A stretch of DNA of 64,000 nt from Diacronema lutheri (lineage: Eukaryota; Haptophyta; Pavlovophyceae; Pavlovales; Pavlovaceae), in contig JAGTXO010000065.1 in NCBI GenBank assembly GCA_019448385.1, positions 62,001-126,000 of the forward strand, written 5' to 3'. Shown here piece after piece: positions 1 through 64,000 of the stretch (position 1 is the first letter of the stretch; the number at the start of each line of letters is the position of its first letter). A program made the translations under genes and the position numbers. The notes below the pieces were generated by a model that saw only the letters and a list, made by a program, of their open reading frames with translations, did no database searches and had not been told where the DNA came from.

Positions 1-243
1 TCGGCCGCGTCGCCGCAGTCGACGCCGCGCCCGCGCGCGAGGCGCGGCGAGCGGCGCGCGACAGCCGAGCCGAGCTCGCTCGTGCGCGACGACTCGAAGG
101 CGGTCAAGATCAGCCCGGCGGGCCCAGGGAAGGCGCGCTGGCTGCCGTCGTCCATCCCCGCAGGGAGCAGCTGCGGGCTTGGGGCCGAAAAGGGCGGGAG
201 CGACCAAGGAGTTCAGACAGGGCGTGGGCGGGGCGGCGAGTGA
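1..243 (+). CDS. 3' end of an unidentified protein-coding gene (partial)
   Basis: Frame 1 is open from the first base to a TGA at 241-243. It reads as about 80 residues with a mixed-composition stretch (DDSKAVKISPAGPGKARW) that looks more like real protein than the Arg-rich antisense frames. The 5' part lies outside the window. No family is recognised. It would end about 190 bp from the 3' end of ClpP, giving a convergent pair. It could also be chance open frame, which is common at this GC content. Confidence 0.3.
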   Translation, partial: SAASPQSTPRPRARRGERRATAEPSSLVRDDSKAVKISPAGPGKARWLPSSIPAGSSCGLGAEKGGSDQGVQTGRGRGGE

Positions 244-433
244 CGAGGGAACGATGGCCGTGCCCGCTCTACCCACTCATGCACAGCGAGTGGCGGGCAG
301 ACAAACGGGCACCACCCTGTGAAGCCCGCCCGCGCTGGCGGCGAGCATTTGGGCCATTCGCTCGGCACGCGCGGCTGTACGGTGGTGTGGACGGGCCATT
401 CGCTCTTCCACGCTCCGAGCCGTTCACGCGCCC

Positions 434-1586
434 TCAAAGCGTGGGCGGGGCGTCGCGCGTTCCGGGCGCCTGGCCGCCCGCTCCGGCAGCGCCGCCAGCG
501 GGCGAGGGCGGCGCGGAGGGGTGCAACGCAGCGACGGCATCCGAGAGCGCCTTGGCCGCCTTGGCCTTGGGCCGGACGACCTCGTCGACGAGCCCAAACT
601 CGACCGCCTCCTCCGCCGAGAGGAAGCGGTCGCGGTCGAGCGCCGCCTCGATTTCCGCAAGGCCGCGTCCAGAGTGCGCCTCGAAGAGGCCGTACAGCCG
701 CGCCTACGCCGGCACACGCGGGGCAGCCGCGGCGCGCGGCGGCGGCGCCAGACCCCACCGTAAGCAGCAGCCGCACGCCTGGCCGTCAAGGAAGCGGGGG
801 GAGGGGGGAGGGGCAAAGGTGGCAAAGGTGGCAAAGGGGGGAAAGGCCGCACCTTGAGCTGGAGCATCTCGGCTGTGTGGATCTGAATGTCGGACGCCTG
901 CCCGCTCACACCACCGTGCGGCTGGTCACACGCCGCGGCGGGCCAAGCGCGGGCGGAAGGCGCGCGAAAACTGAGGCCGCGCCCACACGCCCTTGGCGCG
1001 CGCGTGCGCGCGCGCGCGCAAAGCCTCGCCGGCGCGCGCGCCGACGGCGCACCTGGTGCACCATGATGCGCGCGTTGGGCAGCGAGCGCCGCAGCCCGGG
1101 CGAGCCCGCGGCAAGCAGCAGGCTTGCCATCGAGCACGCCTGCCCCACGCAGAGCGTCGAGACGGGCGCGCGCACAAACTGCATCGCGTCGTAGATCGCG
1201 AGGCCGGCGGTGACGAGGCCGCCTGGCGAGTTGATATACATGTGGATGGGCGCCTCCTGCGAGAGCGAATCGAGATAGAGGAGCTGTGCGACGACGAGCG
1301 CCGACGTGTTGTCATCCACCGGCCCGTTCACGCATAGGATCCGCTCGACGAGCAGCCGCGAGAAGATGTCGTACCCGCGCTCGCCGCGCGCGGTCGTCTC
1401 GACGACGTACGGGATGTTGAGCGCAGACGGCGGCGGGGCGGGCGGCGCGGCCCAGCCAGACCATGGTGTTGCCGCCGCCACGTGCCAGCTCGGCTGGGAT
1501 GTGTGCCGGTCGTACAGCCCGACCGGCGCTGAGGTCCAGGTCGACACCGCACGCCGGAGCGTCCACGAGCGTCGGAGCACGCCCAT
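434..1586 (-). CDS. clpP: ATP-dependent Clp protease proteolytic subunit (ClpP), three exons
   Basis: Serine peptidase subunit of the Clp protease, which degrades proteins fed by a AAA+ unfoldase in mitochondria or plastids. Exons: 1586-1053, 921-853, 703-434; both introns (131 and 149 nt) start GTGCG and end AG. The spliced product is 290 aa. The nucleophile Ser sits in [11 protein letters not shown], the His in NARIMVHQ (HQ is the last codon pair of exon 1), and the Asp in LDRDRF of exon 3. Exon 2 supplies the conserved [12 protein letters not shown] stretch. The first ~55 residues are Arg/Ser/Ala-rich and acid-poor, like an organelle transit peptide; the mitochondrion is my preference but a plastid is possible. 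The C-terminal ~40 residues after VDEVV are an Ala/Pro-rich tail. It is divergent from MBF1, with starts 94 bp apart. Confidence 0.93.
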
Positions 1587-1680
1587 TGCTGCGTCACTCG
1601 TCGCACGTCACGCGTGACGCGGTTTTGCTACGCGTTGGGTCTGGGGTCCGGCGGACGCCAGCCCAGACTGCGACAACGCG

Positions 1681-2569
1681 ATGGCAGACGGGCAGGTGAG
1701 CGCGCGGCCGTTGGGCGTTCGCGCGGTCGCTCGGCGCGCACTCACGCGCCTCCTGCGCGGTGCGCGTGACCGCGCGCGCGTGGGCAGGATTGGAACACAG
1801 TCTCTTTCACCAAGCGGCCGAGCAAGCCGCCGAGCGCCGCCGCCAACAAGCAGGAGTTCAACAAGGCGCTGCGCGAGGGTGGCTCCATCGAGTCGACCAA
1901 AAAATGTGCGTCGCTGAGCGCGCGCGCCCGGGGGCGCAGCCGAGGCGCTCGCAACGTTGTGCGAACTGACGTTTTGCGCGCCACGCGGGTCGTGCGCGCC
2001 GCGCAACCGGCGTGGCATCGCTGTGGCATCGCTGCTTTGCGGGCGCCGATGCTTGGTTGGCCGCCAGCGCCGCGCGCTGCTGCACGCGCGCGGCGCTGAC
2101 GCGCGCGCTCCGCCCCGCTCCCTCGTGCGCCACGCCGCCTCCCGCCAGTCGCGGGCGGGAAGAACACGGCTCTTGCAACGGCCGGCGCGGGCATCAATGC
2201 AGCGCGGCTCGACGCTGAGACGGAGGAGCTGCGCCGTACGCCGCACCGCACGCGCCGCCGCGCGCGGAGTCGCGCGCGTCGCTCGCTTGGCGGCTGCGCG
2301 GCTCATACGGTCGCGCCTTCGCGTGTGTCGCGCGCGCGCGTCCGCCTCCGGCTCGCGCAGACCAGAAGGTCGACATTGGCCTGAGCAAGGCGATCCAGCA
2401 GGCGCGGATGGCGAAGGGCGTGACGCAGGACGCGCTCGCTAAGCAGCTCAACATCGACAAGAAGATCATCGCCGAGTACGAGAACGGCAAGGCGATACCC
2501 AACGGGCAGGTCATCGCCAACATCGAACGGGCGCTCGGCACAAAGCTGCCTAGGCCGCCCAAGAAGTAG
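1681..2569 (+). CDS. MBF1: Multiprotein bridging factor 1 (MBF1), four exons
   Basis: Transcriptional coactivator that bridges TBP and gene-specific activators, also linked to ribosome-collision responses in other eukaryotes. Exons: 1681-1695, 1788-1905, 2149-2235, 2361-2569, giving 142 aa, the usual family length. Exon 1 encodes only MADGQ. Exon 2 continues DWNTVSFTKRP and ends in TKK plus one base; the junction rebuilds TKKFAGGKN. The last exon carries the Cro/C1-type helix-turn-helix, from VDIGLSKAIQQAR through DALAKQLNIDKKIIAEYE to IERALGTKL and a basic tail PRPPKK. Every junction restores MBF1-like sequence, so the splicing is well supported. Donors are GTGAG, GTGCG and GTACG. Divergent from ClpP. 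Confidence 0.95.
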
Positions 2570-2928
2570 CTGACTCGCACGCTGCCCAGCGCCACCTGAG
2601 CGAGCTCGCGGCGAGCCTCGCGCTTGGCGCCGAGGAGGCCGAGACCGGTGTTTGGCCGAGGAGCGAGGCGGTGCGGCCACTCCAGGACCACGCTCGACTC
2701 GTGTGAGCTTCAGATGTCGATTTGAATTTCAGGTTTGCCGCCGTTGGCGGTGCGTTTGCCGCAGGCCTGAGGAGGCCTGACTGCGCGCGAGCCTGGGCGT
2801 TGGTGAGGCGCGAGCAGCGCGTTGGCACTCCGTGAGTGACCTCCAGGTTGCCACGGTCTTGCCAGGCACTCCGACGCCATCCAAGTGAAAAAAAATGGTG
2901 CTGTAATTAATTTTGCGGTTTTCGCGCC
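2570..2928. other. Intergenic region upstream of the glycosyltransferase
   Basis: About 360 bp with no supported ORF. The 3' portion (about 2886-2925) is an unusually AT-rich patch for this genome, with an A8 run and TAATTAATTTTGCGGTTTT immediately before the ATG at 2929. This is a plausible core promoter or 5' leader of the glycosyltransferase. No canonical TATA box was identified. Confidence 0.4.
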
Positions 2929-5579
2929 ATGGGCGGTCGATCCGAGATCACGAGGTTCACACGCCGCCGTCGGCGGCTGCGCGACGAGTCGAGCGCGAAC
3001 GGCGACGGCGATGGCGAGGGTGAGGGCGAGACGGGCAGGACCAGCCCGTCCTCGTCGTCTCGGAGCACCGCGAGCTCGCCCACCAGCCCGAGAAGCGCCG
3101 ACAGACGCATGCGCTCGCCCGCGATGGTGACGCGCAGCGCGCGGCCGCGCGCCGCGGCGGGCGCGGGCACGGCGGGCGCGACGCGCGCGCCCACGAGCGT
3201 GCAGTGCAGCTTGGAACCAATCGTGCCGAGCGAGTGTCGACGCGAAGCGCCGTCCAAACGGCCTTGGCTGCGCGCAGCGCTCGTGGCTGCGTGCGTCGCG
3301 GCGGCCGCTGCAGCAGCGGGCGTGCTGCGCAACGCGGGCAGCGTGGCGCGTGGCGGCGAGCCGCCAGCCCCGTTTGGCGAAGTTGCCGGAGCAGCAGCTG
3401 CGCTCAACGGCACATCCGCGTGGGCTCTCGCCGAGCGCGGCGCGCCCGCGGGGGCAGACGCTCAGCTGCTGCCCGACGCGCTGCGCGCGCTGCCTCGCCA
3501 GCGGGTCGCGCTCTTCAGCGCAAACTTTGACTACAACCTAGACGGCGTCGCGCTCACGCTCAACCGGTTGGTTGGTGCGCGCGCACGCGCGCTCCGCGCG
3601 AGCTCGCGCCGCCCGCGCCGCCTAAGAGCGCACGTGCCGTCCGGCGCGCGCGCGCGCACGCCGCGCTCGCCCTCCGGCTTTTCCGCTCAGCGCACCTGCT
3701 GCGTGAGGGTCACGCCGTCGCCGTCTTTGCACCGTCGCGCGCGCATCGCGTCATCCCGCCGCCCGAGCCGCCCAGCATGGCGCGCGCCGACCGGTCCGAG
3801 CTCGACGCGCGGCCGCCGGCGTGTGGCGCGGTCGGATGCGAGCGCACCCGCGAGGCGGGCGAAACGCCGCGCTTCGTGCAGGTGGTTGCGCCGTCCGTGC
3901 GATGCCCAATCTTTAAAGAGTAGGGCGCATGCGCGCTCGCCTCGCACCCGCCCGCCGAACGCTCGCGCCGGCCGTTGGGCGGGCGATTGGCGCGCGCGTG
4001 CGGCCGCGGCTGCGTTCGCCGATGCCCCGCTCGCCGCCTGCCCCGGCGCATGGCCGCGCGTGTGCGCACGGCAGGTACGAGCTCACGCTGCCCGCACTCG
4101 GAGCCGACCTCGCCGCCGCGCTGCGCGCCTTCCGCCCGACCGTCGCGCACATTGCGACACCTGACCCGCTCGGTGCGGCACGCGCCGCGATGAGCGCGCG
4201 CGTGGGGGCGGCGCTCCGCGCGGCCGCGCGCGCCCCTGGCGCGCGCCCGTCTTACACTTGACGCGAACGTCTCACGCCGCCGTGCGCGAGCGCGCGTGCA
4301 GGCCACGCGGCGCAGCGCTGGGCGGCGCGCGCGGGCGTGCCTGTCGTCTGCTCGTTCCACACACGTTACCACCGTTACCTGCACTATTATGGGCTGGGCT
4401 GGACCGAACCGCTCTACTGGTGGGCGCTACGCAGGGTGAGCGCGCCGCGAAGCGCGGCCGCCGCGCCTTCGCGCGCCGCGCGGCCGCCGCGCCTCCCGGC
4501 CGCGCGCGCGCTGATGCTCCGGGCGCGGCGCGCCGGTGCGACGCGATGGGCGCGACCAGTTTCACGCGCGGTGCGGCGGGGGCACGTTCCCGCCGTCCGA
4601 GGCCGTCGCAACCGAGTTGCGCGCGCACGGCATCGGCAACGTGCGGCTATGGGCGCGTGGCGTGGACACGGAGCGCTTCGCGCCCGCCAGGGCATCGCAC
4701 GCCCTGCGCGCCAGCTGGCAGCGGCAGGCGGCGGAACAGCGAGCGCGGCCGCACGCAGCGCTCGCGCCCGAGCGCAGCGCCCACGGCGCGCGCCGCGCGC
4801 GCGGGCTGGGCCAGCGCGTCGCAGCGCTCGCGGCGCGCGCGCTGCGTGCGGCTCGCCTCGGCCTTGCACGCCACCACCGCCGCGCCGGCCGGCAGCGCGA
4901 GGCGCGCGCGCCGCCGCGGAGTGCGGACGCGCCCCGCGCCGCGCCAGCCGACGCGCGGCCGCGCGCTGACGAGCGAGACGGCGGCTCTGCGCTGGCCGCC
5001 GCGCGCGCGGCACCCGCGCTCGAGGCGATGGCGTCGGGCGTGCCCATTCTGCTGCTCGTCTCAAGGCTGCGCTGGGAGAAAGGCCTTGCCGGCTTCGCGG
5101 CAGTCGTGCGCAGGCTCGAGGAGCAGCGCGTGCCGCACGTGGCGGTGGTCGTCGGCGATGGCGGCGCGCGGCGCGCGCTCGCGCGGCTGCTGCCGCGCGC
5201 CGTCTTCACCGGCGCGCTCGCGGGGGAGGCGCTCGCCGCGGCGTACGCGTCGGCCGACGTCTTCCTGACGGCGAGCGAGACGGAGGGCTGGGGTGGCACG
5301 GTCCTCGAGGCGATGGCGTCGGGCCTGCCCGTCGCGGCGTACGCCGCGTCGGGCATCTCACAGCTCATCGCGCATGGCCGCTCGGGGCTGCTCGCGCCGC
5401 CACGCGACGTGGGCGCGCTCGCCGCGCATGCGGCGGCGCTGCTGCGCGCGCCGCGTGCCGAGCGCGCGGCGCTGAGCGCGGCGGCGCGGCAGATCGCGTG
5501 CGGCTATGGCTGGGGCCGCGAGCTGCGCCGGATGGAGCGCTACTATCACGAGGCGCGGGGGGGGGAGGGGGAAAGTTGA
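2929..5579 (+). CDS. Membrane-anchored glycosyltransferase family 4 (GT-B fold), five exons
   Basis: Predicted retaining glycosyltransferase of the GT4/SQD2-like group, using a nucleotide-sugar donor. Exons: 2929-3574, 3691-3919, 4075-4172, 4302-4435, 4560-5579; 708 aa. The junctions restore NRLVAHLLREGHAV, FKEYELTLPALG, DPLGHAAQRWAA and WWALRRFHAR. Residues ~113-133 are a single hydrophobic segment after a charged Ser-rich N-terminus, so a type II membrane protein is likely. The N-terminal half has the FSANFDYNLDGVALTL start of the GT-B fold; the C-terminal half has VSRLRWEKGL, the donor-site SETEGWGGTVLEAMASG, and a terminal helix. Acceptor and linkage cannot be told from sequence. Exon 5 carries a long Arg/Ala-rich stretch (~4740-5030) that could hide another intron, though the frame stays open. 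The last codons end in a G-rich tract that overlaps the next minus-strand ORF. Confidence 0.87.
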
Positions 5580-6070
5580 CACACCTCGCGGCCCATCCCG
5601 TCGTAGTCGAGGCGGATCGGCAACTTGAACTCCGACGTGCTCGACCCAAAATGCCGCCGATACAGCTGTAGCACGCGGCGTACGCATGGGTGCACGCGGG
5701 CGACGAGGCCCGCGGCAGCGACGGCGCCGGCGCCCTGGCCGGCGCACAGCGCGGCGGCAACGACAGTGGCGACGACGAAGACGGCGGCGACGGCGGCGGC
5801 GATGGTGACAACGGCGGCGACAGCGGCGGCGCAGCCGGCGCTGGCGGCGCCGGTGCCGGTGCCGGCGCCACCATACGCCCATCGCGCTTGTGCGCAGCCG
5901 GCGCGGCGAGCGCCCCAGGGGCCGCCGGTGCCGGCAGCCGGCGCGAAACACGCGGCATGGTCGGAGCGGCGGGCGTCGACACGCTCGACGCGCCCAGCGA
6001 CGATGCGACGGCGGTGGACGCCGCGCGCGCCGACCCGCCCCGCGCACAACCCACAGCTCACGGCGGGCAT
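5546..6070 (-). CDS. Possible small membrane protein (doubtful ORF)
   Basis: A 174-codon ORF. Its downstream third has mixed composition (RRHFGSSTSEFKLPIRLDYD) unlike the Arg-rich shadow frames, preceded by a ~30-residue Ala/Val hydrophobic stretch that could span a membrane. No family is recognised. It overlaps the 3' end of the glycosyltransferase by 34 bp and would be divergent from the GTPase-like gene (starts 183 bp apart). A donor-like GTGTGT follows GMGRE at about 5584, so the last residues may be wrong. The competing reading is that the GTPase-like ORF extends upstream on the other strand to 5690. Confidence 0.35.
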   Translation of the reverse strand: MPAVSCGLCAGRVGARGVHRRRIVAGRVERVDARRSDHAACFAPAAGTGGPWGARRAGCAQARWAYGGAGTGTGAASAGCAAAVAAVVTIAAAVAAVFVVATVVAAALCAGQGAGAVAAAGLVARVHPCVRRVLQLYRRHFGSSTSEFKLPIRLDYDGMGREVCQLSPSPPRAS

Positions 6071-6114
6071 GCCGTATCAAGGCTCCCACGATGGCATGCC
6101 GTATCAAGGCTCCC
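6066..6114. repeat. 22-bp direct repeat, two copies, upstream of the GTPase-like gene
   Basis: The 22-mer GGCATGCCGTATCAAGGCTC+CC occurs at 6066-6087 and again at 6093-6114, a 27-bp period. It lies about 140 bp before the preferred start codon of the plus-strand GTPase-like gene and at the 5' end of the doubtful minus ORF. It is not Ala/Gly-type low complexity, so a paired regulatory site is possible. Confidence 0.5.
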
Positions 6115-6253
6115 CCGGCGCTTGTTTTCGAACGGCGCGGTCTTGACGAAACCGGAGACGTGGCTGGCGGTAATCGGCCTCCCTATTCACGCAGCCTCCG
6201 ACCAAACACTTGCTTTCTCACTGCAGCAGGCGCGCCTTCCCCGCTGCTTCCCC

Positions 6254-8980
6254 ATGGGAACGCGCCGCCCTGACGGCGAGTGCGGCCGGGGCGCACGGCG
6301 GGACGACGCGCCGCGCGCCTGCCGGTATTCGCCCCCGCCCTCCCCTCCGCCGCCCGACGCCGGCCTCGCCACGCCGCACGCGCCCGCCGGCGCCGCCGGC
6401 GCGCCGCCCGACGCCTCGCCGCAATCACGGGCGCGCAACACGGCGCGGCTCGAGGGGGGCGGCGGCGGTGGCGGCGGCGCGGCGTTCGGCGGGCGCGCGC
6501 GCGGCGAGCGATCGCCTCCGCGCGCCGGCTCCACCGCCGGCGGCGCGCCACGCCCGAGCGGCGAGCGGCGATCACGCGCGCAGGCGTTTGTTGCCGCGCT
6601 ATGCCTCGCGCTCGCCTCGATCCTCTCGTCGCTCGCGCTGCCACTGCGGCGGACGGCGGCGGTGCTCACGCTGATCGTCTCGGGCGACCGTGCGTCCCTC
6701 CGCCATCTCGTCGTCGCGCTCGTCCGAGCGGCGATCGCTGAGAATGGCGGCGCGCGCGCGGCCGCACCGGTCGAGCCGCCGTTCGCCGACGCCGGCGCGG
6801 CGCATCAGCAGCACCTGCGCCACGCGGCGATGCTCGCCGCGCTCGCGGGCGCAACGTCCGCCGCCGCCGCCGGCTGCCGGCCTGCGCTCGGCGCGCCTGT
6901 CGATGCGCCCGACTTTGCGGCCGGCGCGCCCCCCGGCGGAAGCGGCGGCAGCGGCGGCACCGGCAGCACGATGGCGCTCACCAACGGCTCGGCGCCGTTC
7001 GCGGCCGCGCTGCTGTCGAGGCTGTGGGGCGGCGGGGGCGGCGGCTCGACGCGCGGCACCGGCTCCGACGCCGGTGCGAGCTGCGCCGGCGCCGGCGCGT
7101 GGGCGGGCAGCCGCTCGCCGTCTGACTGCTCGCGGCTGGGCGCTGCCGACAGCGACGGCGACGGCGACGGTGAGGGCGAGGGCGAGGGCGAGGACGAGGG
7201 CGGCGAGGGGGCCGACTGCGACTCGCACGGACCGGATGCGCACGCGGACGGGCCAAGCGCGGCGGGCGAGGGCAGCGCGATAGGCGCGCCGCCGCGCCGC
7301 ACGCCGCCGCCGCTGCCGCGCGTGCTGGTGGTAGGTGAGTGCCAAGTGGGCAAGAGCTGGCTCCTCCATCGCTTCGCGCAGTATGCGATGCAGGACGACG
7401 AGGCCGCGATGATGCAGCGCGACGAGGCCGCGCGCGCGCTCGACGAGGCGGAGGCGCGCGCGCGCGGCGCACGGCTGGGTGGCGGCGCGGGCGTCGGCGA
7501 TGAGGCGGGCGACCCCGCGGCCGCGTCGAAGCTGCGCGGCGCGGCGCGACCGCCGCTCGGCGCCGGCGGCGCGGCGCCGAAGTGCTGGGAGCTGTCGGGC
7601 GCGCAGATCTCGGCGGCGAGCGCGGAGGCGCGCGGCGCGGCCGCCGCCTCATCGTCGGGCGCGGCCGGCGCCGACTGGTGGCTTCGCCGCTGCACGGACG
7701 CCGCCGCCGCCGCCGCCGACGGCGGCGGCGGCGGCGGCGCGGACGCGCGACACGCGTCGGCGCTCGCGGTCGCGACGACGGCGCTGGCGCGCGGCCTGGC
7801 GGCGCTCCTCGGCTGGGGCGCGCCCGCGCCGGCCGAGCCGCGCGAGACGGCGGAGCAGCGGCGGCAGCAGCGGCAGCGGCGGCAACGGCGCTCGCACGAC
7901 GCGCGCGCGGGCGCGGACGGCGGCGACGGCGTGGCGCCGCGCGGGTGCGCCGTACGCGGCCGCGCGGGCGCGTGCGACGGCGTCGCGAGCCGCTGGGCGT
8001 CGCTCGGGCCGGACGACGAGACGCCCGCCTCGTCCGCCTCGTCCGCCGCGGACTCGGAGCATGCCGCCGGCTCGGCCGGCGGCGGCGCGAGCGCGCGCCG
8101 CGCCGCGCCGCTGGCCGACGCCGCCAGCGGCGGCGGCGCACGCGGCGCGGCGTGCTCGGCCGCGTCGGCCGCGCGCACGCGGCGCCACTCGCAGCCCGCA
8201 GCCGCCGAGGCGCCGCCGCCCGCGCCGCCCGGCGTCGCCGCCGCGCGCGGCGCGCGCGCGCGGCTGCCCGCGTCGCTCGCCGACGTGCGCGTCGTCGTGG
8301 TCGTCGCCGACACGTTGCAGCCGGCGGACGGGCTCGGCAGGTATGCCGACAGCTACATTGCGGCCGTGCGCGCGCTCGTGCACGGCGCGGCGCGGCAGCG
8401 CAGCCGGCGCGCGGCGCGGCGGGTGGCCGCGCTCGCGAGCGCGCCGCCTCAGCCCGCGGCCGAGGCGACCGGCGCGCGCGCGCAGCCGCCCGCCGAGGCG
8501 CGCGCGCGGGCGGCGGCCTTCCACTCGCCGCACGTGCACGCCATCCTGGTGTGCAACAAGACGGACCTCGCGCCATGCTCGCTCCTCACCGCCGAGGCCG
8601 TCTCCAAGGCGGGCCTGCCCTTCGTCGCCGTCTCGGCGCGCGCCGAGACGAACACGCGCCACCTCTGGCTGATGGTCAAGCACGCGCTCGCGATCCAGGC
8701 GCGCGCGGACGACGAGGCGCGCGCGGGCGGCGCGGCGGCGCTCGCGCAGGCGGGCGCGGCCGAGCAGCAGCTCGCCGCCGCCGCGCTGCTCGCCGACTGC
8801 GCGGCCGCGCCCGGCGCGTCTGCGCCCGCGCGCGGCGCCGCCGCCTCGGCCGCTGCCGCCGCCGCCGTGGCGGCGGTGGCGGCCGAGGCGGCGGCTGAGG
8901 CGGCTGAGGCGCGCGCCTCGTCCACGCTCAGCGCGAGCGCGCCGCGCCACGCGCCCGCCAACGCCGCCGCGCTGCTTTGA
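6254..8980 (+). CDS. GTPase-like (Ras/Rab-fold) protein with very large low-complexity insertion
   Basis: Single-exon model, 908 aa from ATG 6254; the frame is open to 5690, but the upstream part has no conserved look. A hydrophobic stretch near residues ~115-140 (AQAFVAALCLALASIL) may be a membrane anchor. The G1 P-loop is GECQVGKSW at ~residue 360. KCWELSG at ~445 may be a degenerate G3. After about 240 residues of Ala/Gly/Arg-rich sequence come a beta strand (DVRVVVVVADTLQ), the G4 motif CNKTDL at ~766 and a G5-like VSARAETN. The order matches a Ras-superfamily domain, but the G1-G4 distance is ~400 residues against ~105 in Rab proteins. Binding or hydrolysis of GTP is therefore inference. 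The gene is convergent with SCO1. Confidence 0.7.
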   Translation: MGTRRPDGECGRGARRDDAPRACRYSPPPSPPPPDAGLATPHAPAGAAGAPPDASPQSRARNTARLEGGGGGGGGAAFGGRARGERSPPRAGSTAGGAPRPSGERRSRAQAFVAALCLALASILSSLALPLRRTAAVLTLIVSGDRASLRHLVVALVRAAIAENGGARAAAPVEPPFADAGAAHQQHLRHAAMLAALAGATSAAAAGCRPALGAPVDAPDFAAGAPPGGSGGSGGTGSTMALTNGSAPFAAALLSRLWGGGGGGSTRGTGSDAGASCAGAGAWAGSRSPSDCSRLGAADSDGDGDGEGEGEGEDEGGEGADCDSHGPDAHADGPSAAGEGSAIGAPPRRTPPPLPRVLVVGECQVGKSWLLHRFAQYAMQDDEAAMMQRDEAARALDEAEARARGARLGGGAGVGDEAGDPAAASKLRGAARPPLGAGGAAPKCWELSGAQISAASAEARGAAAASSSGAAGADWWLRRCTDAAAAAADGGGGGGADARHASALAVATTALARGLAALLGWGAPAPAEPRETAEQRRQQRQRRQRRSHDARAGADGGDGVAPRGCAVRGRAGACDGVASRWASLGPDDETPASSASSAADSEHAAGSAGGGASARRAAPLADAASGGGARGAACSAASAARTRRHSQPAAAEAPPPAPPGVAAARGARARLPASLADVRVVVVVADTLQPADGLGRYADSYIAAVRALVHGAARQRSRRAARRVAALASAPPQPAAEATGARAQPPAEARARAAAFHSPHVHAILVCNKTDLAPCSLLTAEAVSKAGLPFVAVSARAETNTRHLWLMVKHALAIQARADDEARAGGAAALAQAGAAEQQLAAAALLADCAAAPGASAPARGAAASAAAAAAVAAVAAEAAAEAAEARASSTLSASAPRHAPANAAALL

Positions 8981-9324
8981 GCGAGGCGGCGCGGCACGGG
9001 CCGCGCGCCTCACGCGAGCCGCTCTCGTTTGGCCGCGCCCGGCCGCATGCACACCACACTCGCGCGCTCGATGCCATCCGCCCGCCTCCTCCCAGCGCGC
9101 GGCGCGTGTACACTTTCGGTGAGCCGTGCTTGACTTGCACTCACGCTCACACTCAGCCCACGGACCAGTCAAACAGTAGGGCCTCACTCTCAAATCGGGA
9201 GCACTCATGGAGGCGCCACCCGCACCCTGCGCGCACACACGCCCCTGCGCGACGTACGTGGTCTGCCACCCTCCCTCCCCCCCCCCTTCTCCCCAATTTC
9301 GCCGCAGTCCGCACCGCGACGTCG
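8981..9324. other. Convergent intergenic region
   Basis: Between two gene ends (GTPase-like stop at 8978-8980 and SCO1 stop at 9325). It contains a C-rich tract near 9270-9295 and otherwise mixed sequence of somewhat lower GC than the flanking genes. Probably 3' UTR and termination signals of both genes; no ORF supported. Confidence 0.5.
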
Positions 9325-10488
9325 TCACTTGCCACCGCCGCCGCCGACGGCGGCCGTGACGGCGCGCGCGGCGCCGTCGAGCGCGCCGCGCGCGCTCGCG
9401 AGCCACGCGCCGAGGCCGCCGTCGGCGCGCGTGTGCTCAGCGTCCCACTTGGCGATCTCGGCCAGCGCCTTGGTTGCCACCTCGTGCGCGCTGAAGTTGC
9501 GCCCGTAAAAGGAGAGGAACTTTCCATCGGGCGCGAGGAGATAGATAATGATCGAATGATCGAGCAAGTACTCGCCAGACGCAGCCTCGGACGGTGTCGG
9601 CTTGGAGGTGTAGATGCGGTAGGCGCGCGCAACGGCGTCGATCTGCTCCTGGCTCCCCGTCAATGCGAGCAGGCGCGGGTGGTAGGCGAAGCCGTGCCCC
9701 TCGACGCTCGCCGCCGCCGCCGAGCCGCCCGGCGCGGCGGACGGCGCGGCGGCGGCGCCGAGGCCCGCCGCGGCCGCGTGCGCGGCGGCGGCGGCGGCAG
9801 CGACGGCGGGCGGTTGCGGCGGCGCGCCAAAGTAGGCGCGCAGCCGCTCGGGCGTGTCGCGCGCCGGGTCGATCGTGACGAAGACGGGCGCAATCGGCGC
9901 GCGGCCATGCGCGTCCACGCCACCCGGCCGCGGCTGTGCGGCGTCAATGCGTCGCGTCACCTCCGAGAGCTTCTCGAGCTCGTCGGGGCAGATGTCGGGG
10001 CACTTGGTGAAGCCAAAGTAGAGCAGCACGAACCGCCCGCGCAGCGACTCGTCCGTCACCTCGCGCCCGTGCGCGTCGACGAGCGCAAAGGGGCCGCCGA
10101 GCGCCGCGCTGCCGACGACCTTCTCGTTGCTCAGCTTGAGCGCGAGCTGCTGGCGGTAGAGCACGTACAGCCCGGCAGCTGAGAGGCTTGTCAGGCCAAG
10201 CGAGATCCAGCCGATCGGCGTGCGCCGCTGCGCGCCGCCCGCCGGGCGGCCGCCGCCCGCGCCGCCGGACGCGGCTCCGCGGCTGCCGCCGCCGCCGCCG
10301 CCGCCGCCGCTGCTGCCGCCGCTGCCGCCGCCGCCCGCGCCGCCGTCGGTCGCGAGGTGGCGGCGCGCTCCCGGCGAAGCGAGCAGTGGGGCGTGCGACC
10401 CCGCGCGCATCGTCCCGAACGAGGCGCACCGCGCGCAGTGCGGCGGCGCGAGCTGCCGGAGCGTGCGCGCGAATCGTGGGCCGAGCAT
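9325..10488 (-). CDS. SCO1: SCO1/SenC copper chaperone for cytochrome c oxidase assembly
   Basis: Delivers copper to the CuA site of cytochrome c oxidase subunit II and acts as a thiol-disulfide reductase at the mitochondrial inner membrane. Single exon, 387 aa from ATG 10488; the frame is open further upstream but that part lies under the divergent gene and is Arg-rich. An N-terminal basic presequence and a Gly-rich linker precede one transmembrane segment (IGWISLGLTSLSAAGLYVLY). The thioredoxin-like domain has the copper-binding CPDICPDE (~residue 165) and the distal His in LLDHSIIIYL (~309). VFVTIDPARDTPERL is the typical family segment. An Ala/Gly insertion of ~35 residues separates it from the rest. 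Divergent from the giant gene with starts 56 bp apart. Confidence 0.95.
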   Translation of the reverse strand: MLGPRFARTLRQLAPPHCARCASFGTMRAGSHAPLLASPGARRHLATDGGAGGGGSGGSSGGGGGGGGSRGAASGGAGGGRPAGGAQRRTPIGWISLGLTSLSAAGLYVLYRQQLALKLSNEKVVGSAALGGPFALVDAHGREVTDESLRGRFVLLYFGFTKCPDICPDELEKLSEVTRRIDAAQPRPGGVDAHGRAPIAPVFVTIDPARDTPERLRAYFGAPPQPPAVAAAAAAAHAAAAGLGAAAAPSAAPGGSAAAASVEGHGFAYHPRLLALTGSQEQIDAVARAYRIYTSKPTPSEAASGEYLLDHSIIIYLLAPDGKFLSFYGRNFSAHEVATKALAEIAKWDAEHTRADGGLGAWLASARGALDGAARAVTAAVGGGGGK

Positions 10489-10544
10489 GGCGGCTGTCAC
10501 AGGCGGAGTGGAGTTTCTCTCGCGCGTCCGTTTCACGTGCGGCC

Positions 10545-11283
10545 ATGCCGCACGTGCCGCTCGGCGGGCTGGCAATAGCCTTCCCGTCGACGGGCGGCGG
10601 CACACGCTCGCCGCCACGCGCGCGCGCGCTGGACCCGCTGCTCGGCGCCGAGCTCGATGTCGCGCGGCTTCGCGCGCGCGAGGCCGGCTGGCACGGCTCG
10701 TTTGGCACGGCGAGCAGCCTCGACGGCCGCGAGACCGTGCAGGGCGCGCGCCCGCGCAAGCAGCGGCCGCCGAGCCTGCTCGCGCTCGAGCGCGCGGCGG
10801 CGCCGGGCGTGCTCCCCCTATCAACCAAGCCCACCAGCCCGCGTGCGCTGGCCCGCAGCTGGCCGCGCCCTTCGAGCGAGCCGCGCGCGCGCGTGCGGTT
10901 CGGCGTCGGACGCTTTGGCAGCCGCAGCGCCGGCAGCCGCGGCGACGGCAGCTGGAGCGCGCTGAGCAGAAGCAGCGCGCGCGTGTCGCCGCTGCGCGTG
11001 CGCACGGCCGACGGGCGCGCGGCCGGCGCGCGCACGACCGACCATCTCGACCCACGCCCGCGCTCGGCCGCCGTCGCCGCGGCCAAGACGGTGGCGCCAC
11101 GGCGCGCGTCCGAGGCGGCGGCGGCCACGGGGCGGCACGACGCGACGGCATTCTGGCGCGGCGCCCTCGACGCGCCGCGCGAGCCACGCGACGAGCTCGC
11201 CGCGCGGCGCGAGGCGGAGGCCGCGTGCGAGCGCGAGCGCGCGCGCGCGCAGGCCGAGGCGATCGCCGAGGCCTCAGCGCTCC

Positions 11284-11314
<31 letters not shown>

Positions 11315-14300
11315 GTGTGCTGGCGCCGACGGCGTCGCGCTGCGGTCGGCGCGCGGCGCCGCGGCGCCCGCGGCGCGCGCCACCGACGCGGCGTCGCGCG
11401 CGGTGGCAGCCGCGCAGCCGCCACCGGAGGCGCAGCCGCCACCGGAGGCGCAGCCGCCATCGTTGCCATCTCGCGCGGCCGCCCCACGCGCTGCGCTCGG
11501 CAGCGGCGACGCCGCGCCGCCCGCGCGGCCGCCTGCCGAGTGCTGCGCGTCGCTGCTCGCGCTGCACGGCCCCGTGCGCGCGCAGCCGCCGTCGGAGCGC
11601 ATCGCGGCCGCCGTGCCGGCCGCGGCTGCGGCCAAGTGGGCGGCCGCGTCGACGGGCGGCGTCGGCGTGCTCCACTCCCGTGCGCAGCGCGCGGCAGCCG
11701 CGGTGCGCGACGCCGGGCAGCGCGCGCGCACGCTGAACGAGCTCGCGCACACGGCTGTTGCCGAGCTGCTCATGGCGCTGAGTGACCCACCACCCGCGTG
11801 GCACCACGCCCTGCCGTCCGCCGATGCCGTCGGCGCCGAAGGCCCGGGCGGCGCGCGCGGCTGCGCGCGGCTCGGCAGCGCGCAGCCGCCGCCGCCGCCG
11901 CAGCCGCGGCAGCCGCCGCCTTCTGCCGCCGCGGGCGCGCGCCGCTTTGCCGCCGAGGCGGACTCGGCATTGATCGGGCTCGAGCGCGCCTCCGTGCTGC
12001 CGCTCCGCTCGGGCGTGCCGGTCCTCGTTGCGCTGGTCGCTTCGGCGCCGGCACCGCCCGCGCTGCCGCACCCGCGCGACCTCGAGCGCGCGCCGGTTGG
12101 TGGCTCGGCAAAGGGCTTCGCGGACGTGCCGGTTGATGGCTCGGCGGACGCACGCGCCGACGACGGCGCCAACGACGCGCGCGCCGGTCGGTGGGACGAT
12201 TCGCTCGACGCGCCCTTTGACGTCGCGCTCGCGCGCACCGCCGGGCTGGGCGCGCTGCTCGCGGCCGGCGCTGTCCGCGTCACGTCGGCCGCGCCCACCG
12301 CCGGCGCGATCGTCGTCGGCGGCGTCGGCGCGGACGGGCGCCAACGGGCGCCGGCCGTGCGCAAGGCGGCGGCGGCGGAAGGCGCCGCCGGCGCGGCGGG
12401 CGCGACGAGCAGCTGCTCGCACCGCGCGGTCAACGCCACGTCCGGCAGCTTTGCCGCCGGCGGCGGCGGAGGCGGAGGCGGAGGCGGGGGCGGAGGCGGC
12501 GGCGGCGGCGGCGGCGGCGCGGAGGGCGGATGGCAGCGCGTCGCGCCCGGCGCGCCGTCCGCGGCGGCCGCCGCCGCAGCCGCGCGCGCGCGCGCCGCCG
12601 CGGCGCAGCGCGAGGCGAGCGAGGCGGCGTGGACTGCCCGGCTCGCGTACGCATCGCCCTCCCACCCGCTCCTGCGCGCGCACGCGTCCGCCCGGATGGG
12701 CGGCGACGGCGATGCGGGCGAAGGCGGAGGCGGCGATGGCGACGGCGGCAGCTTTGGCGGCTGGCTCGCGATCGGCGAGCCGCTCGGCCCTGGCACGGCC
12801 ACGCCGCGTGGCGCTGGCGAGGACAGCGCGCGCTCGGGCTGCGCCGATGCCGCCGCCGCGCTCCGCTCGGCGTGCGACACCGTGCTGCGCGCACGGCTGC
12901 CGCTGCGGCTGCGACTGCCACTCCCAGGCGCGCACGGTGGAGGAGCGCGTGGCGTGGCGCAGCCGCAGCCGCAGCGCTACGCCGAGCTGTGGCTCTCGCC
13001 CATCGCCGCACCCACCGATGCCGAGCCGCCCGCCGACGCGGCCACGGCGCGCGCGCCCGCGAGGTATGCGCCGGTGGGCGGCACGGTCGGTGGCGTGGTC
13101 GGCGTGCTGATCTGCGGCCCGCTCGCGCCCGAGCTGCGCGGCCTGCCCCCATCGCTCGTCCCGAAGGTGGCCGTCGCGCTGCACGCCGCGTGGCCGCCGC
13201 CGCTGCGCGCCGGCATGGCAGCTGCCGCGCGAGGGCAGGCGGCGGGCGCGTCGGCGGCGGCGGCGGCGGTGCGTGCGCGGCGCGAGGCGGCCGTTGGGCG
13301 GCTGGTGCGCGGCGGCAGCGGAGTTGCGCGCCGCCAGTCGCAGCCGCTGCTGGCCGCCGTCGCAAGCGGCGCGCTGCTCGATGCGGACGCGGAGGCGGCC
13401 GCGGCCGCGGCGGAGGCCGCTGCGCCCGCCGCGCTCGCCGTCGCGGCCGTGTGGCCCGTGGCCGAGGGCGTGGCGGCGCCATCCGCGGGCGGCGGCCACG
13501 CGCCGGGCGTTCCGCCCTATCGCGGCGCCGCGCTCTCGGAAGGTGCGCTGTGGGCAGACTTTGGCAACGGCGGCGCGGCCAGCGAGTGGGCGCGTGCGGC
13601 CGCGTGCGCGGACGCTGGGCCGGCGGCGGGCGCACGGGGCGGTGGTGGCCGGCTGGCGCTGTCGCCGCCACTGCGAGGCGCGCGCGTCTCCGCCACCGCC
13701 GCCGCCCCGCCTGCCCACCCGGCGGCCGAAGCGGCGATCGGCCGCGCCATCGACGCATCCGCCGAGCCGCTCACCGCGCGCGCGCTCGCGCTCTGGCGGC
13801 AGACGCGCGCGCGCGCGGCGCTCGCCGCCGCAGGGCATGTCGTGCCCGACAACATTGGCTACACGCTCGAGATACTCCACCGCCCGGCCGACACTGGCGC
13901 GCACGGCGCGCCCGCCGCCGCGGCCGGCGGCGGCGGCGAGCGCCTGCCGAGGGGCGGCGGGCCGTTGAGCAGCAGCGGCGCGGACGGCGCCTTGGGCGCG
14001 AGCGGAGGCGCGAGTGGTGTGGACGTGCCGCCTTCCCTCGCGCTCGGCCCCGGCGGTCCATCGGCGCGCCTGCTCGACGAAGAGGTGCTGCTCGTCCCGC
14101 TGCTCGCACCGTGCCGCGGCCGCAGCGGCGGCGGCGACGGCAGCGGTGGCGGCAGCGGCGGCGGTGGCGGTGGCGGTGGGGTGCGACTGCCCGTTGGCGT
14201 CCTGATTGTGCTCGCGCCGCTCCTCACGCCGCTGCAGCAGAGCGCACGCACGTGGCCGCTGAGCGATGGCGGCGAGAGCAATGGCCGCAGCGGCGGTGCA

Positions 14301-16328
14301 CGCGGTGCACGCGGTGGTGCGGGGGACGATGGCAGCGTTCATGGCGGCGGTGACGGTGACGGCGGTGACGCTGTGCTGACGCACGCAGTGCTGCACGTGT
14401 GCGCGCACCACGTGCTGCCCGCCCGCTCGGCCGGCGCGGGGCACGTGCTGCGCGCAGCGCAAATGCTGCCACCACCGCCGCCTCGCGCGGGCCGCTCAAG
14501 CGCGCACGCGCCGCCCGCCGCGGCTGCTCAGTTTGGCGAGGGTGCCCTCATCCACCCCCCGCAGCAGGGTGCCCTCATCCACCCCCCGCAGCAGGGTGCC
14601 CTCATCCACCCCCCGCAGCAGGGTGCCCTCATCCACCCCCCGCAGCAGGGTGCCCTCATCCACCCCCCGCAGCAGCAGCAGCGCCAGCTGCGGGCGGGCG
14701 GTCGCGCGGCCGGCGGCGAGCGCGCCGCGGCCGAGCGCCCGTCGCTCCAGGCCGTCGCGTGGGCGGCGATGCGCTCGGGCGAAGCGATGGTCGCCATCGC
14801 ACCGTCAGGCGGCGCCATCGTTGCCGTGCCCTTTGGCGCAGACGCGGGCGCCGCGCCGCACGCCGACTCGGCCGGGCGGCCGCCCGACGGCGCGCGCCGC
14901 GCGGACGGCGACGACGACGGCGGCGGCGAGGGCGCGGCCGGCGCACGCGCGCAGCCGAGGACCTCGCGCGCGCAGCCGGACATTCTGCCGCCGGACATTG
15001 TGCCGCCGGACATTGTGCCGCCGGACATTCTGCAACCGGACGATGCGGCCGCGCGCCTCACGCAGCGCGGTGTGCTCGTGCTCGCGCTCGGCGCGTTGCC
15101 CACGCGGCGGAAGGGCCGGCGCGCGGGCGCGGGCCCGCCGCACCTGCCGCCGCCCGGCCTGGCGGACGACGGGCAGTCGCCGCTGTCACCGCAGTCGCCG
15201 CAACCGCTTCAGTCACCGCAACCGCCCCAGTCACGGCAACCGTCCCACTCACCGCAACCGCCTCAGTCGCCGCAACCGCCCCAGTCGCCGTTTTCGCGCA
15301 TCGGCGCAGCGGCGGCAGACGACGGCGGCCCGGAGGAGGAGGTGCCGCCGCTGGCCGTGGCGGTGGAGGAGGCAACGACGGCGGAGGAGGAGGTGCTACC
15401 GCTGGCCGTGGCGCACGCCGCGCTGCCCGTCACGACAGCCATTGCCGCCGCGCTGTCGGACGCCATCTCCGCCCTCCTGCGCCGCGGCCGGAGCGCAGCG
15501 CGCGCGGCGCGCGTGGCGGGCGCGGCGCGCGCGCTCGACGCAGTCGGCGCGGCGCCCGCCGTGGCGGACGTCGCGCGGCTAGCCGTGCGCAGCCTGTCCG
15601 ACGTCGATGTGGACGCGGGCCACCCGACGAGCGACGTGGCGCTCTTCGTCGCTGACGCGCCCATCCCGCGCCGCGCGGAGCCGACGCCGCACGCGACGGG
15701 CGCGCGCGCGCCACCGGCCGTTCGCCTCGCGTGTGCCACGCTTGGCCACCCGCTCGGGCTCGCGCCGCCCGCGCGTGGGGGCGACGGCGACGGCGCGGGC
15801 GGTGCAGGCGGCGTGGCCGGCACACGCGCCGCGTCTGCCAGTGCCGCAGCCAACGCCGCCCTGTCCGCCGTAACGGCGGTCATCAGCATGGCGACGAGCG
15901 CGTCGAGCGCAGCCGCCGCCGCGGCTGCGGTTGGCGTGCGGCTGCCAGGCGGGCACGGCGGTGTGACGCGCTACTGCGCGCTGCCCCTCGTGGCGGGCGG
16001 GCATCCGGCCGATCACGATGGCTGGCGCGTGATCGGCTGTGCGCTCGTTGCGTTGCCGCCGCAGCAGAAGCCGCGGCCGCAGCCGTCGCGCGGCGGCGAC
16101 GGCGTGGCACGCTCTGCAGATGGTGGCAGAGAGGCGGAGGCGGCGATCGCAGCGCAGCTCGCGGCGGAGGAGACGGCGGAGGCGGAGGCGGCGGCGGAGG
16201 TGGACGACGCCGCGCGCGCGCGGGCGCGGCTCTGCGAGGCTGCGTCGGCCGCGCTCTTCCGCGCGCTCCTCGATCGGAAGGTTGCGCATGCCCTCGCGGG
16301 CAGCGCGGCCGCACTCCGCGCGCTCCTC

Positions 16329-16362
<34 letters not shown>

Positions 16363-19300
16363 TCGATGCGCGCGCACCGCGCGGCGACGCCGCCGCGCGC
16401 GCGCGCACGCCGAGCAGCGGCGGGCGGAGCGGCGATGGTGACGACGCGCTTGGCGCGAGCGTGCACGTCTTGCTCGGCGAGGCGGCGGACGAGGCGCTCC
16501 ACGCCGCGGGCAGCAGGGACGGCGGCGTCGGTCCGGTGGTGGACGGCGTGCCGCCGCTGCCGGATGCCTCCTCAACTTTTGAGCGCGGCGTGGGTGGCGC
16601 GGTCGCCTTCGTGCCCACCGCGCACCCGCCGCCGTCCGCTTCCGCCGCGCAGGCTGCCGTTGCCAGCCGCCTTAGGTCGCCGCCTTCGCCTCCGCTCGCG
16701 CTTGTGGCTTTGAGCGGCGGGGACGCGCTCGGCGTGGCATCGGCGAGCGCCTCGACGGGCATGGTGCATCCCCTCCCGCCGCTGCTCAGCCATCTCATCG
16801 TCCGTTACCGTTACGAGCGGCCTCTGCGCCCTCTTGTGCGCACGCTGCTCGACGGCGGTGCGCCCGCGCTGAGCGCGGCCAAGCTTGCCGCCGCCGCCGC
16901 CGCGCTCGAGCCGGCCGACGCGCAGCGCGCCTCCGCGCTGTGCTACGCGAGCGCACCGAGCGGCGCGGAGAGCAGCCGCCGCCGCGCGAGCGACCCCGCC
17001 GCCGCTGGCGCTGGCGGCGATCGGCGCATCGGCGACGCGTGCGGGGAGTGGGGCGGTGGACGGAGCGGCTACGGTGCAGCGGTAGGCGGACGGAGCGGCT
17101 ACGGTGCAGCGGTAGGCGGACGGAGCGGCTACGGTGCAGCGGCAGGCGGACGGAGCGGCTACGGTGCAGCGGTAGGCGGACGGAGCGGCTACGGTGCAGC
17201 GGTAGGCGGACGGAGCGGCTACGGTGCAGCGGCAGGCGGACGGAGCGGCTACGGTGCAGCGGCAGGCGGACGGAGCGGCTATGGCCCTCAGCTCGCGTGC
17301 GTCGTGGTGCAGCGGCAGGCGGATGTGAGCGGCGCTATGCGCGCGCTGCACCTCGGCCTCATCGACTGCGCGGGGCTCCACGCGCAGAGAGTGCGCGCGC
17401 ATCGCACGCGGCCCTGATCGCGCGCGTATGGGGCGGCCTCGGCGCTGAGGCGGCGGACCCTCACCCGCGGCCCTACGCGCGATATGCCGTCTCCTCTCCT
17501 CTACTCCCCCCCCCCCCCCTCGCCCCCCCCTGCGCCAACAGGCCGTTCTCGCGCTCGCCGCTCACCACCACGCCGCACTCGAGCCGCCACGAGCGGTGGA
17601 GGCGCATGGCGTGGCAGCGGTCGCGCCCGCGCCGCAGCCGCGCCGCGCCAGCTTTGCCGCCGCGTTCGCGCGCGACGGCGACGACGACGCCGGCGCCGGC
17701 GCGGGCGAAGGCGCGGCCCATCGGCCCGACGGCGCGCGCGGTGCAGCGGACGACGCCGTTGACGCCAACGGCGGCGGCGCTGCCGTTCAAGCGCGTGGCG
17801 GCCCGTCGCTCTGGCCCGGAGAGCTCGCCGCCGCTGCAGAGCACGCCGCGCGGCCGAGCGGCGGCGGTGCGGGCGGCGGCGGCGTGGCGGCGCCTTCGAC
17901 GGGCGCGGTCGCCCACCCACAGGGGCAGCCCGCACGACGGGCGCAGTCTCCCACAGGGGCAGCAGCGGCGGCGGGCGCGGTCGCCTCTTTCGGCGCGGCA
18001 GGTGCGAAGGTGGGCGGCGAGAGCGCGGCGGTCGCCTCCCTCGGCGCGGGACTGCTCTTCCCCGCCATCGCACACCCACCGCCACTGCTGCCCCTGTGGG
18101 AGGCGGGCGCGGCGCTGCTCGCACAATGGCGGCGGCAGCAGGCGCAGCAGCACACGCAGCACACGCAGCACACGCAGCACACGCAGCACACGCAGCAGCT
18201 CCTCGCCGACGCGGCAAGTGATGGCGGTGCGGAAGGCGACGCGGCAAACGATGGCGGTGCGGAAGGCGACGCGGCAAGCGATGGCGGTGCGGAAGGCGAC
18301 GCGGCAAACGATGGCGGTGCGGAAGGCGACGCGGCAAGTGATGGCGGTGCGGAAGGCGACGCGGCAAACGATGGCGGTGCGGAAGGCGACGCGGCAAACG
18401 ATGGCGGTGCGGAAGGCGACGCGGCAAGCGATGGCGGTGCGGACGGCGACGGAGCGCCGCCCACGGCCATCGTGCCGGGCACTTCCGATGGGTCGGACGG
18501 GATCGGCTACGGGATCGGCTACGGGATCGGCTACGGGATCGGAGGGCTGCGGCCGGACTGGACGGGCTCGCAGCCTCTGCTCCTGCGGGCGCTTGCCCCT
18601 CAGCTCATGCTCGCGCATGCGGCGGCTGCGCTCTGCAAAGGTGCCACAATGCGCCCATCGCCCAACCTGTGCCATTTTGAAGCCAATCAGCCAGCTTACC
18701 CACCCACCCCCCCCCCCCCTCCTCCTCCTCATCCGCCCACCGGCCGGCCCGCGTCAGCGGCGGCGGCAGCGGCAGCGGCGGCGGCAGCGGCAGCGGCAGC
18801 GGCGATGGCGGGGGCGGGGGCGGTGGTGGCAGGGGCGGCGGCGCGCGCTCTGCTCACGGCGCGCACGCGCCCTGCGCTCATGCGCGCGCCCCCTGTGCCC
18901 GTCGCGACACGCGCTGCCCGGCCTTCCCCCCCCCCCCCCCCCCCACCCACCCACCCACCCATCGGGCGCGTGCAGTGCTCGACGTCGAGGCGATCGCGCG
19001 AGCACGCGCGACCTTCCGCGCCGCGCCCGCTGTCGACCGCACGTTGCGCGCGGTGCTCATCCTCACGTCAGGCCGCGACGTGCCCGCGCTGCTCAGCGCA
19101 CACTGGCTTGAGCTGCGCGCGCTGCTTGAGCCCGGCTGGCTCATCCCCGCCATGCTCTGCCTTGCGCCCGCGCGCGCGCTCGCTGCCGTGCGGCCCGCGC
19201 CGAGCGGAGCGCCCGCGGGGCTGTGCGCGCACATCGGCGGCGGCGAGCTCCGGCGGCCGCCGCCTGCGGCCGCGCTGCGAGCCGACGAGCACGCCGCCGC

Positions 19301-19586
19301 CGCCGCCGTCGCCGCCGCCGTCGCCGTGGGCGCGGCGGCAGGCGGCAGCGGCGGCGGCGGAGGCGGCGGCAGCGGCGTGGAGAGCGGAGACGAGGCCGCG
19401 CTCGGCGGCGACCCGGCCGAGCCTTGGCGCGCGGCGGCGGCGCTGCTGCGCGCAGTCGACGCGGAGGAGCTCGTCGTGCGCGCGTCCGTCAGCGAGCGGT
19501 TGATCTTCGAGTGGGCCATTGTCGCGCTCGCGGTGCGCGCGGCCGCGTTTCCTGCGGATTTTGGCGCTGGCGCGAATAGCGGGTGA
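10545..19586 (+). CDS. Giant repeat-rich protein with possible GAF-like segments, three exons
   Basis: Model exons: 10545-17390, 17542-18640, 18976-19586; 2,851 aa. The first junction follows a strong polypyrimidine tract; the second (donor GTGCC) joins CK to VLDVEAIARAR and keeps frame. The family is not recognised. Several spaced hydrophobic strand patterns (GGVVGVLICGPLAPEL; LLVPLLAP then LPVGVLIVLAPLLTPL; RYCALPLVAGG then VIGCALVALPP) resemble the cores of GAF domains; this is a pattern-level inference only. The linkers hold in-frame minisatellites (listed separately). The C-terminal exon is more ordinary (VLILTSGRDVPALLSAHWLE; VRASVSERLIFEWAIVALAV). Other introns inside the 6.8-kb first exon cannot be excluded. 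Confidence 0.6.
14541..14675 (+). repeat. 27-bp coding minisatellite (GALIHPPQQ x5)
   Basis: Five consecutive 27-bp units inside exon 1 of the giant gene encode GALIHPPQQ. Units are essentially identical, implying recent expansion or homogenisation. A shorter in-frame 15-bp array follows at about 14983-15045 (PDILPPDIVPP type), and a Pro/Gln/Ser array lies at about 15175-15295. Confidence 0.9.
17057..17286 (+). repeat. 30-bp coding minisatellite (AAVGGRSGYG-type x8)
   Basis: About eight 30-bp units near the end of exon 1 of the giant gene, each encoding a GGRSGYGAA(V/A)-type decapeptide. Units differ mainly at one GTA/GCA position, which gives Val or Ala. Confidence 0.9.
18150..18550 (+). 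repeat. Cluster of coding minisatellites in exon 2 of the giant gene
   Basis: Three adjacent arrays: 9-bp units encoding HTQ at about 18151-18197, eight 30-bp units encoding DAA(S/N)DGGAEG from about 18208 to 18447, and 12-bp units encoding GIGY at about 18498-18545. All unit lengths are multiples of three, so the frame is preserved whatever the copy number. Confidence 0.9.
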
Positions 19587-19802
19587 TTGCGCGCGCCAGC
19601 CACGGAGTGCGTGAGAGCTCGTCTTGTCTCTCTCGTCACTGGGAGGGAGGCACCGAGTCAGGGAGACGAGTCGGACATGGTCATTCGTCACGCGTCACGC
19701 GTCACGCATCACGTTCGCGCGTGACGCCGGGCCGACGAGGGACGTTTGTAACGTGACGCCGGCGTCCCTTCAGAGTTGCTTATACTCACGTGCGTAACGG
19801 CC

Positions 19803-21127
19803 ATGGGCTTCAGCCCGGCGGACCGCGTCGGTCCGGCCTCGCGCATCCCGATCCCGCGCGCGCGCTCGGCCACGCCGCCGCGCGCACCGTCTGCCGTGCT
19901 CGTGGGTGGGCCGGTGGTTGCGCCAGCCGAGACGTCGGCCGACCTCTTCGACCGGCCGGCGAGCGCGCACGCGGCGCGCGTCGGCGGCGCGCGTGCCGCC
20001 GCCGCGGGATGCGCGCGCGGTACGGGCGCGCCGCCAGCCGTGTTGGCGGGCCGCGTGATGCGGCGCTCGTTGGATGATGTGGGCAGTCCACGTGCGGGCG
20101 TGGGCGCGGCTGCGCGCCCATGCAGCGCCGCTCTCGGACGCGCGTCGGAGGCGGGCGAGGCGCTGAGCGCGCGCATCGGCGAGCGGCTCGCGCTGCTGCG
20201 CGGCAAGGAGGCGCAGCTGCGCGCGCGTGACGCACAGCTCGCGCACCGAGACGCGCTGCTCCTCGCGCGCACTGCCGAGGCGGCGAGCGCGGCGCGTTCG
20301 GCGCCCGGCCGGCCGCGCGGCAGCCGCATCCCATTGGACGGCAACCCAAAAGACGGCGCGCCGGCCGCGCGCGCGGGCGGCACGTCGACCGGCCGCGACG
20401 CGGCGGTCACGCGCGGCGCGACGCGTGCACGCCGCCCCACCTCGGCCACGCCGCGCACGCGCGCAGCCGAGCGCGCGGCCGTCGCCGGGACGGGCGTGGC
20501 TTCGCAGCGCAGCGGTTCGCCGGCGGGCCAGCACTCCGCGGCGATGGCGGCGGGCCAGCATCGTGCGGCGACCGCCTTCGGTCGCGCACTGCCGCGGCAA
20601 CCCGCGGCGGGCCGCACGTCGCCACCCGCCGCGCAGCGTGCGGCGCGCGCGCACAGCGCGCCGCGCCGCGCGTCCGACAGGCCGGGCGGCGTGCGCGCGC
20701 ACAGCACACCGCGCCGCGTGCAGCCGCCGCCCGCGGCCACGCGCGCCGGCGCGCGCGGCGCGGCTCGCCCGCCGTCCGCGGCGCGCGCGGCGCCTTCGCG
20801 CGCCGCGGCGCCCGCGCTGCAGCGCATCGTGCGCGGCCTCCTCGGCCGCCGGCGCGCCGCGCGGCTGCGCGCAGCGGTCGCGCTCGACGCCGCCCTCGTC
20901 GCCGAGGCGGCGTCGATGTCCCTCGCGCTGCCCTTGCGCTCGTCGTCGCCGCCACCATCGCTCCCGCCGCCATCGCCGCGCACAGCGCCGCCGCGCCGCG
21001 CGCCCGGCGCTGCCGGCCGGCGCACGCCGAGCGGCGGCGCCGGCCGTGGCGTGCGCGGCGCGTCGGGCGAGACGAGCGCGCGGCGCAGCAGCGGCGGCGC
21101 GGCCGGCGACGCGGCCGGCGGCGCGGC

Positions 21128-21181
<54 letters not shown>

Positions 21182-24100
21182 CAAAGACCGCGGCGACGGC
21201 GATGGTGGCGGGAGCGGTGGCGGCGGTGCGCACAGCGGCGACTCGCCGCGGCGTGGCGCGAGCGCGCCGCCGGCACGCGGCTCGACGCCGCGCGTCCCGC
21301 CGCTGCGCCTGCCGCCATCGCCACCCGCCACACCAGCCGCCGCTTCGCCCGGCGGCCCGCCTGCCCGCGTGAGCACCTTCGTCGACGGCAAGGCGCGGAT
21401 CGGCGCGGCCGTGCCCCTGCGTGTCACGCGGCACGCGCCCGACCCGGCGGGCGCGCCGAGTGACGGCGACGTGGGCGCGCCGTGGGAGCTGCTCGTCGGC
21501 CTCCTCCGCTCGGAGGACCTGGTGGACGTTGCGACGGCGGGCGAGGTGCGAGCCGCCGCGCCGGGCGCGACGCCGCCGGCGGGCCGCTCGGCCGGCGGCG
21601 CGAGCGACCCGATGGCGGCGGCGATGGCGGCCGCGGTCGCGCACGTTGCGGCGGAGGCGTCGCGCGGCGGAGCGCCGCCGGCCGAGCGGCTTGCCCCGCT
21701 CGTCCTCGGCGGCGGGCTCGGCGGGCTCGCCCTGCCTGCCAGCCCGCCGACGGCGCGCAGCATCGTCGAGGACGCCACCACGCCCGAGCGCGCCAAGCGC
21801 GAGTCCGTCGCGTTCCAGCTCAACTCGGGCGGGGAGGTCTACTTCGCCTTCTTCCACGCAAGCGCGCAGGCGGCGTCCGCGCGCGACGGCGGCGCGACGC
21901 GCCGCGGGGCGCGCCCTCCGCCGCCCGCGCACGAGCCGCCATGCGACCCGCACGCCGAGCGGCTGGCGGTGCTCAAGTTTGATGCGGGCCTTGCCGAGAC
22001 GCAGTCGGAGCTCTTCGCGAACGAGCTCGCCAGGCTCTGCCACGTGCGCGCCGCGCGCCGCGCGCCGCGGCCCGCCGTGCGCGCGCCACGCACGCGCGCG
22101 CCGACGCGTGCTCGCGCGCGGCCCCGCGCGCGCACGCGGCGCAGGTGCCCACGCCCGAGACGCGGCTCGTGCTGCGCGGCAGCGCCGAGTGGCGCGCGCT
22201 CGAGGCGGCGGCGCTTCGCCTCGCCGCGTCGGACGCGGCCGACGCGCGCGGCGCCGCGCACGAGCGCGCACCTGACGCGTCGGCGCGCGCGCGCGGCGCT
22301 CGTGTCTCGGCGGCGTTGCGCGGCTCGCTCGCCGGTGCGGAGAGCGCGCTGCTCATCGCCTTCGTGCACGGCGCGGCGCTCGGCTCGGCCAAGGCGGCCG
22401 CGGCGCGCGCGCTCGCGCCGTGCGGCCCCGTTGGCTTTGGCCACCGGCTGTGCAAGGGGCTTGGCCGGCTTCTCGCGTTCGACCTGCTCATACGCAACGA
22501 GGATCGCCTCGCGAGCGCAGTGCTCGGCTGGCGCGGGTGCGCGCCGCGCGGTGCACGCGCGCGCGGCTGCGAGCGCACTGGCGGCCATCGCTCGCCCTCG
22601 CCGCGCACTGGCGGCCATCGCTCGCCCTCGCCGCGCACTGGCGGCCATCGCTCGCCCTCGCCGCGCACTGGCGGCCATCGCTCGCCCTCGCCGCGCACTG
22701 GCGGCCATCGCTCGCCCTCGCCGCGCGCGCTGAGCTGCCGTGCGCGCGCGGCCCCGCCCGCGTCGCCGTCCGCCACCCGCCCCGCCCCGCCGCCCGCCCG
22801 CCCCGCCCCGTCCGCCCCGCTCCGCCCGCCCCGCCCCGGGCCTCCCCGCGCAGCAACGGGCACAACGCGCTCGTCAGCCGCACCGGCCGGCTCATCGCCA
22901 TCGACCAGGCGGTCTCGCGGCAGCCGCCCTCTTTTAAAGAGAGGCACGACCGCACGGCCTACCCGGCGCTGCTCGCGCAGCTCGGCTGCGCGGCCCCGCC
23001 CGCGCGCGCGCCGCGCCGCACGCGCGCGTCCGCGCCGCGCGCGGACGGCGCGCCGGACGCGCCGGCGGCAGGCGGCGGCGTCGAGCTCGGCGCGGGCGGC
23101 GAGGCGAGCGCGCTCGGCTTGGCCGCGCACGCGGCGGCTGTGTTGCGCGGCGAGTGCGCGCCGGCGGTTGGCCCGGCGGCAGCGGTGATCCAACTGCTCG
23201 TCGAGAATGGCCTCGCGTGGCTCCTCGAGACGAGCGGAGGCGAGGCGACGGATGCGCGCCGCGCACACAACGGTGATGACGACGGCGTGGATCGAGCGAG
23301 CGGTTCCGGTGGTGCGCGCGCGAACTCGATCGCTGACGGCGCCGTGGCCGCGAGCGCGCGCTACGCCGACGCTGCAGCGGTTGCCGCCTCACCCGCCGCG
23401 CTCGCCGTCGGCCACTTTTTGCGCGGGCTCGCGGCCGGACTGGTGCGTGTCGCGTACGCAGGCTCGGTGCTCGCCGCCCTGCACGCGCACCTCCGCTCGG
23501 CGCTGCAGGGCGCGCTCGACGTTTTCGGCGGCGCGCAGCCGCACGACGCCGGCGCGGGCGACAGCGCCGCGCACGCGGCCGCCAACGGCGCGGCCGGCGC
23601 GTGCGCGGCGCGCGCGCCCCCGCTCGCGCGTGGGCGCGTGCGCGCGGACCAGCTCTCAGCGCCACAGCGCGCGGCGATGGCGGCGGCGATGGGAAGGCTC
23701 GCGCGTCTCGGCATCGGCGGCGGCGGAGGAGGAGGGGAAGGAGGAGGCGGTGGTGGAGGAGGAGGAGGGGGAGGAGGAGGCGGTGGTGGCGCGCACCGCA
23801 CCAATTGCGAGCTGGGCGGCGACGGCGGCTTTGGCGGCGCGGGCGGCTGGCTGCCGCATGGCGAAGCCGATGGCGCGGCGGCTGGCGGCGGGCGCGGCTC
23901 AACCAACGAGCGCAAGGCGCGCGCGTCCGCTCGGCCAGGCACGCCCGCCGCCGATCGAGACGAGGGATCCGACGGCACGATGGTCACGGCGGAGGACCAG
24001 TGGGCGCTGCTCGTGCTCGCACGGCACCTCGCGTCGCACGCGCGCGGTGTGCACACGCTCCTTGCTCGGCATGCGCTCGAGGCCGGCTTCTCGCTCATGC

Positions 24101-24861
24101 CCGCCGCGCCGCGCCGCGGGCGCGAGCGAGAAGCCCTGCGCAGCGCGCAGCGCGCCGTGTCGCGTGGCGGTGGCGGCGGCGGCGGCGGCGGCGCTGGCGG
24201 TGGCGAATCTGCCGCCGACGCCGGCGGCGGCGACGACGGCGACGATGGCAGCGCGGCGCGCGGGCTTCGCGAGGGTGAGAGCAGGCGGCTGTCGGTGCCA
24301 TCGTGGGGCGAGCAGTTACGCGGTTGGACGGAATTGTACACGCGCGTGCAGCACGTTGTGCAGCGCGCACGACTCCTCCTCGCGACGAGTTCGGCCGGCG
24401 GTTCGATCAAGGCGCCGCAGCCGCCTCGGGCAGAGGGCGCGCGCGCTACGCCGCGCGCCTCGCCAGCACGCGCGGGCGGCGCGCTCGCGCGGCGGAGCGG
24501 CGAAGGGACGGTCGTGACGGCAAGTGGCGCAGGGCGGAGCGGCGAAGGGACGGTCGTGACGGCAAGTGGCGCAGGGCGGAGCGGCGAAGGGACGGTCGTG
24601 ACGGCAAGTGGCGCAGGGCGGAGCGGCGAAGGGATGGTCGCGACGGCAAGTGGCGCAGGGCGCGCGTCCCTGCGCGCGGCGCTGCTCGAGCCGCGCGCGC
24701 TCGTCCGGCGCGCCTCCGTGGCGGCGGGTGCGACGGCCGCAGCCGCAGCCGACGCCGCAGCCGATGCGCTCGCGCTCGTCGCACCTGCCGCTCCGCCCGA
24801 GCGCGCGCGCAGCGCCGCCGCGCGCCGCGCAGACCACGGCGGCGGCGGCGGGGGCGGGGGC

Positions 24862-24893
<32 letters not shown>

Positions 24894-24894
24894 A

Positions 24895-24933
<39 letters not shown>

Positions 24934-25395
24934 CATGACGGGCTCTCGCGAGGCAGCATGACGCGTGGCTACCTCGCGCGGCACAACTCGGCTCCGGCGC
25001 CGCTCATCCCGCCCGTCGGCGCGCCGACGGCGGCGCCGCGCGTGTCGTGCAGCGGCGCCGCGCGCCAGGCCCCAGCCTGCCGCGAGGCGACCGGCTGCGC
25101 GCACGAGGTCGCACCGCGCGCGCGCGCATGCGCCGACGGTTACAACGAGAGCGCGGTTGGCAACGGGGTCGTGCCGTCTGCCGTTGCACTCCACACCGAC
25201 GAGGAGGACGAGCGCACGCGGCCGCGCTCGGCCGCCAACGCGGCGTGCGGGGCGGCCGGCGCGGCGAAGCCGTTCGCTGTGCCGGCGCGCCCGCGCACGG
25301 GCGTGGCGGGAGCTGTCCGGCGCGCGGTTGCAGCCGATGTGGCGAGGCAGGTCACAGGCGCGGCCTTCGCGCGGGTTGCCGGCGCGGTTGGCTGA
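19803..25395 (+). CDS. Actin-fragmin-kinase-like protein with IQ motif, three exons
   Basis: Exons: 19803-22043, 22145-22536, 22854-25395; 1,724 aa. The junctions restore LCHVPTPETRLV and WRGNGHNALVSRTG. The central region (~residues 660-920) matches the actin-fragmin kinase catalytic family, an atypical kinase related to PI3/4-kinases, known from Physarum where it phosphorylates actin. Visible family features are ESVAFQLNSGGEVYFAFF, the Lys of LAVLKFD, LFANELARL, the catalytic-loop-like AFDLLIRNEDRL and the metal-site-like LIAIDQAV. An IQ-like calmodulin-binding motif (LQRIVRGLLGRRRAARL) lies at ~residue 339 after an Arg/Ser-rich N-terminus. The long C-terminal half is helical and Gly-rich with a 14-aa tandem repeat. 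Substrate is unknown; actin is inference from the family. Confidence 0.75.
22574..22723 (+). repeat. 30-bp minisatellite inside intron 2 of the kinase-like gene
   Basis: Five near-perfect 30-bp units (core CACTGGCGGCCATCGCTCGC) within the inferred intron 22537-22853. The unit is a multiple of three and so reads open, but the array interrupts the kinase core between WRG and NGHNAL. That is why I place it in an intron. Confidence 0.85.
24493..24660 (+). repeat. 42-bp coding minisatellite (RSGEGTVVTASGAG x4)
   Basis: Four 42-bp units in exon 3 of the kinase-like gene, each encoding RSGEGTVVTASGAG. The fourth unit has M and A in place of the first two T/V positions. A long poly-Gly tract follows at about 24838-24935. 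Confidence 0.9.
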
Positions 25396-25503
25396 CGTTC
25401 ACGAGGCCAGTCCGCGTGACGTGTATGACGTTACTCGACGTAACGCTTCAGCAGGCCGGCGGCCGCGCCTCGGGCGGGTCGAGGCCGGAAAGCCGCGTGG
25501 GGC

Positions 25504-26772
25504 ATGCCGTTCGTCGTGCCGCAGTCGCTGGAGGAGGTCGAGGCGGCGGTCTTGGCGTACGGCCCGGCGCCAGGCGGCGTCGCGCTCATGCGCCTCGAGG
25601 CGGAGGCCGCGGCGGAGGCGGCAGCGAGCGGCGTGTACATCACGTGGCGGTGCGCGCGCGTCGGTGCGACCGCGCACGGGCGCGAGTGCGCGCGGGTTGG
25701 TGGCGGCAGCCGCTGCCTGTGCGGATGCGCGCTGCGCGATCACGCGCCGATCAACGCGCGCAACCCGCGGCCGCCGCGTTGCCGCGGGCGCGGCGGCGCG
25801 TGCGGTTGCGCGTCTTTTGACTTTGCGCCGTCGCGGCCCGAGGAGCTCGGCATGTGGTGGCTACCCAGACGCCAGGGCTTCGACGTGCGCACGTGGCGCG
25901 CGCTATGCCGGTGTGGCCACGGCCACGACGTGCACGCGCGCGCGCACGAGTCGGGTCGCTGCTCCGTGCGCGCGTGCGGATGTGGCCGTTTCGCCTCGGA
26001 CTACGCGTGCGTGACATGCGAATGCTCGCAGGAGGGGCACGAGACGGCCTTCGAGACGGAGGCGGAGCGGCGTGCGGCGGGCAGGCCAACAGGCCGAGCA
26101 TTCGAGCCCCTCGCCGACTCGCCCTTCCTGCAGCACGCTGTCGCCATTGCCGCGCGTGGCGCGCGCAGCGGCGCACGCGGTGCTAGCGGCGGCGCGCGGC
26201 ACGCGCGAGGCGGTGTGGCGGGCGCGGCGGCCGAACGGCGCTGGAGCGCGGTGGAAATGGGGGCCGCGGAAGGCGGCAACGCAGCTCATCGGGCGAGCGC
26301 TGCCGCCGGCAGCTGCGCCCTCGCCTCGCCGGACTGGGCGGCGAGTCCACACGGTGCACTCGCCGGCAGCGCGGCCATGCCGATCGCGCGCCTCCTGCGG
26401 CTCAGCATGGCGGACGGGCAGCGCGCGACTGTGCTGACCAACGTGGGTGCGCCGCTGCCCCAGCCTGGCCGCTCGTGGGTCCGGTCGGCGACGCATGGTG
26501 GCGCGATGGTGGGCGCGGGCGCGGGCGCGGGCGGTGGAGCGGGCGCGGGCGCGGGTGCGGGTGCGCGACGTGCGACGTGCGACGTGCGCGGATCGTCGCG
26601 CGCCGCGCGGCACGGCGCCTTCGGATGCGCGTCCGATGCTGCGCGCATCGCAGCTGGCGCGCGCTCAGCTGCGATGCGCTCCGCCAACGAGCCGAGCGCG
26701 TGTGACCAAGCGCCGCACGCCGCCCTGCCCGCAGCCGACGCGCAGCGCGGACGCGGAGCGTCCGCGCTGTGA
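25504..26772 (+). CDS. FAM221-like Cys/His-rich protein
   Basis: Single-exon ORF of 422 aa. The N-terminal ~200 residues follow the FAM221A/B pattern: WRC(A)RVG, SRCLCGCALRDH, a Cys-rich segment ending in FDFAPSRPEELGMWWLPRR, CRCGHGHDVH, CGCGRFASDYACVTC, then HETAFETEAERRAAGRP and PLADSPFLQHAV. The Cys/His spacing suggests zinc binding. FAM221 function is poorly known; some members are linked to sperm or ciliated cells. The C-terminal half is low complexity with a Gly-Ala alternation (~26512-26565). It is co-oriented with the kinase-like gene, starting 108 bp after its stop. Confidence 0.8.
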   Translation: MPFVVPQSLEEVEAAVLAYGPAPGGVALMRLEAEAAAEAAASGVYITWRCARVGATAHGRECARVGGGSRCLCGCALRDHAPINARNPRPPRCRGRGGACGCASFDFAPSRPEELGMWWLPRRQGFDVRTWRALCRCGHGHDVHARAHESGRCSVRACGCGRFASDYACVTCECSQEGHETAFETEAERRAAGRPTGRAFEPLADSPFLQHAVAIAARGARSGARGASGGARHARGGVAGAAAERRWSAVEMGAAEGGNAAHRASAAAGSCALASPDWAASPHGALAGSAAMPIARLLRLSMADGQRATVLTNVGAPLPQPGRSWVRSATHGGAMVGAGAGAGGGAGAGAGAGARRATCDVRGSSRAARHGAFGCASDAARIAAGARSAAMRSANEPSACDQAPHAALPAADAQRGRGASAL

Positions 26773-27171
26773 GCGTCGCTTTCGTCGGTTGTGTCGGCGC
26801 CACGATCGCGCAGGCCGAAGCCGCGGCCTTCGAGCGGCGGGAGAACAGCAACCTCTTCCCCTACCACTACCCCTACCCCCAAAACCTCTACTCCTACCCC
26901 AACCCCAACCTCTACCCCAACCTCGGGGGTGCGGGTGCGCGCGTCGACGAGCGCCGCGACGGCCATCGCTGCGGCGCTGCTGCGGCCCCGCCGCGCGCGC
27001 CGTGCGGCAGTACGAGGGGGCGGTGCATACGTGCGGTGTGCGATGGGCAGCGCGGCGGGCACGGCGAGCGCACACTTCGCGATGGTGGCGGTGCGTACGG
27101 CTGCGCGTTGCTGCAGCGCATCTAGGCGTTCCTCGCCGCGCTCGACGGCATCGGCGCAGCCGCGGCCGCAG

Positions 27172-27203
<32 letters not shown>

Positions 27204-27347
27204 AGCTGCGCCGTTGCGGGCAAGGCGGTCCCTATCCTAAAAACGGTCCGGGACCTCGCAAGCCTACCTGGGCGCCCATTGGCTGGCCTCAAAGGCCAAA
27301 TTTTACGAATTGGTTCGCGGACAGCCCGGACCACGCCGAATTTCGCG
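26773..27347. other. Intergenic region with simple repeats and an AT-richer patch
   Basis: Convergent region between the FAM221-like gene and the carrier gene. It has a C/T/A tract of TACCCC-type units at about 26855-26930, a GCAGCC hexanucleotide array at about 27155-27200, and from about 27230 to 27345 an AT-richer stretch with small inverted repeats (GGTCCGGG and CCCGGACC; TTGGC and GCCAA). No ORF is convincing here. Confidence 0.6.
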
Positions 27348-28694
27348 TTAGCGCGCGGCGAGGATCGCGGCGCTCACCCAGTCGAAGACGGAGTAGACGA
27401 TGGACGCGAGCGGCGCAAGATAGAGCACGCGCGGCAGCACGCCCGCCATCAGCGCGCCCGCGCCCTCCTCGCGCGCGACGCGCGCGATCGTGTTGAAGGT
27501 GCCCGAGTACGGGGTGGAGCCATCCGCGTCCGCCTGCGTCATCAACCGCGTCTTGGCCACGTCGAAGGGGGTGAGGAGCACGGCGGCGATCGCGCCGCCG
27601 AGCGTGCCGCACGCAAGGTCGAAAGAGACGCCGCTCAGCCCGACGGAGGCCGCGGCCTTGAGCAGGATGCGGAAGAAGCAGAACGAGAGCGCGTTCCATG
27701 GCACGTCACGGAGCACCGTCGAACTCAGGCCGCGGTAGAAGCGCGCGGGGCCGTCGGGCAATAGCGCACGCAGGCACGCGAGTGCGTCCGGGTACCGGCC
27801 CGCCTGCGAGCGCGCGCGCGCGCGCGCCGGGCCCGCGCGGACGGGCGGTGCGCGGGCGCGGCGGCGCGGCATGAGCCGAGCGCGGCGTGGCGCAGGCGCG
27901 CGGCGCCGCGAGCCCGCGCGCCACGAGGGCGGCGGCGGTCACGTGCGGAGGGCGGCGGCGGCCACGAGCGGAGGGCGGCGGCGGCCACGTGCGGCGCCAC
28001 CGCACGGCACGGTCGCGTGACGGCCGCCATGACGACCCGCGCACTATCAGCGCCGAGCGTCCGCTCGCCGCTCCCCGCCGCCACCGCCAGCGCGACGCGA
28101 GCTGCGTGCGTGCTCTTGCACCTGCACGGGCTGCTTCACATTCTCCTGGGGCACGCGCACGATGGAGGCGGCGAGCGCGCCGCACGCGGCGGCGAGCAGG
28201 TTGACGGCGGCGGGCGAGGGCACCGCGCCCGTGAGCAGCCCGCGCGCGTACTCGAGCGTCGCGAACTGCAGCGCGCCCGCCGGCCCCGCGAGGAGCACCT
28301 GCGGGAGCAGGCCGCGGCAGAGCGTGCGCGCGAGCGGCTCGGCGGGCGGAACGCCGCCGCCGGCCGAGGCTCCGGGCAGATCGCCGCGCTTCTTGGCCTG
28401 CGCGCGCGTGCGCAGCGTGTCGAGCGGGTGCAGCAGCGTCTGCGCCACCGTGCGCGCGATCGAGCCGGCGATCATCCGCTCGACGAACGTCAGCTCGGCG
28501 CCGACCATCCGCGCGCCACCGCCGCCGCCGCCATGCCGCGCGCGCGGGCCGAGCGCGCGCGCGCGGCCGGCAGGCACGGTGCGGAACGGCGGAGCGGCAA
28601 GCCGCGCAGGCGCGAGCACCACGTGCGCGCGTGCACTCGCGCCGAGCAGCGCGAGGGCGAGGAGGCCGACCGCGTGTTTGCGCATGCTGCTCAA
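27348..28694 (-). CDS. Mitochondrial-carrier family (SLC25), S-adenosylmethionine-carrier-like, two exons
   Basis: Six-helix solute carrier; exons 28694-28122 and 27803-27348, 342 aa (339 if the Met at 28685 is used). The intron (318 nt, donor GTGCA) restores VKQPVQAGRYPDAL. The three carrier signatures are visible: HPLDTLRTRAQ, VPQENVKQPVQ and TPFDVAKTRLM. The wording around them (SIVRVPQENVKQ, VLRDVPWNALSFC, LPRVLYLAPLASI) is closest to the SAM carrier subgroup. The N-terminus MRKHAVGLLALALLGASARA is a good signal peptide, followed by a basic Ala-rich stretch. In algae with complex plastids this two-part leader usually directs proteins to the plastid, so import of SAM across a plastid envelope is a reasonable inference. 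Confidence 0.85.
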
Positions 28695-28779
28695 TTTCGC
28701 CCGAGCGATGGCGCCGCAACGGCCTATGCGCTTGGAGTGAAAGTGCGCAACGGCCTAGCCGCGCATCCCGGGCGCGGCG

Positions 28780-31700
28780 ATGGGGCGGCTGGTGAGCGTG
28801 CAGATCAACGGGACGCAGCACGTCGTGGTGGTCGATCCGGTCGACGCCAGCTCCACCCTCGCAGAGGTCGCGGCGCACGTGAGCGCGCGCGCCGAGTCGA
28901 TCGCGCCAAGCGGCGCGACCGCCGGCGGCCTGCCCGCGTGCGAGCTGCGCACGGTGCGCGGCGAGGCGCTGCGCTCCGTGCGGCAGCTGCTCGACGAAAA
29001 GATCGTGCTCTTCTGCCGGCAGGGCGAGCCGGTCGAGCCCGTGCCCCTCCCCACCTGGCACCCCGACCGCTCGCTGCACGAGGCGAGGCTTGCCGCTCCG
29101 CCCAACGGCGCGCGCGGCGCGCCGCTCGGCGCGCCGCCCGCGCTCGCCGAGCTCGACGGCGTCGGCGGTGGTCTGGGCGAGCGTAACGGCGCGCGCGCGC
29201 ACCGCTTGCCCTCGCCCTTGCGCGCCTTGGCGCATGCCGCCGGCGCGGCCGCGCACGGCGCCGGCGGCGTCGGTGGCTGCTTTGGCGGCGGCGACGCGGG
29301 CAGCGCGACGTGCGAGCGCCTCGCGTCGACGGCGACGGCATCATGGATACACCACCTCACCGCCGCGGCCGCCGGCCGTCCGCCCTCGCCTGGCCGGCGT
29401 GGCGGCATCACGCTGAACGCGGGCGCGCGCCCGCCGTCGCCCGGCCGTTGCGCGGGCGGCTACGGCGGCGGCGGCGCGCCGGCCGACGGCGGCGCGTGCG
29501 CGCGCGGCTTTGCGCCGCAGCTGTCAGCGCCGCCCGCGCGCGAGCTGGCGCCGGCCAACGCGACACTGGTGCGCGCGGCCGCCGTCGGCGTTGCGCATGG
29601 CAACGCGGCTGCGCATGGCGACGCGGCTCAGCTGCGCGCACGGCCGCGCGCGCTCGCGTACGGTGGCGAAGGCGGAGGCGAAGGCGGAGGCGGAGGCGGA
29701 GGCAGCGGGGGCGAAAGCTCGCCGCCGCAGCAGCATGCGTGGGCGCACGCCGCAGCGGGCTCGCACGCCGCGCCGTTCGCCGGCCCCTCCGACGCGGACG
29801 CCCTGCGCGCCGAGGCGGCGTATTGGCGATCGCAGGCGTCCGGACTCACGCGCGCCCTGCACGCACGGCACGAGCACACGCCGCCCGCCGCGCAGCTGCA
29901 CGGGCACGCGGCCGCGGCGGATACGCGCGCCGAGCCGCCGCGCCCGCCGCCCGTCCACCGGCCTCCGCCGCCTCTCCCGCCCGGCGCGCGCGCGGCAGCC
30001 GAACAGCGGCCGCAGCTGCACGCCGCCGCAGTCGACGCGGACACGCGCGCGTACGCCGAGCCGTACGACCCTCACGGCGGCGGAGGCGCGTGCGCAGGCG
30101 CGGCATACCTGCCCACGCCGCCGCGCGGGCACACGTACAATGGCGGCGCGGCCGGTGGCGTGGGCGGCGCTGGGTGCGGCGTGCCGAGCAGCGCGGACGA
30201 AATTTCCTTCTGGCGATACCGTTACGCCGGCCTTACCCACTCGCACGATGCGCTCAGGGCGGAGGCGGAGCGGCTGCGCGCGGAGCGCGACACGCTGCTC
30301 GGCGCGCAGCGAGGCGGCGCGGTCGGCGGCGACAGCCGCGCGGCGGACGGCAGCGGCGGCGGCGCCGCGTGCGCGGCCGCGACCACGCTCGCCGGCAGTG
30401 GCGGCGGCGGCGGCGGAGGCGGCGGCGGTGGCCGCGGCGGCGACGGCGGCGCGGAGGCGGACGCGTTGCGCGCGGCGCTCGCCGATGCGACGATGGCGCG
30501 CGAGGCCGCGCGCGCTGCCGCCGCTGACGTGGCGGCCGCGCGCGAGGCGGCGCGCGCCGCCGCTGCCGAGGCCGCCGCCGCGCACGCCGCCGCCGCCGCC
30601 GAGGCCAAGGCGGCGCGTGCGGCGGCGGCCGCGGCGGCGGTCGAGGCCGAGGGCTCGCGCGAGGCGCTTGCGCTCGCGCGCGCGCGCATCGACGCCCTTC
30701 GCGCCGAGCTCGCCGTCGCCGACGCGCACGCGCGGCGGTGGCGCGCACGCGCCCAGGGCGCCGACGCGGCCGCCGTCGACTCGGCCGTAGCCGATCGTGT
30801 TGCAGGCGTCGGCGGCGCGCGCGCGCTCGCGCCGGCCTCGGCGCGCGGTGCGGCGGCGCGTGGCGCGGGTGGCGGCAGCGCGCGCGCGTCGTCGCCGTTC
30901 CGCGCGCAGCCCAAGCGGTCGGCGCCGCGCGCGGCCGGCGCCGACAGCGGCGCGCGCGGCGCGCGTCGCGCGCCGCCGAGCGGCGGCGGCGCGCGCTCTG
31001 CGCAGAGCGGCGGCGACGGCGGCGGTGCCGTGTCCGCGCGGCCGGCCGTGCCGCCGCCGCCGCCGCCGCTGCCGCCGCCGCCTCCGCCGCCGCCCGAGCG
31101 GCCGCCGTTTGCCGGCTGTAAGAAGGGCGCGTGCACGCAGGCCGCGGCCGACGCGCCGCCTGGCGCCGAGCCGCGGTCGGCCGGCGGCAAGGGCGGCGAC
31201 AAGGGCGGCGGCAAAGCGGTTGCCTGGGCTGAGTCGGCGCACGATGGCACCGTCGCCGCGCCCGTCGCGCGCGCGGTGGGCGCGCCGGACGGCGGCGATG
31301 ATGGTGACGAGGGCGAGGAGGGAAGCGCGCACGGGAACACCGCGCACGTGCAGCCGCGCGGCGCGCCCAACCGCGTGCCGGTGCAGCGCCGCTCGGCGCA
31401 GCCGCGCGCGGCGCGCGACGGCGGCGGTGGTGACGGCGGCGACGACGACGACAGCGACGGCGACGAGTTGACGTCTGCGGATGTCGCCGACGTTGAGGCG
31501 CGCGCTGCGGCGATGGCCACGCGCGTGCTGCTGCTTGAAAGCCAGCGCGACGGCCACGACAGCGCGGCGCGCTCGGACGACGACGACGCCGAGCGCGACG
31601 AGGATGCGCGCGCGCCCGCGTCGGGCGGGCGCGGCGCGGCCGAGCGCGCCGTCGCCGCCAACGGCGCCGACGAGCGCGAGCGCGCAGACGGCGACGGCGA

Positions 31701-32976
31701 GCGCGACGGCGCCGACACGGCCGATCCGCGCGCCGCGGTGATTCGCACGCGCCACCTTCTGCTTAAGCACGCGGGCAGTCGTAACCCTGTCAGCCGCAGG
31801 ACGGGCCATTCGACGTCGCACATCACGCGCTCCGCGGCGCTCGCGGAGCTGCGCCGCTGGGAGAGGCGCGTGCGCAAGGGCGAGATCACGCTCGAGCAGG
31901 CGGCGCGCCAACGCTCGGACTGCGCGAGCCACGTGGATGGCGGCGACCTCGGCCCCTTTGAACGCGGCGAGATGCAGTTGCCCTTTGAGGAGGCGGCCTT
32001 TGCGCTCAGCGTTGGGCAGCTGAGCGGTGCGCGCCGTTTCGCGCGCTCTGCCCCGTCCGCACGGCGCCGTGGCCCACCCTCCCCCCCCCCCCCCCCCCCC
32101 GCCCGCCCCTGCCTCGCACGCGCGCACGTGACCACCGCTCCAGCGGGGGCGGCATGGCGCCACCGCGCCGCGTCGAAACGAGAGAGGCGGCGTGGTGCTC
32201 ACGCGAGGGCTCGCGTCGTTGCGCCGCGTGCGCCCCGGTGCGTGCCGTGCCGCCGCGCGTATGTGTGCGTGCGTGCTGCAGGTGTGGTCGAGACGGATTC
32301 CGGGCTTCACCTCATCGAACGCATCCCCCTCGACGATGGGGCGCGTGAGGACGAGGGCGGGGAGGGGGCAGGAAAGGGGGAGGGGGCAGGAAAGGGGAAA
32401 GGGGCAGGAAAGGGGGAAGGGGAGGGTGGAGGGGAAGGGGAGGGGAAAGAAGAGGGCGGAGGGGAGGGGGCAGGAAAGGGGGAAGGGGAGGGTGGAGGGG
32501 AAGGGGAGGGGAAAGAAGAGGGCGGAGGGGAGGGGAGAGGGGAGGATGGAGGGGAGGACGGGCTGCTCGGCGATGATTCGGATGCCACGGCGGACGGTAG
32601 TGACGAGGAGGGCTGGAACGTGGGCGACCAGGGCCAAGGGGAGGGCCAAGGCGGGGACGGCGAGGAGGGAGAGGATGAGGAGGAGGCGGAGGAGGAGGCG
32701 GAAGGGGAGCTGGATGAAGAGGAGGGGGAGGGCGAAGGGGAGGCGGGCGGCCTACCGCGAGAAGACGGCGACGAGGGCAGCGCGGAGGCGGACGGGGAGG
32801 AGGAGGCGGACGGGGAGGAGGAGGCGGACGGGGAGGAGGAGGCGGACGGGGAGGAGGAGGCGGACGGGGAGGAGGAGGCGGACGGGGAGGAGGAGGCGGA
32901 CGGGGAGGAGGAGGCGGACGGGGAGGAGACAGGCGAGGAGGACAATGGCAACGACGGCGAAGAGGTTGACGAGCAG

Positions 32977-33007
<31 letters not shown>

Positions 33008-36000
33008 CCAGCGAGGATGAGGCCGAAGCCGCGCCGGGCGAGACAAGCGACGAGGACAACGCGGCACGCGCCGAGCGGCTGCGTGCTGACCTCGCCGCTG
33101 TTTCGCGATCAGCCGCTCTGCGCGGGGCCTTCACGCTTGAGCTGAGGGCACCCGTTGATATCGCCAAGGAGACGTGCGCGCCTCGCCTCCCCTCCCTCAC
33201 ACGCAGCGCGCCCCGTACCTCACCCCCTCTAGCGTCTCACTTAACCCCACTCCCGCCCCCCCACCCCCCTCCCCTTACCCCCTTCGCCCCTTGCGCGCAG
33301 CTGGGTGGCGCACACGGCGCTGCCTCTCGCCACCGACGAAGGCTTCGTCCCGCCGCTGCCCGCGCCGCGCACGCCGCCATGCGCGCAGGCGTGGTGGGAC
33401 GTGCGCGCTGCCATTGACGCGCGCAGCGGCGACGACGGCTTGGGTTCGCCGTCCGCGCCGCTCGTGCCCTCCCTCTCCCTTGGCGCGCTCTTCACGCGCT
33501 CGGTCCGGTTGGGCACGTCCGGTGTGTCCGACGCTTCCGGAGGCGACAAGTCGGACAGGTCCGACTCGCCGCCGGATTCGGGCGCTTTGTCGGAGCGGTC
33601 GCAGCGGCAGCGCAAGCTCTCGCGCTACGAAGGCGAGCTGTCAACGGTTCTCCCCTTCCTCGCGCTCTCCGGCGCCGCCTCCGCCTCCGACCGCGCCGCC
33701 CTCGCCGCCGCGGGCATCACGCACGTGCTCAACTGTGCGCGCATCGTCTGCGCCAACACCTTCGAGCGGCAGGCCGTCGATGGCGGCAGCGAGGACGCGA
33801 ATGCGCATGAGCCGCCGCTTAGCTACATGTCGCTCTGGCTCCTGGACACGCCGTCCGGTACGGCCGCGGGCTGCCGCCGCCACCGCCACCGTCGCCGCCA
33901 CGCGCGCCGCCGCTCGCCGTACCGGCTTGCGACCGCTGCCCGCCACTGCCTGCGCTGTGCTCGCCTGCAGCCGCCCAGCTTGCCACCGCGACGGCCGCAC
34001 CCCTCCGTCTCTCGCACCCATCGCGTGCCGCGCCCCGCCGACGATCGCGCGCCTTGCCTTCCGCCGCGCGCGCGCAGAGGACGTGACGTCGGTGCTATAT
34101 GATGCGATTCAGTTCATCGAGGCTGCGCGCACCTCTGGCGGCAAGGTGCTCGTGCACTGCCACCAGGGGGTCTCGCGCTCAGTGAGCGTGGCCGCAGCCT
34201 ACCTCATCTGGAAGAACGGTCTCACCTTTCACGAGGCCTTTGCGCAGATCAAAGCCGCACGGCCGATCGCCTCGCCAAACATCGGTGCGCGCCCCATTGC
34301 CATTGCCCCACTGCCATTGCCCCCACTGCCGTCGCCCCCTCTGCCATTGCCCCCTCTGCCGTCGCCCCCTCTGCCATTGCCCCCTTCTGCCGTCGCCCCC
34401 TCTGCCATTGCCCCTTCTGCCATTGCCCCCTCTGCCATTGCCCCCACTGCCATTGCCCCCTCTGCCATTGCCCCCACTGCCGTCGCCCCCTCTGCCATTG
34501 CCCTCTCTGCCATTGCCCTCTCTGCCATTGCCCCCACTGCCATTGCCCTCTCTGCCATTGCCCCCTCTGCCATTGCCCCCTCTGCCATTGCCCCTTCTGC
34601 CGTCGCCCCCTCTGCCATTGCCCCTTCTGCCATTGCCCCCTCTGCCATTGCCCTCTCTGCCATTGCCCCCTCTGCCATTGCCCCCACTGCCATTGCCCCC
34701 TCTGCCATTGCCCCCTCTGCCATTGCCCCCTCTGCCATTGCCCCCTCTGCCATTGCCCCCTCTGCCATCGCCCCCTCTGCCATTGCCCCTTCTGCCATTG
34801 CCCCCTCTGCCATTGCCCCCACTGCCATTGCCCCCTCTGCCATTGCCCCCACTGCCGTCGCCCCCTCTGCCATTGCCCCTTCTGCCATTGCCCCCTCTGC
34901 CATTGCCCCCACTGCCATTGCCCCCTCTGCCATTGCCCCCACTGCCGTCGCCCCCTCTGCCATTGCCCTCTCTGCCATTGCCCTCTCTGCCATTGCCCCC
35001 ACTGCCATTGCCCCCTCTGCCATTGCCCCCACTGCCGTCGCCCCCTCTGCCATTGCCCTCTCTGCCATTGCCCCTCTCTGCCATTGCCCCCTCTGCCATT
35101 GCCCTCTCTGCCACTGCCCCCTCTGCCATTGCCCCCTCTGCCATTGCCCTCTCTGCCACTGCCCCCTCTGCCATTGCCCCTTCTGCCATTGCCCCCTCTG
35201 CCATTGCTCCCTCTGCCATTGCTCCCTCTGCCATTGCCCCCTCTGCCATTGCCTCCTCTGCCATTGCCCCCTCTGCTATTGCCCCCTCTGCCATTGCCCC
35301 CTCTGCCATTGCCCCCTCTGCCATTGCCCCTTCTGCCATTGCCCCCTCTGCCATTGCCCCCTCTGCCATTGCCCCCTCTGCCGTTGCCCCCTCTGCCATT
35401 GCCCTCTCCACTTCCGCTGCTGCCCGCCCCACCGCTCGCGTGTGTGCGTGCGCCTACTTGCGTGCGCCTACTTGCCACGCCGCGCCGCGCCGCGCCGAGC
35501 CGCGTCCTCAGCCGAACCACGCGCGCCGCGGCCGTGCGCCGTCTGGCCCGGCGCCGCCCGAGGACCGCGCCGCTGGCCGTAGCGTTGAGCCGCAGAGCGC
35601 CGCCTCCTTCGCGCCGCGCCCCCGTCGCTCGCTCGGCGCGTGCGCAGGCTTCACAGTCGCGCTGCTCCTGTGGGAGAGACGGTGCGTCGCAGCGCGCGCG
35701 CACCGTCGGCTACTCGCGCCCTACGGCGCGGACGACGACGACGGTGACGGTGGCGTCGAGCCGCTGCGCACTGCAGATCGCCTCTCAGACGGCTCGGGGG
35801 ACGATGACGATGAAACCGACGCGCAGGCCGCCGCCACGGCGCGCGAGCGCCGGCGCGCGCGCCGCGCCGCCCGCTCGATGCCCTCGCACGAGCTCTTCGT
35901 CGTGCGGCACGCGGAGTTTGCCACTGCCGGCGACGTGCCGCGCGCGCGCGCCGCGCCCGCCGCCGCGCTACGCGCCATCGTCGCTGCCGGCGCAACGCTC

Positions 36001-37250
36001 GGTGCCGAGGGTGGGCGGGAAGACAGGGGGCCGGAGCCAATAGGCGCAGACGGGCTGCGCTGGGCTGCTGACGCGCTCGACCAAAACGCGCTGTGGCTGC
36101 TGCGCACACCGGCCGCCATCTTCAAATGGTGCGCGCGGGGGGCGGTGCGTGGGCGCACTGCACCACGCCGCACCGCGCCGCGCTGCGCTGCGCTGGGCCC
36201 GCACCCTCGCGCAACGCGGCTTGTGCTGTTGTGTCGTGGCAGCGCGGCGTGCCGTGGTGTGCAGCGCGGCGCGGCGTTGATGCGACGCGCTGCGCCCCGC
36301 ATTGCCCCACTCCCTCGACTTGCCCACGCCCACTCCTTGCCTCAAACATGGACTCGCTTCGCCTCGACCGGCCCCGCCTCGACCGGCCCCGCCTCGACCG
36401 GCCCCGCGTCGACCGCCCCCCCCCCCCCCCCCCGCCCGCGCGCAGGAGCGGCGCGAGCGTGGACGCGCACAACGCTGCGGAGCTGCACGCCGCTTCCGAC
36501 CGTTTCGTCGAGCAGCTGCGCGCCTTCGAGGCGGCGCCCGGTCGGCTCGTCGCGCTCAACGCGCGCGAAGACGCCAACTCGGCGGAGGCGGCCGAGTTCG
36601 CACACGCGCTCGCGCAGGTCGCCGCCGCCGAGCGCGCGGCGAGCGGAGGCGGCGATGGCGCGAGCGACGGCGACGACGGCGGCGGAGCGTCCGCCGCCGA
36701 CGGCGATGCGGCCTCGGCGGACGGCTCGGCGCCGTCGTTGCCGCGGACGCCGCGCTCGTCTCGCGCAGCGTCGGAGGTTGGCTCCGCGTACGGCGGCGCG
36801 CACGCGCAGACCGTCGCCGCCGCCGCCGTCGAGTACGCCGAGCAGGCCGCGCCCAGGTGGCTGAGGATCGGCGCGAACGCGCAGCAGTACCCGCAGCCGC
36901 GCGCGCCGCGGCTGCCGCCCGGACCGCCGCGCGTGTCCGGGCGCGGCTCGAGCGGTGCGTCGATGCGCCAATCGGCTGAGCAGCTCGCGGCGATGCGCGC
37001 CGCGCTGCTCGCAGAGGCGCGCGCGGCCAACGGCGCGCCCGTTTCGCTCTCGGGCGCGCGGCCGGGCGGGCTCGTCGCGTTGCTCGGCGCCAGCTCGACA
37101 GGCGGAGGCGGCGGCGGAGGGGGCGGAAGCAGCGGGGGCATTCCAGACACGTCGTGGCTCAAGGCGCTGCTGCCGGCAGGGGGCGGTGGCGGCGGTGGCG
37201 GGAGCAGCGGCGGTGGCGGGAGCAGCGGAAGCGCGTCCCTATTCGGATGA
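28780..37250 (+). CDS. Fusion of Pin1-type prolyl isomerase, acidic linker, dual-specificity phosphatase and gelsolin-like module, six exons
   Basis: Exons: 28780-32026, 32282-33173, 33301-33857, 34078-34284, 35648-36128, 36446-37250; 2,062 aa with phases matching at every junction. The N-terminal ~85 residues may be a ubiquitin/doublecortin-like fold. A helical low-complexity region follows. The parvulin domain (~986-1095) has IRTRHLLLKH, QRSDCASH (active-site Cys), GGDLGPFERGEM and the rejoined SGVVETDSGLHLIERI; no WW domain is seen. A Glu/Asp/Gly-rich linker follows. The phosphatase (~1490-1650) has AAGITHVLNCARI, the rejoined TPSEDVTSVLYDAIQFIE, catalytic VHCHQGVSRS (HCX5R) and ASPNIGFTVALLLWE. 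A gelsolin-like segment (LLRTPAAIFKWSGASVDAHN) follows, the order seen in plant MKP1. No stop or ATG separates isomerase from phosphatase, which argues for one protein. RNA evidence is missing. Confidence 0.75.
32361..32931 (+). repeat. Purine-rich coding repeats of the acidic linker
   Basis: About 570 bp of almost pure G/A on the plus strand in exon 2 of the fusion gene. It includes a duplicated ~75-bp block around 32390-32530 and eight 18-bp units encoding ADGEEE at 32788-32931. Such G-rich strands may form G-quadruplexes, an inference from composition only. Confidence 0.85.
34285..35410 (+). repeat. 1.1-kb array of 15-bp units (TGCCATTGCCCCCTC) in an intron
   Basis: Roughly 75 units of a 15-bp sequence with few variants (CACTG, CTCTC and GTCGC subtypes), filling most of the inferred 1,363-nt intron 4 (34285-35647) of the phosphatase. 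The flanking exons join as ASPNIG-FTVALL, exactly as in other dual-specificity phosphatases, so the array is not part of the enzyme. All three frames are open through it. Blocks of several units recur, pointing to higher-order duplication. Confidence 0.95.
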
Positions 37251-37338
37251 GCGGGCAAAAAAAGCCGCATCTCCTTTCCCCTCTCGGGCGTCAGTCAGCT
37301 TTTGATCCGTTTTGCCATTTTTGACGCCCCCGGCGCAT

Positions 37339-38043
37339 TCACACACGCTCGGTGGGCGCAGCAGGCCCGCCCCCGCGCGCGCCACCGGCGTCGGCGGCGG
37401 CGCGCAGCGCCACGAGCCGCCTGCGCCGGTGCTCGAGGAGCAGCTCGAGCTGCGCGACCACCGCGTCCGACTTGTCGCGCGCGTCCGGGACGCGAGCGGC
37501 GGCGGGCTCGCCGGTCGCGCGGACGCCCGGCAGCAACGCGCGGGCCTCAGCCGGCGCGGGGCGCTCGTCCGCGGCGGGCGGCGCGAAAGTGCGCGTGGCC
37601 ACCGCCGGCCCAAGCTTGGCCGCGTTGCCAAGCAGCGACTGCGTAAGGAGCATCAGACGCTCCGTGTGGCTCCGGACGGGCGGTGGCGGCTTTGCGCTCC
37701 GGGGCGCGGGCTTGGGCGGCGAGAGCTGCCGGAGCGGCGGCGTAGGCGATGGTGGTGGCGTGCCAATGCGTGTCTCCTCGTCCGCTTTGAGCGCGCGCTC
37801 AAGCTGCGCGAGCAGCCTGCTCTGCTCGCTGTGATAGGCGCGGTCAGCGTCGCACGCGGCCGCGAGCGTCCGCCAGCGCGCATCCGCCGCTCGGCGGCGC
37901 TCGGCGAGCTCAACGATGCGCGCGCGCAGGAAGTGCCGGCGTGTGTGACGCACGTACCATTCGTACACCGGCTGCAGGCCGCTCCCGACGCCCAGGCCGA
38001 GCGCGAACACGAGCAGAAGGCGCCACGGCTCGGCGAGGTCCAT
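37339..38043 (-). CDS. Hypothetical single-pass membrane protein with coiled coil
   Basis: Single-exon ORF of 234 aa. An N-terminal transmembrane segment (LLLVFALGLGVGSGLQPVYE) is followed by a charged helical stretch (~35-95) likely to form a coiled coil, then a Pro-rich linker and a second helical C-terminus (LELLLEHRRRRL). No family is recognised. It is head-to-head with the next plus-strand gene, starts 48 bp apart, the tightest pair in the window. Confidence 0.65.
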   Translation of the reverse strand: MDLAEPWRLLLVFALGLGVGSGLQPVYEWYVRHTRRHFLRARIVELAERRRAADARWRTLAAACDADRAYHSEQSRLLAQLERALKADEETRIGTPPPSPTPPLRQLSPPKPAPRSAKPPPPVRSHTERLMLLTQSLLGNAAKLGPAVATRTFAPPAADERPAPAEARALLPGVRATGEPAAARVPDARDKSDAVVAQLELLLEHRRRRLVALRAAADAGGARGGGPAAPTERV

Positions 38044-38091
38044 GATGACGGACGGTCGTTCCGAAGCTCGACGCCACTTGTTGAAACGCCA

Positions 38092-39318
38092 ATGGCGCCT
38101 TCTCGCCCTCGAGCGGTCGCGCGGCTGGTGCTCGAGCGCGGGGTGGTGGGCGGCGCCCGCCTGCTCCGTGCGCTCGCGCTCGCACTTGTGAGAATGCGCG
38201 CTACCTTACACGACCGCCTGGCGGACGCGTGGCTGCGCGCACCGCCGCCGTCGCTCGCCCTCTTCCGCGCGCGCGCGGCCGCCGCCGAGCTGCGTGACTC
38301 TGCCGAGCGCGACGCGCGACGCGCGCGGCGCGTGCTCGCGCCGCTGTACGCCGTGCTCGTCGACGCGCTGCGGCTCGCCGAGACCACACTCGTCGCTGCG
38401 ACCGACCTCTGCGCCGCGGTGGCGCGCCTCGTCCGCACGGAGGGCGTCGGCGCGCTCGCCGCGCTCGTCGCCGATTGCGCACGCATCCTCGCGGCGGACG
38501 CGCTCGCGCTCGGCGGCGGCGACGGTGACGACCTGCTCAACCCGCCGAGCGCGGGCGCGTCCACGTACGACGAGCCAGCCGCCGCGCGGGGCACGCCCGC
38601 CGCTCAGCTGCAGAGCGGCGGCAGCCGCTTCGACGCCCTTTTTGAGATCCGCACGCCGCCGCCGGCCGCGCGGCCGCCGGCGGCTGAGCTCGAGGCGCCG
38701 CCGCGTGCGGCGCTGGCCACCGCACCATCCGCTTGTGCGCAACGCCGCGCCCGCGCCCGCGCGGACCCGCCGTGCCGCTCGCCGCGCGCACACTGCGCGC
38801 TGACGGCGGACAGCGCGGACAGTGCGCGCACTGCGGACAGTGCGGACAGTGCGGACAGTGCGGACAGTGCGGACAGTGCGGACAGAGGGGCTCTGCTTTG
38901 GGCGCCCATGGCCGATCTTGAGCTGGGCGACTCGCCGCTTTCAGACGAGAGCTTCCCCCCTCCGCCGCAATACTCGCCGCCGCCGGCGCCGGGGCTGCCG
39001 CCCGCCGCCGCTTCGCCGCGCGCGGTCTCGCCCGCCGCGACCACCGAGCAGCACATCGTCGCTGGCGGCGCGCTAGGTGCGCGGCGCGACGGCCGGTGGC
39101 AGGGCGGCGAGCGCGCCGCGCGCGACGCAGCCGCCCCGGCCGCATTCGCGGCGGCGGCCACCGTCAATGCGCCCGCGTGCACGCGCCATGCTGACGTGGC
39201 TGCCTCCGACCGGGCAGCGATGCTTTTCCGATTCGTAACCGTCGGCCGTCGGAACGGGGGGCGAGGGTCGGCCGTGACGGCGGCGGGTGCGGCGCGCGCC
39301 ACCGCGGCGTGCAATTGA
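38092..39318 (+). CDS. Hypothetical Ala-rich helical protein
   Basis: ORF of 408 aa from ATG 38092; the frame is open upstream but that part lies antisense to the preceding gene. The first ~130 residues are helical with hydrophobic periodicity (APLYAVLVDALRLAETTL; DLCAAVARLVRTEGVGALAA). The rest is Pro/Ala/Ser-rich, with a 9-bp tandem repeat encoding ADS at about 38813-38885. No family is recognised. The mirror position to the previous gene suggests one shared promoter. Confidence 0.5.
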   Translation: MAPSRPRAVARLVLERGVVGGARLLRALALALVRMRATLHDRLADAWLRAPPPSLALFRARAAAAELRDSAERDARRARRVLAPLYAVLVDALRLAETTLVAATDLCAAVARLVRTEGVGALAALVADCARILAADALALGGGDGDDLLNPPSAGASTYDEPAAARGTPAAQLQSGGSRFDALFEIRTPPPAARPPAAELEAPPRAALATAPSACAQRRARARADPPCRSPRAHCALTADSADSARTADSADSADSADSADSADRGALLWAPMADLELGDSPLSDESFPPPPQYSPPPAPGLPPAAASPRAVSPAATTEQHIVAGGALGARRDGRWQGGERAARDAAAPAAFAAAATVNAPACTRHADVAASDRAAMLFRFVTVGRRNGGRGSAVTAAGAARATAACN

Positions 39319-39486
39319 ATGGAATGCTCGCCGGCCGCCAGCCCCCTCCACTCTCAGTCAACTGACCCGCGGAGCGGTGCGCCCACTGAGGGGGAGCGCC
39401 CGTCCCTCACGCAAGAGGCTGGCGCGGCGCAGCGCCCGCGCCTGAACTTGCGCGCCGCACCGGCGCCCCTGCCGCGGCGCGCGCGC

Positions 39487-39897
39487 TCACGGCTGCTGCG
39501 GCTTCTGAACGACGAGCATCGCAAAGTCGTCGCTGCACGTGAGGTGCAGCTCCTCCTTCCGCGTGCGCACGCTAATACTCCGCACAATCTCGCGCCCGCC
39601 GCTCGGCGCATCCGCGCCAGAGGCGCCGCGCGCGGCGGGGAGCGACGCGCCGGCAAATAAATCCTGCGCGCGCCGCTGCAGCTCGAGCGCGGGCACGCCG
39701 CGCCGCGACGCCTCCGCGTGCTCGAGCGACGTGCGCACGATTTGGCCAGCGGCGCTCATGATCACGACGCCCGTGACGCCCTCGACGCGGGTGAGGCGGG
39801 CAAGCGAGTCGGCGATAAGCCCGTCCGCCGTCACCTCGATGTCCTCGCCGATCGACTCGCCAAACTCGCCCGACAGCTCCGCCTCGAGCTGGTCCAT
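39487..39897 (-). CDS. Roadblock/LC7 dynein light chain family protein
   Basis: Small dimeric roadblock/LC7 fold that in dynein light chains binds the intermediate chain, and in related proteins scaffolds small GTPases. The product is 136 aa from ATG 39897; a longer frame to 39993 overlaps the divergent gene start and lacks family sequence. The core reads LTRVEGVTGVVIMSAAGQIV, then EEASRR-type helix, then RTRKEELHLTCSDDFAMLVV and the usual short tail QKPQQP. An insertion of ~15 residues (SLPAARGASGADAPSGG) lengthens the loop before the third strand compared with the ~96-residue family norm. Divergent from the exonuclease gene (55 bp). Confidence 0.88.
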   Translation of the reverse strand: MDQLEAELSGEFGESIGEDIEVTADGLIADSLARLTRVEGVTGVVIMSAAGQIVRTSLEHAEASRRGVPALELQRRAQDLFAGASLPAARGASGADAPSGGREIVRSISVRTRKEELHLTCSDDFAMLVVQKPQQP

Positions 39898-39952
39898 CCG
39901 CGCTCCCGCCGCTCGCGGCGGACCCGCAACGGCCAAGCCGGGCCCGGCAACG

Positions 39953-42122
39953 ATGGCCGCCAAAATCGTCCTCTTCTCAATCGGGTACCACACCCGGTTC
40001 GGGGGCCTCGGGGCCGGCGCAGCCTCGCGGCTGCTCCGGCAGAGCGGCGCATCGCGTGCCGCCCTGGCCGCATCGACGGCGCGCGCGGACGTCGCATCTG
40101 TGCACGCGCAAAGTGCGCACGACGATGGCGATGGCGATGACGGCGCCGCCGACGACGAGCCGCTCTACTTGATCGACGCGCTGCCGCTCATCTACCGCGG
40201 CTACTACGGCATCCGTGGCTCTTCCAAAGCCGCCGCCGCGTTCACGTCCCTCACCACGTCCACGGGCACGGAAACGACGGCCGTGTTTGGGTTCGCCTCG
40301 CTCCTCGGCGCGTTCCTCGCAGAGCACCGGCCCAAACGCCTCGCCGTGCGTGCCGCGCGCGCACGCGCCGACACGCGCGCGCCGTCGCCGCCGCCCGCGC
40401 TTCGCCCGGCGGTCTGACTTGAGCCAAGCCGCGCTGGCCCATGGCCGTCTCACCCCCATCTCCGGCTGCGGCGCTCAGGTGGTCGTGGATGGCCCGCACG
40501 CATCGCTCGTGCGCAAATTAAAAATCGAGATGCTCACGGCCGTGCTTGACGACGAGCTCGCCGTACACGCCGCGCCGCGCGTCGACGCAAGCGGCGACGC
40601 CGCTCCGAATCGCGCGCAAGATGGCGGCGCGCTCGCCCCGCCGCTCGCCATTTCTGTCTGGCGTGGCGTGCCCGCGCGGCTCGCGGCACTCGACAAAGAT
40701 GGCGCGCGCACGGCCGAGCAGCGGCTGTCCGCGGACGGCACGGAGCTGCCCGACGAGGCTGAGGACGCGGACGCGACCCTCGCGGCCACCGAGCAGCTCG
40801 CGCTGCGCTCTCTCGCCGCGGGCAGGGCGCAGGCGGAGGTTTCGGCGTTCTGCGCGACGCTCGGCCAGCCACGCGCGCGCGCCGATGCGCCGCCCGCGGC
40901 GCCGCTGCCGCCGCCGCCGCCGCCCATCGCCGCAGTGCCGTCCGTCGTCGATACGGCGGTGGCGGCCGCCGCGACCGCCGCCGCCGCCGCCGCCGCCGCC
41001 ACGGCGCGCGCGAGTTTGACGGCGTTCCCCGCGTACAAGTCGAGTCGATCCGCGACGCCGGACCCGATCCGGCTCGCGTGCGCCGCGCTGCCCGCGCTGC
41101 TCGACGCGCTCGGCATCGCGACGCTCGCGCTGCCGCTTGCCGAGGCGGACGACGTGATCGCCACGCTCGCCGTCGCCGAGCTCGGCGCCGCCGCCACCGC
41201 CGGAGGCGCGCGCGCGCGCGCGCGGCGTGTGGTCATTGTGTCGCCGGACAAGGATTTCCGACAGCTGCTCACGGAAGACGGACGACTCACGATCCTTCGG
41301 CCAAGGGCGTCCACCGCCGCCGGCACGGCCAAGCGCACCGCGCTGCACGCGCGCGTCGCGGCGGACGCGCGCGCGCGTGCGGGCTCGGGCGTGCCGGCGG
41401 GAGGGCGTGCACCGGCGGACGGCCGAGCCGCCGTCGCTGAGGCGGGCGCGTCGGTGCGGGGGCGTAGCTACGAGCCGTACACGTGGGCGCACTTTGTGGC
41501 GGAGACCGGACTCTCCCCGGACGCATTCTGCGACCTGGCGGCGCTCGTCGGCGATGCGGTCGACAACGTGCCCGGCGTGCCTGGCGTCGGGCCGGTGACG
41601 GCCGCCATGCTGCTGCGTAGCCATGGCTGTGTCGAGGCGGTGCTGCGCTGGGCCGAAGCGGAGCGCACTGCCACCAAGCAACGGCCGCCTGCCGCGCGTG
41701 TCGCGCGCACCAAGCGCGCCGACGCGCCGGCCGACGCGGGGGGCGTGGGCGACGCGCCGGCCGCGCCGGCCGCTTCGCGGCGGCTGCCGCAAAAGGCGCT
41801 GGCCGCGCTGAACGCGCACGGCTGCAGCGCGTTGCTGTGCAAGCAGCTCGTTCAGCTCGACACGGCTGTTCCGCTCCCCGCTGACTGGGCGGGCGAAATC
41901 GGCGCTGGCGCGGAAATGGGCGGCCTGGGCGAAGGCGCCGCGCGCGAGCGAGCGGCGTTAGGTGCGGTTGATCGGCGCACGTCGGCGCGCGCCGCGCACG
42001 CCGCGCTGCGCGCGCGCACGACCCGCCGCCCGCCGGACGAGGCGACCGCGCGCGCGCTGCTCGAGCGTTACGAGGTGCGCTCGGCGCGCGTGCTGCAGGC
42101 CCTGCTCAGCCCGCCAAAATGA
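39953..42122 (+). CDS. Pol I-type 5'-3' exonuclease (FEN-like), organellar, two exons
   Basis: Structure-specific 5' nuclease resembling the N-terminal domain of bacterial DNA polymerase I, without a polymerase part. Exons 39953-40345 and 40479-42122; 678 aa. The junction joins RLA to VVVDGPHASLVRKLK. Motifs in order: LYLIDALPLIYRGYYGI, VFGFASLLGAFL, FPAYKSSR, AEADDVIATLA, VIVSPDKDFRQLL, and the helix-3-turn-helix DNA-binding DLAALVGDAVDNVPGVPGVG. Conserved Asp residues for the two metals are present. The first ~60 residues look like a transit peptide, so a role in removing flaps or primers during plastid or mitochondrial DNA replication or repair is likely. An Ala-rich insertion sits between the active-site halves. 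Confidence 0.9.
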
Positions 42123-42173
42123 GCCACGCGCGGCTGTTCACCTTTGGCGGCGCCCGGTCGCATCCTGGGTCAG

Positions 42174-42240
42174 TGACTCGTGTGATTCGGCATTTTCCGG
42201 AACTTCGTGCCCGTCGCTCCGCCGCACGAGTCACTCGGTG
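42174..42240. repeat. Short inverted repeat around the left arm of a larger inverted repeat
   Basis: AGTGACTCGTG near 42176 and CACGAGTCACT near 42224 are perfect 11-bp complements. They enclose the 42-bp arm described separately. A further CAGTGACTCGG lies near 42264. The composition is lower in GC than neighbouring genes, consistent with transposon-derived DNA. Confidence 0.6.
42185..42226. repeat. Left arm of a 41/42-bp inverted repeat
   Basis: This 42-bp segment is the reverse complement of 43560-43600 except for a single-base gap. The arms are about 1.33 kb apart and enclose the first cassette. The right arm carries the start codon region of the small gene at 43592, so the left arm looks like an inverted copy of that 5' end. 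Confidence 0.85.
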
Positions 42241-42311
42241 ACTCTGTCCTGGTCTCCTGGATCAGTGACTCGGTGTCCTGGGTCCTGGGTCAAATAATAA
42301 AGTCCAAAGGC

Positions 42312-43511
42312 TTTTGAACAGCTGCGAGGCACCGTGGTCCCCGTCGGCGCGGCGCGCGCCGGCGCGGCCGTGCCGGCCGGCAGCTTCGAAACGCCGGCTG
42401 CCTTGACGACGCCTGCCGTTGCCATCCAGGCTGCGCCCTCGCGCTCTGCTGGCCGCGCTCCGCGCGCCCCGCCGCCCCTGCCCATCGACTGCGCCGGCAC
42501 CGCGAACAACGTACTTTTCGCCCCGGTCGGTGGGTTTGGGGGTGGCGGGGCGCGCGCGCACGGCCGCACGAGCGACGGCGGCGTGGCCTTCTCTACGACG
42601 AAACCTTCGCTTGCGACGGCTGCGCCCTCGCGCTCTGCTGGCCGCGCTCCGCGCGCCCCGCCGCCCCTGCCCATCGACTGCGCCGGCACCGCGAACAACG
42701 TACTTTTCGCCCCGGTCGGTGGGTTTGGGGGTGGCGGGGCGCGCGCGCACGGCCGCACGAGCGACGGCGGCGTGGCCTTCTCTACGACGAAACCTTCGCT
42801 TGCGACGGCTGCGCCCTCGCGCTCTGATGGCCGCGTTCCGCGCGCCCCGCCGCCCCTGCCCATCGACTGCGCCGGCACCGCGAACAACGTACTTTTCGCC
42901 CCGGTCGGTGGGTTTGGAGGTGGCGGGGCGCGCGCGCACGGCCGCACGAGCGACGGCGGCGTGGCCTTCTCTACGACGAAATCTTCGCTTGCGACGGCTG
43001 CGCCCTCGCGCTCTGCTGGCCGCGCTCCGCGCGCCCCGCCGCCCCTGCCCATCGACTGCGCCGGCACCGCGAACAACGTACTTTTCGCCCCGGTCGGTGG
43101 GTTTGGGGGTGGCGGGGCGCGCGTGCGCGGCCACGCGGCCAGCATCGCGGCGCTTGCCACGCTGGCGGCGGGTGGCGGTGCGCTTCGCGGCGGCGGCAGG
43201 GGGCTGCGACGCGGCGGGGAGGGCGGCGGCTCGCTGGCGGCGGGCGTCGCGCTCTGCAGCGGCGGCGGGCGGCTTGGCGACGTGGCAGGCGGCGGCTCGG
43301 GGGTGGCGGTCGTCGCCGACGATCTTCGGGCCTCGGCGTGCGCGTGCGCGTCGGCCGGTGGTGTGATTGACGGCGGCCACCGGTGCGGCGGCGCGCGGGC
43401 GGCGGCGCGCGGTGGCTAGGCGCGTGTGGGCCTTTGGGCCTGCTCCGCCTGGCGCCTCGCTGCGCACTTCCTGACCCCATCTGTTGACCCGTCGGAAAGC
43501 GTCGTTAGTAT
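42312..43511. repeat. Cassette copy 1: 189-bp tandem units (x4) plus unique tail
   Basis: A ~1.2-kb cassette beginning TTTTGAACAGCTGCGAGG and ending GCGTCGTTAGTAT. It holds four 189-bp units starting near 42430, 42619, 42808 and 42997 (the last runs into a Gly-rich tail). Frames on both strands are open because the unit is 63 codons. The plus frame lacks an ATG near its start; a minus frame has one. Coding status is unresolved. A 12-bp direct repeat (AAATAATAAAGT) at 42292-42303 and 43513-43524 brackets it, as a target-site duplication would. Confidence 0.85.
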
Positions 43512-43559
43512 TAAATAATAAAGTGCTGTTCCCCCTTTTGGGTCAATAATTGACATGTC

Positions 43560-43600
43560 TGCGGCGGAGCGAGGGCACGAAGTTCCGGAAAATGCCGAAT
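43560..43600. repeat. Right arm of the 41/42-bp inverted repeat
   Basis: Reverse complement of 42185-42226 with one base missing. It covers the upstream leader and first three codons (ATGCCGAAT) of the small membrane-protein gene. Just upstream lies GTCAATAATTGAC (43542-43554), itself a 6+1+6 palindrome. Confidence 0.85.
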
Positions 43601-43858
43601 CGACGGCTCGCTCTCCCCGCGACGCTCGCGGCGCTGATCGCCACGTGCGGCGCGCAGATGGCCTCGGGCGACGACGACGGCAAGGGTAGGGAAAGGATCA
43701 GGCCCATGCTCATCGGCGGTTCGCTCGGCGGCATGGCTGCGCTCGTCCTGTTCATTGCCGTCTCGCGGGTCCTCTTCGCCTACATCTTCACCAATCGCGC
43801 GCCCTACACAGACTCAGCGCCGAAGCGACCGGCGTCGGGGCAAGACATGGCAGTGTGA
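43592..43858 (+). CDS. Small predicted secreted/membrane protein
   Basis: ORF of 88 aa from ATG 43592. The N-terminus (NRRLALPATLAALIATCGAQ) looks like a signal peptide. A charged patch (DDDGKGRERIR) precedes a strong transmembrane helix (GGMAALVLFIAVSRVLFAYIF) and a short hydrophilic tail. No family is recognised. Its 5' leader and first codons recur inverted at 42185-42226. It lies within the accessory island between the two cassettes. Confidence 0.5.
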   Translation: MPNRRLALPATLAALIATCGAQMASGDDDGKGRERIRPMLIGGSLGGMAALVLFIAVSRVLFAYIFTNRAPYTDSAPKRPASGQDMAV

Positions 43859-44099
43859 GCCGCGCACGCCACACACGCAGCTCATCCTCGCCGCGTGGGC
43901 ACGGACCACGACGGTGCCCACGAACGTGGGCACTGCGACGCTGCGCGAATGCGTGGGACGACGGCCTCCGTTTGGCATCGGAGCGATGCCGGGGCGCGCC
44001 TCGGTCGTGGGGTGTGATGACTGTGCGTCAACGTCAGACGGCTTGTTTGTCCACCTCGTTTGCAAGCTCCCGACGTTGCGCGTGCTGACCCGCCTGTAA

Positions 44100-44150
44100 G
44101 CGTCGTTAGTATTTGTCAGCGTCGTAAGTATTTCTAAGCGTCGTTACGCC
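44100..44150. repeat. Array of GCGTCGTTAGTAT-type motifs
   Basis: Three spaced copies (44100, 44119 and 44138, with small changes) of the 13-bp sequence that also ends both cassettes (43499-43511 and 46440-46452). The preceding CTGACCCGCCTGTAA resembles the cassette ends as well, so this looks like a third cassette terminus without a body. Confidence 0.7.
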
Positions 44151-45340
44151 ACGTTGCTCATGCTGTCGCCGTCGAAACGCCCATCGACCCAAAGGCCCAG
44201 GAAGTCCACGACGTTCGCGTCCTCAACCTCGTCCTCGCCCGTGCGCGACGACGAACCCCACGCGGGCCAAAAGGACGGCGGCTCGAGGACGGGTGCGAGT
44301 TGTTCGCTCGCCCCCGCACGCTCCTCTGTCCACTTGCTCTCGAGCAGCTGCAGCTGGAGCTCGAGCTGTTTGATCACGTTGTCTTGCTCGACGAGACTCG
44401 TCGTGAGGAGCGCGATCTCCTCTCGCTGCCTCTGAATCTCGAGAGCCGAAGCATGGTCCTGTTCGCGCGGCGCGAGCCCAGCGCCCTGCGCGACGCAGCC
44501 GTCGCCGGCCTCGGCCCCCGCGTCCAAGTCCGCAGCAGGCCGCTTCCGCGTTCGCGCCGTGGACGGCGCGCGCGGCTGCTTGCGAGAGGCCCTGCTTATC
44601 GTCATGAAAGGCGGAGTGAGAGCCTCGAGATCGGGGTGATCGTTGCGAATGCCCGGATCGATGGGGCGGAAGCGCACCTGGAACAGCTGATTGTTGTGAT
44701 CCGACGAAAGGGCGTGGATCTTGATCTTGGCCTTGGCGCTGAGCTTGCCTTCCACGAGCAGCAGGCTCCCCTCCATGATCTCGAGCGGCACAGCCTTCCA
44801 GGAAGGCACCACCACCTCGCTTGAGGTGCCGGCGTACAGGACGCGCGCTTCGAGCGTGAAGGGGCCGGCCAAGACGCGACGCGGGTCGTTCGTGACACAC
44901 ACGGTTACCGGATACCCGCGGCGCGTCACATGGTAGCGTGTCGCTCCGTCCATGTCGGGGTCGAGACAAGCATGAAGCGCTGGCTTGTCCACGTCGGGGT
45001 CGAGGTGCATGGGCGTGCGCGTCGCGGCGCTCCTGATCGTGGCGGCGGTCATAATTGCGCTGGCAATCACGGACGGATCAACCTTGAGGTGTCCATCGTC
45101 CGGGTGAGGCAGCCCAGCAACCACGGTCGTGTCCATCGACGGGAAGCGAATGCCGTCCGTGATCTCGCCGAGAGACGATCCAGCCGCGGCGCCGGTGGTG
45201 CACGCGGCGCTCAGCGGGAAGGAGGGCAGCACGCGTGCCGGCTCGTGCGCCTGCACCGTCGCGTACGTCGTCGGGCCCGCGACGCTGTCGACATGCGTCC
45301 GAGCCAAGCTAAAAAAAGACGTGCTGCCTTCCGCCTCCAT
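44144..45340 (-). CDS. Putative DNA-binding/transcription-factor-like protein with coiled coil
   Basis: Single-exon ORF of 398 aa, TAA at 44144. Composition is much less Ala/Arg-biased than neighbours and GC is lower. The middle (~150-255) reads FTLEARVLYAGTSSEVVVP, then LLLVEGKLSAKAKIKIHALS, LFQVRFRPIDPGIRNDHPDL and TPPFMTISRASRK. This resembles immunoglobulin-fold DNA-binding modules of the STAT/CudA/Rel type, but I cannot confirm the family. A basic stretch (RTRKRPAADL) may be a nuclear signal. A heptad-like coiled coil follows (EIALLTTSLVEQDNVIKQLE), then an acidic C-terminus (GEDEVEDANVVDFLG), a plausible activation domain. It is bracketed by the two repeat cassettes, which suggests it moved or was duplicated with them. 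Confidence 0.6.
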   Translation of the reverse strand: MEAEGSTSFFSLARTHVDSVAGPTTYATVQAHEPARVLPSFPLSAACTTGAAAGSSLGEITDGIRFPSMDTTVVAGLPHPDDGHLKVDPSVIASAIMTAATIRSAATRTPMHLDPDVDKPALHACLDPDMDGATRYHVTRRGYPVTVCVTNDPRRVLAGPFTLEARVLYAGTSSEVVVPSWKAVPLEIMEGSLLLVEGKLSAKAKIKIHALSSDHNNQLFQVRFRPIDPGIRNDHPDLEALTPPFMTISRASRKQPRAPSTARTRKRPAADLDAGAEAGDGCVAQGAGLAPREQDHASALEIQRQREEIALLTTSLVEQDNVIKQLELQLQLLESKWTEERAGASEQLAPVLEPPSFWPAWGSSSRTGEDEVEDANVVDFLGLWVDGRFDGDSMSNVA

Positions 45341-45427
45341 GTCGGAGATTTAAGAATCTGACGATTGCTATTTGGTACTAATGCGAACTTTTAATCTTGG
45401 AAGTCAGACGTTGAATTTCAAATTTGA

Positions 45428-46452
45428 TTTTGAACAGCTGCGAGGCGCCGTGGTCCCCGTCGGCGCGGCGCGCGCCGGCGCGGCCGTGCCGGCCGGCAGC
45501 TTCGGAACGCCGGCTGCCTTGACGACGCCTGCCTTGGCCATCCAGGCTGCGCCCTCGCGCTCTGATGGCCGCGCTCCGCGCGCCCCGCCGCCCCTGCCCA
45601 TCGACTGCGCCGGCACCGCGAACAACGTACTTTTCGCCCCGGTCGGTGGGTTTGGGGGTGGCGGGGCGCGCACGCACGGCCGCACGAGCGACGGCGGCGT
45701 GGCCTTCTCTACGACGAAACCTTCGCTTGCGACGGCTGCGCTCTCGCGCTCCGATGGCCGCGCTCCGCGCGCCCCGCCGCCCCTGCCCATCGACTGCGCC
45801 GGCACCGCGAACAACGTACTTTTCGCCCCGGTCGGTGGGTTTGGGGGTGGCGGGGCGCGCGCGCACGGCCGCACGAGCGACGGCAGCGGGGCCTTCTCTA
45901 CGACGAAACCTTTGCTTGCGACGGCTGCGCCCTCGCGCTCCGATGGCCGCGCTCCGCGCGCCCCGCCGCCCCTGCCCATCGACTGCGCCGGCACCGCGAA
46001 CAACGTACTTTTCGCCCCGGTCGGTGGGTTTGGGGGCGGCGGGGCGCGCGTGCGCGGCCACGCGGCCAGCATCGCGGCGCTTGCCACGCTGGCGGCGGGT
46101 GGCGGTGCGCTTGGCGGCGGCGGCAGGGGGCGGCGACGCGGCGGGGAGGGCGGCGGCTCGCTGGCGGCGGGCGTCGCGCTCTGCAGCGGCGGCGGGCGGC
46201 TTGGCGACGTGGCAGGCGGCGGCTCGGGGGTGGCGTTCGTCGCCGACGATCTTCGGGCCTCGGCGTGCGCGTGCGCGTCGGCCGGTGGTGTGGTTGACGG
46301 CGGCCACCGGTGCGGCGGCGCGCGGGCGGCGGCGCGCGGTGGCTAGGCGCGTGTGGGCCTTTGGGCCTGCTCCGCCTGGCGCCTCGCTGCGCACTTCCTG
46401 ACCCCGCACTTCCTGACCCCATCTGTTGACCCGTCGGAAGCGTCGTTAGTAT
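45428..46452. repeat. Cassette copy 2: 189-bp tandem units (x3) plus unique tail
   Basis: Near-identical to copy 1 with the same left end, 189-bp units starting near 45546, 45735 and 45924, the same Gly-rich tail, and the same GCGTCGTTAGTAT end. It has one unit fewer and a 15-bp local duplication (CTGACCCCGCACTTC) near its right end. Both copies point the same way. The sequence just left (45345-45427) is AT-rich and probably the promoter side of the minus-strand gene. Confidence 0.85.
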
Positions 46453-46661
46453 ATGAAAGAATTCATCGTCGAGCACGCCACGCCGCCGCCGCCCGTGCAG
46501 CCGCGCCCGCGCGCCCCGCCGCTTCCTCACCCATCGACGGCGGCGACATGATGATTTTCGCAACTTGTTACGCAGTAACAAGAAGCTTTTCCGGCAGGGA
46601 AGGGAGTCCAAAGGCCGAGACATCGTGCTGAGGCCGACGACCCCCCTTGCTCGTCCACTTT

Positions 46662-46820
46662 GGCCCGTTCCCTGTAAACTTTTTGGCGTCAAGTTTACGA
46701 ATTTTTGGGTTTCGGCATATGTGACGATACCGAAAATCCATGGCGGCGCAAAATCGAACAGGGGCCCGAAGAGCGTCACGATTTTTGTCTGCAGAAATTT
46801 TTGTCTCCAGGGAACGGGCC
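46662..46820. mobile_element. 159-bp MITE-like element with 13-bp terminal inverted repeats
   Basis: GGCCCGTTCCCTG at 46662-46674 is the exact reverse complement of 46808-46820. The interior is AT-rich for this genome and contains smaller inverted repeats (GTAAACTT with AAGTTTAC; TTTCGG with CCGAAA), so the whole can fold back. TTT flanks both ends, a possible 3-bp target duplication. It sits just before the start codon of the MFS gene, in its promoter or 5' leader. A structured RNA element is the alternative. Confidence 0.6.
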
Positions 46821-46846
46821 TTTTACCGCCGGCAGGGGCGGGCGTC

Positions 46847-48392
46847 ATGGACGTGCACGACGCCTTGCTGCACCCAAGGCGGCCGCGCGCACTCGCGCTT
46901 GGGCTGCCGTATGATGCGCTGCTCGCCTTCGCACTCAAAGGCCTGCGCATGCTCAGCTACGGCGCGATCGCGCCCGTCTTCTTTGCCTACTGCGTGGAGG
47001 CGGGCTTGAGCGAGCAGATGGTTGGCGTGCTCGTGAGCGCGATCCTGCTCGGCGACCTCGCGGTCACGTTGCTGCTGACGACGCGCGCCGACCGCTTCGG
47101 CCGGCGGTGGACGCTCGTTCTCGGCTCGTTGCTCAAGCTGGCCGCCGGCGTCGCGTTCGCCAGCGCCACTTCGTTCCGCCCCACGCTGGGCACGCCTGGC
47201 ACGTACGCGGTGCTCGTCGTCGCGGGCATCGTTGGCGTCATCTCGACGTCGGGCGCGGAGATCGGCCCGTTCATCGCGATCGAGCAGGCGTGCCTCACCG
47301 AAGCCGTCACGTGCGCTGAACCCGACGACGCCGACCCGACCGCCGCGTCCGCGCGGATGGCGACGCTGTTCGGCGCGTATAATGCGCTCGGCTTCGTCGC
47401 GCAGGCGTGCGGCACGTTCTTCTCGGGCGAGCTTGTCCAGCGGCTGCACGACGGATGGGCGCAGCTGCCGCTTCTCGACGCGCACCGCGTCATCTTCGCC
47501 ATCTACGGCCTCATCGGCGCGCTGATGGCGCTGCTTTATATGACAATGACGAGCGCCGTCGAGCCGCGCGCGTCCATGCGGCGCGCGGGCGCAAAAGCAT
47601 CGGCGGCCGCGGCTCCGCAGGGCCGGTTCCTCGGCCTGCGCCGGCCTGAGTCCAAGTTCATCGTCGCGCGCCTCTCGGCGCTCTTCGCGATGGACGCCTT
47701 CGCCGGCGGCTTCGTCATGCAGTCGTGGGTCGCCTTCTGGCTCACGCGCAGGTGGGGCCTGGCGGCAAGCTCTGTCGGCCGCTGGCTGAGCGCCGCCAAC
47801 CTCGTTGCGGGCCTCTCGGGCATCGCCGCCGGCTTTTTCGTCAAGCGCTTCGGCGCGATGCTCACGATGGTCGCGACGCACCTCCCGTCCAACGTGCTGC
47901 TCGCGCTCGTGCCGCTGATGCCCACTGGCGCGTCCGCGGGCGCGATGCTCGTCGGCCGTTTCACGATCTCGCAGATGGACGTGCCAGCGCGCCAGGCGTA
48001 CGTCGCGATGGTCGTGGCGCCAGACGAGCGTTCCGCTGCGGGCGGGATCACCAACCTCGTCCGCTCGCTTGGCGTCGCCGCCTCGCCTCTGCTCCTCGGC
48101 TACCTTTCCAGCTTCCCGCCCACCTCCGCCCCTTTCTCCGCGCCCTTCGTCATCGCGGCAGCCGTCAAGATTGCCTGTGCGCGCCCGCCCCGCCGCCGCA
48201 ATGGCCCGCGCGGTGCGTCGAGGCGTTTGCGCTTGCGCTCACTGCGCGCTGCACCCGCTCCGCTGCGTCCATCCGGCGGCAGACGACGTGGCCTTGTACG
48301 GGCTGTACGTGTGCGGCACGGGGCTGCGCGCAAACGAGGCGAGCGCGGCCCTCCACAATGCGCACGAGCGCACGGGCGAGATGACGCGGTGA
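46847..48392 (+). CDS. Major facilitator superfamily transporter, two exons
   Basis: Twelve-helix secondary transporter of unknown substrate. Exons 46847-48176 and 48283-48392; 479 aa. The junction (106-nt intron, GTGCG donor) restores VKIAYDVALYGLYV. The frame is open back to 46565, but the upstream part covers the MITE-like element. The N-terminal half has the loop 2-3 signature TTRADRFGRRWTLVLGS typical of MFS. An Asp/Glu-containing loop (AEPDDADPTAASARM) precedes helix 5, and a ~35-residue basic cytoplasmic loop separates the two six-helix halves. QMDVPARQAYVAMVVAPDER in the second half resembles a family of eukaryotic MFS proteins without known substrate. Confidence 0.88.
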
Positions 48393-48516
48393 AGGCGCTG
48401 GCGGCGGGCACGCACCCTCTCACACTGACGAGTGACGATGTGCGGATGAAGCCCGTCAAGAGGACCGTCTGCGTCACTTTGCCGCGCCCGCGCGTGCCGC
48501 ACGGCTGGGTCTGCGG

Positions 48517-49164
48517 TCAGCGAAAGCCGCCAGGCATGCTGCCAGCGAAACCAGATCGAGGGAAACCAGATTCAGGCATGCCGCTCGGTCCGCCTTGCAG
48601 CTGCATGCCACCCACCTGCCCGCCGGACATGCCGCCCATCTGCCCGCCGGGCATGCCGCCCATCTGCGGCATCCGCCCGCCGGGCATGCCGCCCATCTGC
48701 CCGCCGGGCATGCCGCCCATCTGCCCGCCGGGCATGCCGCCCATCTGCCCGCCGGGCATGCCGCCCATCTGCCCGCCGGGCATGCCGCCCATCTGCCCGC
48801 CGGGCATGCCGCCCATCTGCCCGCCGGGCATGCCGCCCATCTGCCCGCCGGGCATGCCGCCCATCTGCCCGCCGGGCATGCCGCCCATCTGCCCGCCGGG
48901 CATGCCGCCCATCTGCCCGCCGGGCATGCCGCCCATCTGCCCGCCGGGCATGCCGCCCATCTGCCCGCCGGGCATGCCGCCCATCCGCCCGCCGGGCATG
49001 CCGCCCATCTGCCCGCCGGGCATGCCGCCCATCTGCCCGCCGGGCATGCCGCCCATCCGCCCGCCGGGCATGCCGCCCATCTGCGGCATCCGCCCGCCGG
49101 GCATGCCGCCCATGCCCATCTGCGCAACGCCCATCGCCATGCCCGTCGCCGGCAAGCCTCCCAT
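48517..49164 (-). CDS. Gly/Met-rich repeat ORF, possible 3' extension of the ArfGAP gene
   Basis: ORF of 215 aa made almost only of GGMPGGQM octapeptides, ending [17 protein letters not shown]. The frame is open upstream into [10 protein letters not shown], close to the ArfGAP stop at 49280. Composition matches the Gly/Met-rich ArfGAP tail ([10 protein letters not shown]). A splice from GTGCAG|GTTCAG at about 49286 to an AG at about 49168 would join PVQ to GMGGLPATG in frame. Either a short separate gene or the real C-terminus of ArfGAP. Confidence 0.4.
48620..49115. repeat. 24-bp minisatellite (about 20 units)
   Basis: Tandem 24-bp units (CATGCCGCCCATCTGCCCGC+CGGG), interrupted at both ends by a variant GGCATCCGC segment. 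On the minus strand they encode GGMPGGQM. The two nearly symmetric interruptions at about 48665 and 49085 suggest that the array grew between two older variant units. Confidence 0.95.
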
Positions 49165-49279
49165 CCCCTGCGCCGGCCCGCCACCGCCAAAACTGTGGTG
49201 CGAACCCTCCTGGGACGACCTGCTGCCGCCTGCTCGGCTTTGACTGCGCTGCTCTGCCGGGTGCCCACTTTGCGACGCG

Positions 49280-52145
49280 TCACTGAACCTGCACGGGGAA
49301 TGGCCGCGCGAAGGGCGCAGCGCGCGGTGCGGCGGGGATCAAGGGGTCAGCGCGGAGCGCAGCCACAGCGGCGGGGTCAACGAGCACGGACGCGCCAAGC
49401 GCGACTGCAGCCGCGCGCGCGCGCCGTGCGCACATGTCGAAATCGATCGGCCGACTGCGATCCACTGGCGCGGTGCCGCCCGTCTTAGGCGGCGGCGGGC
49501 CCTGCTGCTGGGGGTGCTGCTGCTGCTGCGCGCCGCCGCCCATGAAGCCTCCGGGCGGGCCGTCTGAGCCGCCTACGCCAAAGGTTCCGCCGCCCGATGG
49601 CATGCTCACGCCCATGCCGCCAGACATGCCGCCAGACATGCCGCCATACGAGCCACCGGACATGCCGCCGGACATGCCGCCGGACATGCCGCCGGACATG
49701 CCGCCATACGAACCACCGTACTGCGCGCCAGCACCAAAGCCGCCGCCGTAGCAGCCACCACCACCACCAAAGCAGCTGCCACTGCCGCCATTCTGCCCTG
49801 TAGGCTGCGGCGCCAAGCCGCTGCAGCCGCAGCCAAGCCCAAGTCCGCCAAATGCGCCGTCCAAGCCGCCCGGCGGCGGCCCGGACGGTGGCGCCCCCCA
49901 CGGCTGCTGCGAAGGTGGCGGCTGCTGCTGCGCGCCGCCGCCCATGAAGCCCCCGCCCGGGCCGCCCGGGCCGCCCGGGCCGCCCATCGCTCCGCCCATG
50001 CTGTGCGGAGGCATGCCCATTCCGCCCTGCATGGCCTGCATGCCGCCGGCCAAGCCCATGCAGCCGCCCATACCGCCCTGCGCGCTGGCCCCTCCGTGCA
50101 TGCCTCCGTGCATGCCGCCAGCGCACGCGCCCGGCCCGCCGGTGCCGTGCTGCGGTCCCGAGGGCAGCGCACAGCCGCCGGCGCCGCCGCTGCAGCCGCC
50201 GCCGAGCCCAAGTCCGCCAAACGCGCCGTCCAAGCCGCCCGGCGGCGGCCCGGACGGTGGCGCCCCCCACGGCTGCTGCAAAGGCGAGCGCTGTGGCGGC
50301 GGCTGCAGCATGCCACCCATCGTACCGCCATGCCCTCCATTCGACAGCATCGCGTCCGCTGGTCGGCAGCTGCCCGCACCCGCACCAAACGGCGCGGCAC
50401 CGCTCGCGTGAACGCCGCCGCCGCATGCGCCGCCGCCCATCCCGCCCAAAGCGGGCGCATCGCCGTCCAACCAGCCAGAAGAGGCGGGCGGCGGCGGGCC
50501 GGGCGGCGGCTGCATCGGCGCGCCTCCCATCCCGCCCATCCCGCCTCCCATCCCGCCCATCCCGCCGCCCATCCCGCCCATCCCGCCGCCCATGCCAAAG
50601 CCGCCAACGTCGCTGCCGCCAAAGCCGCCGCCCATCCCGCCGCCGCCGCCTCCGTCAAAGCTGCCGTTCCCCGGAGGCGGCACGAGCGAACTGGGCGGCG
50701 GCGGCGGCGGCCCCGGCGGCGGAGCGATGCTGCCGCCGCCACCGCCAAACGCGGCAAATGGGTCGGCGGGCAGCGCAGGCGGCGGCAGGTTTGCCGCCAT
50801 CGCAAGCGGAGGCGGCGAGAGCACCGGCGGCGGCATTGACGGCGGCGGCGCGAGAAACGGGTTGTCAGGCAGCGACGCTGCGGGCTGTGGTGGCGGGCCT
50901 CCGCTTCCGCCCGGTTCCGAGAAGGGCCCGGACATTCCGGCTGTGAGCTCGGGCGGCGGGAAACCGGGCGGAGGGCCAGGCGGAGGGCCCCCCCAGCCGA
51001 AACCCGCCGCGCCCGCCATCTGCGGAGGGGGACCGGGCGGCGGCGCGAGCGGCGCTCCGCTGCCAAAGCCGCCGCCCTGCTCAAAGCCGCCGCCGCCAAA
51101 GCCGCCGTCCAACCCGGTCGGCGGAGGGCCGAGCGGCGGCGCACCCCACTGCGGCTGCGGCTGCGGCGGCTGCGGCTGCGGCTGCGGCGGCGGCGCAGGC
51201 GGCGGCACGGTCGGCGTCGACGGCGCCTTCGCGGCCCACCGCCTCTTCACGTACTTGTCGCGTATGAACTCTTTGATCTTTGGCGTCTCGTCCTCGCTCG
51301 GTACCTGAGCACACACCGCGGCGCGGCGCGGCGCGGCGCGGCGCGGCGCGGCGCGGCGAGCGGGTTAACGGCTCAGCGCGCAGAGCGGGCGAGTGACAAG
51401 TCGAAAATCGCGCGCGCGCCTCGCTGATGGGCGCAGGTGCGTGGGGGGGGTGGACGCGGGGTGGGCGCAGTCATGCGCGCGCACGGGGAAGTCGGCCGGG
51501 GACCACGTCGCGCAGTAGATGCGCTGCGCGACGGCGTTGCCGCCCGTGTCGAGCGCATCCACCTCCTCCTGCTTGAACGTGCTCATCCCGACGGATTTGA
51601 TTCGGTGTTGCATCTCACGGCTGCGCAACCACCGCAGCGCCACACCGGGCGGCGGCGCGGCGCGCGAGCGATGGCGGGACGCACGAGTGGCGGCGAGGCG
51701 CGCGAGCGAGCGAGTGTCAAGGCAACGCACGCACCGCGCGTGGGGCCGCGCGAACGCGCCCGGGCGCGCCGGTACAGGAGGCGCGCTCGGCGGACGGCGA
51801 GCGATGAGCGCGGCGTGCGCGCAGTGGCGCGTGGCGCCGCGGTGTACGCCAGCGGCGCGGCGGCGGCGACGTACTGGATGCCCGAGCAGGTGGTGCACGC
51901 GAAAACGTGAAAGTTGAGCACGACGTACTGGTTGCCCTGCGCCGTCCAGGGCAAGGTGCCGCGCAATATCCCAACGGGTAAGCGCGGCGAACACGCGGCC
52001 GCGGGCGCCGTGCGCGGCGCGCGCGGCCTGCGGGCGGTGGCGCGCGCACCTTGGACGTGCAATCCGCACACTGCTTGTTCTCCGGCCGCCGCTGGATGTC
52101 TTTGAGCATCTTGACCAGCTTGTCCTCCTTCGCTTTCGACGTCAT
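49280..52145 (-). CDS. ArfGAP-domain protein, AGD14/AGFG-like, four exons
   Basis: GTPase-activating protein for Arf-type GTPases in vesicle traffic. Exons 52145-52050, 51936-51875, 51620-51485, 51304-49280; 772 aa. The spliced zinc finger is CADC in exon 1 and CTTC in exon 2; the exon 2/3 junction splits the His codon of [14 protein letters not shown], and exon 4 resumes [20 protein letters not shown]. The catalytic Arg usual for ArfGAPs is plausibly the R of GIHRE. These words (GIHREFTHR-like, EFI..KYVKRRW) match the plant AGD14/15 and animal AGFG subgroup. The ~640-residue tail is Gly/Pro/Met-rich with PPPGPPP and DPFAAF-type motifs that may bind coat proteins. Donors GTGCG, GTACG, GTGCG. 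Divergent from the ABCC gene (170 bp). Confidence 0.9.
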
Positions 52146-52315
52146 GGCTTCGGCGGGGCACCGCGTCGGTCTCCTCCGAGAAGGACGCCGTGAGGATGCG
52201 TTTGGGGGGGCAAAAGGGCCCGATGCGAATTCCGGGGCGCGCGTCCCGACTTCCGAGCCGATTCAAACACGCCGCGATGGTGGACGGATCTGAGGCGCGC
52301 TCAGATGCGTGCTGA

Positions 52316-55300
52316 ATGTCGCTCGCGCTGCTCGCGATCGCCGGCGGGACGGCGCGGCTGTACGCACAGAGCGTCGCTTCCGTCGCGCGCGCTGGCGCGC
52401 AGCACGCCATGCCGCCGCGCGTCGCGTCCGCGCTCGCGTCCACGACGTGGGCGCTCGCGCGCGCGCGCGAGGCGCCGCTCGGTCGCGCGCCCTCGAGCCC
52501 GCCGGCGGAGCGCGTCGCAACGCTCGCCGCCTTCGCGTTCGCCTTGGCCGCCATCGTCGCTGCCATCGCCGCCGTGGTTGCGTGCGCGGCCGCCGGCGCG
52601 TGCGCGGCGCGGCTCGGCTCGCCGCGCGCCTCGCCGCGCGCGCGCGACGACGGCGGCGAGGGCGGCGACGCGCGCAGCGCGTCGGCCGCGTGGCACCGGC
52701 GGCCGATGACTGTCGACGGGCGTTGGATGGCGTCGCCACGCTCCGCAGGTGACGGTGGTGTGGCCGAGCTCGCCGCCGCGCTGCTCCCGCCGCAGCGCGC
52801 GCGCGCGCACCGCGACGGCCCCGGCGCGGGTGCCGGCGCCGGCGAAGGCGACGTCGGCGTCGACGCGGACGCGCGCGCCGAGCGCGCACCGCGCTCTCAG
52901 TCCGCCTTCGCTGCATCCGCACGGCACCTGTGCGGCCTGGTGCTCGCGCAACTGTGCACATGCGCCGCGCTCGCCGCGGCCGACGCGGCCGCCGCGCGCT
53001 CACTGCCCCGGTCGGCGGTTGGAGCGACCACCGCCGGCAGCGGCGCGCGCAGCGAGCGCGTGCCGCTCGGCGCGGCGTCGCCCGCGGCGCGCGACGCGCT
53101 GCTCAGCATCGGCTGGCTGCTCGTCCTCGTGGCCTCCGCGTGCGCCGCGCGCGTGGCTGCGAGCGAGCGAAAGGACGACGACCGCGCGCGCGCGCCGGGC
53201 GTGGCTCGCGCTGCGCTCTCGTGCGCGATCTGGGCGGGCGCGGCCGCCGCGTGGCTCGCGGCCGCGGCGGATGGCGCGGCGGCCGGGGCGGTCGCGGCGC
53301 TCGGCGAGAGTGGCGGCGCGGCCGACGGGCCCGCCCTGTCGACCGGCGCGCTGAGCCTCGGCCGTTCGCTGTCGGCGGCGGCGACGCTCGTCGTCGCGCA
53401 CGCGCAGGCGCAGGCGCGGCGGCCGCCAACGCCGATGCCGCCGACGGCCGAGCGCGTGCACGGCGCGCCGACGGCGCGCGCGCACGCGTTCGCGTTCGCG
53501 CGCGCGGCCGCCGTCGGCGCGTGCGCGGCGCGGCGCGCGCTGCGCGGCGCCGAGCGCGTGGCCTTTGCGCACTGGTCACCGCTCGTGCGCGCGGCGGCGG
53601 CCGAGGCGGTGGCGGCGGAGGCGTGCGCCGGCGCGGTGGGCGCCGCGCGCACGGCGCAACCAGCCGCGCTGGCCGAGCGGCCGCCGTTGCCGCGCGCACT
53701 GCGCGCCGCGCCCGCGCGCGCGCGCCTTGAACGCGCGCTGCGCGCGTGTTGCGGCGACGCGCTGCGCGCGGGCGCGAGCGCGCCGCCAGGCAGCGCGCGC
53801 GCCGCCGCCGCCGCGGCGGGCGTGCGGCTCGAGCGCGCGCTCTGCGCCGCGCACCGCGCGGATTTGGCCGCGAGCTGCGCGCTGCAGCTGGGCTCGAGCG
53901 CCTGCGCGCTTTCCGGCCCGCTGCTGCTGCGCGCGCTCGTCAGGCATCTCGCGCGCACGTGCGGCGCGCGCGGCGGCGTGGGTGCGGCGCTGCGCGGCGG
54001 CGTGGGTGGTGCGGATGCGGGCGGTGTGGACGACGCCGCGGCGCTGCTGCGCGCGGGCGGCGGCTGCCTGCGTGCCGCGTCCGGTACTGCGCTCCCGTCC
54101 GGACTGGTGATGTGCGTCGCGCTGTGCGGCGCGGCGGCCGCGTCGACGCTCCTCGAACGCGCAGCGTGGGCGCGCGCGCACGGCTCGGCCGTGCGCGCGC
54201 GCGCCGCGCTGCTCGCGTGCGTGCACGCCAAGGCGCTCCGCCTCTCCGCTAGCGCGCGTGCGCAGCTCGGGCAGGGCGGTCCGCTTCTCGCCTCCGCGGC
54301 GACTGTCGACGTTCATCGGGTGCGCGCAGCCGCGCGCGCACGCCGGCGCGCACGTCCGCGCGTGTGCCACCGCGCGCGAGCCGTCCGCCCCGCCCCTGCC
54401 GCGTCCTTCACCGCCACGCTTGCCGCCGCTGTGCTCGGGTGTTGGCCGCGCGCAGGTCGCGGACGGCATGCCGCTGCTCCCGCCGCTGCTGCGCGGGCCG
54501 GTGCAGCTCAGCGCCGCGCTGGCGATCGTCGCGTCGCAGCTCGGCGCGCGCTCCGCGGCGCTCGGCGCGGCGTGCGCGTGCGCGCTGCTTGCCGCCAATG
54601 TGGCCGCAGCGCGCGCACTCGCACGCGCCGCCGCGGCCGTCGCGCGCGCGCGCGACGCGCGCGCCGCCGCGCTCGCCGAGGGCCTCGGCGGCCTGTGCGC
54701 GCTCAAGGCGGCGCGCTGGGAGGACGCGCTGCTCGCGCGGCTCGACGCGCTGCGCGGCGCGGAGCTACGCCTCCTCTGGCGCGAGTCGGCGCTCAACGCG
54801 GCGCAGGTGCGGCGCATGCGTACGTGCGCGCGAGGCGCGCGAGGCGCGGGCGCGCCACGCGCAGCCGCAGCCGCGCACGCCTCACCCGCCGACGGACGCG
54901 CGCGCGCGTACGCGCACGCCTTTGCCGACTCGCGTGCTGCGCGTCCGGGCGTTGCGCGCAGGTCGTCGCGTCGGTGAGTGCGCCCGTGCTGTGCGCAACC
55001 GCTGCGTTCGCCGCCGCCGCGTTCGGCCAGCCCGCGCCGCCCGCGTCGTCGTCGAACAGCGGCGGCGGCGGCGGGTTCGCGGCCGGTGGCGGCGGCGGCC
55101 CTGTGCCGCTTGATCCGGCGTCGGCGCTGTGCGCGCTCGCCGCGCTCGGGCTGACGCTCACGCCGCTTGCCGAGCTGCCCGCCATCCTCGCGGCCCTCGC
55201 CGCGGCGCACGGCTCCGCCGATCGGCTGCGCGCTCACCTCGCCGCGCACGAGGCGGGAAGGCCGCGCGGTCACTCGGCCCCAGCGCAGCCGGGCGCGATG

Positions 55301-58260
55301 CGCGAGGCGCAAAGTTGCCGCACCGAGCGCGGCGGCCCCTGCGCCTGGGCGCGCGCGCACGGCTCGGCGGGCGGACGGCCGCGCGGCGTCGCGGTCGGCG
55401 ACCGTGCCTCGACTGCCGGTGAGGCGGGCGGCAAGGCGGGCGAAGGTTCGGGAGAGGCGCGCGCCGCTGTCCGCCGTGCCGACAGCGGCAGCGACAGTGA
55501 CGACGACAGCGGCGCAGACGAGCGCCGCGCTGATGGCGCGGCCGCCGCCGCTGGCGGTCGAGCGGGCGCGGGCCCAACCGGACGGTGCACCGGTTCGGAC
55601 GGCGACGCGGTGTGCCTGCCCACCGCCACCGATTTTCATTTTGCTCGCGCGGCGGGCGGGCGCGCGCAGCCGCAAGGCGGTATTGGCGCGGCGAGCCGCG
55701 TCGGCGGAGGAGCGCGCCGCAGCGGCGGACGTGCGGGCGGCGGCGGCGGCGACGACGGCGACGGCGGCGGCGGCGACGACGGCGGCGACGACGCCCACGC
55801 CGCGCTGCTCGCGCTACGGCTGCGCGTGCGGCGCGGTGCGTTCGTGGCGGTGTGCGGCGCGACGGGCAGCGGCAAGTCGGCGCTGCTGCAGGCGCTCCTC
55901 GGCGAGCTGAGCGCTGCGCCGCCCACGCCGCGCGCGCGCGCGCCTGACGCGCGCGGAGGCGACGCGGCAGCCGACGTCGACGCCGACATCGACGCCGACG
56001 CCGACGTCGACGCCAACGGCTGGCGCGTGGGCGCAGCCGCGCAGCCCGTCGTGCGCGGGCTGGTCGCATACTGCGCGCAGCGGCCATGGCTGCCGCCCGG
56101 CCCGCTCTGCGCCACCGTCGCCCTCCTCGCGCCCCCACTCGGCGAGAATGCGGGCGCGGGCGCGCCCGGCTCGCCGCTCGGCGGCGCGCTGTACGCTGCG
56201 GCGCTGTCGGCGTGTCTCCTCGACGCGGAGGTGGGCGCGCTGCCTGCTGGCCACTGGTCGTGGGTGGCGGACGGCGGCGCGAACCTGTCGGGCGGGCAGC
56301 AGGCGAGGCTTGCGCTCGCGAGGGCGTGCTATCTTGCCCTCTGTGCAGAGGCGCGCGCCGACCCCATGGCGGCCGCGGCCGCGGCGGCGGACGAGGCGGC
56401 GCTGGCCGCCGGCTGCGAGCCCGCCCTGCTTAGCGCGCGCGGAGATGGGGGCGGCTCGGGCGAGGCGGCTCCGTCCGCGCGCGCGGCGGACGGCGTGCAT
56501 GACGGCGCGACGTGTGGCCGCGGCACGGGCGGGGGCGGGGGCATTGGCGACGTGGTCTGCCTGCTCGACGATCCGTTCGCCGCGCTCGACGCGCCCGTCG
56601 CGGCAGCGGTGCTGCAGCGCGCCATCGTGCGTATCCTCCTCCGCAGGCGAGGCGCGCGCCCAGCCGCCAACACCGCCGCCGCCAACGACGACGACCACAC
56701 GCCCACCGCCGCCGTCGGCACCGCGGCGGGTCGCGGGACGGTTGTAATTGCCACGCACAGCGAGCACGTGCTGCGCGCGGCGGACCGCGTGCTCGTGCTC
56801 GCCAACGGCGCCATCGTTGCCGACGGGCCGCCGCACGCCGTGTGGCACGCCGTGCACGCAGCGTGCGGCCTACGCGGCATGGGCAGTGCGAGCACGCGCG
56901 AGCGCGGCGGCGGCAGCCACGGCGACGACGGCGACGGCGACGACGACGCGCCATTGGTTGAAGGCGCGCCGCCCGACCGGCTCGCCGCGGCGTTGGGCGG
57001 TGCGGGCGCGGGAGGCGCGGGAGGCGCGCGCGACGCCAACGATGCGCTGCGCGCGCGCGCGGCGCACGCCGCCGCGCGCGCCGCGGACGAGGCCCATGCC
57101 GCCGTGCTCGCGCAGCGCGGCGCGCGCGGCGGCTCGGCCGCGCTGTGCCTCGCGTACGTGCGCGCGGCCGGCGCGGGCCGCGTGGCGCTCGCGCTGCTCG
57201 CGTACGCCGCGTCGGGCGCGCTCCGCGTCGCCGCCGACCTCTGCCTCGCGCGCTGGTCCGCCGCGGCATCGCACGAGGCGCTGATCGCGGCTGACGCGCC
57301 ACCCGCGCGCGCGCCTGGCGACGGCGGCGCGCGCACGCGACGTTCGCTAGAGTTGGCGTGGCTGTACGTGTGCCTCAACGGCGCGCAGCTCTGCGTGCTC
57401 GCGTTGCGCTACGTGGCCGTCTGCGCCGCCGCGCTCGCCGCCGCGCGCGCGCTGCACGCGCGCGCGCTGCGCGCGCTGCTCGCCGCGCCGCTCGCCCTCG
57501 CGCGCGCCGTGCCGGCCGCGCGGCTGCTCGATGTGCTCACGGGCGAGGTGGCGCGGCTGGACGGGCCGGCGCGGATGGGCGCGGGCCTCGCGCTCGCGTA
57601 CGCGCAGCTCCTCGTCGGCAGCGCCGCCGTGCTCATCTGCGCGTCGCCCGCGTCGCTCGCGCCCGCGCTCGTCGCCGTTCACGCGTACGTGCGAACGGGC
57701 GCGCTCTACCGCGCGGCGGCGGCGCACGTGCAGCGGCGCGAGGTGGCGGCGCGCGGGCCGGTGTACGCCGCCGTTCTCGGCCACGTGAACGGCGCCGGCG
57801 TGCCCACGCTGCGCGCCGCACGCGCGCGCCGTGCCGCGCGCGCCACGCTCGCCGCCGCGCTCGACGAGCACAGCGCAGCATCCTACGCCATCGTTGGTGT
57901 CGAAGGATGGCAGGCGGTGCGCGTCGGCGCGATCGGCCACGGCCTCGTGCTCGCCACCGCCGCGCAGGCCGTGCTCGCGCACGCGCGCGCGCTCTCCGAC
58001 GCGGCCGACGCAGCCGTGGGCGGCGCCGAGGCTGCGGCGCGCGGCGACGCGCTCGCCGCCGCGGCCGCGCTCGCGCGCGCGCGCGCCGTGCCCGGCGCCA
58101 TCCTCGGCGCCGCGGCTTTCTCCGGCCTCTGCGTGCTGTGCGCGCGTCGCCGCGCGATTCGCCGCCGGCCGCCGCTCGACCGTCCCCGCCTTGTGACCAC
58201 CGCCGCGGCGCTGCCCACCGCCCACCGCCCGCCCGACCGCCTGCGCCAACCTCCCCCCCG

Positions 58261-58291
<31 letters not shown>

Positions 58292-59723
58292 CCCTCACAG
58301 GTACGCGTGCCTCGTCTCGTTGCAGGTGTGTGCGCTCGCCGCGGCGCTTTCGCAGCTTGAGCTCGCGCTCGGCGCGGTCGACGGCCTCGTCGCCCTCTCC
58401 GCCGTGCCGCCCGAAGAGGCCGAGGCGGAAAAGGCAGAGCAGAAAACAGGCAACGATGGCGGTCGGGCGGCGGACGGCGCAACGTCCCGCGGCGGCGGCG
58501 GCGACGGCGGCGGGACGTGGCTTGGAGACTCCGCGCCCCTCGTCGCGCGTGCTGCGCGCTTCTTCGGCTGGCGCGGCGGCGCGCGAGCCGGGCCGGGCGA
58601 CGCGGAGCTGGCGTTGTGCGCGCGCCTGCTCGACCCGCCGCCCCTCGCGCGCGCGCACACGCAGCCGACCGCCGCGGCGCCGGGCGTGCGCGACGGCGAC
58701 GGCGCGGACGAGGGCGCGCGCACGTCGGCGGGCAAATGCGCCGCCGTCCAAGGGCGCGCGCGTGGTGGTCTGCAGCTCGCGGCCATCGCGCTGCGTGCGC
58801 CGCGCCGGCCGCCCGCGTCGCCCGCCGACTCGCGCGCGCACGCCGAGCCGCCGCCGCCGCCTCCACCAGACGTGACCTTCGTGCGCGCGACTGTCCAGTA
58901 CGGCCCCGGACTGCCACCCGCGCTTGACGCGCTCTCGCTCGCGCTGCGGCCGGGCGAGCGCCTCGGCCTCGCCGGACGGACGGGCGCAGGCAAGTCAAGC
59001 GCCTGCCTCGCGCTCATTCGCCTCGTCGAGCTGAGCGGCGGGCATGTGCTCATGGGTGGGCGCGATGTGCGCGATATGCCACTCGCCGAGCTGCGCGCGC
59101 TCGTCGCGCTCGTCCCGCAGCAGCCGCTCGTCCTCTCGGGCACCGTCGCTCACAACCTCGACCCGCCGCTCGCCCTCCACCCGGCCGAGCGGCCGCGGCT
59201 GCCGGCCGCACGGCGCGAACAGCTCGCGGCCGCGCTGCGCCGCGCCGGCCTTGGCCGCTGGGCGGACGCGCACGGCGGCGTGGACGCCGCGCTCGACGTC
59301 CAACTGGGCGACTGCGCCAGCGGCATCGCCGACGGAGAGTCGGAGGCGGTGCCGAATGCCGCCGCCATCGCCGTAGGGTGTGCCCCTGCGCGCGGCTCGC
59401 TGTCGGCGGGCGAGGCGCAGCAACTGTGCCTCGCGCGCGCGCTCGTGCGGCGCGCGCGCATCCTCGTGCTCGACGAGCCGACCGCGGCGGTGGACGCTGC
59501 GACAGAGGCGGCGCTGAGCGTCGCGCTCTCGCACGAGCTGCACGGCGCGTCGGTGCTGCTCGTCGCGCATCGCGTGAGGACGCTCCTTCGCTGCGAACGC
59601 GTCGCTGTGCTCGCCGCTGGGCGCCTCGTCGAGGAGGGCACGCCCGCGGAGCTGGTCGCCACGGTTGGCAGCGCAATGGGCGCGCTCCTCAAGCGGGCCG
59701 CTGGGCGTGAGGCTGGCGAGTAG
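52316..59723 (+). CDS. ABC transporter, ABCC/MRP type full-length, four exons
   Basis: Full transporter (TMD-NBD-TMD-NBD) that exports amphipathic anions or conjugates using ATP. Exons 52316-54319, 54456-54806, 54962-58132, 58326-59723; 2,307 aa, against ~1,500 for most ABCCs, because of Ala/Gly/Arg insertions. The first junction restores DVHRVADGMPLLPPLLRGP. NBD1: Walker A GATGSGKSA (~1084), Q-loop YCAQRPWL, signature NLSGGQQARLALARA (~1226), Walker B CLLDDPFAALD with Asp in place of the catalytic Glu, as is normal for ABCC NBD1. NBD2: Walker A GRTGAGKSS (~2058), signature SLSAGEAQQLCLARA with Glu for Gln, Walker B LVLDEPTAAVD with catalytic Glu, H-loop VAHR. Intron 3 has ~40 Cs; its donor (GTGCT) has alternatives nearby. 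Substrate and membrane cannot be told. Confidence 0.92.
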
Positions 59724-59841
59724 CAGGCGCGGGAACAGGCCCCGGACTGAGCCACCGTGTCACGAAGGGGTGCCGAGCCCAGTGCATCATCAGTCGTCGC
59801 GCTTCACGCCTCTGACTGCCCCGTGCCCTGTGCAGCTTTTC

Positions 59842-61143
59842 TTAGTTGTGCACGCCAGCGGCCTCTGCGCTCACGCCGTCGGCGGGCGGCGGCGTGCAGA
59901 GCGCGCGCGCGATCCGCGTGAAGAAGGCGCAGCCCTCGCGCGGTGCAAACGAGATTCCCGTCGGTGGCAGCGCCTCCGCCGCCGCGCCGCGCAGCGAGCA
60001 CGCGATGATGTCAAACTCGACCTCCGCGCTGCCATCTGACTCGTGCGCGCGCGGCGAGCATGGCGCGCTCTCCAAATTGGCTGCGCATCGCGCGAGCTGC
60101 TCGGAGAAGAGGGAGAAGCGGAGCTCATCACACGCACGGCCGCCACGCTGCGTGCCGCGGCAGATCACGGCGGGGCCTGCTCGCGTGCAGCGCGCAATGG
60201 CGGCGGACGCGCTGCGTCAGAACGGCAGCGACGCTCGCGGCGCGCGCGGCGCTCGCGGCGCTCGCGGCGCGCGCGGCGCTCTCGGCGCTCTCGGCGCTCT
60301 CGGCGCGCGCGGCGCGCTCGCCATCGTCCGCCTGGACCACGTCGAGCGTCAGGCCGGTGAGAATCTCGTACATGCGCAGCCGCAGCACCACGCCCGCATC
60401 GAGCGGCGCGGCGCCTTGCGTCGTGGCTGGCGGCCGCTCCGCCGGCGAGGCTGGCGCTCCTGGCGGCGCCTTGCGCACGCGCTCGAGCTCGGCGAGCAGT
60501 CGGGCATTGTCGGCAACGAGCGCGTCGCGCTCGGCCACGATGGCCTCCACGCCGCCCACCGCGCCGCTGAGCTCGCCCATGTCGTCGAGAAGCTTAGCCT
60601 TCTCGGCTCGCAGCTTCCGGACGAGCACATCCGCCGCGCGCGCCGCGTCCGCGGCGCTTGCGAGCGCCTGGGCGTGCAGACGCTCAGGCTCAGTCTCACG
60701 GATTGCGCGGAACGCCGCGTGCTTCGAGCGCAACAGCTCGAGCTCTGCGGTGAGCTGCGCGCGCGCGAGAGCGCGCGGGGCGAGCGGCGCGCGCGCCACG
60801 TCGGACCGAGCGCGAGCGCCAGCTGCGCGCACGGGCTCGGATGCGACGCAAACGGGAGGGGCGCTCGCGCATGCGCACGCAAGCGCCGCGCGCGCCCTAC
60901 CTGCGCGATCTGCGCGTCCTTGTCGCCGCGCGCACTGGGCGCCACAGGCGCGGCCGGGGCGATGTCCGCCACGCCCGGCGCGCCAGCAGCGCTGCCGGCG
61001 AGGACGGGAGCGAGGCGGTGCTGGCGCTTGAGTACGCGAGCCTTGTATTCGTCGAGCGCCGACGCGGACGGCAGCTCGCCGGTCTCGCCCGCCGCCGTCG
61101 CCGGCTTGCCCTCGGCGGCGCGTGCGCGCTTCTGGCCTGCCAT
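59842..61143 (-). CDS. Csm1/Pcs1 (monopolin)-like chromosome segregation protein, three exons
   Basis: Model exons 61143-60901, 60754-60322, 60176-59842; 336 aa. Csm1/Pcs1 is a coiled-coil homodimer with a globular C-terminal domain that clamps or crosslinks kinetochore and rDNA chromatin. Exon 1 is basic and probably disordered. Exon 2 gives a long coiled coil (LTAELELLRSKHAAFRAIRE to NARLLAELERVRK), then RLRMYEILTGLTLDVVQADD, close to the domain start in the family. Exon 3 gives CDELRFSLF, AEVEFDII and a final helix. The exon 2/3 intron must start with GC (GATG|GCGAGC) to keep the frame, since no GT in the right phase was found; this boundary is the weakest part. Divergent from the next gene (126 bp). 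Confidence 0.7.
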
Positions 61144-61269
61144 GCGGCCAAGCTTTGCCTCGCCGCAAACTTTTCAAACGAGCGAGGCGGACCCGGACAG
61201 CCCCAAGCATGGGCGAGGGCCGCTCGGAGTGAACCAGTCCTCTGGCTGGCTTTCCCCATCGCCTCGCGC

Positions 61270-61632
61270 ATGGGCGAGGGCCTAAAGTGGGCGCTCATCG
61301 AGCTGGGCGGCTTCATCATGCTCATCGCGTGCGCGCGCCTCGCCGCCATCTATGAGGCCTCCAAGCACGGTGGCATCCGACCGTCCGAGCTCGAGGGCTT
61401 GATCGCGCAGCCCTCTGGCCCGTCCAACTTGCCCGCGGGCGGGCGCAGCGCGGACGAGGCTAGCGCGGACGAGGCTGAGAGGCCCGCCAAGACGCACAGC
61501 GTCTTCTCTGGCGTCTCGGTCAGTGCCAACTGCTGGCCCGCAAAGCCCAAGGGCCGACCGAGGGGCCGCGCGCGCGACTATGCGCCCGAGCTGGCGCCGC
61601 GCGAGACGGACCCGGAGTCGCTCGACGAGTGA
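61270..61632 (+). CDS. Small predicted membrane protein
   Basis: ORF of 120 aa from ATG 61270. One N-terminal transmembrane helix (WALIELGGFIMLIACARLAA) is followed by a short amphipathic stretch, an Ala/Asp/Glu-rich linker and an Arg/Glu C-terminus (REITDPESLDE-like acidic end). The composition is ordinary, unlike the antisense frames. No family is recognised. The frame is open upstream (to 60841) under the divergent Csm1-like gene; I keep the first ATG after that gene's start. Confidence 0.55.
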   Translation: MGEGLKWALIELGGFIMLIACARLAAIYEASKHGGIRPSELEGLIAQPSGPSNLPAGGRSADEASADEAERPAKTHSVFSGVSVSANCWPAKPKGRPRGRARDYAPELAPRETDPESLDE

Positions 61633-61998
61633 GCGCGCGCGGCCGCCGCCATGCGCGCGTGCGGGTGGCGCACGTACGCGTTGGCGCGGGCGACGCGCAT
61701 CCGACTCCTCGCAGCACGACGCCTCGAGCCCGACCCCCCGGCGGCTGCGCGCTGCACGATGAGCGCGTGCCTCTGCGCCGCGCTCGGCCGTGCTGCTTCC
61801 GCGCCTCGCTCGGCCGTGCTGCGTCTTCGCGCTGTGCTATGCATGCGGCCGGCTGGTCGGCGCGCACCTGCCGGCACAGCGCGCCTAGCCACCATTGAAG
61901 CGGGGCTGAAAGCTGATCATCTCAGGTTCACGGCATGCACGTCAGATCTGACGAGACGGGTGGTGCACGGCTCGCGACATTCTTCCCATCGACGTCAC
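61633..61998. other. Convergent intergenic region
   Basis: About 370 bp between the small membrane-protein gene and the LHC gene. I see no supported ORF or repeat. GC falls towards the LHC stop, consistent with its 3' UTR. Confidence 0.5.
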
Positions 61999-62598
61999 TT
62001 AGAAGAGCTTCTGGCCGGTGACCAACTCCTGCGCCGTCATGCCCGCCACAGCGAGCATCGCGAGGCGCCCGTTGTTGATCTCGCGCGTCTGCATGCCCTT
62101 GAAGCCAGCCGGGTCGGACTTGGCCTTGGCCGCGCCGCCAAACAGGCCGAGGTCGCCCGGCACGCGGCCCGCCTTCATCTTCCAGAGCGCGTCGTTGGGG
62201 TCCTTGAACGTCGGCACGCTCGTCGCGATCTCGACGAGGCCGATGGCCGCGACGACGAGCGGCCAGAAGGTCTGGAGCGGCGTCTGCTGGAAGGCGAAGG
62301 CGGAGGGCGCGTCGATGTTGCCGCCGAAGAGCGGGTGGAACTGCTCGCCGACCACGAAGCCCGTCGCCGCGAGCATGGCCAGGCGGCCGTGCTTGATCTC
62401 GACCTCCTTGTAGCGCGCGTAGTCCGCCTGCTGCTCGCCGTTGGACATGAGCCCGGCGGGGTCAAAGTAGCCGAAGGGCGCCGACACGCCAGCATCACTC
62501 TTGATCTGCGGCGGCACGCTCGACATCGCGACCTTCGAGCTGCGCACGGGCGCGGAGCCCGTGAAGGCGAGGAGCGAGGTGGAGAACGCGGCGATCAT
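61999..62598 (-). CDS. Fucoxanthin-chlorophyll a/c-binding protein (LHC superfamily)
   Basis: Light-harvesting antenna protein of the thylakoid, binding chlorophyll a/c and carotenoids. Single exon, 199 aa, typical FCP length. N-terminus MIAAFSTSLLAFTGSAPVRS is a targeting sequence with a short hydrophobic core; a VAMSS-like processing site follows, then FGYFDPAGL. Helix 1 has EVEIKHGRLAMLAATGFVVG and helix 3 has EINNGRLAMLAVAGMTAQEL, with the Glu and His/Asn chlorophyll ligands; helix 2 is WPLVVAAIGLVEI. The ~35 residues before helix 1 and the C-terminal ELVTGQKLF are usual for FCPs. Codon use is strongly C-ending and highly regular, as expected for an abundant protein. It is the best lineage marker in the window. 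Confidence 0.96.
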   Translation of the reverse strand: MIAAFSTSLLAFTGSAPVRSSKVAMSSVPPQIKSDAGVSAPFGYFDPAGLMSNGEQQADYARYKEVEIKHGRLAMLAATGFVVGEQFHPLFGGNIDAPSAFAFQQTPLQTFWPLVVAAIGLVEIATSVPTFKDPNDALWKMKAGRVPGDLGLFGGAAKAKSDPAGFKGMQTREINNGRLAMLAVAGMTAQELVTGQKLF

Positions 62599-62891
62599 CG
62601 TGCGTGTTCGATGCAGGAATCGGCCGGCGCAGAATTAATTCGGGTGCCGACACTTTGTCCAGGATCTCGAAACCAGTGTGTGGACAGCGTGACTCGATAC
62701 GCGCGTCGACGCCCTCGACGGCACGGCCGAAGGCTGCAAATCTCGCCGCCCGCGCTGGGTGCCGCACACGTGCACGCCATCGCGGCGAAATGCACAGAAC
62801 GGACCAGAAGCCCTCTGAGCGGGCCGACCGCGCACACCGCCGACGTGTGGCACTTAGCGCAGCACCAGCTGCCAACTCCTCAATCGCATCA
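62599..62891. promoter_or_regulatory. Probable LHC promoter region
   Basis: The 293 bp between the LHC start codon and the helicase stop. GC is lower than in flanking coding sequence; AATTAATT at about 62632-62639 lies ~35 bp before the LHC ATG. No known light-responsive box was identified with confidence. Confidence 0.4.
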
Positions 62892-64000
62892 TCACCACCT
62901 GGAGGCTGACCCGGCCGCGAGGCTCAGACCGCGCAGCACGAGGGCCGTGTGCGCGCGCGCGCGCTCCAGTCGCCCGGTCTTGCCGATCGCGCCGCGCCGC
63001 GCTCCGGGCGCTGTGCGCGCCGCTGTGCGCGCGCGCGCTGCCGCCAAACTCGCGGGCGCGCGGCGCGCCGCGGTCGCCGGTCGCGCCAATGGGCGTGCGC
63101 GCGCTCCTTCGGCGACGCGCTCGGCCGCGCGGGCTGAAGCGACGGCCGTGCGGAGTGGGGCGACGGCCGCTCGTGCGCGCGGCGCCACCGGACGCCGTCC
63201 GACAGCCGGACGCCATCCGACAGCCGGACGCCATCCGACAGCCGGACGCAGTCCGACAGCCGGACGCCATCCGACAGCCGGACGCCGTCCGACAGCCGAC
63301 GGCGTGGGCTGCACGGCGAGCACGCACGTGCGCTTGGACGCGCGGCTGCCGCCGGCGTCCGAGCCCGGCCAAGCTCGCGGCCGCGCCGGCGCGTGGGGCG
63401 TGCGCGCCTCAGGTGGGCGCGGCGCGCGCTCTACAGCGGCGTCGTCGCCGACGCGATCGCGCGGCGGCGCGCCGACGGGCTCGGCGGCGAGCGCGGCCGC
63501 AAAGCTGGTCTCCGCGTGCAGCAGCCCGCGCGCGCGCAGGTTGGCGACGAAGTCGCGGATGCCCGGCGGCTCGGCCGCATCTGCGCCAGCAATAGCGGGC
63601 GCGGCGTACGGTGCGCGTGCCTCGAGCGTGGCGGCGTGGCCGAGGAGCAGCAGCGTTGACTGCGCGCGCGTGAGCGCCACGTTGAGCCGCCGCCCGTCCT
63701 TGAGAAAGCCAATGGTGCGCCCGCCGCCGCCGCTGCTGCCGCCGCCGCGGCTCTGCGATGTGAGCGGCGCGCGGACGCACGAGAGGAGGACAATGCGCGC
63801 CTCGCCGCCCTGCGCGGCGTCAACCGTCGAGACGGCGACGCCCGCCGCGCCCGCCTCGCGCAGCGCCGCGCGCAGCGCCCTCACCTGCGCCGCGTAGAAG
63901 GTGAGAACGAGCAGCTCCGACGCGCAGCCCACCCGCACGCGCCACACGTCGCGGAGGTGCGCGACGACCACCGCGGCGAGCGCGGCCTCGGTTCGGTTGA
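62892..64000 (-). CDS. SF1 helicase, UPF1/Sen1/SMUBP2-like, C-terminal part (partial)
   Basis: The frame is open to the window edge, so the 5' part, with the Walker A and DEAA motifs, is outside. The visible sequence starts NRTEAALAAVVVAHL and LLVLTFYAAQVRALR (second RecA domain), then motif V VSTVDAAQGGEARIVLLS and motif VI FLKDGRRLNVALTRAQSTLL, as in AAA_12-type superfamily 1B helicases acting on RNA or DNA. The ~200-residue tail is Ala/Arg-rich with an 18-bp tandem repeat. Which subfamily (UPF1, Sen1, IGHMBP2, ZNFX) cannot be decided from this end. Confidence 0.88.
   Translation of the reverse strand, partial: NRTEAALAAVVVAHLRDVWRVRVGCASELLVLTFYAAQVRALRAALREAGAAGVAVSTVDAAQGGEARIVLLSCVRAPLTSQSRGGGSSGGGGRTIGFLKDGRRLNVALTRAQSTLLLLGHAATLEARAPYAAPAIAGADAAEPPGIRDFVANLRARGLLHAETSFAAALAAEPVGAPPRDRVGDDAAVERAPRPPEARTPHAPARPRAWPGSDAGGSRASKRTCVLAVQPTPSAVGRRPAVGWRPAVGLRPAVGWRPAVGWRPAVGRRPVAPRARAAVAPLRTAVASARAAERVAEGARARPLARPATAARRAPASLAAARARTAARTAPGARRGAIGKTGRLERARAHTALVLRGLSLAAGSASRW
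63184..63300 (-). repeat. 18-bp coding minisatellite in the helicase tail
   Basis: About six 18-bp units (CCGACAGCCGGACGCCAT type) that on the minus strand encode (A/P)VG(R/W/L)RPA hexapeptides. Variation is confined to one codon. Confidence 0.85.

Follow-up and report, generated by a model that had tools for sequence, protein, structure and literature searches.

Studies usually treat Pin1 and phosphatases as distinct regulators of proline-directed phosphorylation. What MKPs target in MAPKs is the Thr-X-Tyr loop, which is not a phospho-Ser/Thr-Pro site.

The catalytic residues of hPin1 are given as H59, C113, S154 and H157 (PMC6468809), and its basic phosphate-binding loop as K63, R68 and R69 (PMC3416822). 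TbPin1 of Trypanosoma brucei has the phosphate loop SRN and an activity that is described as phosphorylation-dependent (PMC3416822). On the phosphatase side, MPK6, a substrate of Arabidopsis MKP1, is reported to phosphorylate that enzyme in vitro and so raise its activity; phosphorylation also contributes to the stability of MKP1 (PMC6255987). No described fusion of a parvulin and a dual-specificity phosphatase was found in searches of a collection of open-access papers.

The window analysed here is a stretch of 64,000 nucleotides from the Diacronema lutheri assembly (43.49 Mb, 103 contigs), whose published annotation was made by BRAKER2 with RNA-seq (PMC8379373). Within it, six exons at 28780-37250 join to give 2062 codons with consistent splice phases. 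It is confirmed that this uninterrupted frame, carrying both a Pin1-type parvulin and an MKP1-like phosphatase, is real at the DNA level. The order along the frame is Pin1-type parvulin, acidic linker, dual-specificity phosphatase, gelsolin-like segment. The main comparator is P0006, a transcript-derived phosphatase of 651 residues from Pavlovales sp. CCMP2436, which has no parvulin. The features are as follows.

28780..32026, plus strand: exon 1, an open frame with the putative start ATG, an N-terminal unit of about 100 residues, a long low-complexity/coiled region and most of the parvulin
31723..32026, plus strand: exon 1 part of the parvulin domain (Pfam Rotamase, TbPin1 match); the remainder is in exon 2, to about 32337
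32027..32281, plus strand: intron 1, GTGCG..GCAG, phase 1; matches the intron of the single-domain Pin1 gene
32282..33173, plus strand: exon 2, with the parvulin end, the acidic linker and the first part of the block conserved in the phosphatase
32338..33063, plus strand: acidic Glu/Gly/Asp linker, 242 codons, described by codon use and tandem arrays
33064..33173, plus strand: conserved block (..FTLELRAPVDIAKE) at the exon 2 end, running on into exon 3 (33301-33349); from tblastn with P0006
33301..33857, plus strand: exon 3, N-terminal half of the dual-specificity phosphatase
34078..34284, plus strand: exon 4, HCX5R loop with Cys codon 34158-34160 and Arg codon 34176-34178; DSPc match
34285..35647, plus strand: intron 4, largely a 15-bp minisatellite of about 74 copies
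35648..36128, plus strand: exon 5, phosphatase domain end, and gelsolin-like segment from about 35875
36446..37250, plus strand: exon 6, remaining gelsolin-like segment, conserved C-terminal tail and stop codon 37248-37250

The four later exon junctions are the ends of tblastn matches from P0006; at intron 4, P0006 residue 276 closes one match at 34286 and opens the next at 35647. The exon 1/2 junction fits the TbPin1 alignment; it is also consistent with the intron position in another Pin1 gene of this genome. In exon 1, GC3 is 0.94, 0.89 and 0.85 in three successive segments. An earlier interpretation made without database searches (the sequence-only reading) had proposed six exons with agreeing phases, a complete parvulin core with its active-site Cys and a complete HCX5R phosphatase. 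The exon structure is borne out by these junctions, and the two domains by the matches given below.

The parvulin occupies residues 982-1101, with the codon of the active-site Cys (Cys1048) at 31921-31923. It matches Pfam Rotamase with 72.8 bits (cut-off 21.7) over profile positions 1-95 of 97, and is thus full length. Its closest solved relative is TbPin1 (PDB 2lj4; E 7.5e-39), and the catalytic Cys, two His and Ser are all identical to those of TbPin1 at the aligned positions. In the phosphate-binding loop the Lys and the first Arg are kept, while the third residue is Asn, which TbPin1, an active enzyme, also has there. On the basis of the Rotamase match, the catalytic residues and the phosphate loop, the domain is a predicted Pin1-type parvulin. 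The second Pin1 gene encodes a single domain, with 59% identity to the parvulin in the long frame over 111 residues. It has a TGA directly after the domain, and its intron has the same place and phase.

The first 98 residues of the frame have no Pfam match, even at E 10. AlphaFold run without relatives on the N-terminal 119 residues gave an unusable model (mean pLDDT 44.6), and a search of the organism's own genome with the N-terminal unit gave two weak matches other than itself. The pattern of strands and helices prompted the idea of a doublecortin-like or ubiquitin-like fold, which was dropped. A WW or FHA domain was also rejected, as a family profile search matched exon 1 to Rotamase families only and exon 2 to none. 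NCBIfam gave no additional domain, returning nothing but weak parvulin-family matches far under the cut-off.

The phosphatase matches Pfam DSPc with 95.1 bits (cut-off 33.5), and a DSPc profile search of the genome gave a 71-bit match on exon 4. It carries both the HCX5R loop and the general-acid Asp. It is 47% identical to P0006 over 94% of a 738-residue query. For the predicted structure of P0006, the best 50 of 961 Foldseek matches (E<=10) and the listed VIA-align matches are phosphatase or sperm doublet-microtubule entries.

The gelsolin-like segment, which the sequence-only reading had also proposed, is seen by profile methods and missed by Pfam. By itself it has no Pfam match, and a Pfam gelsolin search of the genome gave 13 matches, none of them on the contig of the window. 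At E<=10, a two-row profile of the segment gave 20 PDB rows, of which 18 are gelsolin, fragmin or villin, with a best E of only 0.011 and mostly one protein across many entries. Aligned by hhalign to the gelsolin segments of the MKP1-like matches, the segment gave a probability of 84.6. With the DSPc match and the gelsolin-like segment, this half is a predicted MKP1-like phosphatase.

The most informative exon is exon 2. Its first codons finish the parvulin, and its last 36 or so are conserved in the CCMP2436 phosphatase: tblastn with P0006 residues 1-60 matches the conserved block with E 1.2e-8 and 0.001. In the frame of the model the 892 bp contain no stop codon and no in-frame ATG, compared to 11 stops and 1 stop in the other two frames. 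For this exon, the earlier claim of no stop between the domains and no ATG ahead of the phosphatase is therefore correct. Given that the parvulin end and the start of the phosphatase block both lie here with neither stop nor ATG between them, the two coding regions occupy one exon and one reading frame. A phosphatase expressed on its own would require an unseen first exon upstream.

The linker had been put at about 380 residues. In fact it has about 242 (1102-1343) before the conserved block, the parvulin and DSPc matches being about 400 residues apart. Residues 1102-1372, which include the first 29 or so of the conserved block, have a net charge of -96. Tandem arrays have periods of 18, 24, 30, 36 and 66, among others. 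That these are multiples of three was dropped as an argument for coding, since the repeat of intron 4 likewise has a period of 15. Nor is the open frame of the linker strong evidence by itself, since a given frame was stop-free in 3.3% of exon 2 sequences simulated with a first-order model. Codon use is biased as in coding sequence over most of the linker. In 32560-33078 GAG:GAA is 51:6, GAC:GAT 24:6 and GC3 0.86; with the exact 18-bp array left out, GAG still outnumbers GAA by 18:4 and 9:2. Against the fusion, GAC:GAT is just 6:5 in 32560-32782, and codon use is atypical in the segment 32326-32559. This segment is GGG-rich with a GC3 of 0.64 and may contain a small in-frame intron with a GTGAG donor at 32345.

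On the basis of these observations, we consider it reasonably probable that this is one gene in which a Pin1-type parvulin became fused to a pavlophyte MKP1-like phosphatase through stop loss and a repeat-grown linker. The parvulin would be a paralogue of the single-domain Pin1 of the genome; most likely this copy lost its stop codon and read on, via the acidic linker, into the frame of the phosphatase. The fusion is probably recent. From the frame in the DNA, a single mRNA and a single polypeptide are likely, and both enzyme activities are predicted.

The best surviving alternative is a pair of genes that overlap or abut. The parvulin gene would read into the linker, and the phosphatase would have an internal promoter, together with a separate first exon and an ATG located ahead of the conserved block; the shared frame would then be fortuitous, arising from a repeat rich in G/A and poor in T. 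The frequency of stop-free frames at the composition of exon 2, noted above, is in keeping with this, as is P0006, whose own Met lies some 10 residues ahead of that block. A search of 31000-33060 for a first exon, with 8 donors (GTGCG/GTACG/GTGAG/GTAAG) and 6 GCAG acceptors in exon 2, found 29 single-first-exon combinations that preserve the frame. These involve 5 ATGs, two inside the fusion frame (31513, 31972) and three outside it (32154, 32261, 32336). However, first exons from the latter three fall in intron 1 of the parvulin or run over its final codons in a different frame, exon 2 has no ATG of its own in frame, and from 32560 onwards codon use in the linker, read in the fusion frame, resembles that of coding sequence. 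Two genes thus appear unlikely, though worth serious consideration.

A single transcription unit that makes chiefly a parvulin-linker protein, for example by retention of intron 2, with the phosphatase coming from a minor fully spliced form, is improbable. The frame of exon 2 is indeed open across intron 2 into exon 3, as far as a stop at 33415-33417 (ORF 28759-33417), but the phosphatase half is conserved with P0006 and therefore under selection. An assembly artefact fusing unrelated pieces is very improbable: simple repeats in the linker might mislead an assembler, but exon 2 is short, the window contains no N, and the assembly is from PacBio reads with a nuclear coverage most commonly about x315 and a subread N50 of 23.458 kb (PMC8379373).

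The fusion was also looked for elsewhere. By precomputed Pfam labels, Rotamase and DSPc occurred in the same protein in 0 of 5 and 0 of 10 protein matches (scoring being limited to the 7983 and 7996 candidates with the most words in common) and in 0 of 120 among the matches listed of 433, which counts against the fusion. A comparison of P0006 with viral contigs gave 47 pattern matches, none confirmed. The fusion proposed by the sequence-only reading stands as a joint frame in the DNA. Separate domains in orthologues were to count against it, and this is partly the case, as P0006, the one orthologue found, is a phosphatase that lacks a parvulin.

The idea of the sequence-only reading that both activities could work on common signalling targets calls for revision. 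The MAPK loop being TXY rather than phospho-Ser/Thr-Pro, the parvulin would more plausibly act on phospho-Ser/Thr-Pro sites made by MAPKs, whether these lie on the phosphatase or on MAPK substrates. We therefore favour an in-cis regulatory role, or product targeting, over isomerisation of that loop. Ser/Thr-Pro sites occur upstream of the dual-specificity phosphatase domain, and one aligns with an SP site of P0006. A MAPK could phosphorylate such sites, for example the SP just ahead of the phosphatase domain that is also present in CCMP2436, and the tethered parvulin would then bind or isomerise them, tuning the activity or stability of the phosphatase. Alternatively, it could keep the phosphatase close to other MAPK-phosphorylated proteins. 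We suggest only tentatively that the isomerase is an in-cis switch or targeting head, reading MAPK phosphorylation of the protein that carries it.

The domains are known and the combination is new. If true, a natural fusion would suggest that a Pin1-type isomerase and MKP1-type phosphatases are directly linked in function, and would offer a single chain where their coupling becomes testable; the in-cis reading would make it a natural single-chain proline-directed kinase/isomerase/phosphatase loop. If it is a genomic accident, it still illustrates how two coding regions in a very GC-rich compact genome can share an exon, by stop codon loss beside repeat growth.

Like TbPin1, with which 110 residues align without gaps, the parvulin has the catalytic residues and the SRN phosphate loop, but TbPin1 is a lone domain whereas this one is embedded in a 2062-residue frame. 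TbPar42-like FHA-parvulin proteins, and the matches P0016 and P0017 (the last from Cyanidium caldarium) with FHA and parvulin domains, also join a parvulin to a second phospho-signalling module in unicellular organisms; there the partner is a phosphopeptide-binding FHA domain, and here a phosphatase. Plant MKP1-type phosphatases (banana-family P0010-P0012; PF00782, PF00626) likewise have DSPc followed by a gelsolin-like segment, assigned here from their Pfam labels, and no mention of a gelsolin domain in plant MKP1 was found in the open-access papers searched. Unlike them, the D. lutheri protein has no Pfam gelsolin match by sequence and has a parvulin upstream. The conserved block before the domain is common to the pavlophyte pair D. 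lutheri and CCMP2436, and is not found in the plant MKP1 types. P0006 is orthologous to the phosphatase half from this block through to the C-terminal tail, but begins with a Met near the block, where in D. lutheri the frame continues upstream into the parvulin.

Whether this locus holds one gene or two is decided by exon 2. The features concerned are:

28780-37250, + strand: predicted fused gene, six exons
32282-33173, + strand: exon 2
32338-33063, + strand: linker, within exon 2
33064-33173, + strand: conserved block, continued in exon 3 (33301-33349)

The opening codons of exon 2 (VVETDSGLHLIERI) encode the end of the parvulin, including its serine and second histidine, and its closing codons (LRADLAAVSRSAALRGAFTLELRAPVDIAKE) correspond to the beginning of P0006, a transcript-derived phosphatase of 651 residues from Pavlovales sp. 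CCMP2436 (taxid 483367). Using tblastn, residues 1-60 of P0006 gave E 1.2e-8 at 33064-33174 and E 0.001 at 33299-33349, and the entire protein matched exons 3, 4, 5 and 6, with match ends at the predicted junctions. The model frame of exon 2 contains no stop and no ATG; the remaining two frames have 11 and 1 stops. The same genome has a separate canonical single-domain Pin1 gene (L010, G000:C75:611097-614372, start at 1480). It is 59% identical to the window parvulin over 111 residues, its intron is at the identical residue and phase, and a TGA directly follows the parvulin domain.

We consider a single fused gene moderately probable. Alternatively, the phosphatase could be a separate gene, with its own upstream ATG spliced in frame to the conserved block. 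A first-exon search using splice signals like those in the gene gave 29 combinations in frame with the block; ATGs that could be so spliced occur both outside the fusion frame (32154, 32261 and 32336) and inside it (31513 and 31972). The proposal that both domains lie in one polypeptide agrees with the window, where they share the exon 2 frame without a stop, but less well with P0006, which lacks a parvulin and begins (MICTTSSAAA) just ahead of the block, at what may be a true start or the end of a cut transcript. The open frame is by itself weak evidence, because in first-order simulations 3.3% of exon 2-like sequences were stop-free in one frame (8.3% without in-frame ATG), as were 9.8% for the linker alone (11.6% without in-frame ATG).

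Codon use in the linker at 32560-33078 (GC3 0.86, GAG:GAA 51:6) resembles that of reference exons 3-6 (0.86; 26:5). With the exact 18-bp array removed, the two remaining pieces have GC3 of 0.78 and 0.82, GAG:GAA of 18:4 and 9:2, and GAC:GAT of 6:5 and 10:1, respectively. The region 32326-32559 differs from the reference exons (GC3 0.64, with GGG for 23 of 37 glycine codons). Splicing from its GTGAG donor (32345) to its GCAG acceptors (32371, 32389, 32407 and 32473) could excise part of it in frame.

For the single fused gene, the simplest history would be that a parvulin copy came to lie upstream of a phosphatase gene, its stop was lost and a G/A-rich repeat linker grew, since the CCMP2436 phosphatase apparently stands alone and this genome also carries a single-domain paralogue of the fused parvulin.

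The genome to which the window (G000:C45:62001-126000) belongs comprises 103 contigs and 43,492,796 bases; the published assembly of D. lutheri NIVA-4/92 is given as 43,502,671 bp, 103 contigs and 73.25% GC (PMC8379373). Coding segments of a mitochondrial carrier (27348-28700, - strand; Pfam Mito_carr 59.6 and 86.5 bits) have a likely divergent start, read off the sequence, at a distance of about 95 bp from the exon 1 ATG (28780). The N-terminal 100 or so residues (28780-29100) have strong coding periodicity (GC1,2,3 = 0.78, 0.51, 0.94) and no recognisable family; a poor structure model suggests two strands, helices and one more strand. Most of intron 4 is taken up by a minisatellite (34298-35408) in which TGCCATTGCCCCCTC is repeated about 74 times; the exon 4 frame is open through the intron as far as 35582, so that intron retention would add several hundred low-complexity residues.

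The gelsolin-like segment is likely, from sequence comparison, to be genuine, with detection at its limit. Pfam gelsolin matches neither the window segment nor P0006, and its 13 matches in the genome include none on this contig. A profile built from two rows, the window segment and the corresponding part of P0006, gave 20 PDB rows at E<=10 (best E 0.011); 18 of them belong to gelsolin, fragmin or villin. Alignment by hhalign to gelsolin segments from five MKP1-like matches gave a probability of 84.6. A second MKP1-like phosphatase of the genome (L017, G000:C19, match 355676-356014, - strand), in one long open frame, has a Pfam gelsolin match that barely exceeds the cut-off (22.1 vs 21 bits).

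The window parvulin keeps its catalytic residues and has the phosphate loop K..SRN, in common with TbPin1 of Trypanosoma brucei, in which Arg18 and Asn19 are reported to respond to phosphopeptide (PMC3416822). The phosphatase keeps its D and HCX5R. The activation loop of MAPKs is Thr-X-Tyr (PMC6255987), which is not a Pin1 site. In vitro, MPK6, itself a substrate of Arabidopsis MKP1, is described as phosphorylating this phosphatase and thereby raising its activity; phosphorylation is also described as contributing to the stability of MKP1 (PMC6255987). Three S/T-P sites of the phosphatase half lie within residues 1373-1510, ahead of the domain core; among them is SDSPPDSG, aligned opposite SISPSDSAG of CCMP2436. 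On these grounds, the parvulin would more plausibly act as an in-cis isomerase switch of the attached phosphatase, or tether it to other MAPK products, than join it in acting on one residue.

The co-occurrence of both Pfam domains in one protein that the sequence-only reading proposed to look for in other proteomes did not appear among the matches listed in three protein searches: 0 of 5 (candidate lengths about 1134-3600 aa), 0 of 10 (about 406-1290 aa) and 0 of 120 listed of 433 (about 407-1295 aa). Scoring in the first two was limited to the candidates with most words in common, 7983 and 7996 respectively. None of the listed matches carries the mark for proteins of the window itself, and the zeros therefore say little about D. 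lutheri annotation. A metagenome protein of 604 residues (P0019) has a C-terminal Pin1-type parvulin and matches PH weakly (E 0.18); its DWDDTLFPT motif, which gave no Pfam match, appears HAD-like. It is possibly another fusion of a parvulin to a phosphatase-like domain. In P0017 (Cyanidium caldarium) and its metagenome relative P0016, the parvulin is fused to an FHA domain, seemingly, by eye, as FHA followed by two parvulin segments. Fusion of a parvulin with a dual-specificity phosphatase was not described in the literature searched. Parvulin-FHA fusions are known in protists, for example TbPar42 (PMC6468809). The partner in TbPar42, P0016 and P0017 is an FHA domain; here it would be a dual-specificity phosphatase. 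The component domains are known and, as far as these searches go, their combination is new.
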